Part shown: piece after piece, positions 1 to 64,000 of the stretch
How the letters are laid out: each line of letters opens with the position of its first letter
Position numbering within the stretch: position 1 is the first letter of the stretch
Source of the DNA: Lysinibacter cavernae
Lineage (GTDB): Bacteria; Actinomycetota; Actinomycetes; Actinomycetales; Microbacteriaceae
DNA: 64,000 nucleotides
Assembly: GCF_011758565.1 (NCBI RefSeq)
Contig: NZ_JAAMOX010000002.1
Location: 992,001-1,056,000, forward strand
Reading direction: 5' to 3'
Notes under the pieces: generated by a model
Told to the model about the DNA's origin: nothing
The model's input: the letters and a program-made list of their open reading frames with translations, nothing else
The model's database searches: none
Made by a program: the position numbers and the translations under genes

Positions 1-525
1 AAGGTTGCCGACAGTCGCGACGAAATTATCGCTCTGCGCGAACGGGCAGACGGCGGCTCATATGCAATATCTGTCATACGTTGTGCAACGGCAGATCTTG
101 CCGGAGTGGCCCCGTACACGATCTCTGCACGTCCGGACGGAGGGATTCGGAGGGTCGAGAGGCTTTCGGCCTTCGAGGCTGCGCCAGCCTCCCCCTCAGC
201 TGATGGCACCGAGGCGCTGCGCGTCGTCCGATATATTGGCGCGGATGGCGAGGCCCTGCAGCCGCTCGTTGAGGCTGAACTCTCGGCATTCCTCGGGCTT
301 GAGCGACTCTCCATTCGGGAGACTCTTGTTGACGAACGATCTCCGGTGAACTGGGATACCCCAACTCGAGCGCATCAGGTGCAGGGCGAACCGGATGAGC
401 CAGCATCTGTTGCCCTGTGTTCGTTCGTGCGACTCTGGCCGCAAGAGGGTCAACTCGACCAGGTTCTTGCCCACACAAAGGAGCACACACTTCGACTGCG
501 ACGTCATCTGCTTGGCCTCGCATAG
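1..525 (+). CDS. Partial CDS, 3' end; possibly protoporphyrinogen oxidase-like
   Basis: An open frame enters from the left edge and stops at 525, leaving 174 residues; the start lies outside the window. No catalytic motif is visible. The stretch around residues 85-105 (LVEAELSAFLGLERL) and the basic C-terminus (LRLRRHLLGLA) loosely resemble the end of HemG/HemY-type FAD oxidoreductases, and hemD lies 1.5 kb downstream, so a haem-pathway role is a guess from context. The glycine-rich GTGLA-type segment expected near the end of that family is not seen, so the match is weak. Frames 2 and 3 contain shorter competing ORFs. Confidence 0.45.
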   Translation, partial: KVADSRDEIIALRERADGGSYAISVIRCATADLAGVAPYTISARPDGGIRRVERLSAFEAAPASPSADGTEALRVVRYIGADGEALQPLVEAELSAFLGLERLSIRETLVDERSPVNWDTPTRAHQVQGEPDEPASVALCSFVRLWPQEGQLDQVLAHTKEHTLRLRRHLLGLA

Positions 526-612
526 TCGTTCTGGAATATACATAGACGTGCTTATGGGGCTACGCTGTGAAGACACGTTAATCGTCAACGAAGAGTGTGA
601 GGAATTGTGGGC

Positions 613-1167
613 ATGAAAGGCAAAATTGCTTTTGTTCTCGGAGCGGCCGTTGGTTACGTTCTCGGCGCCCGAGCAGGTCGTAAACGCTACGAGCAGATTC
701 GCTCCGGTGCTGAAAAGCTGTGGAACACCGGGCCAGTTCAGGCCGGGGCAACGCAGGTCAAAGACTTCGTCAACGCCCAGGGTGCTGCGGCCGGCTCGGT
801 CGCGGCAGATACGCTCAAGACCGTGGTGAATGTGCTCATCGAGCGCATGGCCGCGCCGAAGCCAGCCCCGGCAACACATCCCGCTGCGACGGACAAGGCA
901 GCGCCGGCCCCCGCTGAGAAGGCCGATTCGGCGCCAGCGGCGAAAGCTGCCGCTTCGAGTTCAGCGTCCACAACAGCAACCACTGCGGCTGCAAAGAAGG
1001 CCCCTGCAAAGAAGGCTCCCGCCAAAAAGGCCGCGCCAAAGAAGACGGCCACGAAGCCTGCCGCAAGCAAGACATCGGCAACCAAATCGGGTTCAGGGTC
1101 TTCGAAAACCGGTGGTGCCAAAAAGGCTAGCTCAAGCGACTCCACCGCTCAGGGAAGTGACTCATGA
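613..1167 (+). CDS. YtxH-like small membrane protein with Lys/Ala-rich tail
   Basis: 184 residues. The N-terminus has a short hydrophobic glycine-rich segment (FVLGAAVGYVLGARAGRKRY, about residues 5-24) typical of the YtxH family. After residue 80 the protein becomes an Ala/Pro/Lys-rich histone H1-like tail with KKAPAKKAP-type repeats, likely disordered and able to bind nucleic acid or the anionic envelope. A GTG six bases upstream is in frame, but GAGG at 599-602 is spaced better for the ATG at 613. The stop overlaps the next start (ATGA), so the following gene is translationally coupled. The function of this family in Actinobacteria is not established; a stress or envelope role is inferred. 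Confidence 0.85.
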   Translation: MKGKIAFVLGAAVGYVLGARAGRKRYEQIRSGAEKLWNTGPVQAGATQVKDFVNAQGAAAGSVAADTLKTVVNVLIERMAAPKPAPATHPAATDKAAPAPAEKADSAPAAKAAASSSASTTATTAAAKKAPAKKAPAKKAAPKKTATKPAASKTSATKSGSGSSKTGGAKKASSSDSTAQGSDS

Positions 1168-1577
1168 GTTCGCCGAACGAGCAGCCGACCGAGAAAGACT
1201 CTCTGTTTACGCTCCTCACTCGCCTCCCAGCACAGCTCATCGCCCTCGGGCGCGCTGAGCTCGACAAGGCGAAGAACGAGATCGTTGGAAAGCTCAAGAA
1301 GCTTGGCATCGGCGTAGCCCTTCTGATCGTGGCGATCTTCTTTGTGTTTTTTGCCATCGCGTCCTTTGTTGCGGCGGCAATCGCCGGCATCGCCACGGCT
1401 CTTCCGGTCTGGCTCGCAGCACTTATCGTTGCCTTTGGTCTGTTGCTCCTCACCGCAGGATGCGTCTGGCTCGGCATCAATCGCATCAAAAATGGCGTGC
1501 CCGTTCCCGACGAGACCCTCGACAGCATTGAGAAAGACTTTCGTTCGATGAGTGAGGCAACACAGAATGGACGCTAA
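1164..1577 (+). CDS. Holin-X family (phage holin superfamily, Actinobacteria-type) membrane protein
   Basis: 137 residues with two strongly hydrophobic segments (about 49-75 and 80-104) separated by a short turn. An amphipathic N-terminal helix (LTRLPAQLIALGRAELDKAK) precedes them. This is the arrangement of PF07332-type proteins, which are named for similarity to phage holins but are normal chromosomal envelope proteins in Actinobacteria. It overlaps the YtxH-like gene by four bases and overlaps the start of the DUF3618 gene, so the three form one operon. No phage genes lie nearby, so a prophage origin is not supported. Confidence 0.85.
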   Translation: MSSPNEQPTEKDSLFTLLTRLPAQLIALGRAELDKAKNEIVGKLKKLGIGVALLIVAIFFVFFAIASFVAAAIAGIATALPVWLAALIVAFGLLLLTAGCVWLGINRIKNGVPVPDETLDSIEKDFRSMSEATQNGR

Positions 1578-1848
1578 CTACCAGACGCCAAACAGCGCGG
1601 CGACGCCAGACCTCGGTGCGTCGACCGAGGCCGACATCGAGCGGCTCCGCGAGGAGATTGGAGAAACCCTTCGTGCGCTCGAAGAAAAACTGAATGTTGG
1701 TAAGCGCGTCGACGAGGCAACTGATCGCGCCTTCGTGCGCGTTGTTGAGCTCAAGCGCACAAAGCCGATTGCCTTTGTTGCCGGAGTTGCCGGCATCGCG
1801 ATCATCGCAGGCGTTGTGGTCTGGTCGACTGCGCGAAAGCTGTTCTAA
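1567..1848 (+). CDS. DUF3618 family membrane protein
   Basis: 93 residues. It has the DUF3618 layout: an acidic helix (ADIERLREEIGETLRALEEK, about 25-44), a basic stretch, then one C-terminal transmembrane segment (about 68-87) ending in a short basic tail. The ATG at 1567 is preferred over an in-frame GTG at 1552 because GAGG at 1554-1557 sits nine bases upstream. It is the third member of the YtxH/holin-X/DUF3618 set, which commonly travels together in Actinobacteria. Biochemical function unknown. Confidence 0.85.
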   Translation: MDANYQTPNSAATPDLGASTEADIERLREEIGETLRALEEKLNVGKRVDEATDRAFVRVVELKRTKPIAFVAGVAGIAIIAGVVVWSTARKLF

Positions 1849-1956
1849 ACAGGACTTCAGTACGATGTTGCCGGCCGCCGAACCGCGGGATGAGTAACCG
1901 CCAAGCTGTGGACTAAGCTATCTTCAAGCTGTCCGCGAGGCCCATGACATAACGTT

Positions 1957-1985
1957 TTGGTTCCGCGAGCAGAACGGGACACAAT
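1957..1985 (+). promoter_or_regulatory. Candidate promoter of the hemD leader
   Basis: TTGGTT (1957-1962) and CACAAT (1980-1985) are separated by exactly 17 bases. The -10 element lies six bases before the ATG at 1992, the spacing expected of a leaderless transcript. The first base of the -10 is not the usual T, so this is a moderate match. Confidence 0.4.
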
Positions 1986-1991
1986 AGAGGA

Positions 1992-2072
1992 ATGACGAGC
2001 GAGGGTTGTATGACGCTATTCGTTATCGGCCGTGGGCTGAGCCAACGGATTTCTGAGGCACGTTGCCGATGA
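1992..2072 (+). CDS. Candidate 26-residue leader ORF coupled to hemD
   Basis: An ATG at 1992 opens a 26-codon frame (beginning MTSEGCMTLF) whose TGA at 2070-2072 overlaps the hemD ATG at 2069 in an ATGA arrangement. It sits directly downstream of a promoter-like element, so it could be translated from a leaderless mRNA and feed ribosomes into hemD. It has two cysteines but no CP haem-binding motif. It is short enough that chance is a serious alternative. Confidence 0.3.
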   Translation: MTSEGCMTLFVIGRGLSQRISEARCR

Positions 2073-2842
2073 CCGAGACGAAGGCCCTAAGCGGGTGGCG
2101 TGTGTTGGTTCCACGGGGCGGTCCCTGGGGCGATCGTGTGGCGGCTTCGCTGCGCAACAACGGTGCACAGCCTGTCATTGCTCCACTCATTAACTTTGCC
2201 CCAACCGACGAGGCAGAGTCTCTGACCGCCGCGCTTGCCCGCCTTGCTGCGGGTGAGTTCGCCTGGATCACCGCCACGAGCGCGACCGTAGTTGATGTGC
2301 TCGCTCACCACAACGCTGTGATTCCTCCCGGCACGAAGGTTGCAGCCGTTGGAGAAACGACCGCGGCTGCCTTTGCGGCTGCCGGTTATACGGTTGACAT
2401 CACCCCACTGCGTGAAAACACCGCATACGGGCTGCTCGAAGAATGGCACGAGATCCGTGAGGGTTCTCCGCTCAAGGTGCTCACGCTGCGATCCAACACC
2501 GCTGTTCCCGTCCTGACCAAGGGGCTCCTCGCGCTCGGCCATGATGTCACGCAGGTTGTTGCGTTCCGCACGGTTGGAGTTCCAGTGACCGACCGCATCC
2601 GCGAAGATGTTGCCTCTGGCAAGATCAATGCGCTGCTCATCACCTCAGGTTCGGTTGCAGAACAGGTTCGCGAACAGTTTCCGAACCTTCCGGAAGGCAC
2701 GCTTCTTGCGTGTGTTGGTCCTCAGACAAAAAAGGATGCCGAGGCCCGCGGGCTTCGCATCGATGTTGTTGCTGACGAGCGCACGACTGAATCGCTTGTG
2801 AACGCGGTTGCTTCGGTCGCTGACACCGAGGGCGAGCACTAG
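2069..2842 (+). CDS. hemD: Uroporphyrinogen-III synthase
   Basis: 257 residues, normal for HemD. It closes and inverts ring D of hydroxymethylbilane to give uroporphyrinogen III in the haem/sirohaem/corrin pathway; cytoplasmic. The two Rossmann-like lobes are visible: an N-terminal part beginning GWRVLVPRGGPWGDRVAA, then a second lobe with LLITSGSVAEQVREQF and the C-terminal LLACVGPQTKKDAEARGL, the typical HemD signature region. The ATG at 2069 has GAGG at 2055-2058; an in-frame TTG at 2063 is too close to it. hemC, hemB and hemL are not adjacent here, unlike in many actinobacterial clusters. Confidence 0.9.
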   Translation: MTETKALSGWRVLVPRGGPWGDRVAASLRNNGAQPVIAPLINFAPTDEAESLTAALARLAAGEFAWITATSATVVDVLAHHNAVIPPGTKVAAVGETTAAAFAAAGYTVDITPLRENTAYGLLEEWHEIREGSPLKVLTLRSNTAVPVLTKGLLALGHDVTQVVAFRTVGVPVTDRIREDVASGKINALLITSGSVAEQVREQFPNLPEGTLLACVGPQTKKDAEARGLRIDVVADERTTESLVNAVASVADTEGEH

Positions 2843-2914
2843 TCTCTCCTGCGAATCGCTCGCGACGCAGCATCATATGTCGACGTAAGCGGCTCGACAG
2901 GGCACACTAGAGGT

Positions 2915-3457
2915 ATGGCGAAATTACGTGTGCACTCCGATCGGGTAGAGATTGAGCTCTCAACCATCGAAAAGGCCCTTTCGTTCCATCGCAAAGACAT
3001 CGTCATTCGCCGTTCCGATATTACGTCGGCCGTTATTACCGATGAACCGTGGGGCTGGATCAGGGGCGTTCGTTCTCCCGGAAGCCTCACGCCGCACACC
3101 TTTGCGTACGGCACGTGGAAATTCTACGGAGGCAAGGATTTCTTGCTCCTGCGCGGGCGTCGCCGCCGTGCCGTTGTGATCGACATCGATGCTGATGCTG
3201 ACTACTCGCCGGCCGAGGCCGCTGCGGTTGTGGCGACAGACGCCGACGATCAGGCCATTGACGCTGGTGCCGGGGCTCAGGACCGGCCTGAAGAGGCGTC
3301 CTCGTTCGATCCGTCGACCGAGAACAGCCCAGATCCTGATGAGCTTGACCATTTCTCGCGCATCATTATTTCAACGGAACACGCTACCAAGCTGGTCACC
3401 GCGCTTCGCATCAATGAGCCGGTTGATTTCAGTATCGCGCTGCCCGGCAAGGCGTAG
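2915..3457 (+). CDS. Hypothetical protein with PH-like fold features
   Basis: 180 residues, cytoplasmic, no signal peptide or membrane segment. The N-terminal 90 residues look like a small beta-barrel: strand-rich, with a conserved-looking VEIELSTIEKALSFHRKDI start and FLLLRGRRRRAVVIDI. Residues 95-145 are an acidic, probably disordered insert, followed by a final strand and helix (TEHATKLVTALR). Several Actinobacteria carry single-copy proteins of this kind with PH-like folds; that assignment is from sequence pattern only. It has its own 72-base upstream gap after hemD and may be co-transcribed with it. Function unknown. Confidence 0.7.
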   Translation: MAKLRVHSDRVEIELSTIEKALSFHRKDIVIRRSDITSAVITDEPWGWIRGVRSPGSLTPHTFAYGTWKFYGGKDFLLLRGRRRRAVVIDIDADADYSPAEAAAVVATDADDQAIDAGAGAQDRPEEASSFDPSTENSPDPDELDHFSRIIISTEHATKLVTALRINEPVDFSIALPGKA

Positions 3458-3488
3458 CCTTCTTTGGAATGCCGAGTGGTGTAGGTGC

Positions 3489-3522
3489 GCGTAAATATTT
3501 ATAGGTCAAAATTTACGCTTTT
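3489..3522 (+). terminator. AT-rich hairpin followed by T run
   Basis: Perfect 8-bp arms GCGTAAAT (3489-3496) and ATTTACGC (3511-3518) with a 14-base spacer, followed by TTTT and a second T-rich stretch. It lies 31 bases after the stop of the preceding gene, so it could be its terminator. The AT-rich arms could equally be an operator for the protease gene downstream. Confidence 0.45.
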
Positions 3523-3622
3523 CGCTCTTTTGCGTATTGAACTGGCAATGCACTAACGGTTTCGGTAGTCTGAAACGGTTTGAGTTGGACGTGCGCGGCT
3601 GTGTTGCCGTGTTGTTTTCGAC

Positions 3623-5761
3623 GTGAGAACCCCAATCAAGGAGACCCCCATTAACTCCCGATCATTTGGCGCGCGGACGCGCCGTACTGTGGCATTGGCA
3701 ACAGTGCTTGTTCTTGGAGCTGGCGGGCTCTTTCTGAGCACCGCTGCCCATGCCGAAGACGCCCCAGTGGCGGTACCTCTTGAAGGGCAGGCATATGACG
3801 ATCTTGCTCAGCTGCTCCTTCAGGATCCGGCGATTCAAGCCGTTGGACAGGATGGCAATGGCCAGATCGTTGCGCTTCGTTATGACGCCGTGACACCTTC
3901 CGTGGCTGGCCGATCTGCTATTCCAGAGCAGTCCGCTGTTGATGCCAGCGCGATTGCTGCACAGTTTGGTAACGGCATCACGTTTAAAGACCTCGACGCA
4001 CCCATTGAGTCGACGGCGGCCCATGAAGTGCTTGGTGGCGCCGGATACGCGGCTACGGATGGCGTGAACGTGGGACTGTGTTCCGTTGGTTTTTCCGCTT
4101 GGAATAGCAGCGGTGATCCTGCCCTCGTCACTGCTGGTCACTGCACGGGAGATGGGCTTTTTACCGACGCTGTACTCACGCAGCCGGCTGGCGATGATGC
4201 GCACGTTCCCGGCGCAAGCATCGGAGACGCCGCTCAGCCGAGCGACATCCTTGGAACCATTGGATTCTCCCAATTCGGTGGGGTCGGAAACACGCCAGGC
4301 GCTGCGAACTCGGCCTCGAGTACTGACGTCGCGGTGATTGACAACGTGAACCCTGCTCTCGAATTGTCGCCATCCGTAACCGGCTGGGGAAGCGCGGCAG
4401 CAGCTGCCAATGACCTCTCGCAGTCCGTCGCAACCACCATCACTTCAGTTGGCGTTGGCAAGGTTGGCGACCCTGTGAGTCGCTCGGGCCGCACAACTGG
4501 CCTCAAGTCTTCGAGAATTACCTGGGAGAAAATGTGGTTCAAGGTCATCGATCCTGATTTCCCCACCGACGAGTCGAAGGCGCGTAACGTTTACGGGTTT
4601 GGGTCTGAGGGGCTCATTGCAGACAGTGGTGACTCTGGCGGGGCTGCGTTTAGCGGCACGAAAGCTATTGGTCTCGTGAGCGCGAGCAAGGTAGGCCAGG
4701 GCCCCGACGATATTACGTTGGTTGCCGACCTCGGTACGGCGTTGGCCAATACGAGTGGTTACACGCTGCAGCTCGCTGTTGATGCTCCGGCGTTGACTTC
4801 GCCTGCTGCTGGTGGGGACGTGCCTCTTGGCTCGGCTATTACTGGAACCGGGCCTGCCTCGACCACCCTTCTCGTTACTCCTGCTGGTGGTGCGGCGTTT
4901 GAAGTTGCCATTGGGGTCGACGGCAAGTGGAGCATTCCAACAACAACGCTCGGCGCCTATGACTTCACCGTTCAGGCCAAGAACGGTCAGTTCAACTTTT
5001 CTGCGGTGAACAGCTACTCGGTGAATGTCGTACTTGGGGCCCCTGTGATTACGTCTCCGGCAAATGGAACAACTCCGTTCGACTCGGTGAAGTCAATTGG
5101 CGGAACCGGAGCTCCTGGCGCCGTTGTCACGATGGCTGGAGACGCTTCGGGAACGGCAACTGTGGATTCAAGCGGAAACTGGAGCATTCCTGTAGACCTC
5201 TCGTATGGTGACTACGCAGTTTCGGTCTCCCAGGTGTTTGGGGGTGAATCCTCGGCGGTAGTCACGTCTGCGTTTGAGGTTGTCCCTACCGTTGCCGTGG
5301 TTACTAGCCCTGCTAATGGCTCGAAGATAGCGCTTGCCGATGTTCCTGAATATATCGAGGGAATTGGGGCGCCTGAGGCAATGCTCCACATGTACATTAC
5401 GGGCGGCAGATTTGATGAGCCGACTGCGTCTGGTCATGCTTCCCTGGAGTTCGACACCTTCGATCAGAATCATAGCGATGGAACTTGGGTCTACCGGATG
5501 CCATCGTTAACTCCCGGTGATTACACGATTCATGTGACGCAGTATGTGACAAGCGAGATCAAGACGACTAGCGCGTCAACGTTTTCCGTGACTGGCGTGG
5601 TCGTTCCACCAAAGGATCAGACGCCGGGTGACAATAACGGGCGTCTTGCCACCACAGGTGAGGCCGATGCCCCGCTTGGCGTTGCCGTGCTGCTGATGCT
5701 CACGGTTGGTGCCGGCGCTGTCGCGTTCTCGCGCCGCCGCTCGGCTGGCGCGTCGCTCTAG
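3623..5761 (+). CDS. Secreted trypsin-like serine protease with Ig-like repeats and LAxTG wall anchor
   Basis: Up to 712 residues. A signal peptide ending near AHA|ED (about residue 45) is followed by an S1-type protease domain. The catalytic triad can be read as His173 (VTAGHC), Asp235 (TDVAVID) and Ser338 (GDSGG), counting from the GTG at 3623. Three Ig-like modules follow, each starting with a TSPA(A/N)G motif (about 390, 470, 555). The C-terminus has LATTG (about 675), a hydrophobic segment and RRR, a sortase E-type sorting signal, so the enzyme is probably displayed on the cell wall. The GTG has no ribosome site; AAGGAG at 3638-3643 instead points to an ATT codon at 3650, so the true start is uncertain. 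Substrate unknown. Confidence 0.88.
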   Translation: MRTPIKETPINSRSFGARTRRTVALATVLVLGAGGLFLSTAAHAEDAPVAVPLEGQAYDDLAQLLLQDPAIQAVGQDGNGQIVALRYDAVTPSVAGRSAIPEQSAVDASAIAAQFGNGITFKDLDAPIESTAAHEVLGGAGYAATDGVNVGLCSVGFSAWNSSGDPALVTAGHCTGDGLFTDAVLTQPAGDDAHVPGASIGDAAQPSDILGTIGFSQFGGVGNTPGAANSASSTDVAVIDNVNPALELSPSVTGWGSAAAAANDLSQSVATTITSVGVGKVGDPVSRSGRTTGLKSSRITWEKMWFKVIDPDFPTDESKARNVYGFGSEGLIADSGDSGGAAFSGTKAIGLVSASKVGQGPDDITLVADLGTALANTSGYTLQLAVDAPALTSPAAGGDVPLGSAITGTGPASTTLLVTPAGGAAFEVAIGVDGKWSIPTTTLGAYDFTVQAKNGQFNFSAVNSYSVNVVLGAPVITSPANGTTPFDSVKSIGGTGAPGAVVTMAGDASGTATVDSSGNWSIPVDLSYGDYAVSVSQVFGGESSAVVTSAFEVVPTVAVVTSPANGSKIALADVPEYIEGIGAPEAMLHMYITGGRFDEPTASGHASLEFDTFDQNHSDGTWVYRMPSLTPGDYTIHVTQYVTSEIKTTSASTFSVTGVVVPPKDQTPGDNNGRLATTGEADAPLGVAVLLMLTVGAGAVAFSRRRSAGASL
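3638..3652 (+). promoter_or_regulatory. Ribosome binding site pointing to an ATT start codon
   Basis: AAGGAG (3638-3643) is the only good ribosome site at the start of the protease gene. Six bases later comes ATT (3650-3652), in frame with the signal peptide. No ATG, GTG or TTG lies at a suitable distance; the GTG at 3623 is upstream of the site. Confidence 0.45.
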
Positions 5762-5768
5762 CCTGAAC

Positions 5769-5786
5769 GCTGGCCGCCCGGCCAGC
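5769..5786. terminator. GC-rich hairpin after the protease gene
   Basis: Perfect 8-bp arms GCTGGCCG and CGGCCAGC with a two-base loop, eight bases after the stop codon. There is no T run, so it is a possible mRNA 3'-end stabiliser or weak terminator. Confidence 0.5.
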
Positions 5787-5860
5787 CCTCGGTCGCATAT
5801 CCGAGTGTCTCTCCTGGAGGCGCGGGTATGCGGCCGTCGGTCAATCCGGGTGTGAACAGG

Positions 5861-5892
5861 CGCCCTCACGAAGGTGGGGGCGTTCTGTCGTT
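5861..5892 (+). terminator. Probable terminator between protease gene and hydroxyproline operon
   Basis: CGCCCTCAC (5861-5869) pairs with GTGGGGGCG (5874-5882) through nine bases with one G-T wobble and a four-base loop, followed by TTCTGTCGTT. It separates the protease unit from the hydroxyproline operon. Confidence 0.5.
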
Positions 5893-5969
5893 AATCTCGA
5901 ACCAGGATTACCCCAATCCGCTATGTGACATATTACAATGGGAGAAGCGAAGAACGAGGAGGTAGCTGA

Positions 5970-7205
5970 GTGGTCTCACAGCAGAGCGCAGACGTTGTAG
6001 TCATCGGCGCGGGCATCATCGGAGCCGCCTGCGCGCGCACCCTCAGCATGGCCGGCCACAGCGTCATCCTCCTTGAGCGAGGGGCAAGCGCGGGGGGCAC
6101 CAGCTCCCACGGCGAGGGCAATCTTCTCCTCTCAGACAAGGGCCCCGGCGACGAACTCAGGCTTTCGCAGTACGCTGCGGATCTCTGGCAGGACGTCATT
6201 GCCCAGCTCGCTGACGAGCTTGGGCCTGAATTTCCCTCTGCAGAATACGAAGAAAAGGGTGGCCTCGTCGTGGCCACGACAGCCGCGGGCGCGCAGCCAC
6301 TGCTTGACTTCGCTGAATCTCAGCGGGGCGCTGGTGTCGAGGCGCAACCAATGACCTTTGCCGAGGCCAAAGAACTCGAACCGCAAATCAATCCGGCTAT
6401 TACCGCCGCCGTGTTTTATCCTGGCGACGCCCAGATCCAGCCCGTCATCGCGACCGAAGCGCTTCTTGCGTCGGCGCGTGTGCACGGCGCAACCGTGCGT
6501 CAAGGAGTGAGGGTGACGGCTGGCATCCATGACGCGTCGGGCAGGCTTGTCGGAGTGAAGACAACGAAGGGCGATGTGCATGCCGGCAACGTCATTGTGG
6601 CCGCTGGCCCGTGGTCAGGCGAAGTAGCCGCGTTGCTCGGCTCGAACCTTCCGGTGAAGCCGCGACGCGGGATGGTACTCGTCACGACGAGGATGCCGCA
6701 CCAGATCTTCCGCAAGGTGTACGACGGCGACTACGTTGGGGCAGTTGGCTCTGGAGATGCCGCTCTCCAAACATCCAGCGTTGTTGAATCGACCGCGGCA
6801 GGAACCGTACTGATCGGGTCGAGCCGGCAGCAGATTGGGTTTGACGACCGACTGCGGGTCGAGGTGCTGCGCGAACTCTCTCGCAAGGCGCTTCGCATCT
6901 TCCCGTTTCTTGAGCAGGCCAGCGTTATGCGAAGTTACGGCGGATTCAGGCCGTTCATGCCAGACCACCTGCCGGTAATCGGCGAAGACTATCGGATGCC
7001 TGGACTCTGGTACGCAACCGGCCACGAAGGGGCCGGAATCGGTCTGTGCGTCGCAACGGCGAATATCCTCTCGGACTCGATGAGCGGATTGACGCCGAGG
7101 CTCGACCCTGCGCCGTTTACGGTTGGCCGGGCATCCCTCGCCGACCACCTCACCCCGCTGACCGGTGGTTCAGCGAACACAACGACGGGAGCCGCGCAGT
7201 CATGA
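5970..7205 (+). CDS. FAD-dependent oxidoreductase, D-hydroxyproline dehydrogenase FAD (HcnC-like) subunit
   Basis: 411 residues, DAO-type flavoprotein. The dinucleotide-binding motif VVVIGAGIIGAACARTLS is at residues 9-26 and the C-terminal FAD signature (GLWYATGHEGAGIGL) is near 345-360. With the next two genes it matches the three-subunit HcnABC-like D-hydroxyproline dehydrogenase arrangement, which oxidises cis-4-hydroxy-D-proline to pyrroline-4-hydroxy-2-carboxylate and passes electrons through the iron-sulfur and second FAD subunits. The GTG start has GAGGAGG at 5956-5962. The stop overlaps the next ATG. Substrate assignment comes mainly from the epimerase downstream. Confidence 0.85.
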   Translation: MVSQQSADVVVIGAGIIGAACARTLSMAGHSVILLERGASAGGTSSHGEGNLLLSDKGPGDELRLSQYAADLWQDVIAQLADELGPEFPSAEYEEKGGLVVATTAAGAQPLLDFAESQRGAGVEAQPMTFAEAKELEPQINPAITAAVFYPGDAQIQPVIATEALLASARVHGATVRQGVRVTAGIHDASGRLVGVKTTKGDVHAGNVIVAAGPWSGEVAALLGSNLPVKPRRGMVLVTTRMPHQIFRKVYDGDYVGAVGSGDAALQTSSVVESTAAGTVLIGSSRQQIGFDDRLRVEVLRELSRKALRIFPFLEQASVMRSYGGFRPFMPDHLPVIGEDYRMPGLWYATGHEGAGIGLCVATANILSDSMSGLTPRLDPAPFTVGRASLADHLTPLTGGSANTTTGAAQS

Positions 7206-7522
7206 CTTCACGAGCAATGCCTCCGGGCGATGACCGCATCCGGCCGACAAGTGTTACGCCGCTGACGCTCACCCTCAATGATGTGCCGGTCACGGGGACG
7301 GCGGGGCAGACGATTGCCGGTGTCATCCTTGGTTCTGGCGAACTTGCCTGGCGCACCACGAGCGCTGCCGGAAAACCGCGCGGTATCTTCTGCGGCATCG
7401 GCGTGTGTTTCGACTGCATCGTGACGGTGAACGGTGAGCGCGATGTGCGGGCTTGCCAACGCCGCGCATCCGACGGCGACACTATCGAGACGCAGCACGA
7501 CGAGCTTCCGGAGGTGGAGTGA
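7202..7522 (+). CDS. (2Fe-2S)-binding subunit (HcnA-like) of D-hydroxyproline dehydrogenase
   Basis: 106 residues. A plant-type ferredoxin-like fold with cysteines 64, 69, 72 and 85 (C-x4-C-x2-C-x12-C, within FCGIGVCFDC and later RACQ) that would hold one [2Fe-2S] cluster. This small subunit relays electrons between the two flavin subunits encoded on either side. Its ATG overlaps the preceding stop by four bases and its TGA overlaps the next ATG by one base, so expression of the three subunits is translationally coupled. A longer in-frame extension to 7046 is rejected because it would run deep inside the upstream gene. Confidence 0.88.
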   Translation: MTSRAMPPGDDRIRPTSVTPLTLTLNDVPVTGTAGQTIAGVILGSGELAWRTTSAAGKPRGIFCGIGVCFDCIVTVNGERDVRACQRRASDGDTIETQHDELPEVE

Positions 7523-8958
7523 TGAGCCAAAACGTGTTGGTGATTGGCGCAGGGCCAGCCGGCCTCGCCGCCGCAGTTGCGGCACGTGCAGCCGGCGCGC
7601 GCGTGACGATGCTCGATTCGTCCGACTACCTTGGCGGCCAGTACTGGCGGCACCTTCCGGCCGAACGCCCCTCGCAGGACGAGGAGCGGCTGCACCACGG
7701 TTGGGGCAAATTTACCAAGCTCCGCAGCGCGCTTGAGGCCGATGCCGGCTGCGAGATCGTGACGAGTGCCCAGGTGTGGTCGATCGAGAATTACGGCGGG
7801 GGAGCCTTCGGTGACGACTCTGCCGCACGCCACGAGGTGCACGTGCTTGTGGGGCCGCCGGATGGCATCAACCGCGAAAACCGAAGCTACACCCCCGACT
7901 CCATCGTGATGGCCACCGGGGCCCACGACCGCACGCTTCCGTTCCCCGGATGGGACCTGCCTGGTGTGTTCTCGGCTGGTGCCGCTCAGGCCATGGCCAA
8001 GGGCGAGCGCGTTGCCGTTGGGCAGCGAGTCGTTGTTGCCGGGGCTGGGCCGTTTCTGCTGCCCGTCGCGACGTCGCTCAGCCAGGTCGGGGCGACGGTG
8101 CTCGGCGTGTACGAGGCGAGCCGCCTCGGTTCGCTCATCACCGGGTGGCTGCCACAACCGTGGCAACTTATTGGGGCGAGCGGCAAGGCGACCGAGCTCA
8201 TAGAATACGTTGGCAACCACCTGCGTCATCGCATCCCGTACCGCATCGGACATGCCGTGATTGCCGCCAATGGAACCGACCGGGTTGAGTCCGTCACTAT
8301 TGCTGCCGTTGACGCGAAGTGGTCCCCGATTCCCGGCACCGAAAAGACCATCGCGGCGGATGCGGTGTGTGTGAGCCACGGATTCACGCCGCGGCTTGAG
8401 CTGCCAATTGCGGTTGGCTGCGACCTGTCGGCGGAGCGGTTTGTCCTCATCGACGACGCGCAGCAAACGAGTGTTGCGAGCGTGTACGCGGCCGGCGAGA
8501 TTACCGGAATTGGTGGGGTGGATGCCGCGCTTGCCGAGGGAACCATCGCCGGGCACTGCGCTGCCGGTGGGTCCTCGCGCGACGAGACGATTGCTGGCGC
8601 GGTGAAGCGCCGCGTGACCTTCACCGGTTTTGCGTCGCGCATCGAGGCCGCCCACGGTATCCGGTCTGACTGGGTCAACTGGCTCAAGGAAGACACCCTC
8701 GTGTGCCGCTGCGAAGAAGTCACCTACGGCAAGCTCCGCGCGACCGGGAAGCGAACCGAAGCGCAAGGGCTGCGATCGCAGAAGCTGTCTTCGCGGGCCG
8801 CGCTTGGCATCTGCCAGGGCCGCATTTGCGGGCGAAGCGTTGAGGACATCATGTGTCGCGAAACCCCTGGCGGGCTCATCGACGGCGCAAGCATCGATCG
8901 AAGGCCAATCGTCACTCCGATTCGGCTTGGCGAACTTGCCGGCGAGGCGACGAAATAA
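7522..8958 (+). CDS. FAD/NAD(P)-binding (HcnB-like) subunit of D-hydroxyproline dehydrogenase
   Basis: 478 residues. N-terminal FAD-binding motif VLVIGAGPAGLAAAVAARAA at residues 5-24, a second dinucleotide motif (VVVAGAGPFLLPVA, about 170-185), and a C-terminal BFD-like [2Fe-2S] region with Cys395-x-Cys397 (VCRCEE) and Cys431-x4-Cys436 (ICQGRICG). This is the large HcnB-type subunit; family members accept electrons via the ferredoxin-like subunit. The first ATG inside the coding overlap (7522) is taken as the start; upstream in-frame codons lie within the preceding gene. Confidence 0.88.
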   Translation: MSQNVLVIGAGPAGLAAAVAARAAGARVTMLDSSDYLGGQYWRHLPAERPSQDEERLHHGWGKFTKLRSALEADAGCEIVTSAQVWSIENYGGGAFGDDSAARHEVHVLVGPPDGINRENRSYTPDSIVMATGAHDRTLPFPGWDLPGVFSAGAAQAMAKGERVAVGQRVVVAGAGPFLLPVATSLSQVGATVLGVYEASRLGSLITGWLPQPWQLIGASGKATELIEYVGNHLRHRIPYRIGHAVIAANGTDRVESVTIAAVDAKWSPIPGTEKTIAADAVCVSHGFTPRLELPIAVGCDLSAERFVLIDDAQQTSVASVYAAGEITGIGGVDAALAEGTIAGHCAAGGSSRDETIAGAVKRRVTFTGFASRIEAAHGIRSDWVNWLKEDTLVCRCEEVTYGKLRATGKRTEAQGLRSQKLSSRAALGICQGRICGRSVEDIMCRETPGGLIDGASIDRRPIVTPIRLGELAGEATK

Positions 8959-9029
8959 AAACCCTGATAAAGCCGTTGTTACCCAGTGTGTGACAGCGGG
9001 CCAACGTTACTACTTGAAAGCGAGAACTC

Positions 9030-10031
9030 ATGCGCTCATCACGGATGCTGACCGCGGTTGATTCCCACACCGAGGGCATGCCAACGCGCGTGGTCACCGG
9101 TGGCGTTGGGGTCATCCCAGGGGCGACCATGAACGAAAAGCGGTTGTATTTCATGGAGCACATGGATGACATCCGCCTCTTTCTCATGAATGAGCCTCGT
9201 GGGCACGCCGCGATGAGCGGGTCAATCCTGCAGCCGTCGACCCGCGACGACGCCGATTTTGGCGTCATCTACATCGAGGTTTCTGGCTGCCTGCCAATGT
9301 GTGGCCACGGCACAATCGGTACGGCGACCGTGCTGGTGGAGACGGGCATGGTTCCCGTGGTTGAGCCGGAGACGGTCATCCGGCTGGATACGCCTGCCGG
9401 GCTCGTGATCGCGAGGGTTGCGGTGAGCGACGGGCACGCTGATTCGGTCACGATCGAAAACGTTCCCTCGTATGTTGAACGCCTCGATAAGGTCATTGCC
9501 GTTCCCGGCTATGGCGAGATTCCGTACAGCATCGCGTTTGGCGGAAACTTCTACGCCATGGTCGACCTCGACGACGTCAAGCTGCCGTTTGACCGTTCCA
9601 AGCAGAACGAGATCATTGCCGCTGGCCTTGCGATCATGGACGCCATCAACGAGCAGGACGCCCCGAAGCATCCCGAGATTGAGGGCCTCGACCACTGCCA
9701 TCACGTTGAGTTCATCGCGCCGGGGTCGGATGCCGCCTACTCGCGTCACGCTATGGCGATTTATCCCGGCTGGTTTGACCGCTCTCCCTGTGGCACCGGA
9801 ACGTCGGCCCGCATGGCCGAGCTGTGGGGCCGTGGCGAGCTGCCGCTGCACACAGATTTTGTGAACGAGTCGTTTATCGGCAGCAAGTTCACGGGGCGGT
9901 TGATTGCCGAGGCCGAGGTTGGCGGTATTCCTGCCGTCATCCCCACGATTACGGGACGCGCCTGGGTGACCGGAATTGGTCAGTACATGCTTGATCCCGC
10001 CGACCCGTTCCCGACCGGATTCCAGTTTTAG
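9030..10031 (+). CDS. 4-hydroxyproline 2-epimerase / proline racemase family
   Basis: 333 residues, the usual length for the family. Both catalytic cysteines are present: Cys91 in MCGHGTIG and Cys254 in DRSPCGTGT. A Cys-Cys pair supports epimerase/racemase activity, unlike the Thr-containing dehydratases. It converts trans-4-hydroxy-L-proline to cis-4-hydroxy-D-proline, the substrate of the dehydrogenase encoded just upstream. It starts 71 bases after that operon and is probably co-transcribed. True proline racemase activity cannot be excluded from sequence, but neighbours favour hydroxyproline. Confidence 0.88.
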   Translation: MRSSRMLTAVDSHTEGMPTRVVTGGVGVIPGATMNEKRLYFMEHMDDIRLFLMNEPRGHAAMSGSILQPSTRDDADFGVIYIEVSGCLPMCGHGTIGTATVLVETGMVPVVEPETVIRLDTPAGLVIARVAVSDGHADSVTIENVPSYVERLDKVIAVPGYGEIPYSIAFGGNFYAMVDLDDVKLPFDRSKQNEIIAAGLAIMDAINEQDAPKHPEIEGLDHCHHVEFIAPGSDAAYSRHAMAIYPGWFDRSPCGTGTSARMAELWGRGELPLHTDFVNESFIGSKFTGRLIAEAEVGGIPAVIPTITGRAWVTGIGQYMLDPADPFPTGFQF

Positions 10032-10086
10032 TCGGTAATGTTACGATCATAAGATGATTGCGGGATGCGGCCCAAACCCGCTCCCC

Positions 10087-10114
10087 GGCCAGCCGCAGCG
10101 TTGCGGGGCTGGCC
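10087..10114 (+). other. Intercistronic hairpin between epimerase and dehydrogenase genes
   Basis: GGCCAGCC (10087-10094) pairs perfectly with GGCTGGCC (10107-10114); the inner GCA/TGC can add pairs. No T run follows, so it may be an attenuating or mRNA-stabilising element rather than a full terminator. Confidence 0.45.
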
Positions 10115-10166
10115 GCTCTCACCCCAAACCAACCCGAAGAACATCACACGAAGTCTGAGGAGAATA

Positions 10167-11690
10167 ATGACCAACGCAGAACCACTCGCGCCAGAGCTTG
10201 AGACGATTGTCGCCAACGCGGCCGCCGCATCCGACGCCTACGCGGCAGTAAACCCGGTCGAGCGGGCAAAGGCTCTCGTCGCGGTTGCCGACGCGCTTGA
10301 CGCAAGCCGCGAAGAACTCGTATCTATTGCCGCGAGTGAAACCGGCCTCACCGAGGCCCGCCTCAACGGCGAGCTCACCCGCACGGCCGTGCAGCTGCGC
10401 CTGTTCGCCGATGTCGCCGTAGACGGAGGATACCTCGACGTGCGCATCGACGAAGCCGACACGGCGTTTGCCCTCGGCGTGCGCCCAGACCTGCGCCGCT
10501 ATCACATCCCCGTCGGGCCCGTCCTCAACTTCTCGGCAAGCAACTTCCCGTTTGCCTTCTCCGTTGCCGGTGGAGACAGCGCGGCAGCACTTGCCGCTGG
10601 TTGCCCGGTCATCGTCAAGGCGCATTCTGGGCATCCGCAGCTCTCGATCCGTACGGCCGAGGTTGTGGCAGAGGCGCTGGCAGGGGCAGGGATGCCAGAC
10701 GGCGTCTTCCAGCTCATCGCTGGCCAGGCCGCCGGCATCGCCGTGCTGAAGGATGCTCGCATCAAGGCTGGCTCGTTCACCGGCTCGATCTATGCCGGCC
10801 GCCTGCTCGCTGACATCGCGGCATCGCGCCCAGCGCCTATCCGCTTCTACGGAGAGCTTGGCAGCGTTAACCCCGTCTTTGTGACCAAGGCAGCAATTGA
10901 CGAGCAGGCAGCTGAGCTTGCCGCTGGCTATGTCACGAGCGTCGCCGGGTCCGCCGGCCAACTCTGCACCAAGCCGGGCTTTGTGTTTGTTCCAGAGGCG
11001 CACGGGCTCGACGAGGCCATTGCCTCCGCAGCGGCTCCCGTCGGCGAGCACCGCCTGCTCAACCAGAAGATCGCCAAGAGCTACGTTGAGCGCCGCGACG
11101 CCATCATCGGCACCGCGGGCGTGCGCGTTGTTGCCGAGGGCGGCATCCGCATCGACGACGAAGGTCACGGCTGGGCGACCCCCACGATCGTTGCCGTGTC
11201 GCTTGACAACCTGCGTGCGGGTCGCGAGACCCTCATGGACGAGGTCTTCGGACCGATGTCTGTGCTCGTTGAGTACCCGGCCGGCGCCGACCTCGCCGCG
11301 GCCGTTCCTGAACTCTTCGAGGGAAACCTCACCGCGACGCTGCACCTCGGTACTGTCGAGTCTGCCGGCGAAGGTGCGGACGTTGAGGCGCTGCGCGACC
11401 TCATCCGCGTGCTCACGCAGCACGCCGGCCGCGTGCTCTTCGGCGGCTGGCCAACCGGCGTCGCCGTGACCCCTGCCATGCAGCACGGCGGACCGTGGCC
11501 CGCAACGAGCAACGACTCAAGTACCTCGGTTGGCACGGCCGCGATCAGCCGCTTCTTGCGCCCGGTCGCGTACCAGAGCGCCCCAGACGCGCTGCTCCCC
11601 GAGCCGCTGCGCACGAGCAACCCGTGGAACGTTCCGCAGGCTATTGCTCCCGCTGGCGAGTCCACGCAGTGGGGAAGCTCGGCGAAGTAG
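10167..11690 (+). CDS. Aldehyde dehydrogenase, probable alpha-ketoglutarate semialdehyde dehydrogenase
   Basis: 507 residues, ALDH superfamily. Catalytic Cys267 (GQLCTKPG) and the general-base Glu230 (FYGELGSVNP) are present. The cofactor-binding region contains PVIVKAHSGHP, the form seen in NADP-preferring alpha-ketoglutarate semialdehyde dehydrogenases. It would carry out the last step of hydroxyproline degradation, giving alpha-ketoglutarate. The ATG at 10167 has GAGGAG at 10157-10162; 34 in-frame codons upstream lack a ribosome site and cross the hairpin. The deaminase that should make its substrate is not in this window. Confidence 0.88.
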   Translation: MTNAEPLAPELETIVANAAAASDAYAAVNPVERAKALVAVADALDASREELVSIAASETGLTEARLNGELTRTAVQLRLFADVAVDGGYLDVRIDEADTAFALGVRPDLRRYHIPVGPVLNFSASNFPFAFSVAGGDSAAALAAGCPVIVKAHSGHPQLSIRTAEVVAEALAGAGMPDGVFQLIAGQAAGIAVLKDARIKAGSFTGSIYAGRLLADIAASRPAPIRFYGELGSVNPVFVTKAAIDEQAAELAAGYVTSVAGSAGQLCTKPGFVFVPEAHGLDEAIASAAAPVGEHRLLNQKIAKSYVERRDAIIGTAGVRVVAEGGIRIDDEGHGWATPTIVAVSLDNLRAGRETLMDEVFGPMSVLVEYPAGADLAAAVPELFEGNLTATLHLGTVESAGEGADVEALRDLIRVLTQHAGRVLFGGWPTGVAVTPAMQHGGPWPATSNDSSTSVGTAAISRFLRPVAYQSAPDALLPEPLRTSNPWNVPQAIAPAGESTQWGSSAK

Positions 11691-11767
11691 TTCGTACGCC
11701 CTGGCCCGCCTTCGACCAGTTGTTTCTGGGAGGGGGCGGGCTTTTGCGTGCGCGGGACTGTGCATCC

Positions 11768-11819
11768 ATTCGCCGCTCGTTGCGAAGATTTGGCCCGAAT
11801 GTGACAATCATCGGCGAAC
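11768..11819. repeat. Orphan degenerate copy of palindromic repeat family 1
   Basis: 52 bases with inverted arms. The left arm (11768-11785, core CGCCGCTCGTTGCGA) matches the copies at 53204 and 54260; the right arm (11802-11819) is more diverged but ends in the shared CGGCGAAC. No nuclease gene is next to this copy. Confidence 0.7.
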
Positions 11820-11865
11820 GGATTGCCCTGCCGCGCTGTGTCCACGGGGCCTCCGTGGATCGAGC

Positions 11866-11911
11866 AGGCGCAAATCGTCCCAAACCTCGAGTTTTAGGAC
11901 GATTTGCGCCT
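11866..11911. terminator. Bidirectional terminator, perfect 15-bp inverted repeat
   Basis: AGGCGCAAATCGTCC (11866-11880) is perfectly complementary to 11897-11911, with a 16-base spacer containing TTTT. It lies between the convergent hydroxyproline operon and the minus-strand reductase gene. A smaller hairpin TCCACGG/CCGTGGA (11841-11859) sits just before it. Together with the orphan repeat it accounts for most of the 297-base gap. Confidence 0.65.
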
Positions 11912-11987
11912 ACTCAATGGGTGGTCAGAGGGTGGGTGGCCGGACGGATGCGGCAGACGGGCGTGGCTACGGCCTACCCATCGCGAC

Positions 11988-13016
11988 CTAGACCGTCGGC
12001 GCCTCTACCCGCACCACGATGCGGCCCCGAACCTTGCCCGTCGCGAAGTCGCCAGCGTGGTGGAGCACGTCTTCGAGGCGGATTTCCCGGGTGAAGGGCG
12101 CGAGCTCGTCCTCGTCGAAGGACGCCGCGAGGTAGTCCCACGCGCGCTGTCGGCTGGCGAGCGGCGCATCCACCGAATTGATGCCCGAGAGCGTGATGCC
12201 GCGCAGGATGAAGGGCATGACGGTCGCGGGCAGGTCGGCTCCTTGGGCGAGGCCGCAGGCCGTGACGATGCCGCCGTAGTTGGTTTGGGCGAGGGCGTTG
12301 GCGAGGGTGTGGCTGCCGACCGAGTCGACGGCGGCCGCCCAGCGCATCCGCTGGAGGGGCTTGCCTTCGCCGCCAAGTTCGGAGCGGTCGATGATTTCGG
12401 CGGCCCCGAGGCTGCGCAGGTAGTCGCCCTCTTCCTCAGCCCGACCGCTCGACGCGACGACGGTAAAACCTGCTTTGGCCAGCAGCGTGATGGCGACCGA
12501 GCCGACGCCTCCGGCTGCTCCCGTGACAAGAACGGGGCCGTCAGCGGGGGTGACGCCGTGATCGTGCACCGCGAGCACCGAGAGCGCTGCGGTGAAGCCG
12601 GCGGTGCCGAGCGCGGCGGCCCAGCGCGCGGATCGCCCTTCGGGAAGGCGGACGAGGCTGTCGGCGCGGACGTGGGCGCGCTGGGCAAGCCCGCCGTGCC
12701 TGGTTTCGCCGAGCCCGTCTCCGTTGAGGATGACGCGGTCGCCTGGCATCCACCGTGGATCGTCGCTGCTGGTGACGGTGCCGACGAGGTCGATGCCGGC
12801 CACGAGCGGAAGGACGCGGGCGACGCCGCGGTTGCCAGCGAGGGCGAGCGCATCCTTGTAATTGAGGCTTGAGTAGTCGACCGCGACCCAAACGGCGCCG
12901 TCTGGTGTTGCAAGGGCGGCATCGTTGAGGGTTGCGAAGCGCGCGAGCGTTGGCCGCTCGGAGGTTTCACCAAATGTTTCTTCAACCAGCAGTGCGTGGA
13001 AGTGGTTTTCGGTCAT
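11988..13016 (-). CDS. YhdH/AcuI-type NADPH-dependent acrylyl-CoA reductase family oxidoreductase
   Basis: 342 residues, zinc-free medium-chain reductase. The N-terminal VAVDYSSLNYKDALAL and the cofactor motif VTGAAGGVGSVAITLLAKAG (about 145-164) are hallmarks of the YhdH/YhfP/AcuI group, which reduces acryloyl-CoA or detoxifies related enoyl compounds. The start at 13016 has GGAGG seven bases upstream; a further in-frame ATG seven codons earlier overlaps that site. It stands 36 bases from the ABC permease gene and may share its transcript. The physiological substrate here is unknown. Confidence 0.85.
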   Translation of the reverse strand: MTENHFHALLVEETFGETSERPTLARFATLNDAALATPDGAVWVAVDYSSLNYKDALALAGNRGVARVLPLVAGIDLVGTVTSSDDPRWMPGDRVILNGDGLGETRHGGLAQRAHVRADSLVRLPEGRSARWAAALGTAGFTAALSVLAVHDHGVTPADGPVLVTGAAGGVGSVAITLLAKAGFTVVASSGRAEEEGDYLRSLGAAEIIDRSELGGEGKPLQRMRWAAAVDSVGSHTLANALAQTNYGGIVTACGLAQGADLPATVMPFILRGITLSGINSVDAPLASRQRAWDYLAASFDEDELAPFTREIRLEDVLHHAGDFATGKVRGRIVVRVEAPTV

Positions 13017-13052
13017 GATGAAACCTCCTGCAATCATGCGGCGCTGCGACTC

Positions 13053-13868
13053 TTAGGTGATGTCGCGTCGCCAGCTGACAAAGTATCCGCCAATCGTGGT
13101 TGCGGCTGCAATAGCCGCCAACACGAGGGCGCCTTGCCACCACTCTAGACCCGTGCCAGGTGCGATGACACTGTAAAAACTTGCGCCAACGAGGGCGTCG
13201 CTTGCGGCCCCCGGCAGGAAGTTGCCAACCTCTGCGGTCCAGTCGGCGAGGGTTGCCGCGAAGCGAAGCAGCGGCTCAACAAACTGGGTGAAGGCGATCA
13301 CAACGGCGATCGAAGCGATCTGGCTCGGGATGAGCGCCCCCAGCCCCGTTCCGATGGCACCCCAGAGCGCAAGTGCGAGAATCATCCGGCCGATGATGGC
13401 CCAGGTTTCGCTGTCGCCGAGCAGGGTATCCGCCCCAAAGCCCCCGAGGACTGCTGCGCCAACGCCGACGGAACCGATCGTTCCGATCAGGCCAAGGATG
13501 CCGCCCCACACAAACATGGTGATGACCTTCGCCGTGAGCGAGACGCCGCGTTTTGGGGTTGCGAGGAAGGTGGGGTTGACGGTTTTGTGCCGGAACTCCT
13601 GGGTGACCATGATGGCTCCGAAGATCACCGGGAACACAAAGCCGATCGAGCTTGCGAACGTGTAGATGAGCGTTGGGTCGAGGGGCATGCCCCCGGTGTT
13701 GGCAACGTCTTCGCCGATGAGGCCAGCGTCGGTTGCCCCGAGGAGCGCCCCGAGCCCGCCGGCCATGGCCGCAACGTAGAGGAAGAGTGCGAGCGCAAGA
13801 ATCCACCACAGGCGGGTGCTGCTGATCTTGCGGAACTCGGATGCGACGGCCGCCGTGAGCGTGTTCAT
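13053..13868 (-). CDS. ABC-2 type exporter permease
   Basis: 271 residues with about six hydrophobic segments (near 20-45, 60-80, 105-135, 145-170, 178-200, 245-265) and no ATP-binding motifs. It begins MNTLTAAVASEFRKISSTRLWW, the usual start of ABC-2 permeases. It is translated after the ATPase gene with a four-base ATGA overlap, so the two form one exporter. Similar pairs export antibiotics, lipids or bacteriocins; the substrate cannot be read from sequence. Confidence 0.88.
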   Translation of the reverse strand: MNTLTAAVASEFRKISSTRLWWILALALFLYVAAMAGGLGALLGATDAGLIGEDVANTGGMPLDPTLIYTFASSIGFVFPVIFGAIMVTQEFRHKTVNPTFLATPKRGVSLTAKVITMFVWGGILGLIGTIGSVGVGAAVLGGFGADTLLGDSETWAIIGRMILALALWGAIGTGLGALIPSQIASIAVVIAFTQFVEPLLRFAATLADWTAEVGNFLPGAASDALVGASFYSVIAPGTGLEWWQGALVLAAIAAATTIGGYFVSWRRDIT

Positions 13869-14767
13869 CGGGTCTCTCCTTCGCTCATGAGCTCGAGGAA
13901 GGTGTCTTCGAGGCCGGTGTTTTGCTGCTGGAGCTCGTGGAGTTCAACGCGCTCGGTGAACGCAAGGTGTCCGATGGCCGCCGCGTTTGCGTTTGGTACA
14001 AGGAATCCCGTTGGTGTTTGTTGGGGCGCGAAGCCGGCCGTTACCAGTGCGCTCTGCAGGGCATCCGGTGTTGGGGATGCCACGAGCACCGCCGTTGCGT
14101 GGCGTGACTCGAGCTGCGCCAGCGACCCGGTGTAGACCAGCTTGCCGTTGCGGATGACCAGCACCTCGTCAACGGTTTGCTGTACTTCGCTGAGCATGTG
14201 CGAGCTGATGAGCACGGTACGACCCTCGGCGGCGAGCTGCTTGAGGAAGCCGCGAATCCACTTGATGCCTTCTGGGTCGAGCCCGTTGATGGGTTCGTCG
14301 AGCACGATGACCTGTGGGTCGCCGAGCAGCGCATAGGCAAGGCCGAGTCGCTGGCGCATACCGAGAGAGTATCCGCCAACGCGGCGGTCGGCCGCTGAGG
14401 TAAGGCCAACCATGTCGAGCACAACCGAGATGCGAGCCTTGGGGATGCGCGCGGCCGTTGCGTAGACCGCGAGGTGGTTGCGCCCGGAGCGCCCTGGGTG
14501 AAAGCTTCCGGCTTCGAGCGCGGCGCCGACCGTGGTGAGCGGCGAGGCGAGGTCGCGATAGGCGGTTCCGCCAAAGGTTGCGGAACCGCTTGTGGCTGCA
14601 ACAAGGCCGAGCAGGATGCGGAGGGTCGTGGTCTTGCCCGCGCCGTTTGGCCCGAGGAAGCCAGTGACCTGGCCCGGATTGATGGTTGCGGTGACATTTT
14701 CGACGGCGTGGACGCTGCCGAACGTTTTTGTCACCCCGTTGAGCTGGATGGGGATTGGTGTAGTCAT
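13865..14767 (-). CDS. ABC exporter ATP-binding protein
   Basis: 300 residues. Walker A GPNGAGKTTTLR (about 39-50), signature YSLGMRQRLGLAYALLG (about 134-150), Walker B VIVLDEPINGLDPEG and the H-loop SSHMLSE are all present. The C-terminal 80 residues form the regulatory tail common in drug or bacteriocin ABC-2 ATPases. It is the first gene of the minus-strand unit and sits behind a promoter that contains a palindrome, suggesting repression by an unlinked regulator. Confidence 0.9.
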   Translation of the reverse strand: MTTPIPIQLNGVTKTFGSVHAVENVTATINPGQVTGFLGPNGAGKTTTLRILLGLVAATSGSATFGGTAYRDLASPLTTVGAALEAGSFHPGRSGRNHLAVYATAARIPKARISVVLDMVGLTSAADRRVGGYSLGMRQRLGLAYALLGDPQVIVLDEPINGLDPEGIKWIRGFLKQLAAEGRTVLISSHMLSEVQQTVDEVLVIRNGKLVYTGSLAQLESRHATAVLVASPTPDALQSALVTAGFAPQQTPTGFLVPNANAAAIGHLAFTERVELHELQQQNTGLEDTFLELMSEGETR

Positions 14768-14797
14768 AGTGACGCTCTCGTGTTGTGGGGCGTTATA

Positions 14798-14827
14798 TCT
14801 ATAGTTATAGCATAACTAGAACAACAA
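14798..14827 (-). promoter_or_regulatory. Promoter of the ABC exporter with embedded operator palindrome
   Basis: On the minus strand TTGTTG (14827-14822) and TATAGA (14803-14798) are 18 bases apart. The palindrome TAGTTATAGCATAACTA (14802-14818, 7-bp arms) lies almost entirely in the spacer, the position expected for a repressor that blocks RNA polymerase. GntR/YtrA-type repressors often control such exporters, but none is adjacent. Confidence 0.5.
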
Positions 14828-15150
14828 GCGGTTGACGAGTTCAATCGTGTGTGTTCACCCGAGCGAATGGTGATCGGATGCTGCGACCGAGGGGCGCGGT
14901 GGTGGCGAAGATGTATTGATCCCACCCCTGGGACTTGGTTCGCTGGGCAAGCCAATGTATTGAATGCTTGCGAGAGTGTTTGGCTAATAATCTTCTTAAC
15001 TATAAATTTTTGATAACAAGTGTGATTTTGGGGCTTCATAACTTGGGGATTGCCTAGGCGTTTCTATAGAGTTTTCTCTTAATGTCCTGAGTTTCTCTGC
15101 GCCAATGGTTGCCGTTTTCAAGACAGTTCCCCCGATGATGTGTCAACTGT
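14828..15150. other. Divergent intergenic region, AT-rich, upstream of the toxin locus
   Basis: About 320 bases between the exporter promoter and the calcium-repeat gene. The part 14980-15080 is markedly AT-rich for this genome and probably contains the promoter of the toxin operon; TTGATA at about 15009 is a candidate -35. No convincing gene was seen. Confidence 0.4.
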
Positions 15151-15164
15151 GAAGGCTCCCCCCG

Positions 15165-15869
15165 ATGCTTGCATTCTTCAGCGCCCGCTTCCGTCCTGCC
15201 CACGCTCGGGAGGTGTCTACCCGCCGACGACTAACCGCGATCATCGCGAGTGCCGTACTCGCTATCTTTGTGTTTGGCGGGGCGCAGCCAGCTTTTGCAG
15301 CTTCAGATGTTGATAACGACCGCATTTCTGACATCATTGAGCAGCAGATTTGTGGGTCGCTCACCTGCGCAACGGGCGAAGAAGACGCTGACGGCGACGG
15401 AATCCCCGACTGGGTTGAGATCACGGCGTGTGGCACGACCACATGCGCCTCGCCCACGGCAGACAAAGACGAGGATGGCATTCCAGACTTCGCAGAGATC
15501 TTGACCTGCGGCAACGAGACGTGCGCAACGGGTAAAGAAGACGCCAACAGCGACGGCATTGCGGACTGGATCAACTTTGTGATCTGTGGGGACCGTACGT
15601 GTGCAACCGGGCTCGAGGACTACAACAACAACGGCATCTCAGACGCGGATGAGTTGGCCGCATGCGTGAAAACTCCTGGGAATCCGGGCCTTGCCCTGAC
15701 CGGAATCGGCTGGACCGCCATCGCGCTGCTCGCTGCGGCCCTCATCGCAGGCGGAATTGTGCTCCAGCGCCGTCGCGCGTCCCGTGGACTGCTTGCCGGT
15801 GCCGAATCCGCACTCAGCGAACTAATCGTCGTTGACGAGGCTGGCGTAACGGCTGGCGGCGACAAATGA
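15165..15869 (+). CDS. Wall-anchored thrombospondin type-3-like (calcium-binding) repeat protein
   Basis: 234 residues. A signal peptide (about 1-45, ending PAFA|ASD) is followed by four repeats of about 30 residues, each with an acidic DxDxDGIPD-type loop, a CG and a TCATG or TCASP element. The loops resemble calcium-binding TSP3 repeats and the paired cysteines suggest disulfides. The C-terminus has LALTG (about 174), a hydrophobic helix and QRRRASR, a sortase E-like anchor. GAAGG at 15151-15155 precedes the ATG. Its stop overlaps the ATG of the giant RHS gene (ATGA), so the two are made together. It may be a surface scaffold or partner for the RHS protein (inference). Confidence 0.85.
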   Translation: MLAFFSARFRPAHAREVSTRRRLTAIIASAVLAIFVFGGAQPAFAASDVDNDRISDIIEQQICGSLTCATGEEDADGDGIPDWVEITACGTTTCASPTADKDEDGIPDFAEILTCGNETCATGKEDANSDGIADWINFVICGDRTCATGLEDYNNNGISDADELAACVKTPGNPGLALTGIGWTAIALLAAALIAGGIVLQRRRASRGLLAGAESALSELIVVDEAGVTAGGDK

Positions 15870-18800
15870 TCGCGCGACGTCAGCGGCCTCGAGTAAGCCG
15901 TCGGGTCAAGAGAGTTCTGCTAGTTTCCCGGATCGCTCTTGTGTTTGCAGTTGGTGGCGCCCTCGTGTGCGAGATGGCCGTGACGCCTGCCGCCGCGAGC
16001 CCAACCCTTCTCGCCGCCTATCAGGCTGAGCGCAACCTCGCTGAAGTGCGCGGGGCATCACAAACTCAGCAGGCAAAGTCTGAGGCCGCACTCGCGTTGA
16101 CGAAGAGCGAGCCGCTCGTGGATGCGGACATCACGCCCGGCCAGGAAACCGTACTGCGCGACGATGCCTCCGGAGTCCAGGCCACCTTCTCTGGCTACGA
16201 GATTGCCGAGAAACTCGATGTTGAGCTTTCCGCACTTCCGCAGCGGGTGGCCAAGCTAGCGGCAACCGAGACTGATCAGCAGGTGTTGACAACGCCTGTT
16301 GAGATTACGGCTACGGCTCCTGACGGAACCGAAGTGACGCAGTTTCCTGCGGACGTGACGCTGTCTGAGCCTGAGGAAGACATGCCTCAGGCCGTGACCG
16401 AGATGACTCCCGGAGTTGCGCTTGAGTTCCCGCTCGCGAAGGACAAGACGGAGGGGCTCGACCTTGGCTCCATCCGAATCGCCACTCGTGAGACCGATGG
16501 TGAGCCATGGGTTGAGATTCCTTCGTACTATGACGCCGAGGCAGGCATTGTGCGCGGTGAGTTGAACCACCTCTCGCAGTTTGTGGTGATCGGCAAGAAG
16601 TTTGTTCCGCCGCCAGGGCCAAAGATTGTGCTCGACCCCGACGACGATGTCGGACACACGACCGGTCCGAACGGACCCATGACTGAGCTACCGCAGAACA
16701 TCCGTCTGGCCCAGGGCGTGAAGACACTGCTGGCACAGCACTGCCGTGCCGACGTGACGATTACGCGTGAAGATCCAGCGCAGACGTACGTCTCGCAGGA
16801 CATTCGGGCTGGCATAGCCGCTGCTGCCAACGCAGATGTGACCATGACATTTGCGTTTGATGCTTGGCATGGGTATCCGTGGGGCCAGCTGGACGACGGT
16901 GGAAGCCAGATATTCCACAGGGGAGGCGTTGCTGATCAGCATCTGGCGGGCAAGCTCTTTGACAACATGCCGAATTTCACCTCTCGTCGTGCCATTCACA
17001 AAACGAGCGCTATGTTTCCTTATCCGGAGCTCAGAGGACTCCCCGGCATCGTCGCTCATATGGAAACGCTCTATATTGATCACAATTATGACCGGGTAGT
17101 TATCGACGAGGGCTTTCAAGCGACTGTTAACGGTGCATTTACGGGTATGGCGACTTTCCTCGAGGAGAGCGGATTCGACTGCCACGACCCTGCCGCGGGA
17201 GGCTGGCCGTCGCCACCCACAGACGCGGAGAAACAACGCTGGCGCCACTTGGGCTACCAGAATTACCTGATGTATGGTTCAGACCCTATTTCATTCTCGA
17301 CTGGTAACCTCATCGAAACTGAGCCGCTGTTTTCGCTTGAGGGAGCAGCCGGGCAGGCCATCGACCTCACGCTCGTTTATAACTCCCAGGACGGCAGACT
17401 TACTCGTACAGGTGCAGGATGGTCCTTCGGCCTCGGCGCCCGTGCCCAGCGCTTTGACGACGGCTCGGCCATGGTGGTCCGGGGCGACGGCGCTTCCTTT
17501 ATGTTCAATCCCGACGGTGCCGGTGGATTTGTCTCAGAGCCTGGCGTCTACCAGACGCTGACGGCTGGAGCCGACGGGCGCCTCACACTGAAGAGTAACG
17601 AGGGTGAGACTTGGGTGTTCGATACGTCGGATATCGAGGGAATCGGCGAGCTCGTGTCGCAGACCGACCGCGCCGGCAATACCTACACGCTCGCCTACGG
17701 CGCGGCGACCGATGCGAGTCAGTTCCTGCCGCTCGCCTCGATTACGGATGCTTCTGGTCAGATTGTGCAGGTTGGCTCTGACGCGTTGGGTCGAGTCTCA
17801 ACGTTCCGTCACCCAGACGGTCGAGTCTGGACGCTGAACTACAACGGCGCCGGTGATCTCGTGAACATCACTAATCCCGACGGGCGAGTTCGCGGTTTTA
17901 CCTACGACGACAAACACCAGCTGCTCACGGCAACCGACGCGAAAAACGTCACCTACCTCCGCAACGAGTATGATGCAGAGGGTCGCGTGGTCAAGCAGTG
18001 GGATGCTGAAGGTACCCTGCGCAAACTTGCCTACGACCCGGCAAAGGGCCAGACGACCTACACGGATAACGAAGGCTCCACGACGATTTTCCGCTACGAC
18101 TCGAAGTTCCGCATTACGGGAACAACCGAGGCATCCGGTGTGACCACTGGTTACACCTATGACGACAAGAACCAGGTCACGAGCTACACCAATGAGGCCG
18201 GTGATGTCTGGAAGTACACCTACGACGGTGCCGGAAATCTCACGAAAGAGACGAAGCCCGACGGCTCGTGGCTGCGCTACACCTACACTCCAACCGGTGA
18301 GGTGGCGTCGGTCACAGACCAGGGCGGCCCGGATGGTACTGACCGTACAACATCGTTTGAAATCAATGGCCGTGGCCAGGTCACCGCGACGCATTTCCCC
18401 GACGGGACAATCGAGAAGCGGCAGTATGACGCCGCTGGCAACCTCACCGTTATTACATCGCCCGGTGGCGGCAGCATCGTCAAAGAATACGACGGCAAGG
18501 GCAACCTGACGAAGACAACCGATAAAGCCGGCGCCGTGACAACGTTTGTCTACGATTTGGCAAACCGGGTGGTTTCCCAGACGGATGCCATGGGCGGCGT
18601 GACGACCTACGCCTACGACGGGGGTGACCGCGTTGTTTCCCAGACGGACCCACGTGGCGGTGTCACATCCTTTACGTATGATCAAAACGATCACCTCATC
18701 AAGCAGGTAGACCCTGTTGGTGCCGAGACCAGTTATGTGTGGGACGATCTGTTTCGCATGGTTCAGCAGACTGCTCCTGACGGTGGTGTGACGGAATACA

Positions 18801-21800
18801 CCTATACGACGGAGGACGAGCTCACCAAGATGGTTGACCCCGTTGGGGCTGTCACCGAGTTTGAGCTCGATGCCCAGTATCGAGCGGTTACTACTGTCGA
18901 CCCAGCTGGTGGACGTTGGGAGCGTGAGCTCGACAAGATTGGCAACGTGCTCAAAACGGTTGACCCCGAGGGTGCCGAAACGGCTACCGAGTACGACCGC
19001 GCTGGTCGGGTCACAAAGTCTGTCGACGCCACGGGCATCGTGAGCTCGACCGAATACGATATTGTCGGCCGCCCGCTCAAGCAGACAACAGCAAGCGCCG
19101 ATGGCACGCTTGAGAGCACTACCTCCATGACCTACGACATCATGGACCGCGTCGTCACGGTCACGGATCCGGCCGGTCGCGAGACCTCCATGACCTACGA
19201 TGTGGACGGCAATGTCCTGTCGCAGACGGATGCTGCTGGTCGAGTGTCACAGAACATCTATGACGTTGCCGGCCGGGTGACGAGCACCGTCAACCCTGTC
19301 GGCGATACCACCACAATTGTGTATGACGTTGCCGGCAACGTCTTGCAGAGCACAGATGAGGCCGGCCGGGTATCAACGTTTACGTATGATCAGTCCGGGC
19401 TCGTCTTGACGGAAACCGACCCTCTTGGCAACGTGGTGTCGCACGAATACGACGTTTTGGGCCGCGAAATAGCGGTGACTGATGCCAACGGCAACCGAAC
19501 CTCCACCGCGTATACGGTTGCTGGCCAAATTGCCTCGGTAACGGATGCCCTCGGTGGCGTCACGACGTATGGCTACGATCTTGCTGGTCGTCAAATATCG
19601 CTGACGAACGCGCGCGGTAACGAGACGAAGTACGTCTACGACGTGAGCGGGCAGCTCACCGAGGTGATCGAGGGGTACCTGGCGAATCCGCTTGAGTCTC
19701 TCGGAGGCTCAGGCGAGACCCCAACTGGCGACGCGCTGGAAAGCGCCATGGCCAAGGTTGGCAGTGACGTAAACTCGACCACCACATTTGAGTGGTCATC
19801 CACAGGCCAGAAGGTGAAACAGATTTCGCCGACCAAGGCCGAGACGGTATTTGAGTATGACGCCTCCGGGCGTGTCTTGAGCGAGCGTAACGCGCTCGGC
19901 AAACAGTGGACCTATCAGTACGACGGTCTTGGACGGTTACTCACTGAATCAGACGCCAATGGCGCATCGAAAAAGTACGAATACGACGAGGCTGGCCAGG
20001 TAACAAAGGTTGGTCAGGTGTCGTTTGAATACGATGCCGTTGGCCAAATGATCGCCATGACTGATCCTGAGGGCGTTTCAGGTTGGAAATACGACGAACT
20101 CGGTCAGATGACCGAACAGATCGACGTGCTCGGGGCGAAGGTTCGCTACGAGTACGACCCAACGGGTCTCATGACGAAGCTCACGATGCCGAAGAACCAG
20201 GTTGTTGAGTACACCTACGATGCGGCTGGGCGCCCCCTGGCGCTGCAGTCTGACGCAGGTGCTGTGGCCTACGAGTGGGATGCTGCCGGCAACCTAGCTC
20301 GCATGGTCCGCAACAGCTCGGCGAGTCAGGACAACGCTACTGCTTCCGGCACCAAGGCAGCGGCCGTGGAGGAAATATCTGAGCAGCCTGCACCCGCCGC
20401 AACCGGTGTCGTGACGTCATACGCTTATGACGCTCTGAACCGTCCAGTTTCGATCACGCATCAGACGCTCAACGAGAACGGGTTGACTTCGGCGAACCCA
20501 AACCTCACACAGAAGCAGAAAGTTCGTCGGTTGATCCCGAGCGGTACGGAACAAGTTACCTGCATCAACGCTTCTGGATACCTGGCCGATCGTGAGGCAG
20601 TGTCTTCGCTTGGGCGGGATTGTGTGAAGTCGTGGGATTACCTGGCCGACCGCACGTTGCCGTCCCCGGTTTCTCCGGTCGCAGCTGGCGATGCCATTGT
20701 GTTCGATTACACCTACGACGAGGCAGGAAATGTCTCGGAGGCGACACGGTCGATCGGAAACGCTTCGGTCATTGCTGCGCTCAAGCAGGCCGTTATCGCG
20801 CCGGATGATTCCGTTGATGACGGTGCTGCAGAAGGGACCGAGTCGGAAGGCCCAGCGGACGTTGATCCAGCGGTCTTGGCTACTATTCCCGGGTTGACGC
20901 AGGAGCAGCGCGATCAGTTGTTGGCTTCTCCGTTGGCACCGGCTGTGGATACGCGTGGCGTGTCGTACGATCGCATGGATCGGATGGTTGGGGTTGCAAG
21001 TTCTGATGGTGTAACCGAAACCTTCGCGTACGACCGGGGTGGTAATAGGACGCTATCTCGCGTGGAGTCACCTGGTGGTATTCGTGAGACGAAGTCCACG
21101 TTTAATGAGGTCGATCAGTTGTTGTCGCAGGTGACGAGTACTCCGGCGAAGGTTGAGCTGCCGGCGGCGAGTGCTTCTCGTTCGGATGCGTTGATCTCTG
21201 TTCCTGGTGAGGGAACTGAGAAGTCAGTGACGAAGTTTGAGTATGACTCGAACGGTAACCGTATCAAGCGAAACGTTGATGGTGAGCAGACGTCGTATGA
21301 GTACAACGATGAGAATCGTTTGACGAAGGTCACTTCGTTGGAGCGTGTGAGTGAGTTTGGGTATGACGGTCTTGGTCGTGAGGTGAAGCAGTCTGACACT
21401 ACTGAGCTGGGTACGTCGGAGACGACGAGCACGTGGAGTGGTGACAGTGTTGTGCAGCAGACGACAAAGACGGAGACCTCGTCGAAGGCTCCGTTCCAGG
21501 CTGGCCCAAACACGAAGCAATTGACGAGCCCGGGCGGTGACGCTGGTGAGGTGACGACGTTGGTTCGTGATTCCTTCGGTGATGTTGCGTTGCAGTCGAA
21601 GGGCGGTGAGGCGTCGTGGAGTTTGTTGGATAATTTGGGTTCGACGGCGGCGCAGGCTGTTGGTGGTCAGGTGACGGATCTTGCGTCGTATTCGGCGTGG
21701 GGTGTGCAGATGTTTGAGTCGTCGGGTTGGGACGCAGTTACTGGGTTTACTGGTGAGCGTTCGGATCCTGGTTATGGGTTGAATAACTATTTCTCGCGGA

Positions 21801-22558
21801 CGTATGACCCGTCGACTGGTGTGTGGTTGTCTCAGGATTCGTGGCGTGGGTTGATTGAGCAGCCGCAGTCGTTGGCGCGGTATGGGTACGTGACGAATAA
21901 CCCGGCTTCGCTGGTCGACGTACTCGGATATAAAGCTGCAAAGTGCTACACCAAATACACAAGCGCTTGTGGTCTTTGGGTCCCAAAAGTTCCGCAGACT
22001 GCTTTACTTGATCGTATGGTGAGCTCGGGGCGTGGAATTGTTGCGACGCCTGAGGAACAAGCGTATGCGGTGACACCACGACCCTATCAATATATGGCCC
22101 GACCCTCATCCAATCCGAACTCACCCGTTGGCGTTCATAAATTTGTGCCGGATAGGCATTGTCGCGTGCTTGCCAACGGCGTTTCACACTGCGTGAGTGA
22201 GTGGACAACGGGTATTGATTTGCCAATCGACCTCTTGGGGCATTTTTACTTTGGCGGAGGAGCGACCTATAACATCAACTGGAACTACTTCCGATATGAT
22301 CAATCGTTTTACGATTTTGCATACAATATCCCGGTTGGTGACCAGCGTAGTTACGCGCCGTTAGTTGAGAATCATTGGATGTACATGGCGATCGGTACGT
22401 ATAACGTGAGTCGAGTATCGATGAATTGTTTTGAGATATATGATCACTACGACTTTGAGCCAGATAAGGTTTCTAACCTTCCATATCATTTCTTTGATCT
22501 TGCTGACGACGCAGGTTTTGCAGAATCATTCGCTGTCAGATCATACGGTTGCTTCTAG
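15866..22558 (+). CDS. Giant RHS/YD-repeat polymorphic toxin with amidase-like N-domain
   Basis: 2230 residues. A basic N-terminus and hydrophobic helix (about 18-45) give a Sec signal or membrane anchor. Residues about 249-440 resemble an N-acetylmuramoyl-L-alanine amidase (Amidase_3) domain, starting KIVLDPDDDVGH with a later conserved-looking Glu and AWHG, although the usual DPGHGG is altered. A DUF6531-like opening (YGSDPISFSTGNLIETEPL, about 470) leads into dozens of YD repeats to about 1960, then an RHS core (YFSRTYDPSTGVWLSQDSW, about 1975). The last ~208 residues after VDVLGY are a non-repetitive tip that should be the toxin; its fold was not recognised. Likely a WapA-like contact-dependent weapon of a Gram-positive. 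The array downstream probably includes its immunity gene. Confidence 0.9.
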   Translation: MIARRQRPRVSRRVKRVLLVSRIALVFAVGGALVCEMAVTPAAASPTLLAAYQAERNLAEVRGASQTQQAKSEAALALTKSEPLVDADITPGQETVLRDDASGVQATFSGYEIAEKLDVELSALPQRVAKLAATETDQQVLTTPVEITATAPDGTEVTQFPADVTLSEPEEDMPQAVTEMTPGVALEFPLAKDKTEGLDLGSIRIATRETDGEPWVEIPSYYDAEAGIVRGELNHLSQFVVIGKKFVPPPGPKIVLDPDDDVGHTTGPNGPMTELPQNIRLAQGVKTLLAQHCRADVTITREDPAQTYVSQDIRAGIAAAANADVTMTFAFDAWHGYPWGQLDDGGSQIFHRGGVADQHLAGKLFDNMPNFTSRRAIHKTSAMFPYPELRGLPGIVAHMETLYIDHNYDRVVIDEGFQATVNGAFTGMATFLEESGFDCHDPAAGGWPSPPTDAEKQRWRHLGYQNYLMYGSDPISFSTGNLIETEPLFSLEGAAGQAIDLTLVYNSQDGRLTRTGAGWSFGLGARAQRFDDGSAMVVRGDGASFMFNPDGAGGFVSEPGVYQTLTAGADGRLTLKSNEGETWVFDTSDIEGIGELVSQTDRAGNTYTLAYGAATDASQFLPLASITDASGQIVQVGSDALGRVSTFRHPDGRVWTLNYNGAGDLVNITNPDGRVRGFTYDDKHQLLTATDAKNVTYLRNEYDAEGRVVKQWDAEGTLRKLAYDPAKGQTTYTDNEGSTTIFRYDSKFRITGTTEASGVTTGYTYDDKNQVTSYTNEAGDVWKYTYDGAGNLTKETKPDGSWLRYTYTPTGEVASVTDQGGPDGTDRTTSFEINGRGQVTATHFPDGTIEKRQYDAAGNLTVITSPGGGSIVKEYDGKGNLTKTTDKAGAVTTFVYDLANRVVSQTDAMGGVTTYAYDGGDRVVSQTDPRGGVTSFTYDQNDHLIKQVDPVGAETSYVWDDLFRMVQQTAPDGGVTEYTYTTEDELTKMVDPVGAVTEFELDAQYRAVTTVDPAGGRWERELDKIGNVLKTVDPEGAETATEYDRAGRVTKSVDATGIVSSTEYDIVGRPLKQTTASADGTLESTTSMTYDIMDRVVTVTDPAGRETSMTYDVDGNVLSQTDAAGRVSQNIYDVAGRVTSTVNPVGDTTTIVYDVAGNVLQSTDEAGRVSTFTYDQSGLVLTETDPLGNVVSHEYDVLGREIAVTDANGNRTSTAYTVAGQIASVTDALGGVTTYGYDLAGRQISLTNARGNETKYVYDVSGQLTEVIEGYLANPLESLGGSGETPTGDALESAMAKVGSDVNSTTTFEWSSTGQKVKQISPTKAETVFEYDASGRVLSERNALGKQWTYQYDGLGRLLTESDANGASKKYEYDEAGQVTKVGQVSFEYDAVGQMIAMTDPEGVSGWKYDELGQMTEQIDVLGAKVRYEYDPTGLMTKLTMPKNQVVEYTYDAAGRPLALQSDAGAVAYEWDAAGNLARMVRNSSASQDNATASGTKAAAVEEISEQPAPAATGVVTSYAYDALNRPVSITHQTLNENGLTSANPNLTQKQKVRRLIPSGTEQVTCINASGYLADREAVSSLGRDCVKSWDYLADRTLPSPVSPVAAGDAIVFDYTYDEAGNVSEATRSIGNASVIAALKQAVIAPDDSVDDGAAEGTESEGPADVDPAVLATIPGLTQEQRDQLLASPLAPAVDTRGVSYDRMDRMVGVASSDGVTETFAYDRGGNRTLSRVESPGGIRETKSTFNEVDQLLSQVTSTPAKVELPAASASRSDALISVPGEGTEKSVTKFEYDSNGNRIKRNVDGEQTSYEYNDENRLTKVTSLERVSEFGYDGLGREVKQSDTTELGTSETTSTWSGDSVVQQTTKTETSSKAPFQAGPNTKQLTSPGGDAGEVTTLVRDSFGDVALQSKGGEASWSLLDNLGSTAAQAVGGQVTDLASYSAWGVQMFESSGWDAVTGFTGERSDPGYGLNNYFSRTYDPSTGVWLSQDSWRGLIEQPQSLARYGYVTNNPASLVDVLGYKAAKCYTKYTSACGLWVPKVPQTALLDRMVSSGRGIVATPEEQAYAVTPRPYQYMARPSSNPNSPVGVHKFVPDRHCRVLANGVSHCVSEWTTGIDLPIDLLGHFYFGGGATYNINWNYFRYDQSFYDFAYNIPVGDQRSYAPLVENHWMYMAIGTYNVSRVSMNCFEIYDHYDFEPDKVSNLPYHFFDLADDAGFAESFAVRSYGCF

Positions 22559-22617
22559 GTGGGTAGTCTTAGTGCGACCTTGAACTGGCCAATATTGGCT
22601 GTTTGGATGGAGACTCC

Positions 22618-23100
22618 GTGACAAAACGGAAACCTATAAAGCCGCTGATGTATGCGGTGTCTACTTTGGTATCGATGTTGATCGTCATGCTTGTTGTGGT
22701 GCTGCTAAACCCGCGATTCCATTTTTCAAGTATTTGGTCACACCAAATTGATCTTGGCGATTATCAAATAGTCCAGTCCGATCCGTGGGGATTCGCTGTT
22801 GGTGATGGGAGCATGACAGTCGTGGTTTCTTCTGGGGTAGCAGCCTCCCTGTACGAATCCTCGGATGTTTTTTCTGGATGTGGTGTGTCATTTGAATGTT
22901 CCGGTGAAAGCTGGTTGAGCACGAATCAGGTCCGCTCCGTTGTCGGAACCGATTTTTTGCCTTCGACTGAAAATACTTCGGACTGGGTCTGTAGATTCAG
23001 GTATGAGTTAGGGACGGATATTAAGGAAGTGCAAAATTTAAATATCATTTGTTTGAATCAAAATACAAACCAACTTTTTCTGAGCTTCAGAAGTATCTGA
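22618..23100 (+). CDS. Single-pass membrane protein with four-cysteine outer domain; candidate immunity protein
   Basis: 160 residues from a GTG with GGAG five bases upstream. One transmembrane helix (about 10-31), then an external domain with four cysteines (GCGVSFEC, WVC and IIC). The same four-cysteine pattern and the neighbouring strands (YQIV..DPWG, WxCRxxY) recur in the gene at 27987, so these are paralogs. It is the first gene after the RHS toxin tip, the classical immunity position, and has lower GC than the housekeeping genes. Immunity function is inferred from position, not from homology. Confidence 0.75.
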   Translation: MTKRKPIKPLMYAVSTLVSMLIVMLVVVLLNPRFHFSSIWSHQIDLGDYQIVQSDPWGFAVGDGSMTVVVSSGVAASLYESSDVFSGCGVSFECSGESWLSTNQVRSVVGTDFLPSTENTSDWVCRFRYELGTDIKEVQNLNIICLNQNTNQLFLSFRSI

Positions 23101-23226
23101 TGAAGCCGCAATGGGGTATTTGTTATTCTCTTCCAAAAGACGATGCTTAGGAAGAACGGCGATTGCAGGTTTTTTGACTTGCAACGATGAGCGGTTTGCC
23201 CTTGGAGATGACTGCTTCTAGACACG

Positions 23227-23877
23227 TTGGGGTATAGCTCAAGCAACATGAGCACGTGCTATATCCGAGGCGGTCGTGTTGATTTTAAGACTCCGTCGGG
23301 TGCGCCCTTTGTTGGTGCGGCGCCGGGAGCCTATCGCAATCCTGCGACTGCTCCTCGGCATTGGATTACGTGTCATGTTGCAGGTCGGCTTGCGCATTGT
23401 CTGCTGGTTTCTCCACCACCTGTTGTACAAAAACCGACGCCGACCACCGGTCCGTCTCAAACGAAACCGAAGGGCGAAGCAAAGTCGCCGTCAAAAGATA
23501 CAAGCAAAGCGCCTGAACGTCATAACAAGACGTATGACCCGATTGGCCTTATCCTTGACGCTGTTTCGATAATTGGCGCATTCTCGTCATTACTTTGGTT
23601 CTATAGCCCTGCGGTTGTGCTCGGTAAAATTCTTGACAGTGCAGCCACATTCATGGGATGAATGCGGTCTCTCGTTAATCTCAGCGCTGGTGGCATAGCG
23701 GAGTGCATTATTGGCGCGGCATTTGCCTTTGTCGGTTGGAGAGGCTCAAACATCGCAGTAAAGTTTGAGGCACAATTTCGTCGACTCATTCGAGAAGGTC
23801 TTGAAAAAGTTGGCCAAATCCTAGGCACTGGATGGACAGCGGCACTTTCTGGGTCGCGAATCGCCACATCGGGTTGA
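23227..23877 (+). pseudogene. Displaced toxin-tip remnant split by an in-frame stop
   Basis: A frame from about 23227 encodes a polar, Pro/Lys-rich segment, then YDPIGLILDAVSIIGAF, which looks like the pre-toxin hydrophobic region seen in RHS or WapA C-terminal tips. A TGA at 23659-23661 interrupts the frame; reading continues directly from 23662 for 71 more codons (GGIAECIIGAAFAFVGWRG). Read through, it would be one protein of about 216 residues without an RHS core of its own. This fits an orphan toxin tip displaced from the main gene and since broken. A two-gene reading is also possible. Confidence 0.5.
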
Positions 23878-23952
23878 GAAGACAGTTCGATTGAGGGCAT
23901 TGAAAACAAAGTTCGAGAGATCTGCAGGAATAGTTGCAACGAGAGAGGTGCG

Positions 23953-24999
23953 ATGAACAACGAGATTGCTCGGGTGCCCGCTTTGAAGAGCGGTGTGTCT
24001 GCCTACACCTGGGGGAAACTTCAGAACCTCGTGTTTATTGTCTTCACCTCGGTAGTGGCGCTCGTAGCGCTCCGGGTGGTGCCTGTTTCACCTACAGTGT
24101 TTGATCTTTTCTTGAGGGCGGGAGGGGCGGCGGTTGCGGCATGTGTGATCCTTGTACCGATACTCTGGCTATTAGCGTCTAGGCGTGTGCGAGTCGAGAC
24201 TTCGTGTGGATATACGACGCTCTTCTACGATCATCCTGAGCTGTACCAGCTTCATTGGAAGACGGGGGCGGTTGTCCGGACACCAGAACAAGTTTCCCTG
24301 GCCCCCGGCCGAACGAATGCTGAAGCAGTCTGGGGATCCGGTCTGAAGCGACCATCAGCGTTGTCCGTCTTCACCATTTCGCTGCTCGTGATTGCCATCT
24401 ATTGGGCCTGCAGGCTTGCACTCGAAATTAGTCAAGTGAATTGGTCAGCTTCGACCGAGCCGCTGGATAAAGGGGCTTTGTTAGTGATTTCCTTGGGGAT
24501 CGCTGGAATCCCGTTGCTCATCATCTCGGCGTTTATGTATCCGGGATACTTGTCGAGGCGACGGGCGCTCCGGGCCCGTTTCCCCTCTGCAACTATTCTG
24601 GCGTACCTGCAAAGCGCAGAAACGCGAGGAGGCTTGGAACGATTGTGGGCAGAGTCTGCGCTCGATCCAGGCCCTTCCCCTCGGTTCGGCCCGAATGGTT
24701 CTGTTGTGATGGACCGCGACGGACTTGTGGTCTGGCAGGGATCAGCTCACGCATTGACGATGTTGGTGAGCGTTCCATGGGGGATGATTGCAGGCTGTTC
24801 GGCACGCCAAATGGACTATGTGGGCACGCCGTACTACGGCCTACGTTTTGAGGTCATTGTTGGTCAATCTCAGGTGCCGGTGACTTTCTTGGTTGTTGAG
24901 CGCAATGGAAAGCTCGTCTCGTCGCGTTTTCTAGGTCCCTCGCAGCGGTTGGTTGACAATATTAAAGAATCGTATGGATTTCTGTTTTCGAGACGCTGA
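23953..24999 (+). CDS. Four-helix membrane protein, GYTTL family; candidate immunity protein
   Basis: 348 residues from an ATG with AGAGAGG five bases upstream. Four transmembrane helices (about 25-45, 54-74, 138-156, 174-196) surround a cytoplasmic loop bearing CGYTTL at 85-90. After the fourth helix comes YLSRRRALRARFPSATI and a soluble C-terminal domain of about 130 residues with beta-strand character. A closely related protein is encoded at 29188 and a more distant one at 26908. Neither name nor function is known to me. Repeated occurrence behind an RHS toxin suggests immunity duplicates. Confidence 0.8.
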   Translation: MNNEIARVPALKSGVSAYTWGKLQNLVFIVFTSVVALVALRVVPVSPTVFDLFLRAGGAAVAACVILVPILWLLASRRVRVETSCGYTTLFYDHPELYQLHWKTGAVVRTPEQVSLAPGRTNAEAVWGSGLKRPSALSVFTISLLVIAIYWACRLALEISQVNWSASTEPLDKGALLVISLGIAGIPLLIISAFMYPGYLSRRRALRARFPSATILAYLQSAETRGGLERLWAESALDPGPSPRFGPNGSVVMDRDGLVVWQGSAHALTMLVSVPWGMIAGCSARQMDYVGTPYYGLRFEVIVGQSQVPVTFLVVERNGKLVSSRFLGPSQRLVDNIKESYGFLFSRR

Positions 25000-25102
25000 A
25001 ACCAGCTTGAGTCCATAGGCTGTTTTAGGAATTACTGGTTGGTTGGCTTGGTTTAATAAATATGCGTGACTGCTAGTGGCATAAGTTCAGGGAGCGTTCG
25101 GT

Positions 25103-25756
25103 ATGAGGTGGGAACGATATATCCCGTCCGGTTTTACCGTTCTCGGTCTAATGCTCATGGGTCTTGGTGCGTATGTCTTGCTGGAAGGGTATCCCAAGCC
25201 CGCAATGGTGCTCTTTCTGACGAGTGCGGTGCTTTTTATCCTGTCGATTGTGCTTTGGGTATTTATGCCAGTCCTGGCCAGTTATCGGAGAGCGCAGCGA
25301 GATATTGCTGAGCTTGAATCCACCGGGCTTACAGGCGAGTTTCTCTGGGTATATATCACTCGGCCAAACAGGAAAAAGCTCAAACAGTTTGTTCGAAGTC
25401 ACGATCTAGAGTTGTGTAAGTATCTTCATTCGCAAAGACAATTTGTGCTAATGATTAACCCGAAAGGTGTCTGGATTTTTCGGCAGGAAAGGGAACAACT
25501 CGTCGGCGAGATACTCATCTCGCGACGTGAACTTATTGAGGCAAAAAATGGCTATGTACGGGTGGCGACCGATTTGAGTCCGGCGCTTATTTTAGAGACG
25601 GTCAAGGGCCCAATCGCTGTTTCACCCCATTTGCGCGATCAATGGTATCCGGTCGTTTATCAGCCTTCCGATTTGCGAACCTTGCGTCTTAACCTGAATG
25701 CAATATTGATGGATGATCCTTCAACTGCTTCAGCAGAAGGGCATCAACTGTTTTGA
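25103..25756 (+). CDS. Two-helix membrane protein with PH-like cytoplasmic domain (copy 1)
   Basis: 217 residues. Two transmembrane helices (about 10-28 and 34-58), a basic helical linker, then a strand-rich domain with FVLMINPKGVWIFRQ, GPIAVSPH and the ending ILMDDPSTAS. The pattern suggests a membrane-tethered PH/GRAM-like domain. The next gene is a tandem duplicate with the same motifs. GGGAG about eight bases upstream supports the ATG. Family function unknown to me; in context a candidate immunity protein. Confidence 0.8.
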   Translation: MRWERYIPSGFTVLGLMLMGLGAYVLLEGYPKPAMVLFLTSAVLFILSIVLWVFMPVLASYRRAQRDIAELESTGLTGEFLWVYITRPNRKKLKQFVRSHDLELCKYLHSQRQFVLMINPKGVWIFRQEREQLVGEILISRRELIEAKNGYVRVATDLSPALILETVKGPIAVSPHLRDQWYPVVYQPSDLRTLRLNLNAILMDDPSTASAEGHQLF

Positions 25757-26433
25757 CGAGAATGTGGAGACAGGCGATAGCGCGTCACCCGATGCTATTT
25801 TCATCGGGTATTGCTCTGGGCGGTGTGTTGTTCTGCGTTGTTGCTGGATTTGCTTTGGTAGCGGGCGGCAAACTCACCGCATTGTTTCTCGTCTTGCCAG
25901 GATGCGCTTTGATTATGGCTGGCATCGTTCTTGGTGCGGCCCTGCCGACATTTATCGCAGCCGCACGAGCAAGAAAAGACATATCGATATTGCGGCTGAA
26001 TATGCCGCAGGCCAACATGTATTGGTCGCTGATCCCGAGACACGTGAGGAATCGGCTCGTGCAGCAGCTTCCAGAGGAAACAGTCGGCCTTCGCCCGTAT
26101 CTCGAGAAGCATCTGTATTTCATTCTCATGATCGATAATCGGGGAGTCTGGCTGTTTGATCAGCGTGAAGTTGAAATTGTTGGTGAGCTGGTTATTCCCA
26201 GAGGGCAGATTCGCGAAATCCAGAACAGTTACACCCGACTTTTCAGCCTCATTATTCCGGCTCTAGTTATCCAAACTACTCAAGGGCCAATCGCGTTCTC
26301 TCCGCATCGACTCGAGCTATGGTTACCCACCATGTACCAGACCTCGGAGCTGCGGACGCTCTACAAAAACCTCAACGTAATCGTGATGGATGACCCGATG
26401 TCGGCCAGTCCGGAACCCGCGAAGTGGCAGTGA
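25753..26433 (+). CDS. Two-helix membrane protein with PH-like cytoplasmic domain (copy 2)
   Basis: 226 residues, tandem paralog of the preceding gene: FILMIDNRGVWLFDQ, GPIAFSPHRLELW and MDDPMSAS line up with the first copy, roughly 40-45% identical by eye in the soluble domain. Helices at about 15-37 and 42-66. The TTG start overlaps the upstream stop; an ATG three codons later is an alternative. The tandem arrangement with diverged sequence fits duplication and diversification of an immunity-type gene. Confidence 0.8.
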   Translation: MTRMWRQAIARHPMLFSSGIALGGVLFCVVAGFALVAGGKLTALFLVLPGCALIMAGIVLGAALPTFIAAARARKDISILRLNMPQANMYWSLIPRHVRNRLVQQLPEETVGLRPYLEKHLYFILMIDNRGVWLFDQREVEIVGELVIPRGQIREIQNSYTRLFSLIIPALVIQTTQGPIAFSPHRLELWLPTMYQTSELRTLYKNLNVIVMDDPMSASPEPAKWQ

Positions 26434-26907
26434 TCCTTCCTCGCCGCAAGTATCGAGTGAAGGTATTGAGAGTAGCCGGATAAGCTGCTGGATTCTTGCC
26501 TCCGAGGCAGATGCTGTGGGGCGTTTCGGGTGTATGGATTGGGCGTTCTAGGCGGAGAATATGGGGCCGTGGACGTGGCCTCTGGCGCGCCACCGATGCC
26601 ACTTCCGCGGGGAACTGCTTGAGGGAGTCGGCCGCACGCTCAGCGCAATGTTCCTCGTTCGCGGCTGACGCGGGAAGAGATGGAACCGTTTGGCTAGCTC
26701 AGACGCAGCATCAACATGCGTATTGGCTCTCGGGAGGCGGGGTAGCAAGGGCAAGCGATTGTATGAGTTGCGTCACATCGCACTCGAGTTCACCGCCAAC
26801 CGCGGTGGGCAAATTCCTGAGTGTCAGAATAAACGCGCTCTGAACTATCCTTGGAAGAGATTTCGGCATCCGTTGATTGAAATAGACAGGTATCTCGAAG
26901 TGTTCTT
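26434..26907 (+). other. 474-base gap, possible decayed gene
   Basis: No intact gene is convincing. Short protein-like stretches occur in different frames, for example LGVLGGEYGAVDVASG near 26530-26580. A 73-codon frame at 26690-26911, ending IDRYLEVFF, stops exactly at the start of the next gene. This looks like the remains of another array member broken by frameshifts, but chance frames cannot be excluded. Confidence 0.3.
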
Positions 26908-27981
26908 TTGACTGAAGCCAAGGCGCTAGAGGAGTCGATGATTATTCGAAGGGACAACTGGTCAGTCGTGCTGACGGCGTTCTGGTTGACGCAAGCTGTT
27001 GGTATTGCGTTGTTTGTGTGCCTGCTGCTTGTCCTCGTTTCGGCAATTTTTGCTGCAGCAAACCGGTTTGAAATGCATCCATGGGGCGTGTTTTTTATAG
27101 CGAGTTGTGGCGCTTTTTTGCTGAGTGCGCTGCTCTTCTGGGGAGGACTCCCGCTTGTGGAGCGCTATGAGGTGAAACGTGGATACACGACGTTGCCCGG
27201 GAAATATCCCTTGGCGGATCTTCGCGACTCAATAACTGGCAAGCGAATTACCAAGGCTGGTGAATCACGTGGGGTAGGTCTGTCCGTCAGTGAGTACTCA
27301 CTGGCTGAGGCGCGCGCGAGCAGAGCGTCGGAATCAGTTCGGAGCGTTCTCGCCTCGCCGGTTCAGCGCCCGATTTACGGCAGAATCTTCGCGATCTGCT
27401 TTGCGGGGCTGGTGCTGGCCTCAGGTCTGGTCCTTGTTTCGCAGTTGTCTCTTCCGCCGTCGCAGCAGAGCCGCCTTGTGTTGCTCGTGGCCAGTGCTGG
27501 ATGTGGCGGGGTCGTGATCTGGGTGTTTTGTTTTGTGCTGCTGCGCAGGTCAGAGATGAACTCTCGTCGGTATCGCAAAGGGATCGGAAGCAACGATGTC
27601 ATTTTCCTGTGTGCGCCAACCTTTGAAACCGTGGTGCGTCTTCGACAGGTCTTGTCGGAAACTTCTGGTGGCCGATGGGGGATTCGAAGACTACGCTTTG
27701 CTCGTTTCTCGTCCCAGGGGATTACCGTGATGCAACATGGAGGGGAGGCTGCCATCTCGATCACAATTCCGCGTGCCTCAATTGAACGAGTATCGATCGG
27801 CAAATGGGTCGATGCTGGGCAGACGCGAGTTCCACTGCTTCTCTACGTGCGTTCGCAGGAGCTCCCTATCCCCCTATTTCTGAAATCTATCGCCATTATG
27901 GGGCGTGCTCGAAACCTGAGTGACGATGCAATCCTTCAGCTAGCGCAGATTCAAAAGGCTCTTGGTATGTGCGATGACTAG
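26908..27981 (+). CDS. Four-helix membrane protein, diverged GYTTL family member
   Basis: 357 residues from a TTG; an ATG at 26938 with AGAGGAG three bases before it is an alternative. Helices at about 26-49, 58-80, 158-180 and 188-212 with KRGYTTL at 90-96, the same layout as the proteins at 23953 and 29188. The C-terminal domain differs more (FSSQGITVMQHG, then strands to 330). GC is intermediate. Likely an older duplicate in the same array; function unknown. Confidence 0.75.
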   Translation: MTEAKALEESMIIRRDNWSVVLTAFWLTQAVGIALFVCLLLVLVSAIFAAANRFEMHPWGVFFIASCGAFLLSALLFWGGLPLVERYEVKRGYTTLPGKYPLADLRDSITGKRITKAGESRGVGLSVSEYSLAEARASRASESVRSVLASPVQRPIYGRIFAICFAGLVLASGLVLVSQLSLPPSQQSRLVLLVASAGCGGVVIWVFCFVLLRRSEMNSRRYRKGIGSNDVIFLCAPTFETVVRLRQVLSETSGGRWGIRRLRFARFSSQGITVMQHGGEAAISITIPRASIERVSIGKWVDAGQTRVPLLLYVRSQELPIPLFLKSIAIMGRARNLSDDAILQLAQIQKALGMCDD

Positions 27982-27986
27982 GTCAG

Positions 27987-28547
27987 ATGACGGTTCGCAA
28001 AATCTGGACACATGGCAAGGGCGTCTCAGGCCCTGGAATCACCTTGGGGGTGCTTCAGTTGCTGCCCCAAAAACGCTGGTTCGCGAGTAAAGCAGCGATT
28101 GCCGGTGTTGCTGTTTTCGTCGCAGCCGGCATCATTCTTTCGGTAATACATCTGGTACTCAGCAGTGCGAGGAACGGGCTTGAGGGCGCGTTAGCTGCCG
28201 ATCTTGAACTGGGTGCCTATGAGGTCGTTCGCGAGGATGCGCTGGGCATGTTTGACGGTAACGGCGACATCGAAATTATCGTCACTCCTGACGTGATGAC
28301 TTCGATTGTTCAATCGAAAACGGTGCTGAACGGATGTCCTCGCGATGCGGAATGTCCGACTCTCATTTGGCAGTCATTCTCGGCGCTACAGTCTCAGTTT
28401 CGGATAGCCGATTTGAAAGACCCGGGTTCTTCCTCGTGGCGGTGCACGTACTCATATCCGCGGGGGCAAAAGCCCATAACGGGTCTGCGCATCGTCTGTG
28501 TCGAGCCGGAACAGCTGAGGTTGACGTATCAATATCTGTCGGTCTAG
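27987..28547 (+). CDS. Single-pass membrane protein with four-cysteine outer domain (paralog of 22618 gene)
   Basis: 186 residues. One transmembrane helix (about 36-58), then an external domain with four cysteines in the same order as the gene at 22618 (NGCPRDAEC, SWRC, RIVC) and matching strands (LGAYEVVREDALG). It follows the 26908 gene by five bases and is probably co-transcribed. Four conserved cysteines outside the membrane suggest two disulfides. Candidate second immunity protein. Confidence 0.75.
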   Translation: MTVRKIWTHGKGVSGPGITLGVLQLLPQKRWFASKAAIAGVAVFVAAGIILSVIHLVLSSARNGLEGALAADLELGAYEVVREDALGMFDGNGDIEIIVTPDVMTSIVQSKTVLNGCPRDAECPTLIWQSFSALQSQFRIADLKDPGSSSWRCTYSYPRGQKPITGLRIVCVEPEQLRLTYQYLSV

Positions 28548-28658
28548 TACTCGACACCATTGAAAACTGTGTTGAATGGCTTCTTCGATCTCTAGTTATC
28601 TTTGTGCAGAAGTATCGCGGGTCTTGGCTTTGCTTGTGCAAAAAGAAAAGTTGCCTAA

Positions 28659-29195
28659 GTGTTTTCGAGCGATTCTGCGTTGGTCTATGTGATTGCCATC
28701 GTGTGTTTTATCGTGTTGCTTGTCGTCAGCGTCGTCGTCTATTGGGCGAAAAATAACAGTCGGCGCCTGCAGGCGCTGAAGAATGTCTCGCCCAGGAACG
28801 TGCTCATGCACGGCCAATGGAGCAGCAGCGCATCGGCCGCGATCAGAAGGCTCCATCCTGAACTGGCAGCGGTGCCAAGAAAGCTGCGCTTGTACTATTC
28901 GGTGGGCCTTGGGCGAGAAGGCATCGAGATCTGGAACTACCGCCGAGGGCTTCAGCGTGTTGTTCAGATTCCGGTCGCCCGGTTGTCCTACCTGCTCGTT
29001 CGCACAGACCACGCGGCGAACTCGGTGTATCCGACGCTTGTTATCGGAGTGCGAGTAGACGGCGCAATTATTAATGTGCCGTTGCGCATGAACCAGCTCC
29101 AGTACGCTGGCCTATTTCCCATGAGCATCTTGGAGATCGAGCCCATCGCCAAAGCCTATGTTTCGAGCCACCTGAGTGAGGGCCCAAATGCCTAG
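28659..29195 (+). CDS. Single-helix membrane protein with PH-like domain
   Basis: 178 residues from a GTG without a strong ribosome site. One N-terminal helix (about 8-29), then a strand-rich cytoplasmic domain (LYYSVGLGREGIEIWNYRR, then VPLRMNQLQYAG). The layout is that of other membrane-tethered PH-like proteins in this array, but sequence similarity to them is low. Its stop overlaps the next gene by eight bases. Function unknown. Confidence 0.7.
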   Translation: MFSSDSALVYVIAIVCFIVLLVVSVVVYWAKNNSRRLQALKNVSPRNVLMHGQWSSSASAAIRRLHPELAAVPRKLRLYYSVGLGREGIEIWNYRRGLQRVVQIPVARLSYLLVRTDHAANSVYPTLVIGVRVDGAIINVPLRMNQLQYAGLFPMSILEIEPIAKAYVSSHLSEGPNA

Positions 29196-30258
29196 TCGCC
29201 ACGTGCCTCGAAACAAGCAACCAAATCCGTCGAACCGGCAATACCGAGACGCCTCGTCGTTAGTGCCTGGAGTTTCTGCCCTGGTTCTTTTGCGGATGCA
29301 TGCGGCAGTGGTCGTCATCCTGCTGGTTTCAACGGTTGCGATTCTTTTCATATCTTGGGATGTTGTTGCCCTTCCTGGCGGAACGAGGGAGCGAGCTTTT
29401 GAGGGACTTGGCGGTCTTTTGTGCTTCGCTGCCGTTGGTGTTCCGGTGCTCAGCTGGCTCGCCACACGACGCACTCGAATCGAAACGTCGAATGGGTACA
29501 CAACGCTGAAAAACGAGCACAGGGAGCTACCCCAATTGCACAGGCGGACAGGGGAAATCCTCAGGGAGGGCACACCGTATGTCGCTGACAGGGTCTCTTC
29601 GGCAGGGGCCGTGAGCTGGGGCTCGCGGCAGACGCAGCGACCGCTCTCTGTGACCGCCGCAGGACAAGCCCTACTTGCGGCATGTTTTGCTGCGGTCGCC
29701 GTGCTTGGGCTTACTCAAATGGATGAGCTAAGTCTGCTTGCTCTGTTTGCTCTGGTCTTAATGCTGGTTGGTTCAATCTGTTTGGGGTTTGCTGCCTTCG
29801 TTCTGCGAGGATATTTTTCGCGGCGTCGGTTTCTGCGCGCACAGTTTCCTTCCGCCGATATTTTCACCTGGTTGCGATGTTCTGAAATGAGGTCAGGGAT
29901 CAGCCGGATTTGGGTCCAATATCCCGGGCCTGAAGATGTGTCGCCCAAAATTCGTTCGAGCGGATCGCTCGTTCTTGCTGAGAACGGTCTTTCGCTCTGG
30001 CAGGGAAGCGAACAATCGATGGAACGCGTTATGAGTCTGTCTTGGGCGTCCGTTATCACGTGCCGAACCGAATGGATTGCTATCGTCGGGCAGTCCGTGG
30101 AGGTGGTGAACATTGACGTTCTTGTCGATGACCAAAAAATCCCGCTTGCACTCAACATTATTGAACGCAACGGGTCGGTCATGACGAACCGGCCAAAACG
30201 CGTAGCGAAGGAAATTCGTGGCCGATATGGCGCGCGATTTTGGATGCCGCATGTCTGA
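29188..30258 (+). CDS. Four-helix membrane protein, GYTTL family (close paralog of 23953 gene)
   Basis: 356 residues from the ATG at 29188, within the preceding gene. Helices at about 37-57, 73-92, 157-176 and 181-206. NGYTTL at 102-107 and YFSRRRFLRAQFPSADI after the last helix align with the 23953 protein, as do the C-terminal WQGS and IERNGS motifs. The pair clearly arose by duplication inside the locus. The stop overlaps the next gene by eight bases, so expression is coupled. Confidence 0.8.
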   Translation: MPSRHVPRNKQPNPSNRQYRDASSLVPGVSALVLLRMHAAVVVILLVSTVAILFISWDVVALPGGTRERAFEGLGGLLCFAAVGVPVLSWLATRRTRIETSNGYTTLKNEHRELPQLHRRTGEILREGTPYVADRVSSAGAVSWGSRQTQRPLSVTAAGQALLAACFAAVAVLGLTQMDELSLLALFALVLMLVGSICLGFAAFVLRGYFSRRRFLRAQFPSADIFTWLRCSEMRSGISRIWVQYPGPEDVSPKIRSSGSLVLAENGLSLWQGSEQSMERVMSLSWASVITCRTEWIAIVGQSVEVVNIDVLVDDQKIPLALNIIERNGSVMTNRPKRVAKEIRGRYGARFWMPHV

Positions 30259-30976
30259 AGAAGAGCCTGCACGCGATTCTCGATACTCCGAAGCCGCCTT
30301 AGCCTTCGGACACGCAGCCGTTCTCGAAAGGCGACGATTCAGGCGACAGGTTGCTGGATACGCGTTGGTCGGAGCGCCGGTTGCTCTTGTCGGAATCGTC
30401 GGTGGGTCCATCCGGTTCTTTGCGGGGCCACCTCGAGGCGACCAAATGGTTTCCCTTTTTGCGATCGTTTTGAGCATCGTTGCTTTTGTTATTGGTTTTA
30501 GTGCCTTGATGCTGTGGATCCTGACTTCGAAGGTACGAGGCAAACTCAACGTGGTGAGAACACAGCTCGGGTCTGACTCGGCGGCATACATGCTTCGGCG
30601 TTCGTTTGGGCTGTTTTCTGTGCTTGAGCGTATGGAACATCGGAAACTCTTTGACGAGAATAAAGACGAGTACTTGATTTGTATCGTCACTGCAGCCGAA
30701 ATCCATTTCTCGGGAGCCGCAACAGGTCTGAGTCCGAGCGTTACTGTCCCTTATTCAGAGATTCTGTCGGTCGAATTGGGCCCAGGGTTGACGAGCAGAT
30801 CATTGATGACCTTGGGGGAACGTCGGGGCATCGTGCTGACGCTGCGGGCAGATCCAGAGGAACGCGTGGTTCTGTTTCCTATGAATGAGAAGAATTGGGG
30901 GCTCACCTCTCTTTCGGAGGGCGAATTGGTTCGAATCGTAAACCAGATCCGTGCTGCCATCGGACACACCTCGTGA
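30251..30976 (+). CDS. Two-helix membrane protein with PH-like domain
   Basis: 241 residues. Acidic N-terminus, helices at about 35-58 and 66-92, then a soluble domain whose strands (YLICIVTAAEIHFSG, VTVPYSEILSVELG, RGIVLTLRADPE) and last helix (SEGELVRIVNQIRAAIG) are typical of bacterial PH-like folds. It overlaps the 29188 gene by eight bases and the following gene by four. Function unknown; part of the same array. Confidence 0.75.
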   Translation: MSEEEPARDSRYSEAALAFGHAAVLERRRFRRQVAGYALVGAPVALVGIVGGSIRFFAGPPRGDQMVSLFAIVLSIVAFVIGFSALMLWILTSKVRGKLNVVRTQLGSDSAAYMLRRSFGLFSVLERMEHRKLFDENKDEYLICIVTAAEIHFSGAATGLSPSVTVPYSEILSVELGPGLTSRSLMTLGERRGIVLTLRADPEERVVLFPMNEKNWGLTSLSEGELVRIVNQIRAAIGHTS

Positions 30977-31515
30977 GAAGTACCGCGAGCAAGTTTGCCG
31001 GACTCGTTCGAGCCGTCTTCGCGCTGACCGGATTAGCCCTCACCGTGTATGGGGTTGCCTACGCCTACTTCCAGTACCCGATAGAGTCGTGTCTCTCGCT
31101 GAGGGTCGTCCTGGACCAGATCGGGACGGACGGTTCCGTACTGTTGTTCGCCCACCTGGCATGCCAGGTAGCCGCTGCGGTCCTCGTTACGACGTATCAA
31201 ACAGTGCGGCTTGGGCGGCCGGCGCGTTGGTCACTTGATTATCCGTTCTCTGCCTGGCGCGTGCTGAGGTCGTTGCTGTACCTTGTTGCCCTCCTCGGAG
31301 TGATCAGCTCGATCATGTACGGGTTCATGAATTACAACATCTACGAGATGGCGATGGAGAGAGGCTGCGACTCGAACAGTGGATGGACCCCGCCGTTTCA
31401 GCTTGCCTGGATGCTTCTCGCCCTGTGTTGGGCGTTGTCGGGTGTTGACCTGTGGATGAAGCGGCGACATCGGGTCGACGCTCGGGCTTCGGCCACACAG
31501 TGGAACGTGCGTTGA
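30973..31515 (+). CDS. Four-helix integral membrane protein of unknown function
   Basis: 180 residues from a GTG overlapping the upstream stop. Helices at about 14-34, 54-76, 97-119 and 141-162, with a short loop between helices 3 and 4 carrying a cysteine (ERGCDSNSG). No family recognised. Coupled on both sides: its TGA overlaps the next ATG. Confidence 0.7.
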   Translation: MRSTASKFAGLVRAVFALTGLALTVYGVAYAYFQYPIESCLSLRVVLDQIGTDGSVLLFAHLACQVAAAVLVTTYQTVRLGRPARWSLDYPFSAWRVLRSLLYLVALLGVISSIMYGFMNYNIYEMAMERGCDSNSGWTPPFQLAWMLLALCWALSGVDLWMKRRHRVDARASATQWNVR

Positions 31516-31877
31516 TGACAGTCGTAGGTGGCAGCGTGGTGAACGCGAAGACTCAAGAATTTCTGCGGGAAGGACAACACGATTTGGAGCGAAGACTGAT
31601 GGAAATCGGTGGCGAACTGAGCCCCGCCGCCGAGGGCTGGCTGGCTGTGGCCGGCGGTTCCTTTGCGATTGCGCTCTGCCTCCTGTGTATGTTTCGCTCG
31701 GCGAAGGTCGCTCGCTGGCTTGCCAACGCGCAACGGAGCAGGGGTGGCACGATGGCCGAGCAGGCTGCCCAAAACTCGACGCCAGGAACCATCATGTTTG
31801 TTGGCATTGCCGGGCTTTTTGTGGGGACTCCTCTTCTGATTGTTGGCATCGTGCAGCTGTCGCAGCTCCAGGGTTGA
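31515..31877 (+). CDS. Small two-helix membrane protein
   Basis: 120 residues. A soluble N-terminal helix (NAKTQEFLREGQHDLERRLM) precedes helices at about 44-62 and 93-115. The ATG at 31515 shares a base with the upstream TGA. No family recognised; it closes the array together with the next gene. Confidence 0.65.
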   Translation: MTVVGGSVVNAKTQEFLREGQHDLERRLMEIGGELSPAAEGWLAVAGGSFAIALCLLCMFRSAKVARWLANAQRSRGGTMAEQAAQNSTPGTIMFVGIAGLFVGTPLLIVGIVQLSQLQG

Positions 31878-31880
31878 GTG

Positions 31881-32135
31881 ATGACACTCTTTCAACTTCT
31901 TGTGTTCTGTGTTGCCGCCGCGTTTGGGCTTTCGGGGGCGATGGGCCTGGTGTTTCGAAAACGGATTCGGCTTCGCCTGCTTCGCCGATACCGGACGGCA
32001 AGCGAGCGAAACGTTGAACTGGGTCTGCCACCCATCGAAGACCACGAGGTTCCAGGAGTCTTCACGATTTGTCTTCTCTCTGTGTTCGGTCTCGCGATGT
32101 GCGGCGTGAGCATCTGGGTCGGGCCGGGGAGTTGA
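31881..32135 (+). CDS. Small two-helix membrane protein, last gene of the array
   Basis: 84 residues from the ATG at 31881 (a GTG one codon earlier is possible). Two hydrophobic helices (about 3-23 and 60-82) flank a very basic loop (RKRIRLRLLRRYR). No family recognised. It is the last gene of the tightly packed run that begins near 28659; a 203-base gap follows before the oxidoreductase gene. Confidence 0.6.
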   Translation: MTLFQLLVFCVAAAFGLSGAMGLVFRKRIRLRLLRRYRTASERNVELGLPPIEDHEVPGVFTICLLSVFGLAMCGVSIWVGPGS

Positions 32136-32338
32136 TGCTCGCTGAGATGTTGGAGCAGCGCGGCGCCAACCCCTGGGCAGCGTGAGAAACATCCCGAACC
32201 ATTGAACGTTGGATGCCGGAGCAGTAGCCTGCAAAGGTGCGGGGGATGAGCCCGGTGCGCTGACCAGTCGGAAACGCCTACGAAGCCGCATCGCCGGGCC
32301 GTGTCTCGCGCGGCAACTTGGCACAGAAGGAGCAACGG

Positions 32339-33265
32339 ATGCGCGCGGTAGTGTACGAAGAATTTGGCGGGCCAGGGGTGCTCCAGATTGTGACCGTTCC
32401 TGATCCTGAAACGCCGGTTGACAACCAGGTCGTCATTGAGGTGCGCGCAGTCGGAATTAATCCCTACGACCGCAAGGTTCGTTCGGGGCTTGTTCCGCTG
32501 AAGGACCCCAAATTTCCGCGCGGGATTTGCTCCGATTTTGCCGGTGTTGTTGTCGAAGCGGGGTCGGAGGCGGTGCATGCCGACGGCAGCCAGATTCTTG
32601 CCGGTCACGAAGTGATGGGTTGGTCAATTGGGGGATCCCTGCGCGAACTCGTGCGGGTACGTTCTGCCCAGCTTGCCCGAAAGCCGGCCTCGCTTGACTG
32701 GACCGTCGCCGGCTCGCTGACCACGCCCGGCCTGACCGCCGTTGCGGCCCTCGAAACGCTCAACATCGGCCCCAACGACACCGTGCTGCTGAGCGCTGCA
32801 TCAGGTTCGGTCGGCGTGCTATACGCCCAGCTTGCGATTGCGCGCGGCGCTACCGTGATCGGCACCGCAAGCGAGCGCAACCACGACGTGTTGCGGGCCC
32901 ACGGCATCCTGCCAACCACCTATGGCCCTGGGCTCGCGGATCGCGTGCGGGCCATCGCCCCCGAAGGAATTACCGCGGTGCAAGACAACGCGGGGCGTGA
33001 GACCGTCGAGGCAGGCCTAGAGCTCGGGCTGCCCGCCGACCGGATCTGCTCCATCGTTGATTATGGGGCCATTGCCGAGTTTGGCATCGTGAGCCCAGGG
33101 CAATACGTGCGCTCGGCGGTTACCCTTGGCGTGCTTGCGCAGCGGGCGGCTGACGGAGACCTCGACCTGCCCATCGCCAACGTGTTTCCGCTCGACCGGG
33201 TTGTTGACGCCTTCACCTTGCTCGAGAGCGGGCACAGCGGCGGCAAAATTGTGATCGCTCCGTAG
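32339..33265 (+). CDS. NADP-dependent quinone oxidoreductase-like protein (zinc-free MDR family)
   Basis: 308 residues. MRAVVYEEFGGPGVLQIVTV start, GINPYDRKVRSG, and the cofactor-binding LLSAASGSVGVLYAQLAIAR (about 147-166) place it in the quinone oxidoreductase branch of medium-chain dehydrogenases. The structural zinc cysteines are absent. The ATG at 32339 has AAGGAG six bases upstream, better than the TTG at 32318. It converges on the GntR gene. Substrate unknown. Confidence 0.85.
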   Translation: MRAVVYEEFGGPGVLQIVTVPDPETPVDNQVVIEVRAVGINPYDRKVRSGLVPLKDPKFPRGICSDFAGVVVEAGSEAVHADGSQILAGHEVMGWSIGGSLRELVRVRSAQLARKPASLDWTVAGSLTTPGLTAVAALETLNIGPNDTVLLSAASGSVGVLYAQLAIARGATVIGTASERNHDVLRAHGILPTTYGPGLADRVRAIAPEGITAVQDNAGRETVEAGLELGLPADRICSIVDYGAIAEFGIVSPGQYVRSAVTLGVLAQRAADGDLDLPIANVFPLDRVVDAFTLLESGHSGGKIVIAP

Positions 33266-33330
33266 GCCGTGAGTCGTCTCGGCTAAGACGTCGGACGCGA
33301 TAGTGCCTCGGACCCGACGAGATCGCTGGG

Positions 33331-34008
33331 TTACACCGCGGCGGCGGCATACCTCGCATACGCCGCGAGCACGGTGCGCTCGGACTGCACGAGGTAATCG
33401 TCGAGGGCCTTTGCCGCGGCTTCTGCCTGTCCCGCCTCGAAGAGTTCGAGGATGTCCTGGTTGAGCCCAATATAGGGCTCGTGCAGGAACTCGGGGTCGT
33501 CTAGCATTCCGAACGCGAGTCTGAGCTCGGCCGAGATATTGCGGTAGAGCCGGTCGAGGCGCTCGCTGTCGGCGAGGGCGACTACGGCCGAGTGGAACTC
33601 CATGTTTGCCGTTCCAACGCTCAGCCAGTCGGCCGCTGCCTGCGACGTGATGGCGCTTTCGACCGCCGCCCGCATCCGCTGGCTTGCTGGATGTCGAGGG
33701 GGCGCGAGCACGATGGCCTGGCATTCGATGATGCGGCGCACGCGATAGATGTCAATAATGGCGGCGAGGGATGGCGTTGCCACGAAAACGCCACGGTTTG
33801 GCACGTGCACGAGCAGGCCCTCGTGGGTGAGCATGCGGAAGGTTTCGCGGAGCGTGTTTCGCGAGATTTGGAGGCTTTCGCTCAGTGAGGTTTCGGAGAG
33901 TTGCTGTCCGGGCACGAGTTCTCCGCTGACCAGTTTGTTGCGGATATTTGCCGCAACGTGATCGGTGAGGGAGGGGGTTACCGGTGCCGGTTTCTCGTCT
34001 CGAGCCAT
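33331..34008 (-). CDS. GntR family (FCD domain) regulator of the 5-oxoprolinase operon
   Basis: 225 residues. An N-terminal winged helix (about 12-78, including SLSESLQISRNTLRETFRML) and an all-helical C-terminal FCD ligand domain (about 95-215). It is divergent from the 5-oxoprolinase operon, and the spacer between them carries a pair of inverted GntR-like sites, so it most likely controls that operon and itself. It holds the place KipR has in the Bacillus subtilis ycsFGI-kipIAR operon, but belongs to a different family (KipR is IclR-type). The inducer is presumably 5-oxoproline or a relative (inference). Confidence 0.87.
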   Translation of the reverse strand: MARDEKPAPVTPSLTDHVAANIRNKLVSGELVPGQQLSETSLSESLQISRNTLRETFRMLTHEGLLVHVPNRGVFVATPSLAAIIDIYRVRRIIECQAIVLAPPRHPASQRMRAAVESAITSQAAADWLSVGTANMEFHSAVVALADSERLDRLYRNISAELRLAFGMLDDPEFLHEPYIGLNQDILELFEAGQAEAAAKALDDYLVQSERTVLAAYARYAAAAV

Positions 34009-34041
34009 TCCGCCAGTGTAGCCGGGACTCTGGGGATGTTA

Positions 34042-34076
34042 ATTGCTCAACAATCTTTACATTTTTGTTGAGCAAT
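34042..34076. promoter_or_regulatory. Paired GntR operator between divergent genes
   Basis: ATTGCTCAACAA (34042-34053) and TTGTTGAGCAAT (34065-34076) are a perfect 12-bp inverted repeat with an 11-base spacer, so the two copies sit about two helical turns apart. Each half also reads TTG-N5-CAA, the form of FCD-type GntR sites. The position 33 bases from the regulator start fits autoregulation plus control of the operon. Confidence 0.65.
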
Positions 34077-34157
34077 AATAAGCTTCTCGCAATGCTCTCA
34101 GGCTTTCGCTGCAGTGGCGCATCGAATCAACCAAGAGCCAGGAAGAATACACACACC

Positions 34158-35453
34158 ATGACACCCGCCCAGAACGCTCCCGAAACGGCTGAAACAACCG
34201 ACGGTTCCTCAGTAGAAGGCGTCGGCCAGCAAGCCGCCGGTTTTGCTCGTGCCCGCAAAGCATCCCTGATTGGGGCCATCTTCATGATGGCCACCTCGGC
34301 CATCGGCCCAGGCTTTATTACCCAGACCGCAACGTTTACCGCAACGATGGGCGCGGCGTTTGCCTTCGGCATCCTCGCCTCGATCCTCATCGACTTCATC
34401 GTGCAGCTCAACATCTGGCGCATCGTCACGGTCACTGGCAAGCGCGCCGCGAACCTCGCCAACGAGGCGATCCCTGGCAGCGGTTACGTGCTCGCCGTGC
34501 TCGTCATCTTCGGCGGGCTCGTGTTCAACATCGGAAACACCGCAGGCGCCGGGCTCGGTCTCAACGCCATGCTTGGGCTCGACCCGAAGATTGGCGGCGC
34601 GATCAGCGCGCTCATCGCGGTGGCCATCTTCCTCGCGAAGCGCGCCAGCATCGCGGTTGACCGGGTCATGATTGGCCTCGGCATCGTCATGATCTTGCTG
34701 ACGGTCTACGTCGCAATCGTGTCGGGCCCCCCGGTTGGTGAGGCCCTTCGACAGACCGTCTGGCCGGACGAGATCAACTTCGCCACCATTACCACCATCG
34801 TTGGTGGAACCGTTGGTGGCTACATCACCTACGCTGGCGCCCACCGCCTGCTCGACAGCGGAACGGCCGGCGTCGACAACATCAAGCAGGTTTCGAAGGC
34901 TGCGCTGAACGGCATTCTCGTGACCGGCGTGATGCGTTACATCCTGTTCCTCGCGATCCTCGGCGTTGTGGCGAGCGGCGTTGTCATCGACACGTCAGGC
35001 AGCGGAGCAAACCCAGCAGCACAGGCCTTCCAAGCAGCGGCTGGCGAGTTTGGACTCCGTGCGTTTGGGCTTGTGCTCTGGGCCGCCGGCATCACGAGTG
35101 TGATCGGCGCCGCCTACACCTCGATCTCGTTCATCACGGTGTTTAACAAGAAGATCACCGAGCGCGGCCGCAACCTGGCAACGGTTGTCTTCATCTTGGT
35201 CTCGCTCGGGATCTACCTGATTGTTGGCACGGCCCCCGCCGCCCTGCTCGTGTTCGCCGGTGGGTTCAACGGGCTCATCCTGCCCATCGGACTCACAATA
35301 TTTATGTATGTTGGATGGTTCAGGGGCGACCTCATGAACGGTTACCGCTACCCGCGCTGGCTGCTTGTGCTCGGAACCCTGGTTACCGGGCTCACCTGGT
35401 ACATGGGCGTTGTTTCGGTTGTGCCGATCTTCGCCTTCCTCGGCGTCAGCTAA
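34158..35453 (+). CDS. NRAMP-family transporter (YcsG-like) of the 5-oxoprolinase operon
   Basis: 431 residues with about eleven hydrophobic segments. An N-terminal [20 protein letters not shown] region is typical of the YcsG branch of the Nramp family, which is consistently found beside pxpA rather than with metal genes. In this position it probably carries 5-oxoproline or a related compound; metal transport is the family's usual role, so the substrate is inferred from context. The ATG at 34158 is used; an in-frame ATG at 34092 lies right after the operator and would add 22 residues. Confidence 0.85.
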
Positions 35454-35490
35454 CCAACCATCACCCCCCCAGATACACAGAGGTATTGCC

Positions 35491-36318
35491 ATGAACAGCA
35501 CAACAGCCAGCGCTGCTGGACTTCGCCGAATTGACCTGAACAGTGACCTCGGTGAGGGCTTTGGCCGGTGGTCGCTTGGCGACGACGCCGCCATGCTCAG
35601 CATCGTGTCGAGCGCCAACGTTGCCTGCGGGTTTCATGCCGGCGACCCCGCCGCGATTCTGGACACCGTCCGCGCGGCCCGTGACAACGGCGTTGCCATC
35701 GGTGCCCACGTTGCGTACCGAGACCTGGCCGGTTTTGGCCGCCGCAACATGGATGTTGACAGTCGCGACCTGATCGCGGATGTTGTCTACCAGATCGGCG
35801 CGCTCAAAGGCCTCGCCGCCGCGGCGGGCGCCACCGTGAGCTACGTCAAGCCACACGGCGCGCTGTATAACACCATCGCCCACGACGAGCGGCAGGCCAC
35901 CGATGTGGTGAAGGCCATCCGCGAGGTTGACCCGAGCCTCGTGCTCATGGGGCTGGCCGGTTCAACCGTGCTGCGGATTGGAGAGGAGGCAGGGCTGCGC
36001 TGCGTTGCCGAGGCCTTCGCCGACCGGGCCTACACACCGGAGGGCGTGCTGGTTTCCCGCCGAGAGGCTGGCTCGGTGCTGCACGACGCCGAACAGGTGG
36101 CCGAACGGATGCTGCAGCTCGTGACAGAGGGCACCGTCACCGCCATCGACGGGTCCGTTGCGCGCGTGCAGGCCGACTCGATCTGCGTGCACGGCGATAC
36201 GGAGGGCTCGGTAGCCATGGCCAGGCGCGTGCGTGAGGTGCTGACCGAGGCCGGCATCGAGATCCGCTCGTTTATCGAGGGGCACAACTCAGGCACCGCA
36301 AACGGAGGCAACAAATGA
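35491..36318 (+). CDS. pxpA: 5-oxoprolinase subunit PxpA (LamB/YcsF family)
   Basis: 275 residues. Family motifs [31 protein letters not shown] and ADSICVHGD are all present. With PxpB and PxpC it forms the ATP-dependent bacterial 5-oxoprolinase that opens 5-oxo-L-proline to glutamate in the cytoplasm. AGAGG seven bases before the ATG at 35491. The stop overlaps the next start (ATGA). Confidence 0.93.
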
Positions 36319-37121
36319 CCGCAGTAGCAGACGCCCGAATCGCCGCTGTCACGGCCGCGCGCGAGGCACGAGCCATGTACCGATCAGGGTTTGTCGCGCC
36401 AACCGCAGGCATCGCGCCAGGCATGACCCAGGCAAACATGATTTCGCTCCCGAAGGACTGGGCCTACGATTTCCTGCTCTACGCCCAGCGGAATCCAAAG
36501 GCCTGCCCTGTGCTTGACGTGTCGGACCCTGGTTCGCACAGCACCATGCTTGCCGATGGCGCTGACCTGCGCACCGACATCCCCCTCTATCGCGTGTGGC
36601 GCGACGGCGAGCTTGCCGAAGAAGTCACCGATGCGTCGGCAGCGTGGGCGGAGCATCCCGACCTCGTGACCTTCCTCATCGGCTGCAGCTTCACCTTCGA
36701 AACGCCGCTGCTTGAGGCCGGAATTGAGGTGCGGCACATCACCGACGGCACCAACGTTCCCATGTACCGCACCAACCGCCAGTGCCGCCCGGCCGGGCGG
36801 TTCAAGGGCGAGATGGTGGTCTCGATGCGCCCGATTCAGGCGGATCGAGTCGCGGATGCCGCGACGATCTCCGGTCGGTTCCCCTCGGTGCACGGATCGC
36901 CGGTGCACGTCGGCGAACCGGCGCTGCTTGGCATCAACGACCTCGCAGCCCCCGATTTTGGCGACGCGGTTCGCATCGAGCCCGGCGAGGTTCCCGTGTT
37001 CTGGGCCTGTGGTGTCACCCCGCAGGCCGCGGTCATGGCGTCGGGCGTTCCCTTCGCGGTGACCCATGCTCCCGGATACATGTTTGTAACCGACGTTGCC
37101 GACTCGACCTATCACGTCTAA
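36315..37121 (+). CDS. DUF1445 / YcsI-type putative hydro-lyase
   Basis: 268 residues. Opens [22 protein letters not shown] and contains [21 protein letters not shown] and the C-terminal [11 protein letters not shown], all characteristic of the DUF1445/D-glutamate cyclase-like family represented by B. subtilis YcsI. Related enzymes act on D-glutamate/5-oxo-D-proline, so it may feed the 5-oxoprolinase with the other enantiomer (inference). Overlaps pxpA by four bases. Confidence 0.87.
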
Positions 37122-37149
37122 CCTGCTGCACCCCAGCGGAAAGTCCCCC

Positions 37150-38754
37150 ATGAGATTTTTGCCCGTCAATCGCGACGCGATGCTTGTTGAGCTCGCGGAT
37201 CTTGACGACACCCTTGCCCTGCTTGATTCGCTCAACGCCCATCCCATCCACGGGGTCGAGGAGCTTGTCCCTGCCGCCCGCACGATCCTGGTCACGTTTC
37301 GCCCCGGTGCCGTGAGCGCCGCGCAGATTGCCGACAACATTCGAGGCCGAGACCTCGGGCATCGCACGGCAACCGTCGGGCAGCTGGTTGAGATCCCGGT
37401 GGCCTACACCGGGGATGACCTCCACGATGTTGCCGGGCTGCTTGGCGTCTCGGCAGATGAGGTCGTCGCGATGCATGCCGGTTCGGAGTACACCGTGGCA
37501 TTTACCGGGTTTGCTCCTGGGTTTGCCTACCTCACAGGCGGGCATCCGCTGCTGGATGTTCCTCGCCGTGCCGTGCCGCGCACGAGGATTCCTGCGGGCG
37601 CGGTCGGCCTCGCCGGAATGTTCAGCGGGGTGTACCCCCAGGCGAGCCCTGGTGGCTGGCAGATCATCGGGGTGACTGATGTGCCGATGTGGGACCTCGC
37701 GCGCGAGGTTCCCGCGCTGTTACAGCCGGGATATCGGGTGAAGTTTGTGCCGGTAACCGAGCAGATCGCCGTGGCCGCGGGGGACGCTCAGTCAGAGGCA
37801 TCCACGCCTGAGGCATCCACGCCAGAGGCGAAGCCAGAATCGGCGGTGCTGCAGGGCCTCCGGATGCGGGCGACCGGCATCCAAACCGTTGTGCAAGACC
37901 TTGGTCGACCTGGTCAGGCCGGTCAGGGAGTCTCGGCTTCCGGCGCCCTCGACCGCACCTCGCTTCGCGTTGCCAACCGTCTTGTCGGAAACGCCTCGGA
38001 CGAGGCCTGCCTCGAAACCGTTGACGGCGGCCTGCGCCTTGAGAGCATCGGCGACAACGTGGTTGCGGTCGCCGGCGCGAGCACGTTGCTGACGCTTCTT
38101 GCCGCTGACGGAACAAAACGCCAACGCCGAGGGTATGAGCCCATTGTGCTTGAGGACGGCGATCAGCTGCTCCTGTCCGAGCCAGAGCGGGGCACCCGGA
38201 GCTACGTTGCCGTCCGTGGAGGCTTCGATCTGCCTCCGATTCTTGGCAGCCGCGCAACCGACACGCTTGCCAACATCGGCCCAGCGCCCCTCGTCCCCGG
38301 CGCAGTGATTCCGGTGCGGCAGGCTGTAGGCGGAGCCGCAATCGAGCCCCTGCTGACCGAACCCCCGCAGCTGCCGAGCGCGGCCGAGACCGTGACACTC
38401 GATGTGGTCATGGGCCCGCGCGACGACTGGTTCACCCCAGACGCCGTCGCCACGTTCGGCGCACAGACCTGGCGGGTGACGGCACAATCGAACCGGGTTG
38501 GGCTTCGCCTCTCCGCAGAGGTTCCCCTCGAACGGTCGATCACGACCGAGCTGCCCAGCGAGGGAACCGCCGTTGGGGCCATTCAGGTGCCGGCAAGCGG
38601 GCAGCCTGTGCTGTTCCTCGCCGATCACCCGCTGACCGGCGGTTACCCCGTGATTGGTTCTGTTGCCACGTACCACCTCAACCTCGCCGGGCAGATTCCC
38701 ATCGGTGCCGGCATCCGTTTTAACCCCATCAGCGACGTGAAGGACAGCAAGTGA
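37150..38754 (+). CDS. pxpBC: Fused 5-oxoprolinase subunits PxpB-PxpC (KipI-KipA)
   Basis: 534 residues. Residues 1-205 are PxpB ([37 protein letters not shown]). Residues about 235-534 are PxpC ([20 protein letters not shown], then [14 protein letters not shown] and [13 protein letters not shown]). They are joined by a short linker made of a 15-base tandem repeat (37795-37824, encoding EASTP twice). Fusion is common in this family. The subunits bind and activate 5-oxoproline with ATP together with PxpA. The ATG at 37150 is chosen because upstream in-frame sequence lies in the previous gene. The stop overlaps the biotin carboxylase start. Confidence 0.92.
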
Positions 38755-40484
38755 AGAAAGTACTCATCGCCAACCGCGGAGAAATCGCGACGCGAATTGC
38801 GAGGGCCTGTGCCGATTACGGGGTCACCTCAGTTGCCGTCTACGCCGATGTGGATGCTGATGCCCTGCACGTGCGCCTCGCCGACGAGGCATACGGGCTC
38901 GACGGCGACCGCCCCGCCGACAGCTATCTCAACATCCCAAAGATCATCGAGATCGCGCGGCGCTCCGGCGCCGACGCGGTTCACCCCGGCTACGGGTTCC
39001 TCTCGGAGAGCGCCGAATTTGCGCAGGCCGTTCTTGACGCGGGACTCATCTGGATCGGGCCGTCACCCAGCAGCATCGAGTTGCTCGGCGACAAGGTTGC
39101 CGCCCGCAAAATCGCAGAGCGCGTTGGCGCCCCGCTGGTTTCGGGGACCTCAGACCCTGTTGCAGGAGCCGACGAGGTCGTTGCGTTCGCAGAGGAACAC
39201 GGCCTGCCAATCGCGATCAAGGCAGCATTCGGCGGCGGAGGCCGGGGCCTCAAAGTCGCCTGGCGCATGGACGAGGTCGCCGAACTCTTCGAGTCAGCCG
39301 TGCGAGAAGCCGTGACCGCCTTTGGCCGTGGCGAATGCTTCGTTGAGCAGTTCCTCGACCGCCCCCGCCACGTCGAGGCGCAGATCATCGCAGACACTCA
39401 CGGAAGCGTCGTGGTGCTTGGCACGCGCGACTGCTCGCTGCAGCGCCGCAACCAGAAGCTGGTCGAGGAGGCGCCGGCGCCGTTCCTGACCGCCGAGCAG
39501 CGCGAGCGCATCCACAGCTCGGCGAAGGCCATCTGCGCAGAGGCCGGCTACGTTGGCGCCGGAACGGTTGAGTTTCTGCTGAGCGCCGACGGCACCATCT
39601 CGTTCCTTGAGGTCAATACGCGCCTGCAGGTTGAGCATCCCGTAACCGAAGAGACCACCGGAATCGACATCGTCGTTGAGCAGCTGCGCGTAGCCGACGG
39701 CCTTCCGCTCTCGATCACCGAAACGCCAGCGCCAGTTGGGCACTCGTTTGAGTTCCGGATCAATGCGGAGGATGCCGGCCGCGGCTTCCTGCCAACCCCG
39801 GGAACCATCACCTCGTTTTCCGCGCCCTCCGGCCCCGGCGTTCGAGTCGACTCTGGTGTGGCATCGGGTTCGACGGTTCCTGGAACCTTTGACTCGCTCA
39901 TGGCGAAGCTCATCGTGTCTGGTGCGACGCGGGAACAGGCCATTGCGCGCGCCCGAAGGGCCCTTCGCGAGTTCACAATCGAGGGTGTTGCGTCGGTACT
40001 GCCCTTCCACGAGGCCGTCATGAACCATGCCGACTTCACGTCTGCCGACTCATTCGGCGTACACACCCGCTGGATCGAGACGGATTTTGCGGAGGCCATC
40101 ACCATTGCGCCTCGGGTTGAGCCCGCGGCAGCGGAGGCCCTCACCCGCACGTTTGTTGAGATCGACGGGCGGCGGGTACAGCTTGGGCTGCCAGCTTCGT
40201 TGCTGAGCGGCGTAGCGGTCTCCTCGGCTCAGGCTGAGGTCGCTCAGGCGGCACCAGAAGCCGAGTCTGACCCGGCAGTTGTTGCCGCCCCCATCACCGG
40301 AACGCTGCTTAACTGGCAGGTTGCCAACGGTGCGGCGGTTGCCGAGGGCGACGTTATTGCGGTCATGGAAGCCATGAAGATGGAGACGCAGGTCTTTGCC
40401 CACCGAGCCGGAACGATCGCCCGCCTCGGATCTGAAGCCGACTACGTGAAGGCCGGCACGGCCCTCGCCCGAATCGAGGCGTAG
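38751..40484 (+). CDS. Biotin carboxylase fused to biotin carboxyl carrier domain
   Basis: 577 residues. AccC-type ATP-grasp domain ([60 protein letters not shown]) followed after an Ala-rich linker by a carrier domain with the biotinylation site [10 protein letters not shown]. It closes the 5-oxoprolinase operon, starting four bases inside pxpBC. No carboxyltransferase is present, which is typical of these operons; its role there is unclear, and it may serve a carboxylase encoded elsewhere. Confidence 0.9.
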
Positions 40485-40493
40485 CCGCGAGCC

Positions 40494-40529
40494 TCGCGCA
40501 TCCGACCAATTCGAGTGGCGGATGCGCGA
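40494..40529. terminator. Bidirectional terminator between pxp operon and trhO
   Basis: TCGCGCATCCG (40494-40504) pairs perfectly over 11 bp with CGGATGCGCGA (40519-40529), 14-base spacer. It lies between convergent genes. Confidence 0.6.
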
Positions 40530-40559
40530 TGCTGAGTGCGGTGAGTCGCGGTTGCGTCG

Positions 40560-41504
40560 CTAGCCGAGCACGGCCACATGAGCCTCGCACGTGGTCTGTG
40601 CCTCGTGCGCCTCGCAGACGACCAGCTGCTCGCGGCAGCTCGGCTCGACGCAGTTGTGCATGTTCTTCGTTGGGGTTTCGCAGCGGTAGCAGCGGCCGAT
40701 GACCTTGGTGTTGTCGCTGAAATCCATCGAAACCCGGTCGTCGAAGACGTACAGCGAACCCTCCCAGAGACCGCTGTCGCCAAAGGTCTCGCCGTAGCGC
40801 ACGATGCCGCCGTCGATCTGGTAGATCTCGTCGAAGCCGCGGCTTTTCATGAGCCCGCTCAGGACCTCGCAGCGGATGCCGCCGGTGCAGTACGTGACAA
40901 CGGGCTTGTCCTTGAGGTGGTCGTACTTGCCGCTGTCGAGCTCGCGCACGAAGTCGTGCGTTGTGGCGACGTCTGGCACGACGGCATCTTTAAACCGGCC
41001 GATCTCGGCCTCAAACGCGTTGCGGCCGTCGAAGAAGACCACCTCGTCGCCCTTGCGCTCCATGAGGTCGTGCAGCTCTTGCGGCTTGAGCTTGGTGCCG
41101 CCGCCAACAACCCCAGCGTTGTCAACGACGAGCTCTTCTGGTGCGCCGAAGCTTACGATCTCGTCGCGGACCTTCACGCTGAGGCGAGGAAAATCGGTGC
41201 TGATGCGCCACGGAGCCTGACGGCTGCGGCCGAGCAGCTTCTGCTCTGGCTCTGGAAGGAAGCCGGTGCCGTCGCTCCACTTCACGTCGAGGTTGGCAAA
41301 CGCGGGGTGCTCTTTCGTGCGGCGCAGGTAGAGCTTGCACGCGTCGATTTCTCCGCCGACCGTGCCGTTGAGCCCGTCTTTTGAGATGATGATTCGGCCG
41401 CGCAGGCCAAGGGAATCGCACAGTTCGCGCTGCCAGAGGCGGATAGCTTCTGGGTCGGCGATGGGCGCAAATACGTAGTACAACAAGATTTTGGGGGTGG
41501 CCAT
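40560..41504 (-). CDS. trhO: tRNA uridine(34) hydroxylase TrhO (rhodanese family)
   Basis: 314 residues. It starts [20 protein letters not shown], has the UPF0176 N-domain, a rhodanese domain with the active-site loop YCTGGIRCE, and the C-terminal zinc-like cysteine cluster ([21 protein letters not shown]) typical of the family. TrhO hydroxylates U34 of certain tRNAs to 5-hydroxyuridine using oxygen. A stand-alone gene convergent with the pxp operon and divergent from the first met operon. Confidence 0.92.
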
Positions 41505-41641
41505 ACCTCGATTTTACCCTGCCAAAGGTTGCCGTCACACAGCGACATAACCCTTGCGCATTCGCGAGGCGCTTGTAGACTTCATCGCGGCAGACTTTTG
41601 TCGCAGCTTCCCCACTCGCAGGGGCCCAGGAGAACATACAG

Positions 41642-42652
41642 TTGATTCAGCTTCGCAATGTAACGAAGGTGTACACGCGCGCCAAAAAGACCATCACCGC
41701 CCTTGACGGCATCAACCTCCAGATCGATAAGGGCGATATCTTTGGCGTGATCGGTTACAGCGGTGCCGGAAAGAGCACGCTCATCCGACTCATCAACTAC
41801 CTCGAACGCCCAACAAGCGGCGACGTTGAGGTCGACGGCCTTGTGCTCGGCGACCGTTCCCCGTCGCAGCTGCGAGAGGTCAAACGCGAGATCGGGATGA
41901 TCTTCCAGCACTTCAACCTGCTTGAGTCTCGCACGGTCAGCCACAACGTTGGGATGCCGCTCATCCTCGCCGGCAAGCCGAAGCACGAGGTCGAGGCCCG
42001 CGTCGCCGAACTGCTGGCGTTTGTTGGGCTTGAAGACCGCGGCGCAAGCTACCCAAGCGAGCTGTCAGGCGGGCAGAAGCAGCGCGTCGGCATCGCGCGT
42101 GCCCTCGCCTCAAACCCCAAGATTCTGCTGTGCGACGAGGCCACCTCGGCGCTCGACCCCGAGACAACCCGCTCCATCCTTGCCCTGCTGCAGCGCATCA
42201 ACCGCGAGCTCAACATCACGATTGTGCTCATCACGCACGAGATGTCGGTCATCCAGGAGATCTGCAACCGGGTCGCGGTCATGGAAAACGGCCACATCGT
42301 TGAGGAAGGCAGGGCGCTCGATATCTTCCTGCGCCCCGGACACCAAACCACCCGCAACTTTGTGCGCACCATCATGTCGATCGATGACGAGCCCGTCGCC
42401 CAGGTAGACGGCGAACGCGTCGTGCGGCTTGAGGTGCTTGGGGACGCACTCGGCGAGCCGTTCATTGACCGCCTGAAGCCAGACTTTGGGCTGCGCACAC
42501 ACATCGAACGCGCAAACACCGTCTACGTGCAGCAGACGAAAATTCTTGTGCTTGTGCTGCGGCTGAGCGGCGAGCCCGGCGCGATTGACGCCGGCATCGC
42601 CTACCTCGAATCCGCTGGCATCACCGTGCTGGAGGAGAGCGCCGATGTTTAA
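41642..42652 (+). CDS. metN: Methionine-type ABC importer ATP-binding protein, copy 1
   Basis: 336 residues from a TTG with AGGAG nine bases upstream. Walker A GYSGAGKSTLIR, signature LSGGQKQRVGIARAL, Walker B LLCDEATSALDP, H-loop LITHEMSV, and the C-terminal NIL/ACT-like domain (VVRLEVLGDALGEPFIDRL) by which MetN is inhibited by methionine. Imports D/L-methionine or a similar compound with the next two genes. Overlaps metI by eight bases. A very similar copy is at 46414. Confidence 0.92.
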   Translation: MIQLRNVTKVYTRAKKTITALDGINLQIDKGDIFGVIGYSGAGKSTLIRLINYLERPTSGDVEVDGLVLGDRSPSQLREVKREIGMIFQHFNLLESRTVSHNVGMPLILAGKPKHEVEARVAELLAFVGLEDRGASYPSELSGGQKQRVGIARALASNPKILLCDEATSALDPETTRSILALLQRINRELNITIVLITHEMSVIQEICNRVAVMENGHIVEEGRALDIFLRPGHQTTRNFVRTIMSIDDEPVAQVDGERVVRLEVLGDALGEPFIDRLKPDFGLRTHIERANTVYVQQTKILVLVLRLSGEPGAIDAGIAYLESAGITVLEESADV

Positions 42653-43304
42653 CACGCAGGTCACCCTCGAACAGTTCCTGACGAGCATCGCCCAGACGGG
42701 TCAGCTGCTTGGCGTCTCCTTTGTTGGCGGCGTGCTGATCGGGCTTCCTCTCGGTATTTTGCTCGTCGCGACCAGGCCAGGCGGCATTACGCCCAACAAG
42801 GCCGTCTACAACATCGCGAACCCGGTCGTGAACATCGTGCGGTCCGTGCCGTTCATCATCCTCATGGTGGCGATCATCCCCTTCACCAGGTTGATTGTTG
42901 GGACGTCGATCGGGACAACGGCCGCGATCGTTCCGCTCATCCTCTACATCGGGCCGTTCATCGCCAGGCTTGTAGAGAACTCCCTGCTTGAGGTCGACCG
43001 CGGCATCGTGGAGGCGGCCGAATCGATGGGCGCTTCGCCGTTCCAAATCATCTGGCGCTTCCTGCTGCCGGAGGCCACAAGCTCGCTCATCCTCTCGATG
43101 ACCACCGCCATCATTGGGCTGCTCGGCGCGACGGCCATGGCCGGAGTTGTTGGCGGCGGTGGCATCGGCGACCTTGCAATCGTCTTCGGCTATCAGCGGT
43201 TCGATACCTTTGTGATGGTTGTCACCGTCGCTATCCTTGTCATCTTTGTGCAGGGAATGCAGAGCTTTGGCAACTTTGCGGCCCGCCGCGTTCGCCGCGA
43301 CTAA
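42645..43304 (+). CDS. metI: Methionine-type ABC importer permease, copy 1
   Basis: 219 residues, five hydrophobic segments. The cytoplasmic EAA-like loop (GIVEAAESMGASPFQIIWRF) contacts MetN. Motif RSVPFIILMVAIIPFTRLIVGTSIG is typical of MetI. The ATG at 42645 lies inside metN with GGAGGAG at 42631-42637. Nearly the same protein is encoded at 47426. Confidence 0.93.
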   Translation: MFNTQVTLEQFLTSIAQTGQLLGVSFVGGVLIGLPLGILLVATRPGGITPNKAVYNIANPVVNIVRSVPFIILMVAIIPFTRLIVGTSIGTTAAIVPLILYIGPFIARLVENSLLEVDRGIVEAAESMGASPFQIIWRFLLPEATSSLILSMTTAIIGLLGATAMAGVVGGGGIGDLAIVFGYQRFDTFVMVVTVAILVIFVQGMQSFGNFAARRVRRD

Positions 43305-43350
43305 CGCCCCAAGAACATCCTGCATCCACACCCCACAGCGAAGGAATCAC

Positions 43351-44196
43351 GTGATCAAGAAACGAATGCTCCTGCTCGGAACCGCCCTCAGCGCGGTGCT
43401 GGCCCTCGGCCTCACCGCCTGCGCGCCGGCCGCAAACGATGACGCGGCCGGCGGCGACAGCAAGACGATCCGCGTCGGCTTCGGCGTCGGGCTGTACGAG
43501 CAGATGTTCCGCGACGGCATCCTTCCGATTCTGGAAGACGAAGGCTACGACGTCAAAATCACGTCGTTCTCGCAGAACCTGCAGCTGAACCCAGCCATGA
43601 AGGAAGGATCGCTCGACCTTACGATCTTCCAGAACACCTCGTACATGGACTCGGTTGGTGCCGAGCTTGGCAGCGACATGTCGCGCCTCAACTTCATCCC
43701 GTCGGCGCCGCAGGGGCTGTACTCCGATAAGTTCAAGTCGCTCGATGACGTCAAGGACGGCGCAACCGTGACGGTTCCCCAGGACCCGGCAACGCTGCAC
43801 CGCGCCATGGCCTTGCTTGAGAGCATCGGCTGGGTCAAGACCAACCCTGACGCCGACGTTGCCACGTTCAGCCTCAACGACGTGACCGAAAATAAGTACA
43901 ACCTCGAGTGGAAGTCGCTCGACCTCGCGCAGGCGCTCACCTCGCTTGCCGACGTCGACTTTGCGGTCATCAATGGCAACTACATCACCACCTCCGACCG
44001 CCTGATCTCCTCGGCCCTCGCGGTCGAGAAGACCATGGACGAGCAGACGCAGCTCATCACCTCTGTGCTCACCAAGGATCTTGATACCGACTGGGCAAAG
44101 GATGTTGCCTCGGCGTACGACTCTCAGGAGTTCCGCGAATATGTCGAGGGTGACGACACCTACGTCGGTTGGGTCATGCCGCCCAACTGGAAGTAG
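43351..44196 (+). CDS. metQ: MetQ/NlpA-family substrate-binding lipoprotein, copy 1
   Basis: 281 residues from a GTG with AAGGAA upstream. Lipoprotein signal with lipobox LTAC at about residue 25. Family motifs: FSQNLQLNPAMKEGSLDLTI, VTVPQDPATLHRAM, and the ending GWVMPPNWK. Bound to the outer face of the membrane, it delivers ligand to MetNI. It converges with dhaKL after 25 bases. Confidence 0.92.
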   Translation: MIKKRMLLLGTALSAVLALGLTACAPAANDDAAGGDSKTIRVGFGVGLYEQMFRDGILPILEDEGYDVKITSFSQNLQLNPAMKEGSLDLTIFQNTSYMDSVGAELGSDMSRLNFIPSAPQGLYSDKFKSLDDVKDGATVTVPQDPATLHRAMALLESIGWVKTNPDADVATFSLNDVTENKYNLEWKSLDLAQALTSLADVDFAVINGNYITTSDRLISSALAVEKTMDEQTQLITSVLTKDLDTDWAKDVASAYDSQEFREYVEGDDTYVGWVMPPNWK

Positions 44197-44221
44197 CAAC
44201 CACCAGCCGGGCAGCAACGCC

Positions 44222-45970
44222 CTAACCGCGCGAGTTGAGCTCGGCGCTCACGGCCGCCAGCCAGATGGCAACGGCCTGAGCTCCGGGGTCTGCCGTGCCA
44301 ACCGCTCGCTCGCCCAGGTAGCGGCTGCGGCCCTTGAGCGCGGTCATTGCCGCGGTTGACTCTGCCCCTGCTACTGCGGCGCGCGTCGCTGAGGCGAGAG
44401 CGGTTGACGTGGAGGCTCCGTCATGGATGCTGCTCGCAAACGCCTCGGCGGCGGGGATGAGCGCATCCATCATGGTGCGGTCACCAACTGTGGCCCCGCC
44501 CAAATTGGTGACGTAGCCGACGGCGGTACTAAAGGCCTCTGCAAGGCGGGCCTCTGATGCGTCGCCCTGGCCCAGCGTGCGCGCGGCGCCCAAGAGCAGG
44601 CTTGCGTAGAGCGGGCCTGAGGTTCCGCCAATAACCCGGCTCAGCGTCGTTGACACGAGCCTGAGCGTTTCGGCGGCGCTCCGGTCTGCCGCGCCGGGCA
44701 GCACCTCTGCCCTGATCGCCTTTGCCCCGCGGGCGAGGCTGATGCCAAGGTCGCCGTCGCCAACGATCTGGTCCATCTCGGTGAGCAGGTGCTCCGCGTC
44801 GAGCAGCGCGGCGCAGGCGGCCTCAAGCAGCGCGGCCGCTGTGGATGCTGCTGCCCGATCCGCGTCGGTGGTCGGCGCCGAGTTCGCCGAGGCATCCACT
44901 CGATTGCCGCTGGATGTGCGCGGCCGAACGTTGGCCTCAAGAACGCGTTCGGCGAGGGACGCCGGCGCAACGGCTTGCACCCACGCGGCCGAACGTGCCG
45001 GCGCATCAAGCAGCGCGAGGCGGTTGTTGTCAACCGACAGCAGCGTGAGCGAGCAACCAGGCATATCGAGCGCCGTGAGGAAATTGCCGGTCCACACCCG
45101 CTCAACGACGATGCCGCGTTCCGCGAGGGAGTTGAGCGCTGCCCTCGTCACGATGGAGAGTTCCATGCTCGGCGTGGCTCCTAAGCCGTTGACCAGGAGC
45201 GCAACCCGCGAATCCTTGCCAAAGTCGCCAGCAGCCGTGATGGAGTCGAGGAGGGTCTCGACCACCTCATCCGCTGGCGCAAGATCGGTGCGCGTCACGC
45301 CGGCCTCGCCGTGAATGCCAAGCCCGAGCTCCATCTGAGCCCCCTCAAACGTGAAGTTGGGGGTGCCCGCCGCCGGAACCGTGCACGGCCCGAGGCCAAC
45401 ACCCATCGTCCAGAGACCGTCGGCCGCTGCCTGAGCGGCATCCGCAACGTCGTCGAGGGAGCCGCCTGCCTCGGCGACCGCCCCGGCAACCTTGTGTACA
45501 AGCACAGTGCCAGCAAGGCCGCGGCGGGCCTCGTCGCCGTGCAGGTTAATGAGGGCAACATCGTCGCGAACGACAACCGTGCGGACGGGAACGCCGTCTG
45601 CCGCTGCCAGCTGCGCCGCAAGCCCAAAGTTGAGGATGTCGCCCGTGTAGTTCTTGACCACAAGCAGCACGCCGGCCTCGCCGCCAACACTCATGACGGC
45701 ATCGTAGACGGCGTCGGTTGAGGGCGACGTGAAGACGTCGCCGCTCACCGCGGCAGTGAGCAGGCCTGAGCCAACGTAGCCGGCGTGTGCCGGCTCGTGC
45801 CCGGCCCCGCCGCCGGAAAGAATAGCGACCCTGCTGTCGCGCCGAGCATCGGCATCCGAACGAATAACCGTGAGCGACGAACCGAGCAGGGCGACCCCGT
45901 CGGTTGCCATGACGAGCCCCTCAAGGGTTTCGCGAACGGTCTGGTCAACGTGATTAATCAGTTTTTGCAT
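44222..45970 (-). CDS. ATP-dependent dihydroxyacetone kinase, fused DhaK-DhaL
   Basis: 582 residues. The N-terminal DhaK domain (about 1-330) has LSGGGAGHEPAHAGYVGSG and the substrate-binding histidine in GLGIHGEAG. The C-terminal DhaL domain (about 370-582) has EMDQIVGDGDLGISLARG, whose aspartates bind Mg-ADP/ATP, and GTSGPLYASLLLGAA. The fused form uses ATP directly rather than the phosphotransferase system. Makes dihydroxyacetone phosphate in the cytoplasm, or acts on a related ketose. It stands alone between the two met clusters on the opposite strand. Confidence 0.92.
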   Translation of the reverse strand: MQKLINHVDQTVRETLEGLVMATDGVALLGSSLTVIRSDADARRDSRVAILSGGGAGHEPAHAGYVGSGLLTAAVSGDVFTSPSTDAVYDAVMSVGGEAGVLLVVKNYTGDILNFGLAAQLAAADGVPVRTVVVRDDVALINLHGDEARRGLAGTVLVHKVAGAVAEAGGSLDDVADAAQAAADGLWTMGVGLGPCTVPAAGTPNFTFEGAQMELGLGIHGEAGVTRTDLAPADEVVETLLDSITAAGDFGKDSRVALLVNGLGATPSMELSIVTRAALNSLAERGIVVERVWTGNFLTALDMPGCSLTLLSVDNNRLALLDAPARSAAWVQAVAPASLAERVLEANVRPRTSSGNRVDASANSAPTTDADRAAASTAAALLEAACAALLDAEHLLTEMDQIVGDGDLGISLARGAKAIRAEVLPGAADRSAAETLRLVSTTLSRVIGGTSGPLYASLLLGAARTLGQGDASEARLAEAFSTAVGYVTNLGGATVGDRTMMDALIPAAEAFASSIHDGASTSTALASATRAAVAGAESTAAMTALKGRSRYLGERAVGTADPGAQAVAIWLAAVSAELNSRG

Positions 45971-46413
45971 GGCGACTTTCTTTCGTGAGCGAATCAGAGT
46001 GATAGGTCACAGCAGGTGAAGTTTCGAGTCAAGAAGCGGCGAGAAATCGCCCTTTTGGGGACCGTTCTTGCCGTGCCAATGCCCTCATTAGAGCACACTA
46101 CCCAGAACCTTACTAGCCCTCTGAGCGGCGATTCGAACCCATAACTGACGCTAATGGGAGAGGTTGACGAACTGTCATTGTCCTTGCCATTGGCCTATGG
46201 GATTGTGGCTTCTAACAGCAGATTTCTTGTCACACGAACCCGAGACCCGGACCATTCGTTGGCAACAGAAACTCGAGTCAGGCCGCCGCACACAGTCCCC
46301 GGACCGCGCAGCTCTCGCACCGAAGCAGAGCAGATGCAACAGCAATACCGGGCGCAACTGAGACGTCAACGGCATCGTGCGGGACAACCGCCGCAGCACA
46401 GGAGATTTCAGCA
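45971..46413. other. 443-base divergent intergenic region upstream of met cluster 2 and dhaKL
   Basis: No gene is convincing here. A frame at 46154-46417 is probably fortuitous. The region presumably holds promoters for both flanking operons. I looked for a SAM-sensing riboswitch and found no recognisable core. A GGTTCGAATC-like element at about 46128-46140 (minus strand) resembles a tRNA T-loop but lacks a matching stem. Confidence 0.4.
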
Positions 46414-47433
46414 ATGATTGAGCTTCGCAACATAACCAAGGTGTACGAACGTGCACAGAAGAAAATAACAGCGCTCGACCACGTGGATCTCACGATCGAT
46501 AAGGGCGATATTTTTGGCGTGATCGGCTACAGCGGTGCTGGAAAGAGCACGCTCATCCGCCTCGTCAACTTTCTCGAACGGCCAACATCCGGCAGCGTTA
46601 TTGTCGACGGAACCGACCTCGCGTCGTGCTCGCCATCACAGCTGCGAGGGGTGAAGCGCGAGATTGGGATGATCTTCCAACACTTCAACCTGCTGCAGTC
46701 GCGAACCGTAGCCCACAACGTCGCCATGCCGCTCATCCTCGCGGGCAAGAAAAAGCACGAGATCGAGCCCCGAGTCGCCGAACTGCTCGCGTTTGTTGGG
46801 CTCGAAGATAAGGGCTCAAGCTACCCAAACGAACTCTCAGGCGGACAAAAACAGCGCGTTGGAATTGCGCGCGCGCTCGCCTCGAACCCGAAGATTTTGT
46901 TGTGTGACGAGGCAACCTCCGCGCTCGACCCCGAGACCACTCGGTCGATCCTCGCGCTGCTGCAGCGCATCAACAAGGAGCTCAACATCACGATCGTGCT
47001 CATCACGCACGAGATGTCGGTCATCCAGGAGATCTGCAACCGCGTTGCCGTCATGGAAAACGGGCAGATCGTTGAACTTGGGCCAACTCTCGACGTGTTT
47101 CTGCACCCAACGCATCCAACCGCCCGCAACTTTGTGCAGACCGTGATGTCAACCGATGTCGCCGTTGAAGAACAGATGACCACAAACGCCAACGAGCGAG
47201 TGGTGCAGCTCGAAGTCATGGGCGACGCGCTCAACGAACCATTCATCGACCTGCTCGGCGCGAACCACGGACTGCAGACCCAGATCCTGCGCGCAAACAC
47301 CGTCTCAGTGCAGCAGACCAAAATTCTTATCCTCGTGCTGAAGCTTTCCGGCACCCAGCAGCAGATTGCCGAGGGGCTCACCGCGCTCCGGGAAACCGGC
47401 ATCACCGTATTGGAAGTGGCTACCCATGTTTGA
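46414..47433 (+). CDS. metN: Methionine-type ABC importer ATP-binding protein, copy 2
   Basis: 339 residues; the same motifs as copy 1 (GYSGAGKSTLIR, LSGGQKQRVGIARAL, LLCDEATSALDP) with highest similarity in the ATPase domain and more change in the C-terminal sensor domain (VVQLEVMGDALNEPFIDLL). AGGAG precedes the ATG. Differences in the sensor domain suggest separate regulation or ligand. Confidence 0.92.
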   Translation: MIELRNITKVYERAQKKITALDHVDLTIDKGDIFGVIGYSGAGKSTLIRLVNFLERPTSGSVIVDGTDLASCSPSQLRGVKREIGMIFQHFNLLQSRTVAHNVAMPLILAGKKKHEIEPRVAELLAFVGLEDKGSSYPNELSGGQKQRVGIARALASNPKILLCDEATSALDPETTRSILALLQRINKELNITIVLITHEMSVIQEICNRVAVMENGQIVELGPTLDVFLHPTHPTARNFVQTVMSTDVAVEEQMTTNANERVVQLEVMGDALNEPFIDLLGANHGLQTQILRANTVSVQQTKILILVLKLSGTQQQIAEGLTALRETGITVLEVATHV

Positions 47434-48085
47434 TACTCAGATCACCCTCGACCAGTTTCTTGAAGGCCTCTACCAAACGGCCCAGCTGCTCGGATTTTCG
47501 TTCCTTGGCGGAATCGCCATCGGCCTCCCGCTTGGCATCCTCCTTGTCGTCACACGGCCGGGTGGCATCGCCGAAAACAAGGCGGTCTACAACATCGCCA
47601 ACCCGGTTGTGAACATCATCCGCTCGGTGCCGTTCATCATCCTCATGGTTGCGATCATTCCGCTCACACGATTTATTGTTGGCACCTCCATTGGGACCGC
47701 AGCCGCGATCGTTCCGCTCATCCTCTACATTGGACCGTTTATCGCGCGCCTCGTCGAGAACTCACTGCTTGAGGTGAATCGCGGCATCATTGAGGCGGCC
47801 GAATCGATGGGGGCAACTCCGGTGCAGATCATTTGGCGCTTCCTGCTGCCTGAGGCCTTCGGCTCGCTCATCCTCTCGATGACAACGGCAATCATCGGGC
47901 TGCTCGGGGCCACTGCCATGGCCGGCGTTGTCGGCGGTGGTGGTATCGGTGACCTCGCAATCGTCTTTGGCTATCAGCGCTTCGACACGTTTGTCATGGT
48001 CGTCACGGTTGTTGTGCTTGTGCTCTTTGTGCAGGGCATGCAGAGCGTCGGCAACCTCGCTGCTCGCAAGGTGCGCCGCAGCTAA
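47426..48085 (+). CDS. metI: Methionine-type ABC importer permease, copy 2
   Basis: 219 residues, near-duplicate of copy 1 (PFIILMVAIIPLTRFIVGTS, GIIEAAESMGATPVQIIWRF). Starts eight bases inside metN copy 2. Five membrane helices. The arrangement metN-metI is conserved, but a methyltransferase-like gene is inserted before metQ. Confidence 0.93.
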   Translation: MFDTQITLDQFLEGLYQTAQLLGFSFLGGIAIGLPLGILLVVTRPGGIAENKAVYNIANPVVNIIRSVPFIILMVAIIPLTRFIVGTSIGTAAAIVPLILYIGPFIARLVENSLLEVNRGIIEAAESMGATPVQIIWRFLLPEAFGSLILSMTTAIIGLLGATAMAGVVGGGGIGDLAIVFGYQRFDTFVMVVTVVVLVLFVQGMQSVGNLAARKVRRS

Positions 48086-48148
48086 CCTCAAGGCCTGACA
48101 CCGTCACCGCCAATCACTGACTACCCCAAATCTTCAAAGGAGCCCGTC

Positions 48149-49159
48149 ATGACGGAACAAACCAAACGCCAACTCTTCAACCAGGTCATGGATGGCCAGC
48201 CAACCAGCCGCACGCTCATGAGTACCTGGTGTCACTTTCTCGCCGACGAGAACGAGGCAGAGACGCTCGCAGCCGCAACCATCAACTACGCGCGCACCTT
48301 CGACTGGGACTGGATCAAATACAACCCGCGGGCCATCTACGTGCCAGAGGCCTGGGGCAACAAATACGACTACAACGCCATCGACTGGGTCTTTCCCCGC
48401 CTGGTGAAGTCGGTGCTCACCACGCCAGAAGACCTCGCGGCGTTCCCCGACACCCTTCCCATCAACAGCCCTTCGCTTGTTGAGCAGGCGCGCGGAATGG
48501 CGCTCGTGCAGGAGGCGCTGCCGGACACGCCAGTGCTCGCCACAATCTTTTCGCCGCTCTCTATCCTGCTGCTGCTCGCGGGACTGCCCATCACCAACAA
48601 CGGCTTCACCAACACGAGCGTCGACGGCCTGAGCCGAGAAGATCTCTTTGAGACCTACGCCGACGAGACCGACCGCGTGCTTGCGGCAATCGCCGACGGG
48701 CTCGCCCGGTACATCCAACAGCTGCACGCCGACGGAGTCGACGGCATCTTCTTCGCAACCACGAGCACCGCCGCGCTGTTCACTCCTGAGCAGTTCGAAC
48801 GGTTCTCGGTGCCCCACGACGCAACGGTGCTCACCGCGGCACCCGGCATGCGCAGCATCCTGCACACGTGTGGGGACCATGCGAGGCCCGAGTTCTTCCA
48901 GAGCTACCCGGTGGATGCGCTCAGCTGGGACACCCACGCGGAAGGCAACCTGCCGGTCGATGCCGAGCTGAGCCTGCCAACCGTGTGCGGCGTCTCGCGG
49001 CACGCCTTCGACCGTGGCGACATCGTCTCGATCAACGAGCAGTCGGCAGAGGCGCTTGCGGCGAATGCGGGGAGGCCCTTTGTGCTTACTCCCGACTGCG
49101 CCATCAGCTCAGGCACCTCAGAATCGGCGCTCCACGCCTTCCGCGGGGCGACGCGCTAG
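48149..49159 (+). CDS. URO-D/MtaA-family methyltransferase-like protein
   Basis: 336 residues. Uroporphyrinogen decarboxylase superfamily fold, but of the MtaA/CmuA-like branch that transfers methyl groups. Possible zinc ligands are visible: His-x-Cys in ILHTCGD (about 233-239) and a later Cys in VLTPDCAISSG. The haem-pathway decarboxylase signature is absent. Placed inside a metNIQ cluster, it may demethylate the imported compound or methylate a thiol (inference). AAAGGAG at about 48135 precedes the ATG. Confidence 0.8.
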   Translation: MTEQTKRQLFNQVMDGQPTSRTLMSTWCHFLADENEAETLAAATINYARTFDWDWIKYNPRAIYVPEAWGNKYDYNAIDWVFPRLVKSVLTTPEDLAAFPDTLPINSPSLVEQARGMALVQEALPDTPVLATIFSPLSILLLLAGLPITNNGFTNTSVDGLSREDLFETYADETDRVLAAIADGLARYIQQLHADGVDGIFFATTSTAALFTPEQFERFSVPHDATVLTAAPGMRSILHTCGDHARPEFFQSYPVDALSWDTHAEGNLPVDAELSLPTVCGVSRHAFDRGDIVSINEQSAEALAANAGRPFVLTPDCAISSGTSESALHAFRGATR

Positions 49160-49160
49160 G

Positions 49161-49213
49161 GGCCTCGGTTCCCTGCTAACGACCTCGGCTCCCCGCTAAC
49201 GGCCTCGGCTCCC
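49161..49213. repeat. 20-bp tandem repeat, 2.6 copies
   Basis: GGCCTCGGTTCCCTGCTAAC (49161-49180), a second copy with two changes from that sequence (49181-49200), and a partial third to 49213. It starts one base after the methyltransferase stop. It could be a slippage-prone spacer or a protein-binding array affecting metQ expression. Confidence 0.7.
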
Positions 49214-49320
49214 GCGACCGCGCGCATCCTCCAACCACAGACTCAGCAACATTTCCTGCAACACCGTTACACAGCACATCAACACAGCACTCACGCAGCA
49301 CCAATGTAAGGAGACGCACC

Positions 49321-50151
49321 ATGAAAAAACGCCTGATCGCAGTAAGCGCGGCCCTCGCGCTCATGCTCACCGCCTGCTCCCCGGCATCCGGCGACGGCAA
49401 AGACTCCAACGAGTCGGCCCCCATCAGGGTCGGCTTTGGGGTCGGCCTGTACGAACAGATGTTCCGCGACGGCATCCTGCCAATCCTCGAAGAAGAGGGC
49501 TACAAGGTAGACATGCAGTCATTTTCGCAAAACCTGCAGCTCAACCCGGCGATGAAGGAGGGGTCGCTTGACCTCACCGTCTTCCAAAACACGTCGTACA
49601 TGGACTCGGTTGGCAAAGAACTCGACAGTGACATGTCGAAGCTTAACTTCATCCCCTCCGCACCCCAGGGTGTGTACTCGGATAAGCACAAGAGCCTCGA
49701 CGACGTGAAAGACGGCTCGTCGGTGACTGTTCCTCAGGACCCGGCGACGCTGCACCGCGCCATGTCGCTGCTCGAAAGCATCGACTGGGTCACGCTTCGC
49801 GAAGGGGCAGAGGTCTCGACCTTCAGCCTCAACGACATCGAGGAGAACCCGTACAACCTTGATTTCAAGCCCCTCGACCTCGCGCAGGCCATCACCTCGC
49901 TGCCCGACGTTGACTTTGCCGTCATCAACGGAAACTACATCACTACCTCCGGACGCCTCATCTCGTCAGCCCTCGCGGTCGAGAAGGTGCTCTCGGACGA
50001 CACCCAACTCATCACGTCGGTGATGACGGCTGACCTCGACAAAGACTGGGCAAAAGCCGTTGCGGATGCCTACAACTCGCAGGCCTTCAAAGACTATGTT
50101 TTGGGCGAACCCGTATACGAGGGCTGGGTCATGCCCCCAAACTGGAAGTAA
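49321..50151 (+). CDS. metQ: MetQ/NlpA-family substrate-binding lipoprotein, copy 2
   Basis: 276 residues. Lipobox LTAC at about residue 19, and the same core motifs as copy 1 (FSQNLQLNPAMKEGSLDLTV, VTVPQDPATLHRAM, GWVMPPNWK). It starts 161 bases after the methyltransferase gene with AAGGAG before the ATG. Ligand-contact regions differ from copy 1 at several positions (for example DWVTLREGAEVSTF), so the two may bind different compounds. Confidence 0.92.
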   Translation: MKKRLIAVSAALALMLTACSPASGDGKDSNESAPIRVGFGVGLYEQMFRDGILPILEEEGYKVDMQSFSQNLQLNPAMKEGSLDLTVFQNTSYMDSVGKELDSDMSKLNFIPSAPQGVYSDKHKSLDDVKDGSSVTVPQDPATLHRAMSLLESIDWVTLREGAEVSTFSLNDIEENPYNLDFKPLDLAQAITSLPDVDFAVINGNYITTSGRLISSALAVEKVLSDDTQLITSVMTADLDKDWAKAVADAYNSQAFKDYVLGEPVYEGWVMPPNWK

Positions 50152-50261
50152 CGTAACCCGCCCCCGCGAGGTTGCCTCGTCCCTTCCTCCGCACAAACGG
50201 ACGAAGGGGTTTGGCAGCCTCGTTGGGGTTTAACGCCCTTGCGAACCCCCGGGGGCAAGCG

Positions 50262-50282
50262 CCCGCGCGACGATCGCGCGGG
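50262..50282. terminator. Strong GC hairpin after metQ copy 2
   Basis: CCCGCGCGA/TCGCGCGGG, nine perfect pairs with a three-base loop, preceded by a further palindrome CCCCCGGGGG (50246-50255). No T run. It lies 38 bases before the LysR start and may separate the two genes. Confidence 0.5.
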
Positions 50283-50319
50283 GAAGCGCAGAAGAATCGT
50301 GTGAAATGAGGAAACCGTC

Positions 50320-51276
50320 ATGAGTGTTGACGACGTTGCCAACTACGCCCTCGACCTGCAAACCCTTAGGATCGTGCAGGCCATCGCAGACACCGGAACC
50401 ATCACCGGCGCCGCAAAATACCTCGGCTACAGCCAGCCGGCCGTGAGCCAGCACCTCCGAAAACTTGAGTCGCGGCTTGAACTGCCCATCATCGACAGGG
50501 TTGGGCGATCCGTTCGACTCACCGAGGCCGGCCGCGTGATCGCCAGGCATGCCATCACGATCAACTCAGCGGTGAAAGCCGTCTCAGAAGAACTCGCCGA
50601 ACTCTCGGGGATGCGAACCGGGCAGGTGCGGATCGCGGCGTTCCCGACCGCATCCTCAACCATCGTCCCGGCCATCCTGCTTGAGCTTGCCGACCGATAC
50701 CCAGGAATCGCCGCGAGTTACGTTGAGGCCGAGCCGCCTGAAGCCGTCGAAATGCTGCGCAACGGAACAGTGGATGTGGTGCTCACGTTCTCCTACACCG
50801 GCAAGCACGACGACCCGCACAGGGCGAGCACCACCGGTCTCGCGGTTGCCACCGTGTTCGAAGACGAAATCATGCTCGCGCTGCCGGAATCGCGCTGGGG
50901 ACCCGACGCCCAGCTCTCGCTCGACCAGCTCTCAGAAGAGAAGTGGATTACCGGATGCGAGCGCTGCAAACAGCACCTGCTTGAGGTCTGCGAAGACGTT
51001 GGGTTTAACGCTACCGCCCCGCTGCAAACCGAGAACTACGCGGCCCTGCTCGCCATGGTTGGCGGCGGCCTCGGCGTTGGACTCGTGTCACGCCTTGCCC
51101 TGAGCGGTGTGCCAATCCCCGACGGCGTCTTCTTGCGGCGCTTCCCGCCCATCGGGCCGCGCCGCATTCACCTCGTGACCTCGCCAACCGCCCGTCACGT
51201 GCCAAGCATCGCGGCGACGCTCAACGTAATCTTCGAGCTCGGCGGGGAGCGGTGGGGGATGACGGTGCCCAGCTAG
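50320..51276 (+). CDS. LysR family transcriptional regulator
   Basis: 318 residues. N-terminal winged helix (about 15-75; ITGAAKYLGYSQPAVSQHLR), linker helix, and a periplasmic-binding-like effector domain with a CxxC (GCERCKQH, about 210-216). Being next to the methionine-type importer and convergent with a cysteine desulfhydrase, it probably responds to a sulfur compound. GAGG precedes the ATG. Its stop overlaps that of the convergent gene by four bases. Confidence 0.87.
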   Translation: MSVDDVANYALDLQTLRIVQAIADTGTITGAAKYLGYSQPAVSQHLRKLESRLELPIIDRVGRSVRLTEAGRVIARHAITINSAVKAVSEELAELSGMRTGQVRIAAFPTASSTIVPAILLELADRYPGIAASYVEAEPPEAVEMLRNGTVDVVLTFSYTGKHDDPHRASTTGLAVATVFEDEIMLALPESRWGPDAQLSLDQLSEEKWITGCERCKQHLLEVCEDVGFNATAPLQTENYAALLAMVGGGLGVGLVSRLALSGVPIPDGVFLRRFPPIGPRRIHLVTSPTARHVPSIAATLNVIFELGGERWGMTVPS

Positions 51277-52373
51277 ACCCGTGCGTCCACGGCTGCGTCC
51301 GAGACATCCACCCAGACGCCGGTTGTGAGCAGGCCGCGCAGCATCGCGTGATGCGGCTCCGGGGCGATACCTCTGGCCAAAAGCCACGCCGGCGAGTAAT
51401 GCGTGTCGAGGTAGCGCTCGCCGCCGTCGCACATCAGGATGACCACAGAGCCGCGCTCGCCGGCCTCCCGCATCTGGGAAATAATCTGAAGCGCCCCATA
51501 GAGGTTTGTGCCCGTCGAACCACCGGCGCGAAGGCCAGTGATCTCGTGCAGCAGGCGCATCGCGGCGAAAGAACCGGCATCCGGAACCCGCACCATGTGC
51601 TGAATCAGCGTCGGCACAAACGACTTCTCAACGCGTGGCCTACCGATGCCCTCGATGCGGGAACCGCCGCTCACAAGATCGTTGCGACCCTCCGCCCACG
51701 CCTGATAAAACACCGAACCCTCAGGATCAACAACCGCCACGCGGGTCTGGCTGTTGCGAAAGCGACAGTGCCTGCTGATGGTGGCGCTGGTGCCTCCTGT
51801 TCCGGCGCCAACCACTATCCAGGTTGGCTCCGGGTATCGCTCGCGCGACAGCTGATCAAAGATCGAGGCCCCAATATTGTCGCTGCCCCGCCAATCGGTG
51901 ACGACGGAGGCGTTCGCAAACTGGTCCATGTAGTGCCAATCCGCCTGGGCGCCGAGACGAAGCGCCTCCTCCCAAATGGTCGTTGGCGCGCTCACCGGAT
52001 GGCAGACGCCACCAAACTGCTCAATGAGGCGCATCTTCTCGGGGCTCGTGCCCTCAGGAATCACGGCAACAAACCGAAGGCCAAGCAGCTTGGCAAAATA
52101 GGCCTCAGACACCGCAGTTGACCCGCTCGACGACTCAACAACCGTGCTGTTCGGCCCAAGATTGCCGTTGGCGATGGCGTGCACAAAGAGGGAGCGGGCC
52201 AAGCGGTGCTTGAGGGAGCCGGTTGGGTGACCAGACTCATCCTTCACGTACAGATCGATGCCCCACTCGGCGGGAAGCGGAAAGAGCCGCATATGCGTAT
52301 CGGCGCTCCGGTTTGCCTCAACATCAAGCGCTCTGAGGGCCTCGCCCGCCCAGGTGATGTGATCTACTGACAT
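51273..52373 (-). CDS. PLP-dependent cysteine synthase family protein, Cds1-type cysteine desulfhydrase
   Basis: 366 residues. The fold type II PLP lysine is Lys55 in GSLKHR; SSSGSTAVSEAYFA and the glycine-rich phosphate loop GAGTGGTSATISRH (about 185-198) are present. The sequence fits the Cds1 branch, which degrades L-cysteine to pyruvate, ammonia and sulfide, rather than the biosynthetic CysK. Convergent with the LysR gene. A link to the methionine-type cluster through sulfur metabolism is inferred. Confidence 0.83.
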   Translation of the reverse strand: MSVDHITWAGEALRALDVEANRSADTHMRLFPLPAEWGIDLYVKDESGHPTGSLKHRLARSLFVHAIANGNLGPNSTVVESSSGSTAVSEAYFAKLLGLRFVAVIPEGTSPEKMRLIEQFGGVCHPVSAPTTIWEEALRLGAQADWHYMDQFANASVVTDWRGSDNIGASIFDQLSRERYPEPTWIVVGAGTGGTSATISRHCRFRNSQTRVAVVDPEGSVFYQAWAEGRNDLVSGGSRIEGIGRPRVEKSFVPTLIQHMVRVPDAGSFAAMRLLHEITGLRAGGSTGTNLYGALQIISQMREAGERGSVVILMCDGGERYLDTHYSPAWLLARGIAPEPHHAMLRGLLTTGVWVDVSDAAVDARV

Positions 52374-52603
52374 GGCTGGGCATCCTTATGGTCCGGAAAA
52401 ATCGGGGGAGTTGGGATTCGGAGGATCGCTCGGGGCGAAGGTGAATCGTGCACGGTTGTGCGTGTTTCACCAGATTCCCAGAGCCCACGATGTTGGACAA
52501 TGCCCAACAAGTTTGAGCGAGCATTGCTTGCGGTTATGGATGGTGCTGACAAAGAGTTGCGGACGTAAACCCCTTTGACGGAGGCTCGGCCTAGTCTGTC
52601 GGA

Positions 52604-53170
52604 ATGAATATGATCTTTCGGATGCTGCTGCTGTCGATCCGTTCAAAGCGCGGCCGCCGCGTTGGCCCCTGGGACCTCGGGCGCGTGCGCTTTCGGGTGA
52701 AGTTCACCGACCTCGACGTGCTGCGCCACATGAACAACGGCCGCTACCTCTCCATCATGGACCTCGGTCGTCTTGACCTCATGTACCGGTCTGGCATGTG
52801 GAAAAAGCTTGGCGAGCTGGGCTGGTATCCCGTTGTGGTTTCTCAGAACATCACCTACCGCAAGTCGCTTGAGCTTGGGCAGGCCTTTGTCGTGGAGACC
52901 CAGATTGTTGGGCACGACGTGAAGTCGTTCTACATGGAACAGCGCTTTGTTGTAAAGGGCGAAATCTACGCGCGTGCCTTTGTGCGGGCGCGCTTCCTGA
53001 AGAAAACGGGTGGCACCCTTACCGCAGCCGAAGTCATCGAGGGCCTCGGTGTTGCCGATGTGCCCGCCAACCGGATGCCGCAGTGGGTGCAGGACTGGTC
53101 CGACGCATCCACCCTGCCGCCGACGCGCGCTGAGGCGCCGAGCATCTGGCCGGGGCCGGACAGTCACTGA
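52604..53170 (+). CDS. Hot-dog fold acyl-CoA thioesterase (THEM6-like)
   Basis: 188 residues. The 4HBT-type motif VKFTDLDVLRHMNNGRYLSIM (about 31-51) carries the catalytic Asp and the HMNN element. A short hydrophobic N-terminus could associate with the membrane. It probably hydrolyses acyl-CoA esters; exact substrate unknown. It is followed after 33 bases by the first palindromic repeat. Confidence 0.85.
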   Translation: MNMIFRMLLLSIRSKRGRRVGPWDLGRVRFRVKFTDLDVLRHMNNGRYLSIMDLGRLDLMYRSGMWKKLGELGWYPVVVSQNITYRKSLELGQAFVVETQIVGHDVKSFYMEQRFVVKGEIYARAFVRARFLKKTGGTLTAAEVIEGLGVADVPANRMPQWVQDWSDASTLPPTRAEAPSIWPGPDSH

Positions 53171-53203
53171 CGCGGGGCTGCTGTTTGTCTGTCTGCGCCG
53201 TCT

Positions 53204-53255
53204 GTTCGCCCCTCATTGCGATTCTTGGGCCAGTTTTTCGCAACGAACGGCGAAC
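53204..53255. repeat. Palindromic repeat family 1, copy upstream of nuclease gene 1
   Basis: 52 bases: left arm 53204-53221, right arm 53238-53255, matching at 15 of 18 positions. It shares GTTCGCC...GGCGAAC ends with the copies at 54260 and 11768. It lies 92 bases before the nuclease start. Confidence 0.8.
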
Positions 53256-53347
53256 GGATGAACGCCTAGAGCTATCTCCTCAGACGACCAGCTTGAAATC
53301 TGTGGATAACTTCTGCGCGCTGTCTGAAGGCTTGGCAGAGTGGGCGG

Positions 53348-54280
53348 ATGCACCCTCCAATCCAACCATTCACTGTTGCGCAGGGCCTTGCCGCCGGGGT
53401 CACCCCGTATGAACTTCGAGCTGGGCCGTATGGCAAACCGTATGTTGGTCTCAGGAGCGTGCCAAATCCGACCTTCTTTGATCGCTGTGCTGCGCTGTTG
53501 CTGATTATGCGGCCAGATGAGTGCTTGAGTCATCACACCGCAGCCGTGCTCTGGGGTGTCCCACTTCCAACTGCGAAATGCAACGACGGCACCCCGATCC
53601 ATATAACGACCGTCAGGACCGGGCGGGAACGCCGCATCGCCGGTGTTGTTGGGCATCGGACGATTGACCCTGCGGTATCAATCGTGTCCCGGTACGGATA
53701 TCCAACAGTCGACCCCATCACCATGTGGCTCAGCTTGGCCGGCTCGCTCACTCATCATGAGCTCGTCGCGGCGGCTGATTACCTCGTACAGGTGCCTGAA
53801 TTTTGTGAAATGCGCGAGCCGAGGCCGTTTGTGAACCTCGACAGGTTGCGGCACCGCCTGGAGATCTATCGGGGGCCGGGCAAACGCCGCGCTGCCCTTG
53901 CCTTTGTTGATGTTCGTGTTGGCAGCGATTCGCCAATGGAGACGCTTCTTCGCCTGAAGATACAAACCGCAGGATTGCCTGCGCCGCGACTGAATCAAGT
54001 GATCTTCGATCAAGCCGGTCAGCGGCTCGGACGCGTCGATCTTGTCTATCCGGAGTGGCGCGTCATCGTCGAATACGACGGCGATCAACATCGCACCGAC
54101 CTTCGGCAGTATGAGCATGACATCGACCGAGAGGAAGGGTTTCGCGCCGAGGCTTGGAGTTATTTGCGTGTGCGAGCTCGCCACCTGCGAGGGGATTTTG
54201 CGCCAACGGCCCAGCGGATCGAGCGGGCGCTTCGAGCTGGAGGATGGTTAGGCACATCCGTTCGCCGCTCGTTGCGATAA
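53348..54280 (+). CDS. DUF559/Vsr-like endonuclease-domain protein, nuclease gene 1
   Basis: 310 residues. The N-terminal half resembles the AbiEi-like region common in these actinobacterial proteins (HTAAVLWGVPLP, about 63-74). The C-terminal domain (about 195-300) has a PD-(D/E)XK/Vsr-like core: Glu in ESPMETLLR-type context, GRVDLVYPEWRVIVEYDGDQ and LRVRARHLRGDF. A paralog lies at 59607. The last codons and the TAA stop are provided by the left arm of the palindrome at 54260. Many genomes carry such single genes; their role, whether repair, defence or selfish, is not settled. Confidence 0.82.
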   Translation: MHPPIQPFTVAQGLAAGVTPYELRAGPYGKPYVGLRSVPNPTFFDRCAALLLIMRPDECLSHHTAAVLWGVPLPTAKCNDGTPIHITTVRTGRERRIAGVVGHRTIDPAVSIVSRYGYPTVDPITMWLSLAGSLTHHELVAAADYLVQVPEFCEMREPRPFVNLDRLRHRLEIYRGPGKRRAALAFVDVRVGSDSPMETLLRLKIQTAGLPAPRLNQVIFDQAGQRLGRVDLVYPEWRVIVEYDGDQHRTDLRQYEHDIDREEGFRAEAWSYLRVRARHLRGDFAPTAQRIERALRAGGWLGTSVRRSLR

Positions 54281-54311
54281 TCCGGCCGAAAAATCGCAAC
54301 GAGCGGCGAAC
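54260..54311. repeat. Palindromic repeat family 1, copy at the 3' end of nuclease gene 1
   Basis: Perfect 19-bp arms (54260-54278 and 54293-54311) with a 14-base loop; begins GTTCGCCGCTCG and ends CGAGCGGCGAAC. It overlaps the last seven codons of the nuclease gene and its stop. It is followed by three 8-bp direct repeats GATGAGTG/GATGAGCG (54313-54336). Confidence 0.85.
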
Positions 54312-54353
54312 CGATGAGTGGATGAGTGGATGAGCGGATGCCAGCCCGGCAGG

Positions 54354-55289
54354 CTAGTCCGGGTCGGACTCGTCGAGCGGGGCGTGGTGGTCGAGGTTGA
54401 CGACGCCGCGCTTCCAGTAGCCCTGGACCGAGAGGCGGGTGGCGAGCTGCGCCGCCGGGGAAGCCGCGGGGGACGAAGCCGAGGGCTGCGCCGCGGGGGC
54501 GGCCGATATGTCAGCCGGGGCGGCCGCCGCGACGGCTGGCGATGAAGCCTGCAGCGCCGCCAGTGTTGCGCGCAGGTAACGGCGCACAGGGATGAGTTCG
54601 CTTGCCTCGCCCGCCGCCCACACAAACGTGTCCGCGTCGAAGTCGAGCGATCGCACGGCCTCCAACAGTTGACCTGGCCCGTCTTCGCGGTAGAGCCACT
54701 CGATGGATGCCCTGGCGCGCTGATCAGCCGAGAAGTAGGCGTCGATGGAGTCATCCTCGCCCTGGGCGATGATGGTTACCCTGGTGGATGCTGGCAGCAG
54801 CTCAAGCCAACGGGTGGCGGCAGGCAGGGCCGACTCGTCAGCGATGAGGATGGCCCGCGCTGCGTCGGAGGGGGCGCAGACCGAGCCGCGGGGGCCGGCA
54901 ACAACGACCTCGTCATCCACAGCGGCACCCTGCGCCCATACCGTTGCGGGGCCCGGGTTTTCGTGCAGCACAAATTCAATGTCGAGCGTTGCAAGCGAGT
55001 CAGCTGTTGCCGCAACAAAACGCAGCGGCGTGTAGTCGCGCGAGATGGAGACGCCGGTGTCTGGGCGTTGGATAGCGCCATCCTCGGTGAGCCAGGGGGC
55101 ATTGAGGATGCCAGTTGCCGGGTCGGGCAGGAAGAGCTTGATGTGGTCGGTTGGCCCCGCCGAGACAAACCCGTCGAGGTCTTCTCCAGTGAGGGTCACC
55201 GACAGGATGGTGTCGGTCACGTTGCGTTTGGAGAGTACCCTGACGTTCCTCACGGCGAGGGGGTGGCGAATTCGTTCTTGAGGCTGCAT
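54354..55289 (-). CDS. Siderophore-interacting protein (FAD-binding ferric-siderophore reductase family)
   Basis: 311 residues. N-terminal FAD-binding barrel (SISRDYTPLRF is the flavin motif, PRGSV follows) and a C-terminal NAD(P)-like domain (ILIADESALPAATRWLELLP, FVWAAGEASELIPVRRYLR). It releases iron from ferric siderophores by reduction in the cytoplasm. An Ala/Pro/Ser-rich insert of about 45 residues separates the last helix from the terminal QGYWKRGVVNLDHH motif. Divergent from putA. No siderophore transporter is adjacent. Confidence 0.88.
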   Translation of the reverse strand: MQPQERIRHPLAVRNVRVLSKRNVTDTILSVTLTGEDLDGFVSAGPTDHIKLFLPDPATGILNAPWLTEDGAIQRPDTGVSISRDYTPLRFVAATADSLATLDIEFVLHENPGPATVWAQGAAVDDEVVVAGPRGSVCAPSDAARAILIADESALPAATRWLELLPASTRVTIIAQGEDDSIDAYFSADQRARASIEWLYREDGPGQLLEAVRSLDFDADTFVWAAGEASELIPVRRYLRATLAALQASSPAVAAAAPADISAAPAAQPSASSPAASPAAQLATRLSVQGYWKRGVVNLDHHAPLDESDPD

Positions 55290-55550
55290 ATGCTCCTGCT
55301 TTCTATCGGCGGCACGTTATTCCGCGCTCTGCGTCTCAGAGCGCGGGTCCGCAGTGCGTGCCGAATGGCTCGTGCCCGCGAGTTCATGGTGAGGGCACGT
55401 AGGCCTCCAGCCTAGGTCGTTTTGCTGGTGAGCGCATATGGGGCGGAACCGCTCCGCCCGCCTGCGGAACCCCTGGGAAATGCGGCGACGTGGCCGCTCG
55501 GAGGGCATCCAATGACCCGATTTCTGGGGCTCGCCGCCTAGGCTTGATCT

Positions 55551-58500
55551 ATGGCAGACGAAGCTGATCTCATTCACCCCGTTGCGCTCGCAGACGAGAC
55601 AGTCGCTCTCGTGCGTCAGTGGCTTGCTCTCAGTGAAGTTGACGAGGGCAAACAGGCTGGCGATACGCTCGCTTCTGTGCTTCGTGACGAGGCAGGCCTG
55701 AGTTTCACGAAGGATTTCGTTGACGGGGTCGCCCGCCCTGAGGATGCCTTTGTCGCCGCCCTCAACCTGAACAAGGTTGCCGCGCAGGCCCCAAGCTTTT
55801 TGCCGCCGGGGCTCCGGCTTGCGGTGCGTGCCGGTGGAATCGCCTCGCTCACGTTGCCCTGGGCCGTTATCCCTATGGCACGCACCGCGCTTCGTCGCAT
55901 GGTTGGCCATCTGATTGTTGATGCCCCCGCTGAGGGCCAGGCAAAGGGTCAGGCTGGCGCGAGGACGGATGCGCTCGGCCGCGCGCTCGCCCAGTTGCGG
56001 GCGGACGGCTCGCGGCCGAACCTCAGCGTGCTTGGCGAGCCGGTGCTCGGCGAGAGCGAGGCCCGTCACCGGCTTGCCGTCATCCGAGATCTTATGCTTC
56101 GTGACGACGTCGATGCGATCTCCGTCTCGATCTCGTCCATCGCGAGCAACATCACGATGTGGGACTTTGACGACGCCGTCGACCGGATTTCTGCCCGCCT
56201 CATCCCCTTGTTTGAGCTTTCTGCGGAGACCGGAACCGTTGTGACCCTCGACGCCGAGGAGTACCGCGACCTTGACCTCGTCAAGGCAATCTTTATGAAT
56301 GCGCTTGATCGCCCGCAGCTGTCGGGAGTCACCGCAGGGGTCGTGCTGCAGGCGTATTTGCCCGAATCGGTTGCGGCGCTTCACGAGCTCACCGACTGGT
56401 CACGCTCGCGGGTTGCCGACGGGGGAGTTCCCGTTCGGGTTCGGCTGGTGAAGGGCGCAAACCTTGCTCTGGAGCGCGTTGACTCCACGCTGCACGGATG
56501 GCCGCTCGCCCCAGTTGGCAGCAAGCAGGAGACCGATACCAACTTCAAACGCCTGCTTGATTTTGCGATGCGGCCTGAGAACGCCGAGGTGATCGGGGTT
56601 GGCGTCGCGAGCCATAATCTGTTTGACGTTGCGCTTGCCCACCTCCTTGCGGAGGCCAGGGGCCTGAGCCAGCACGTTGAGTTTGAGATGCTGCTTGGCA
56701 TGGCACCCGCCCAGGTGAAGGCGGTGCAGGCCACGGTCGGCAGCATCCGCCTGTACACCCCTGTTGTGCGGCCGAAGGAATTTGAGGCGGCTATTTCGTA
56801 CCTCGTTCGACGCCTTGATGAGAGCGCAAACGACGAGAACTACCTGTCAGCGATGTTCGAGCTTGGCGAGGATGAGCGTCTGTTTGATCGCGAACGCGGG
56901 CGTTTTATGGCATCCATCGCTGCGTTGGAAGCCGAGCCTGCTCCCCGCAGCAACCGCACCCAAAACCGGGCGACCGAGTGGAAGACTGAATCTGCTGACA
57001 GCGCGCTGTTTTACCGCAAGCCCGATACAAGCGCCGCCGGTGGCCCACAGGACGGCCTCACCGCCGCGGTGCTTCGCCTTGACGAACAGCCAACTACCGA
57101 GGTGCCCGTGCTTGAGCCGGCCTCCGTTCCCGACCGCATCCCCGTTGTGTCAACGACCGGATTTGTGAACGAACCAACCACAGACCCGACGCTTGCGGTC
57201 AACCGAGAGTGGGCGCTCGCGCTGCTGCAGCGCGCGCCCGAAAGCTCCGAGGGTCAGGCGACGCTCGACCAGGCCGTGATTTCAACCGCCGACGAGGTGG
57301 ATGCGCTTGCCGCCGCCGTCCGCGAACGCGCCGGTGGATGGGGTGCCATGGCCGCAACCGACCGGGGAGCCGTGCTTCGTAGAGTTGCGCTCGGGCTGAT
57401 TGCCAACCGAGATCGGCTGATCGAAACGATGGTGTCCGAAACGGGGGTCGTCCTCGCCGAAGCCGACCGTGAGGTGAGCGGGGCCGTAGATTTTGCTCGC
57501 TATTACGCAGACAGAGCCGCCGAACTTGACGCGATGGTTGGTGCCCGGTTTGTGCCGTCGCGACTGACCGTCGTTGCGTCGCCGTGGAATAGTCCCGTTG
57601 CTGTTCCTGTTGGCTCGTCGCTTGCTGCGCTCGCGGCCGGCAGCGGGGTCATCCTGAAGCCGGCGCCCGAGGCGCGGCGTTGTGCCGCGGTGGTTGCCGA
57701 GGTGCTGTGGGAGGCCGGTATCCCGAAGGAACTGCTCGTCCTCGTTGAGTTGCGCGATGTGGCAGCAGGTGCTCGACGTTCTGCGGGTGCAGACACAGGC
57801 GCGGATACAGGCGCAAATACAGACGCAGAGGCGGCCGCAGACGGAGACGTTGGTGTCGGTGCCGATGTGGAGCTGGATGCCGGTTCGGGCGACGCGGGGG
57901 AGAGGGCGGTTGCCCCGGTTGTTCCCGCCGTTGCGCCAGTCCTGCCGCCGACCGACGAGACCGCCAGCGCGAGCACGGCTGCCAAAGGGACGGCGGCTGC
58001 TCGAACGACCGCACCCGAACCCAACGAGAGCGCAGACGCTGACGGCGTTGCGGATGAAGCCGAGCAGGGCATCCAATCTGCTGGAGGGGCCAGCGACACA
58101 CGCAGGCTCGAGACCTATCTCGCCGCGCACCCGGCTGTCGATCGACTGCTCCTCACGGGAACCTGGCGTACCGCTCGGCATCTGCAACAGCAGCGCCCCG
58201 AGCTGCAACTGCTTGCGGCGACAAACGGCAAGAATGCCATCGTCGTGACCCCGAGCGCGGATATTGACCTTGCCGTCGCCGACATCGTTGAGAGCGCTTT
58301 TGGCAACGCTGGGCAGCGATGTTCGTCGACCAGCCTCGTCATCCTTGTTGGCAGCGCCGCCAGATCAAAGCGCTTTGCGAGGCAGCTTGAAGATGCGGTC
58401 CGTTCGCTTCGTGTTGGTCCGGCGACTGACCCAGCGACGCAGGTTGGGCCGCTCATCGCCCCCGCCTCAGGCCGACTCCTCGACACGCTGACCTCCCTCG

Positions 58501-59531
58501 AAGCCGGAGAATCGTGGATGGTCCAGCCAGAGCGCCGCGATGCCGAGGGCCAGCTCTGGTCGCCAGGCGTGAAACTTGGTGTCCGCAAGGGGTCGAGCTT
58601 CCACCTCACCGAGACGTTTGGGCCGGTGCTTGGCATTATGCACGCCCTCACCCTGCACGAGGCTATCGACATTCAGAATGCGGTCGAGTACGGCCTTGCA
58701 GGCGGGTTGCACTCGCTTGATGCCGAGGAGATTGGCGTGTGGGTGGATAACGTTCATTCCGGTAACCTCTTCGTCAACCGTGCGGTCACCCCCGCAATTG
58801 TTGAGCGGCAGCCGTTTGGTGGGTGGAAGCGGTCCTCCGTTGGCGCCGGTTTCCAGGCTGGCGGCCCGAACACGTTGCTCGCGCTTGGCGGGTGGCGCCC
58901 GGAAGAAGGAGCCAAGAGCTCAACGCTCCATTTGCGCGGGCTGTCGGCGTGGGTGACAAGTCTCATCGAGGCCGCGCAGCAGTCGCTCGACTACGAAGAA
59001 TTTGATGTGCTGCGCCGGGCCGCACTGAGCGACGCCTATCTGTGGGGCACGGAACTGAGCGAGGTGCACGACGTCTCGCGTCTTGGCATCGAGCGCAACC
59101 TGCAGCGCTACTGGCCGGCGCCCGTCATGGTTCGAGTGGCCGAGGGCAGCACGCTCAACGATGCGCTTCGAGTGATCGTGGCCGGGTTGCTCGCCCGCGC
59201 CCCGCTGACGTTGAGCGTTTCGCGGCCGCTTCCCGGCGCCATCATGAAGGTCCTCACCGATTTGGATGTGTCGGTGAGCATCGAATCGGATGCCGACTGG
59301 CTGGAACGCGTCGCCGTCGGCATCGACGGGGTTTCGCGCATCCGCCTGGTCGGGGGAGACCGTGCCGCTACGGCACGCGCGGCCGTTGCACATCCTGACG
59401 TGACCTTGTTTGCCGAACCGGTTACCAACGCCGGGCGATTGGAGCTGCTCCCATTCTTGCGCGAGCAGTCGCTGAGCATCACGGCCCACCGCTTCGGAGT
59501 GCCGTCATCGCTCACCGATTCGCTCTTCTAG
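55551..59531 (+). CDS. putA: Bifunctional proline dehydrogenase / glutamate semialdehyde dehydrogenase
   Basis: 1326 residues, actinobacterial-type PutA. The proline dehydrogenase barrel spans about 100-450 (VRLVKGANLALERV, GVASHNLFD). The aldehyde dehydrogenase domain follows (about 550-1160) with catalytic Cys924 (AGQRCSSTS), and a C-terminal extra domain reaches 1326. It oxidises proline to glutamate; FAD in the first domain, NAD in the second. Two oddities: an Asp/Ala-rich insert of about 110 residues (about 737-850, 57757-58100) inside the ALDH domain, and AATNGKNA where AET(G/S)GKNA is usual, so a conserved Glu is replaced. No DNA-binding domain. Divergent from the SIP gene. Confidence 0.9.
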   Translation: MADEADLIHPVALADETVALVRQWLALSEVDEGKQAGDTLASVLRDEAGLSFTKDFVDGVARPEDAFVAALNLNKVAAQAPSFLPPGLRLAVRAGGIASLTLPWAVIPMARTALRRMVGHLIVDAPAEGQAKGQAGARTDALGRALAQLRADGSRPNLSVLGEPVLGESEARHRLAVIRDLMLRDDVDAISVSISSIASNITMWDFDDAVDRISARLIPLFELSAETGTVVTLDAEEYRDLDLVKAIFMNALDRPQLSGVTAGVVLQAYLPESVAALHELTDWSRSRVADGGVPVRVRLVKGANLALERVDSTLHGWPLAPVGSKQETDTNFKRLLDFAMRPENAEVIGVGVASHNLFDVALAHLLAEARGLSQHVEFEMLLGMAPAQVKAVQATVGSIRLYTPVVRPKEFEAAISYLVRRLDESANDENYLSAMFELGEDERLFDRERGRFMASIAALEAEPAPRSNRTQNRATEWKTESADSALFYRKPDTSAAGGPQDGLTAAVLRLDEQPTTEVPVLEPASVPDRIPVVSTTGFVNEPTTDPTLAVNREWALALLQRAPESSEGQATLDQAVISTADEVDALAAAVRERAGGWGAMAATDRGAVLRRVALGLIANRDRLIETMVSETGVVLAEADREVSGAVDFARYYADRAAELDAMVGARFVPSRLTVVASPWNSPVAVPVGSSLAALAAGSGVILKPAPEARRCAAVVAEVLWEAGIPKELLVLVELRDVAAGARRSAGADTGADTGANTDAEAAADGDVGVGADVELDAGSGDAGERAVAPVVPAVAPVLPPTDETASASTAAKGTAAARTTAPEPNESADADGVADEAEQGIQSAGGASDTRRLETYLAAHPAVDRLLLTGTWRTARHLQQQRPELQLLAATNGKNAIVVTPSADIDLAVADIVESAFGNAGQRCSSTSLVILVGSAARSKRFARQLEDAVRSLRVGPATDPATQVGPLIAPASGRLLDTLTSLEAGESWMVQPERRDAEGQLWSPGVKLGVRKGSSFHLTETFGPVLGIMHALTLHEAIDIQNAVEYGLAGGLHSLDAEEIGVWVDNVHSGNLFVNRAVTPAIVERQPFGGWKRSSVGAGFQAGGPNTLLALGGWRPEEGAKSSTLHLRGLSAWVTSLIEAAQQSLDYEEFDVLRRAALSDAYLWGTELSEVHDVSRLGIERNLQRYWPAPVMVRVAEGSTLNDALRVIVAGLLARAPLTLSVSRPLPGAIMKVLTDLDVSVSIESDADWLERVAVGIDGVSRIRLVGGDRAATARAAVAHPDVTLFAEPVTNAGRLELLPFLREQSLSITAHRFGVPSSLTDSLF

Positions 59532-59560
59532 CGGCTGACTCGACCCGAACGATTCATTCG

Positions 59561-59612
59561 ACCTGACCCAAATGTGTCTATTTCCCGGGAAATAGACACA
59601 TTTGGGTCAGGT
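59561..59612. repeat. Perfect 52-bp palindrome, repeat family 2, at the 3' end of nuclease gene 2
   Basis: 26-bp arms with no spacer: ACCTGACCCAAATGTGTC... on the left and its exact complement on the right, meeting at CCCGGG. It lies between the convergent putA and nuclease genes and contains the nuclease stop codon. Followed by GGATTG shared with the other copy. Confidence 0.92.
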
Positions 59613-60806
59613 GGATTGGTTGGATGCGTTGGATGCGCGTGCGAGGAAGAGCCCGCGTACCCTCGCGGCCGTGACCCTCGGTTCGCGGTAGAGGCCGTGA
59701 GCTCGCACTCGGTAGACGTGCCACTCTTCCGCCCCGAAGCGATACACGCGGGTCATGTCGTGTTCGTACTGTGCGGTGTTTGTGCGGTGCTGATCGCCGT
59801 CATACTCCACGATGAGTTTCGCCTCGGGGTAGACAAGGTCCGCCCGACCGATGCGCACACCAAACCGGTCCCTGATGACGGGGTTGAGGTTGGGCTCTGG
59901 CAATCCGGCGCGCTGAAGGAGGAGGCGCAAATGAGTCTCAGGGCGGGAATCCGAGCCTTCACGGATTAACGGGAGGGCCCGCCGAACGTTGGCTTTACCC
60001 CTGCCGACAAACGCGCCCGCCGCTGAGATGAGCTGCGCTGCGGATGTATACGGCCTTGGATCGTTCCTATCTGGGTATTCCGGAACCCGGATGAGGTAGT
60101 CGCCCGCTGCAACAAGGTCGTCGGTCGTGAGTGCGCTCGCGAGTTGCAACCACGTTGATACGACATCCGCTACAGGAACTCCGCGTCTGAGTACGATGCT
60201 CCCGCCGGGACGGTCGAACTGAAAACCGTGGATGCCAGCGGCCCGTCGCGCCCGCAGCGGCGGCTGTGTCGCAACGTGGAGCGTAGGGATGGGCTGGCCA
60301 TCGGGTGTGGGTGGTGGTTCGCTGTGTGGATACGCGAGCACTGGTGCTGGTTGGTTGTGCGGGTTCCCTGGTGTGGGTGGTGGTTGGTTGTGAGGGTTCC
60401 CGGGTGTGGGTGCTGGTTGGTTGTGCTGACTCCCGAGCCCCGGCGCTGGTTGGTTGTGCGGATTCCCCGGCATCAGGGGTGGTTGACCAGGCAGGCCCCC
60501 GATAGCTCGGGATGCCGTGTCCCATCGTCGTTGAACAGGTTCGCCCCATTGGCTCGGCAGCGGGATGCCCCAGAGCGAGGCCGCGGTGACCCCTCCAAAA
60601 CACTCTCCTGGCCGCAGGCGTGGGGCGAAGGCCACGCAGAGGCTGTGCAGGGTGTAATTCGCTGCCGCGTGCATCCTCACCCCATGGAACGGCGCAACGA
60701 GATCCGAAGACAGGAGGCGCGTTGGCCGAACGCCCCGCGCGGATGCTTCACGTACGTCAAAGGAACGCGCGCGCAGTTCGTCGGGTAGCGGAATGTATCT
60801 GGCCAT
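59607..60806 (-). CDS. DUF559/Vsr-like endonuclease-domain protein, nuclease gene 2, with internal repeats
   Basis: 399 residues, paralog of the gene at 53348. The N-terminus (FDVREASARGVRPTRLLSSD, VTAASLWGIPLP) fits the AbiEi-like region. Residues about 110-190 are a Pro/Asn/Gln-rich insert made of 11-residue units such as NPHNQPAPTPG. The nuclease core (GRADLVYPEAKLIVEYDGDQ, YRVRAHGLYRE) is intact. The TGA stop lies in the palindrome at 59561. The start at 60806 fits the family N-terminus; an in-frame ATG at 60875 lies inside the other palindrome copy and would add 23 residues. Confidence 0.82.
   Translation of the reverse strand: MARYIPLPDELRARSFDVREASARGVRPTRLLSSDLVAPFHGVRMHAAANYTLHSLCVAFAPRLRPGECFGGVTAASLWGIPLPSQWGEPVQRRWDTASRAIGGLPGQPPLMPGNPHNQPAPGLGSQHNQPAPTPGNPHNQPPPTPGNPHNQPAPVLAYPHSEPPPTPDGQPIPTLHVATQPPLRARRAAGIHGFQFDRPGGSIVLRRGVPVADVVSTWLQLASALTTDDLVAAGDYLIRVPEYPDRNDPRPYTSAAQLISAAGAFVGRGKANVRRALPLIREGSDSRPETHLRLLLQRAGLPEPNLNPVIRDRFGVRIGRADLVYPEAKLIVEYDGDQHRTNTAQYEHDMTRVYRFGAEEWHVYRVRAHGLYREPRVTAARVRGLFLARASNASNQST
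60316..60480. repeat. 33-bp coding minisatellite, five units
   Basis: Five consecutive 33-base units starting at 60316, 60349, 60382, 60415 and 60448. Four share GGTTGGTTGTG; the first is diverged (GGTTCGCTGTG). They encode 11-residue Pro-rich units inside nuclease gene 2 and keep the frame, so copy number can change without breaking the protein. Confidence 0.85.
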
Positions 60807-60864
60807 GCGGTGATTCTGCCCGAACCGCCAAAGACGCGTGAAAATTATCCACAGCCGTGAATCG

Positions 60865-60916
60865 ATGTGACGCAAATGTGTCTATTTCGCGGGAAATAGA
60901 CACATTTGGGTCAGGT
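60865..60916. repeat. Palindromic repeat family 2, copy upstream of nuclease gene 2
   Basis: 52 bases; the right half is identical to the 59587-59612 half, and the left half differs from perfect pairing at four of 26 positions. The match to the other copy continues through GGATTG to 60922. Both copies lie in the same orientation. Confidence 0.9.
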
Positions 60917-60957
60917 GGATTGCTGGAGGCCATGGGCGTGTGTGTGGTCGGGCCAAC

Positions 60958-60986
60958 TTGACACTCGGCCGCTGATAACTCAGTAT
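60958..60986 (+). promoter_or_regulatory. Candidate promoter of the NCS1/cyclase operon
   Basis: TTGACA at 60958-60963 is a perfect -35; CAGTAT, 17 bases later, is a weak -10. TATTAGT occurs twice downstream (60984-60990 and 61027-61033), and TAGTAACTA (61029-61037) is a small inverted repeat, so a regulator site is possible. Confidence 0.35.
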
Positions 60987-61081
60987 TAGTCACGCGCTTG
61001 TTGCTTGGCAGAGATCAAAAGTTGTCTATTAGTAACTATTTGTCTCACGTAACAGCGCCTGAACTGAAACGGACCTGAGCA

Positions 61082-61516
61082 ATGACGCGCGAAACCCCTG
61101 CCGCACTGACTTCCCAAGAAGTGGCCTCCGCCGCTGACCACCTCGTCGCGGCCTTCTCCTCGATGGATGCCGACGCCTACTTTGGCTCGTTTGCGCCCGA
61201 CGCGACCTTTATCTTTTACCCAGAACAGGCCAGGCTCAATGCCCGCGCCGAATACGAAGCCCTGTGGGCCGAATGGGTCGAAGGCGGCTGGAAGATCACC
61301 GGATGCGAGAGCAGCAACCAGCTCATCCAGATCGCCGGAGACACGGGAATCTTTACCCACGACGTTGCCACAAGCATCGAGGTCGACGGCACGGCCGAGA
61401 CCCTGCACGAGCGCGAAACGATCGTGTTTGTGCGTGACGAAACCGGCGCGATCGTTGCCGTGCACGAGCACCTGTCGCCAACGCCAGCGGCCAACCCAGA
61501 GGAGGCGGTCGAATGA
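61082..61516 (+). CDS. SnoaL/NTF2-like protein
   Basis: 144 residues. It has the cone-shaped NTF2-like pattern: an N-terminal helix (QEVASAADHLVAAFSSMDAD), then FAPDATFIFYPE and strands to HEHLSPTP. Members include small isomerases, dehydratases and hydrolase partners; the active site cannot be defined here. It is the first gene of the operon and overlaps the permease start by four bases, so it probably acts on the imported compound. Confidence 0.82.
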   Translation: MTRETPAALTSQEVASAADHLVAAFSSMDADAYFGSFAPDATFIFYPEQARLNARAEYEALWAEWVEGGWKITGCESSNQLIQIAGDTGIFTHDVATSIEVDGTAETLHERETIVFVRDETGAIVAVHEHLSPTPAANPEEAVE

Positions 61517-62919
61517 GCGCGCCCGGCACAACAAGTGGTTCCATCTGGCAGCGAATGAACAACCGCCTCGACGAGAACTCCGAAGGGCACGGCCCGATTC
61601 GGGGAACCCTGTCGCTCGGTCGAATCGGGATGATCTGGCTCGCCTCAAACCTCGTTGTCACAACGATGCTCACGGGCACGCTGTTTGTGCCTGGTGTCAC
61701 CTTCGTTGAGGCGCTCATCTTCATCGTGCTCGGAACGGTGCTTGGCGCCATTGTGTTGGTCGCGGTTGGCACGATGGGCACGCGCACTGGTCTCTCGACG
61801 ATGTCGCTGACGAGGGGCTCATTCGGCATAAAGGGCTCGTTTGTTCCGGTTGCGGCCAACGTGGTCATCCTCATGGGATGGAGCTGGGTCCAGGCGATGC
61901 TCGCCGGCGTGACCGTCAACTACCTGGTCGCTGAGGCGACGGGCTTCAGCAACCCCATCCTCTTCTCGGTGCTGTGTGAGCTTGTGGTTGTTGCCCTCGC
62001 GATCTTTGGGCACGAGGGAATCTCGAAGGTTGAGCCGTGGCTTGGTCTCGTCATTCTCGCGTTTATGGGCTACGTCTTTACCGTTGCGTTCACAAGCAGC
62101 CCCATCGCAGAGTATGTTGCCATCCCAGCCGATAAGGCGCTCGGCTACACGGGCGTTGTTGTGCTCGATATTGTGATCTCCACGGCCATCTCGTGGACCG
62201 TGCTCTCGGCAGACATTACGCGCTTTGCGAAGACCCAAAAGGGCGCCGTGCTCGGAACGGGCATTGGCTACATCGTGTCGACCGTGCTGGCGATGACGCT
62301 CGGCGTCGTGGCGATTTCATACGTAATCCTCAACGGTGGCGAGGCCGTATCGTTCGATCCGACCATTGTTGTGGCCAGCTTTGGGGCCCCGCTTGCCATC
62401 GTCATCCTGCTCTCGGTGCTCGCGACCAACACCATGGCCGTATACGGCATGGTGACGTCGATTGTGAACGCGCAGTCGAAGCGCAAGATTCGCTTCCTCC
62501 CGACGGCGCTTGTTGTTGGGTTCATCTCGATCTTCGGTTCGAGCTGGCTCGCGCTGCTTGACCAGTTCACCGCCTTCCTGACGGTCATCGGCTCGCTGTT
62601 TGTGCCGGTCTTTGCGATCATGATTATTGACTACTACGTCATTAACAAGGGCTTCTACGGCAAGGACATCCTCAACGAAAACGGTGGCGGACGCTACTGG
62701 TTCAAGCGGGGCATTAACTGGGCAGCCGTCATTATTTGGGCAGCGTGCGCGACGCTCTCGTTTATGCTCACCTACGTGTGGGTCAGCCCGATCGGTGCCA
62801 CAATCCCCACGTTTATCGTGACCGTGATCCTCTATTTGAGCTGGTCGCTCGCGACCAAACGCATGGTGACGGAGCGCACGCCATCCACTCACCTGCTCGA
62901 TCAGGGCGCGGCAGAATAG
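61513..62919 (+). CDS. NCS1 family cytosine/purine/hydantoin-type permease
   Basis: 468 residues, about twelve transmembrane helices. The start has GTLSLGRIGMIWLASNLVV; GFSNPILFSVL and TLSFMLTYVWVSP follow further on. NCS1 transporters import nucleobases, hydantoins, allantoin or related heterocycles with Na+ or H+. The neighbours (cyclase-family hydrolase, agmatinase family) suggest a nitrogen-rich ligand, but a specific one cannot be assigned. Confidence 0.88.
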   Translation: MSAPGTTSGSIWQRMNNRLDENSEGHGPIRGTLSLGRIGMIWLASNLVVTTMLTGTLFVPGVTFVEALIFIVLGTVLGAIVLVAVGTMGTRTGLSTMSLTRGSFGIKGSFVPVAANVVILMGWSWVQAMLAGVTVNYLVAEATGFSNPILFSVLCELVVVALAIFGHEGISKVEPWLGLVILAFMGYVFTVAFTSSPIAEYVAIPADKALGYTGVVVLDIVISTAISWTVLSADITRFAKTQKGAVLGTGIGYIVSTVLAMTLGVVAISYVILNGGEAVSFDPTIVVASFGAPLAIVILLSVLATNTMAVYGMVTSIVNAQSKRKIRFLPTALVVGFISIFGSSWLALLDQFTAFLTVIGSLFVPVFAIMIIDYYVINKGFYGKDILNENGGGRYWFKRGINWAAVIIWAACATLSFMLTYVWVSPIGATIPTFIVTVILYLSWSLATKRMVTERTPSTHLLDQGAAE

Positions 62920-62936
62920 GGGCGAGAGGATTTCAG

Positions 62937-63617
62937 ATGCGCGTTGTTGACCTGAGTCACCAGATTTCGACGGGGATGCCGGTATTTCCGGGCGACCCTG
63001 CCGTGCGCATCCGCGAGGCCGCCTCGATCGAGGCCCACGGATTCCGTGTGTGCGAGCTCCACCTCGGCTCCCACTCTGGAACCCACCTCGACGCGCCCTC
63101 GCACACCGTTCCGGCTGGGCCAACGCTCGATCAGCTGACCTTGGGGCAGCTCATCGGCGAGGCTCGGGTGGTGCGGGTTCCGGATGCCTCGGCGCTGTCA
63201 GTCATCAGCCTCGACACTGTCCGCGACCAACTTGACGGCGTCGGACCAAACACCATGGTGCTGTTTGACACTGGCTGGTCGCAATACTTTGGCGAAGACG
63301 AGTACTACCGCCATCCGTCGTTGGATGTTGGCATCGCCCATTTCCTTATCGAGCACGGCGTGACGGTGCTCGGTGTTGACACGCTCAACCCCGATCACAC
63401 GCCTGCGGCTGACGAGGAATTTGTGGGGCTGCCCGTCCACGACGCCTTCCTTGGTGCCGGCAACGTCATCATCGAAAACCTCACCAACCTTGCGGCTATT
63501 GATTGGCCGCGGCCGACCGTTATTGCCCTTCCCCTCAGCCTCGGCGCTGTTGACGGTTCGCCCGTTCGTGTCGTCGCCGTCCAGGGTCTCAGCTCACACA
63601 CCTCCGCGTCGCAGTAA
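62937..63617 (+). CDS. Cyclase family protein (kynurenine formamidase-like metal hydrolase)
   Basis: 226 residues. Metal-binding motif HSGTHLDAPSH with His46, His50, Asp52 and His56. Family members hydrolyse formamides or cyclic amides such as N-formylkynurenine and isatin. The ATG at 62937 has GAGAGGA upstream; the longer frame to 62736 overlaps the permease gene. It lies 17 bases after the permease stop, in the same operon. Confidence 0.87.
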   Translation: MRVVDLSHQISTGMPVFPGDPAVRIREAASIEAHGFRVCELHLGSHSGTHLDAPSHTVPAGPTLDQLTLGQLIGEARVVRVPDASALSVISLDTVRDQLDGVGPNTMVLFDTGWSQYFGEDEYYRHPSLDVGIAHFLIEHGVTVLGVDTLNPDHTPAADEEFVGLPVHDAFLGAGNVIIENLTNLAAIDWPRPTVIALPLSLGAVDGSPVRVVAVQGLSSHTSASQ

Positions 63618-63661
63618 TACCCAACTCGCGCGCATCCCATCCCTACGAAAGGACACTACGA

Positions 63662-64000
63662 ATGACCGATCAGCTCAAGTATCCGCACCTCCCCTCAACG
63701 CTGAGCGCCAACGCCCCTCGCGTTGTTTCAGGTGGAAACATTGGCCCGGTGAACTCGGCGCTGGTGCCGCGGTTCAGCGGCCCGGCAACCTTCGCCCTGC
63801 TGCCAACCATTCAAGAGGTTGAGCACGCGGATGTCGCTGTAATCGGTGTGCCCTGGGATGCCGGCGTTTCGTTCCGTCCGGGAGCGCGCTTTGGCCCTGA
63901 GCACATCCGCTCGGCCAGCCGTCTGCTGCGTCCGTATAACCCTGCCCTTGACGTGGAGCCCTTTGGCCTGCAGCAGGTTGTTGACGGCGGCGACGTTGCC
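63662..64000 (+). CDS. Arginase/agmatinase family ureohydrolase, 5' part
   Basis: 113 residues up to the window edge; the gene continues beyond. GAAAGGA precedes the ATG. The segment FALLPTIQEVEHADVAVIGV, then PWDAGVSFRPGARFGPEHIR is the standard N-terminal signature of agmatinase/guanidinobutyrase enzymes; the manganese-binding motifs would lie further right. It would release urea from a guanidino compound. Fourth gene of the operon. Confidence 0.88.
   Translation, partial: MTDQLKYPHLPSTLSANAPRVVSGGNIGPVNSALVPRFSGPATFALLPTIQEVEHADVAVIGVPWDAGVSFRPGARFGPEHIRSASRLLRPYNPALDVEPFGLQQVVDGGDVA

Follow-up and report, generated by a model that had tools for sequence, protein, structure and literature searches.

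Two paralogous nuclease genes lie in the window (the whole stretch of 64,000 nucleotides of DNA that was analysed), and each is partnered with a family of long palindromes of its own. The partnership is seen in gene-specific palindromes at the flanks, in dispersed copies of these palindromes, in the covariation of protein and palindrome, and in the presence or absence of single palindromes between sister species. The best reading, which is considered fairly probable, is a partnership like that of REP and RAYT, with an unrelated nuclease as the enzyme. No published description of such a nuclease-palindrome partnership was found in the literature searched, and this association of an enzyme with a small spreading DNA repeat looks like one not described before.

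The two proteins are 43% identical, and both match the DUF559/MTES_1575 models, the only Pfam models found on the window nucleases, in agreement with the common nuclease core proposed in the preliminary description. With DUF559 (PF04480), gene 1 scores 22.2 bits, over the cut-off of 20.6, and gene 2 scores 20.4 bits, just under it. Neither protein matched NCBIfam. The reading frame of gene 2 is open beyond its ATG, to a TTG at 60875. The genes and the palindromes of the window are listed in Table 1.

Table 1. Nuclease genes and long palindromes of the window
Feature	Position	Strand	Remarks
Gene 1	53348-54280	+	310 aa; AbiEi-like N-terminal part 1-190 and Vsr/I-Bth0305I-like nuclease domain 195-300 (both by predicted resemblance)
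Gene 2	59607-60806	-	399 aa from ATG; paralogue of gene 1 with low-complexity insert
5' palindrome of gene 1, family A, degenerate	53199-53260		arms as in 54255-54316, with changes; z -3.06
3' palindrome of gene 1, family A	54255-54316		gene 1 stop codon inside; z -8.33
3' palindrome of gene 2, family B	59555-59618		gene 2 stop codon inside; 52-bp perfect core; z -10.20
5' palindrome of gene 2, family B	60860-60921		z -10.03
Degenerate family A copy without gene	11763-11822		intergenic; G000:C2:1003763-1003823, E 6.5e-6
Third-family palindrome without gene	11859-11918		intergenic; z -8.63

Palindromes A and B are unrelated in sequence and each forms the 3' end of its gene, as had been described. 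The identical length of 52 bases attributed to them holds for the uninterrupted cores (54260-54311 in A, 59561-59612 in B) and not for the whole units, which have 62 and 64 bases. The restriction to the 3' end did not survive: a member of its own family also stands on the 5' side of each window gene, and among the homologues an upstream palindrome accompanies 50 of 76 genes, with palindromes on both sides of 30. When single DNA strands were folded and each palindrome was compared with 200 shuffles, five of the six window palindromes folded better than all shuffles (z -3.06 to -10.20); the fold of the degenerate A copy at 11763 was not significant (z -1.25; 23 of 200 shuffles as good). When 40 of 182 candidates were scored, neither a further copy nor a gene was found for the third-family palindrome.

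By predicted fold, the protein looks like an AbiEi antitoxin joined to a nuclease of the Vsr/I-Bth0305I kind. This model is based on VIA-align comparisons and on weak hits to 3hrl and 3r3p in a profile search (E 2.4e-6 and 0.0078); Foldseek alone matched nothing at E<=0.001. The nuclease domain aligned with I-Bth0305I (Z 12.4, rmsd 2.8, 97 aligned) and with Vsr (Z 10.8), and the N-terminal part, residues 1-190, with AbiEi 6y8q (Z 11.0, rmsd 5.9, 170 aligned) and Rv2827c (Z 8.5). The PADLOC AbiEi profile gave a weak match to gene 1 (E 2.6e-4) and none to gene 2. Residues E198, D231, H248 and D258, the putative acidic and histidine residues of an EDxHD motif, are invariant in 79 alignment rows. 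The dN/dS ratios of eight homologue pairs (0.10-0.31, three of the eight with dS above 1) indicate, at the sequence level, purifying selection on the nuclease. The AbiEi-like part evolves faster than the rest of the protein in all eight pairs.

Eighty homologues from other actinobacteria were named, four of which (L094, L100, L102 and L128) were dropped for stops to leave 76 intact genes; alignment A3 also leaves out L122, L126, L136 and L143. A palindrome lies within 330 bp of 59 of the 76, as against 2 of 70 loci in control windows. It is downstream in 39, starting at -40 to +21 relative to the stop in 28 of those, and in 42 of the 50 genes with an upstream palindrome, this ends 53-115 bp ahead of the start. 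The 5' and 3' flanks match (SW>=20) in 45 of 80 comparisons within the same gene and in 2 of 471 cross-gene pairs. Similarity of proteins is correlated with similarity of palindromes over 66 genes (Mantel rho 0.16, reached by 0 of 999 permutations), a signal that comes mostly from 16 close pairs and is not phylogenetically independent. The proposal that each nuclease lineage has a palindrome of its own is borne out by these counts, and so are its two expectations, of palindromes at the stops of other family members and of a protein-palindrome correlation. The palindrome is absent in 17 of the 76, 11 of which lack both it and matched flanks, and 10 of 29 genes of a second homologue set have none at a stricter threshold. 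In partial Mantel tests, the C-terminal part given the N-terminal part retains the correlation (0.155, 0 of 999 permutations) and the N-terminal part given the C-terminal part does not (0.019, 329 of 999), which gives no support to the idea that specificity resides in the AbiEi-like part.

In the window's own genome, eight full-length paralogues were found; every one has a palindrome on one or both sides, and the palindrome sequence differs from gene to gene. Family B occurs at 26 further places away from its gene, one of them doubtful; 27 copies were examined, and the doubtful copy, L269 (32 of 64 identical), was left out of the conservation count. Families P3 and P13 have at least 14 and at least 13 sites, gene flanks included, and P2, P6 and P7 no copy away from the gene, in each case counted over 40 scored candidates out of 182. 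Dispersed copies often follow stop codons, and of 49 classified by gene context 25 lie between tandem, 13 between convergent and 5 between divergent genes. Their arms are 83-94% identical, the spacers 30-61% and the flanks 29-33%. Thus the arms are conserved and the spacer varies in sequence at constant length, also among the copies of family B. No common spacer motif stands out, the top 6-mer being found in 10 loci. The two flanks of one gene can be closer: spacer identity is 0.88 in B and 1.00 in P13, as against 0.30 and 0.61 among dispersed copies, and the centres of 9 of 35 flank pairs are at least 0.85 identical in gapped alignment. A second copy of gene 2 with flanking B palindromes (C1:2208203-2209575) was taken as an assembly overlap and excluded, because, over the 3 kb before the contig stops, its surroundings are 99.3% identical to the window (16 gap openings).

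The genus of the window is represented by one genome, and polymorphism was therefore examined in a sister genus. There, palindrome families mostly track the resident gene. Where sites were counted from a subset of candidates (40 of 120-127 per genome in one scan, at most 5 per genome in another) or from shortened match lists, the numbers are minima and absences carry little weight. Among five genomes of one genus, the 16 sites of family f4 occur only in genomes with its gene, and f5 and f6 (22 and 6 sites) only where their own genes are present. Two genomes in which no f3 gene was found carry 5 and 7 sites of family f3, and a PF18741 search gave no genes for two palindrome families in G117 and G121. 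The palindrome GAGTTGCCCACTTC flanks a gene in one sister species (L257), and similar AGGGGTC palindromes adjoin genes in two others (L253, L254). Single palindromes are present in one sister species and absent in another. The best-polarised insertion, L196, is missing from two relatives, the other cases being pairwise; it belongs to f3, whose gene was not found in the same genome. No clear target-site duplication was seen at the presence/absence sites, and some empty sites retain one arm, so that part of the polymorphism may be loss. The nuclease genes remain at the same locus between species, and one species has palindrome arrays with a period of about 74 bp. The suggestion of a mobile unit finds some support in the dispersed copies and their presence or absence between sister species, while movement by the protein would be an interpretation of these patterns.

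We infer that the protein binds its palindrome, cleaves in or near the spacer and drives the spread of the copies. One unit would consist of a palindrome, about 50-120 bp, the nuclease gene and a second palindrome at or just past the stop. The protein, probably a dimer, would recognise both arms of the palindrome that belongs to it, its nuclease domains lying over the spacer, and the upstream palindrome would probably also be an operator through which the gene regulates itself, as happens with AbiEi antitoxins. Dispersed copies would be REP-like small elements whose spread or upkeep needs the nuclease in trans, and as the specificity of the enzyme drifts, its palindromes would drift along or disappear. 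The copying step is left without explanation, since the nuclease has no known joining step.

The same arms could instead be the operators of an AbiEi-like repressor, autoregulatory at the flanks and regulatory or chromosome-organising elsewhere, kept by selection and not mobile. The fold, the position of the upstream copies ahead of the start and the drift of spacers between conserved arms agree with this, as does the geometry: AbiEi-type proteins are described as binding inverted repeats of 23 bp separated by 3 or 13 bp (PMC7319586), and an operator of 23+13+23 bp fits the median span of 59 bp over 107 palindromes of this kind. The scarcity of dispersed copies between divergent genes, odd for operators, the differences between sister species and the 74-bp arrays make such a regulon unlikely. 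Less likely still, single palindromes could be recombination scars, comparable to solo LTRs, of a palindrome-gene-palindrome unit that moves into palindromes. The spacers common to some flank pairs resemble a duplicated target; the dispersed copies, however, vary in spacer, the genes keep their locus, and no recent second gene copy was found in the window's genome, where the paralogue nearest to gene 1 has 53% identity with it and the almost identical second version of gene 2 was taken as overlap at the end of a contig.

An addiction or defence unit, in which a toxic nuclease is neutralised or directed by its palindromes, had also been suggested and is not supported. The toxin-antitoxin fold of the N-terminal part and the weak PADLOC match of gene 1 point in that direction, but AbiEi is the antitoxin, and the five scanned neighbours of the window genes (thioesterase-like, siderophore-interacting, Pro_dh/Aldedh, SnoaL-like and permease proteins) include no nucleotidyltransferase toxin. 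Homologues also seldom occur in plasmids (4 of 72,556 records) or in phages (1 of 50,697), and this explanation is highly improbable. Ordinary terminators or hairpins, near these genes by chance, would account for positions at or just past stops, at the genes and often among the dispersed copies. They can hardly account for palindromes of about 59 bp with upstream copies and arms conserved at unrelated loci; the sequence shared by both sides of a gene, the control windows and the Mantel correlation in the main refute them.

The preferred REP/RAYT-like reading is closest to the REP/REPIN-RAYT systems (REPtrons), described as single-copy genes flanked by their own palindrome family, with distinct gene-palindrome pairs, several to a genome, extragenic copies scattered near gene 3' ends, clusters and gene-less copies (PMC3116915, PMC3733652). 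A gene flanked by its own dispersed family is found here as well. The enzyme differs: RAYT is a Y1/HUH tyrosine transposase, and the window proteins match DUF559/MTES_1575 with AbiEi-like and Vsr-like folds. The repeat is one inverted pair of about 59 bp whose spacer changes at fixed length, in place of 20-40 bp REPs in REPIN doublets. EDxHD homing endonucleases share the nuclease fold and, putatively, the conserved acidic and histidine residues, and I-Bth0305I is reported to dimerise on a target of nearly 60 bp (PMC3943268). Unlike theirs, the genes here lie outside introns, the host genome holds many target-like copies, and the flanks, where both were found, are whole palindromes and not halves of a split target. 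AbiEi type IV antitoxins share the predicted N-terminal fold and are described as binding inverted repeats upstream of their own gene (PMC7319586), similar to the upstream palindrome; here the protein is predicted to be nuclease-fused, the five scanned neighbours include no toxin, and palindromes are downstream and dispersed too. The mismatch endonuclease Vsr shares the predicted nuclease fold and lacks the additional N-terminal part, and no methyltransferase is among the five scanned neighbours. Tentatively, with a chance close to even, the system may be a second, independently evolved REP-like class, in which many palindromes particular to single species of Actinomycetota are spread and rewritten by dedicated AbiEi-Vsr-type nucleases that recognise the arms and break the spacer, the specificities of both turning over together.

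The palindrome match belongs to one subfamily of DUF559-type proteins. The DUF559-type proteins as a whole were rejected as the unit: in G117 and G121, a long palindrome adjoins 4 (L234, L238, L241 and L242) of the 13 PF18741 loci, and a PF18741 hit inside a long frame of the window's genome (L233) has one only at a distance of 450 bp. Close homologues are present in 79 of 120 sampled genomes of Microbacteriaceae, the window's own included. If correct, the REP/RAYT-like reading would give a role to this common group of 'unknown' nucleases, account for one class of palindromes scattered over high-G+C bacterial genomes, and provide a set of naturally matched variants of enzyme and target for reading nuclease DNA recognition; the spread of REP-like repeats becomes testable in a system unrelated to RAYT. 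The hosts belong to one large group of bacteria from soil and plants. Two relatives, examined over 200 kb each, have 9 and 12 palindromes of such a size, a few of which may be of other kinds, and two Markov simulations gave 0 and 0.

Each nuclease gene has its own palindrome. The two DUF559-type genes of the window, gene 1 and gene 2, lie 5.3 kb apart, and their palindromes form the families A and B, respectively. The preliminary description placed these palindromes at the 3' ends of the genes; both stop codons are indeed located within a palindrome, but each gene also has a copy on its 5' side. Of the six palindromes noted for the window, five beat every one of 200 shuffled versions in folding.

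Nuclease genes and palindromes (window positions)
Feature	Position	Strand	Length
Gene 1, DUF559-type	53348-54280	+	310 aa
Gene 2, DUF559-type	59607-60806	-	399 aa
Palindrome A, holds the stop of gene 1	54255-54316		
Palindrome B, holds the stop of gene 2	59555-59618		
5' copy of family A at gene 1, degenerate	53199-53260		
5' copy of family B at gene 2	60860-60921		
Palindrome without gene, degenerate A	11763-11822		
Second palindrome without gene	11859-11918		

The genome (3.75 Mb in 4 contigs) encodes eight full-length paralogues, as found with tblastn, plus fragments. Every one of the eight is accompanied on one or both sides by a palindrome of about 46-76 bp, the sequence of which differs from gene to gene. 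The earlier observation of nucleases with palindrome families of their own is confirmed and extends beyond this genome. The proposal of an 'addiction' unit found no support; the five neighbouring proteins scanned are all ordinary. What looks like an extra copy of gene 2 (L009; G000:C1:2207307-2210339) is apparently an assembly overlap at the end of contig C1, 99.3% identical to the gene 2 region of the window with 16 gap openings. Two other loci, L008 and L248, are truncated or stop-containing DUF559 relics. A distant paralogue (26%; L013:1345-2232) is accompanied by a family of nested palindromes of its own (70 bp, no fewer than 13 sites), in which CTCGTGGGGCGC or a near copy is present twice per arm. 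Gene 2 contains a low-complexity insert with PGNPHNQP-type repeats (60320-60500), and inserts of other kinds occupy the corresponding half of the paralogues L005 and L007. The bifunctional Pro_dh/Aldedh protein encoded between the two genes (55551-59531) is of low complexity at about residues 740-850.

The association is common in actinomycetes. Among 80 named homologues, mostly Microbacteriaceae as judged by their titles, 45 have 5' and 3' flanks that match each other, compared with a match in 2 of 471 cross-gene pairs. The long palindromes sought near the genes of other family members were found within 330 bp of 59 of the 76 intact genes (both sides, 30; upstream only, 20; downstream only, 9; neither, 17), and in control windows 1.45-1.8 kb away at 2 of 70 loci. 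When matched flanks are also counted, 65 of the 76 are positive and 11 negative. A second, partly overlapping set of 29 loci gave 19 at a stricter threshold. The upstream palindrome ends 53-115 bp 5' of the start codon in 42 of 50 cases, and the downstream one begins between -40 and +21 relative to the stop in 28 of 39. Such palindromes accompany just 4 of 13 loci examined for other DUF559-domain proteins, and the trait is therefore limited to one subfamily. At L096, a 106-bp palindrome (score 39) lies immediately 3' of the gene, the unit being lengthened by more inverted sequence. At L109 and L143, the inner arm (GCAATGTTT or a near copy) is all that the two palindromes of the same gene have in common, their outer arms being different.

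That each nuclease lineage is matched to its own palindrome is supported by the flank comparison and by a Mantel test of protein against palindrome similarity (66 genes, rho 0.16, 0 of 999), the signal of which comes largely from close pairs. The mean palindrome similarity score is 50 at protein identities above 75% (4 pairs), 15 at 60-75% (12 pairs) and 6.4-6.8 below 45%. Mid-range relatives can have one arm part in common: in gene 1 and its 53% paralogue this is the outer arm, GTTCGCCGC, the inner parts being different. At one locus in three species of one genus (L253, L255, L256), the flanks are 72-83% identical, and in L253 the gene and the palindromes have changed together.

The product of gene 1 gave a confident AlphaFold2 model (pLDDT 94.2, pTM 0.90). 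Residues 195-300 of the model have three structural matches: I-Bth0305I, a homing endonuclease, in its catalytic domain (Z 12.4, rmsd 2.8 over 97 aligned residues), a gonococcal protein that is endonuclease-like (Z 11.8, rmsd 2.7 over 92), and Vsr (Z 10.8, rmsd 2.5 over 100). For residues 1-190 the matches are the antitoxin AbiEi (Z 11.0, rmsd 5.9 over 170) and Rv2827c (Z 8.5, rmsd 3.8 over 174). Eight residues are invariant in 79 sequences, including E198, D231, H248 and D258. Purifying selection acts on the protein (dN/dS 0.10-0.31, 8 pairs), and the nuclease part evolves more slowly in all eight pairs.

In passages of PMC7319586, AbiEi and Rv2827c are both described as binding upstream of their own genes, AbiEi to two inverted repeats of 23 bp with 3 bp between them and Rv2827c to paired 23-bp repeats with 13 bp between them; the published figures sum to operators of 49 and 59 bp. 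Passages of PMC3943268 have I-Bth0305I as a dimer on nearly 60 bp. The median span of the present palindromes is 59 bp; each arm has about 19 bases that pair well, and pairing is loose in the centre. Because this span fits the geometry given in those passages, the protein likely binds the palindrome. In a partial Mantel test, the AbiEi-like part did not stand out.

Copies of the palindromes are dispersed in the genome. Family B occurs at 30 places; two of these stem from the overlap of contigs and two belong to the gene itself, which leaves 26, one of them (L269) doubtful. With 40 of 182 candidates scored, families P3, P13 and A have at least 14, 13 and 4 sites, respectively, and P2, P6 and P7 none away from their own genes. 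In 119 further genomes from the taxonomic family, with at most five candidates scored in each, no copy of any of eight families turned up. By a simple ORF rule, 49 copies are placed between tandem (25), convergent (13) or divergent (5) genes, within an ORF (1) or unclassified (5).

Dispersed copies are of constant length and can be aligned gap-free. Arm identity is 83% for B (n=24), 85% for P13 (n=11) and 94% for P3 (n=13); the spacers are 30%, 61% and 44% identical, respectively, and the flanks 29-33%. The two flanks of one gene have a common spacer (≥0.85) in 9 of 35 pairs. Orthologous sites in sister species have the same or nearly the same spacer at L328, L331 and L337; at L333, L334 and L335 the spacers differ and the arms are identical or near-identical. 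L330 has an in-register change in both inner arms. At L327, read by eye, the inner arms (ATCGTC in G117, ACTGTC in G122) differ in the direction of the gene of the respective species, but the ACTGTC form is on one or both arms at six or more other G117 sites.

In five genomes of another genus, six palindrome families (f1-f6) mostly track the resident gene. The minimum counts are f4, 16 in G047 (the other five families being absent among the matches listed); f5, 22 and f6, 6 in G124; f3, 10 and f2, 1 in G123; f1, 7, f2, 4 and f3, 5 in G117; and f2, 8, f1, 3 and f3, 7 in G122. The f3 gene was found in neither G117 nor G122 despite the f3 copies; thus copies can exist without the gene.

A G117 palindrome directly after a stop codon, of family f3, is missing in its relatives G121 and G120, where the flanks are intact. 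More sites occupied in one genome only were found over 200 kb of G117 and G121. Twenty G117 sites were compared with their G122 counterparts, in which a long palindrome was detected at 9 and undetected at 11; both flanks matched at 16, 7 with and 9 without a palindrome. By eye, these nine comprise a diverged palindrome (L320), a degenerate one (L322), one arm (L332, L336, L199) and nothing (L321, L323, L324, L187). The remnant arms make some of these cases losses. The suggestion that the unit is mobile is plausible in view of the dispersed copies and of presence and absence between species, but no clear target duplication was seen at the compared sites.

To account for the observed pattern, it is proposed that the protein, as a dimer, would bind the arms of its own palindrome, the 5' copy serving as an operator. 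It might also act in trans on dispersed copies and break the spacer, the repair of which would change the spacer and occasionally spread a copy, the nuclease itself having no known joining step. According to passages of PMC3116915 and PMC3733652, the gene of a REP/REPIN-RAYT pair is present once and has its own repeat on both sides, a genome has several such pairs, and extragenic copies lie near 3' ends. The present system resembles these pairs in the gene with its own flanking repeat, the several pairs in each genome and the extragenic copies near 3' ends; its enzyme has no relation to RAYT and lacks a defining RAYT feature. We rate the system as new in its parts and REP/RAYT-like in lifestyle. 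Searches of open-access full text on DUF559 with and without palindromes, on MTES_1575, on Vsr and palindromic repeats, on REPIN/RAYT in actinobacteria and on Microbacteriaceae repeats turned up no account of the association among the papers listed; preprints and most subscription journals are outside this scope. A partnership of nuclease and palindrome is, as a whole explanation, somewhat favoured, and a second class of REP-like systems built on AbiEi-Vsr-type nucleases is a tentative reading, nearly evenly balanced. Confidence in both is tempered because the family of the best-polarised insertion, f3, is without a gene found in G117. In one species the palindromes form arrays with a period of about 74 bp, and at L196, L188 and L192, in three species, a palindrome lies within apparently conserved coding sequence.
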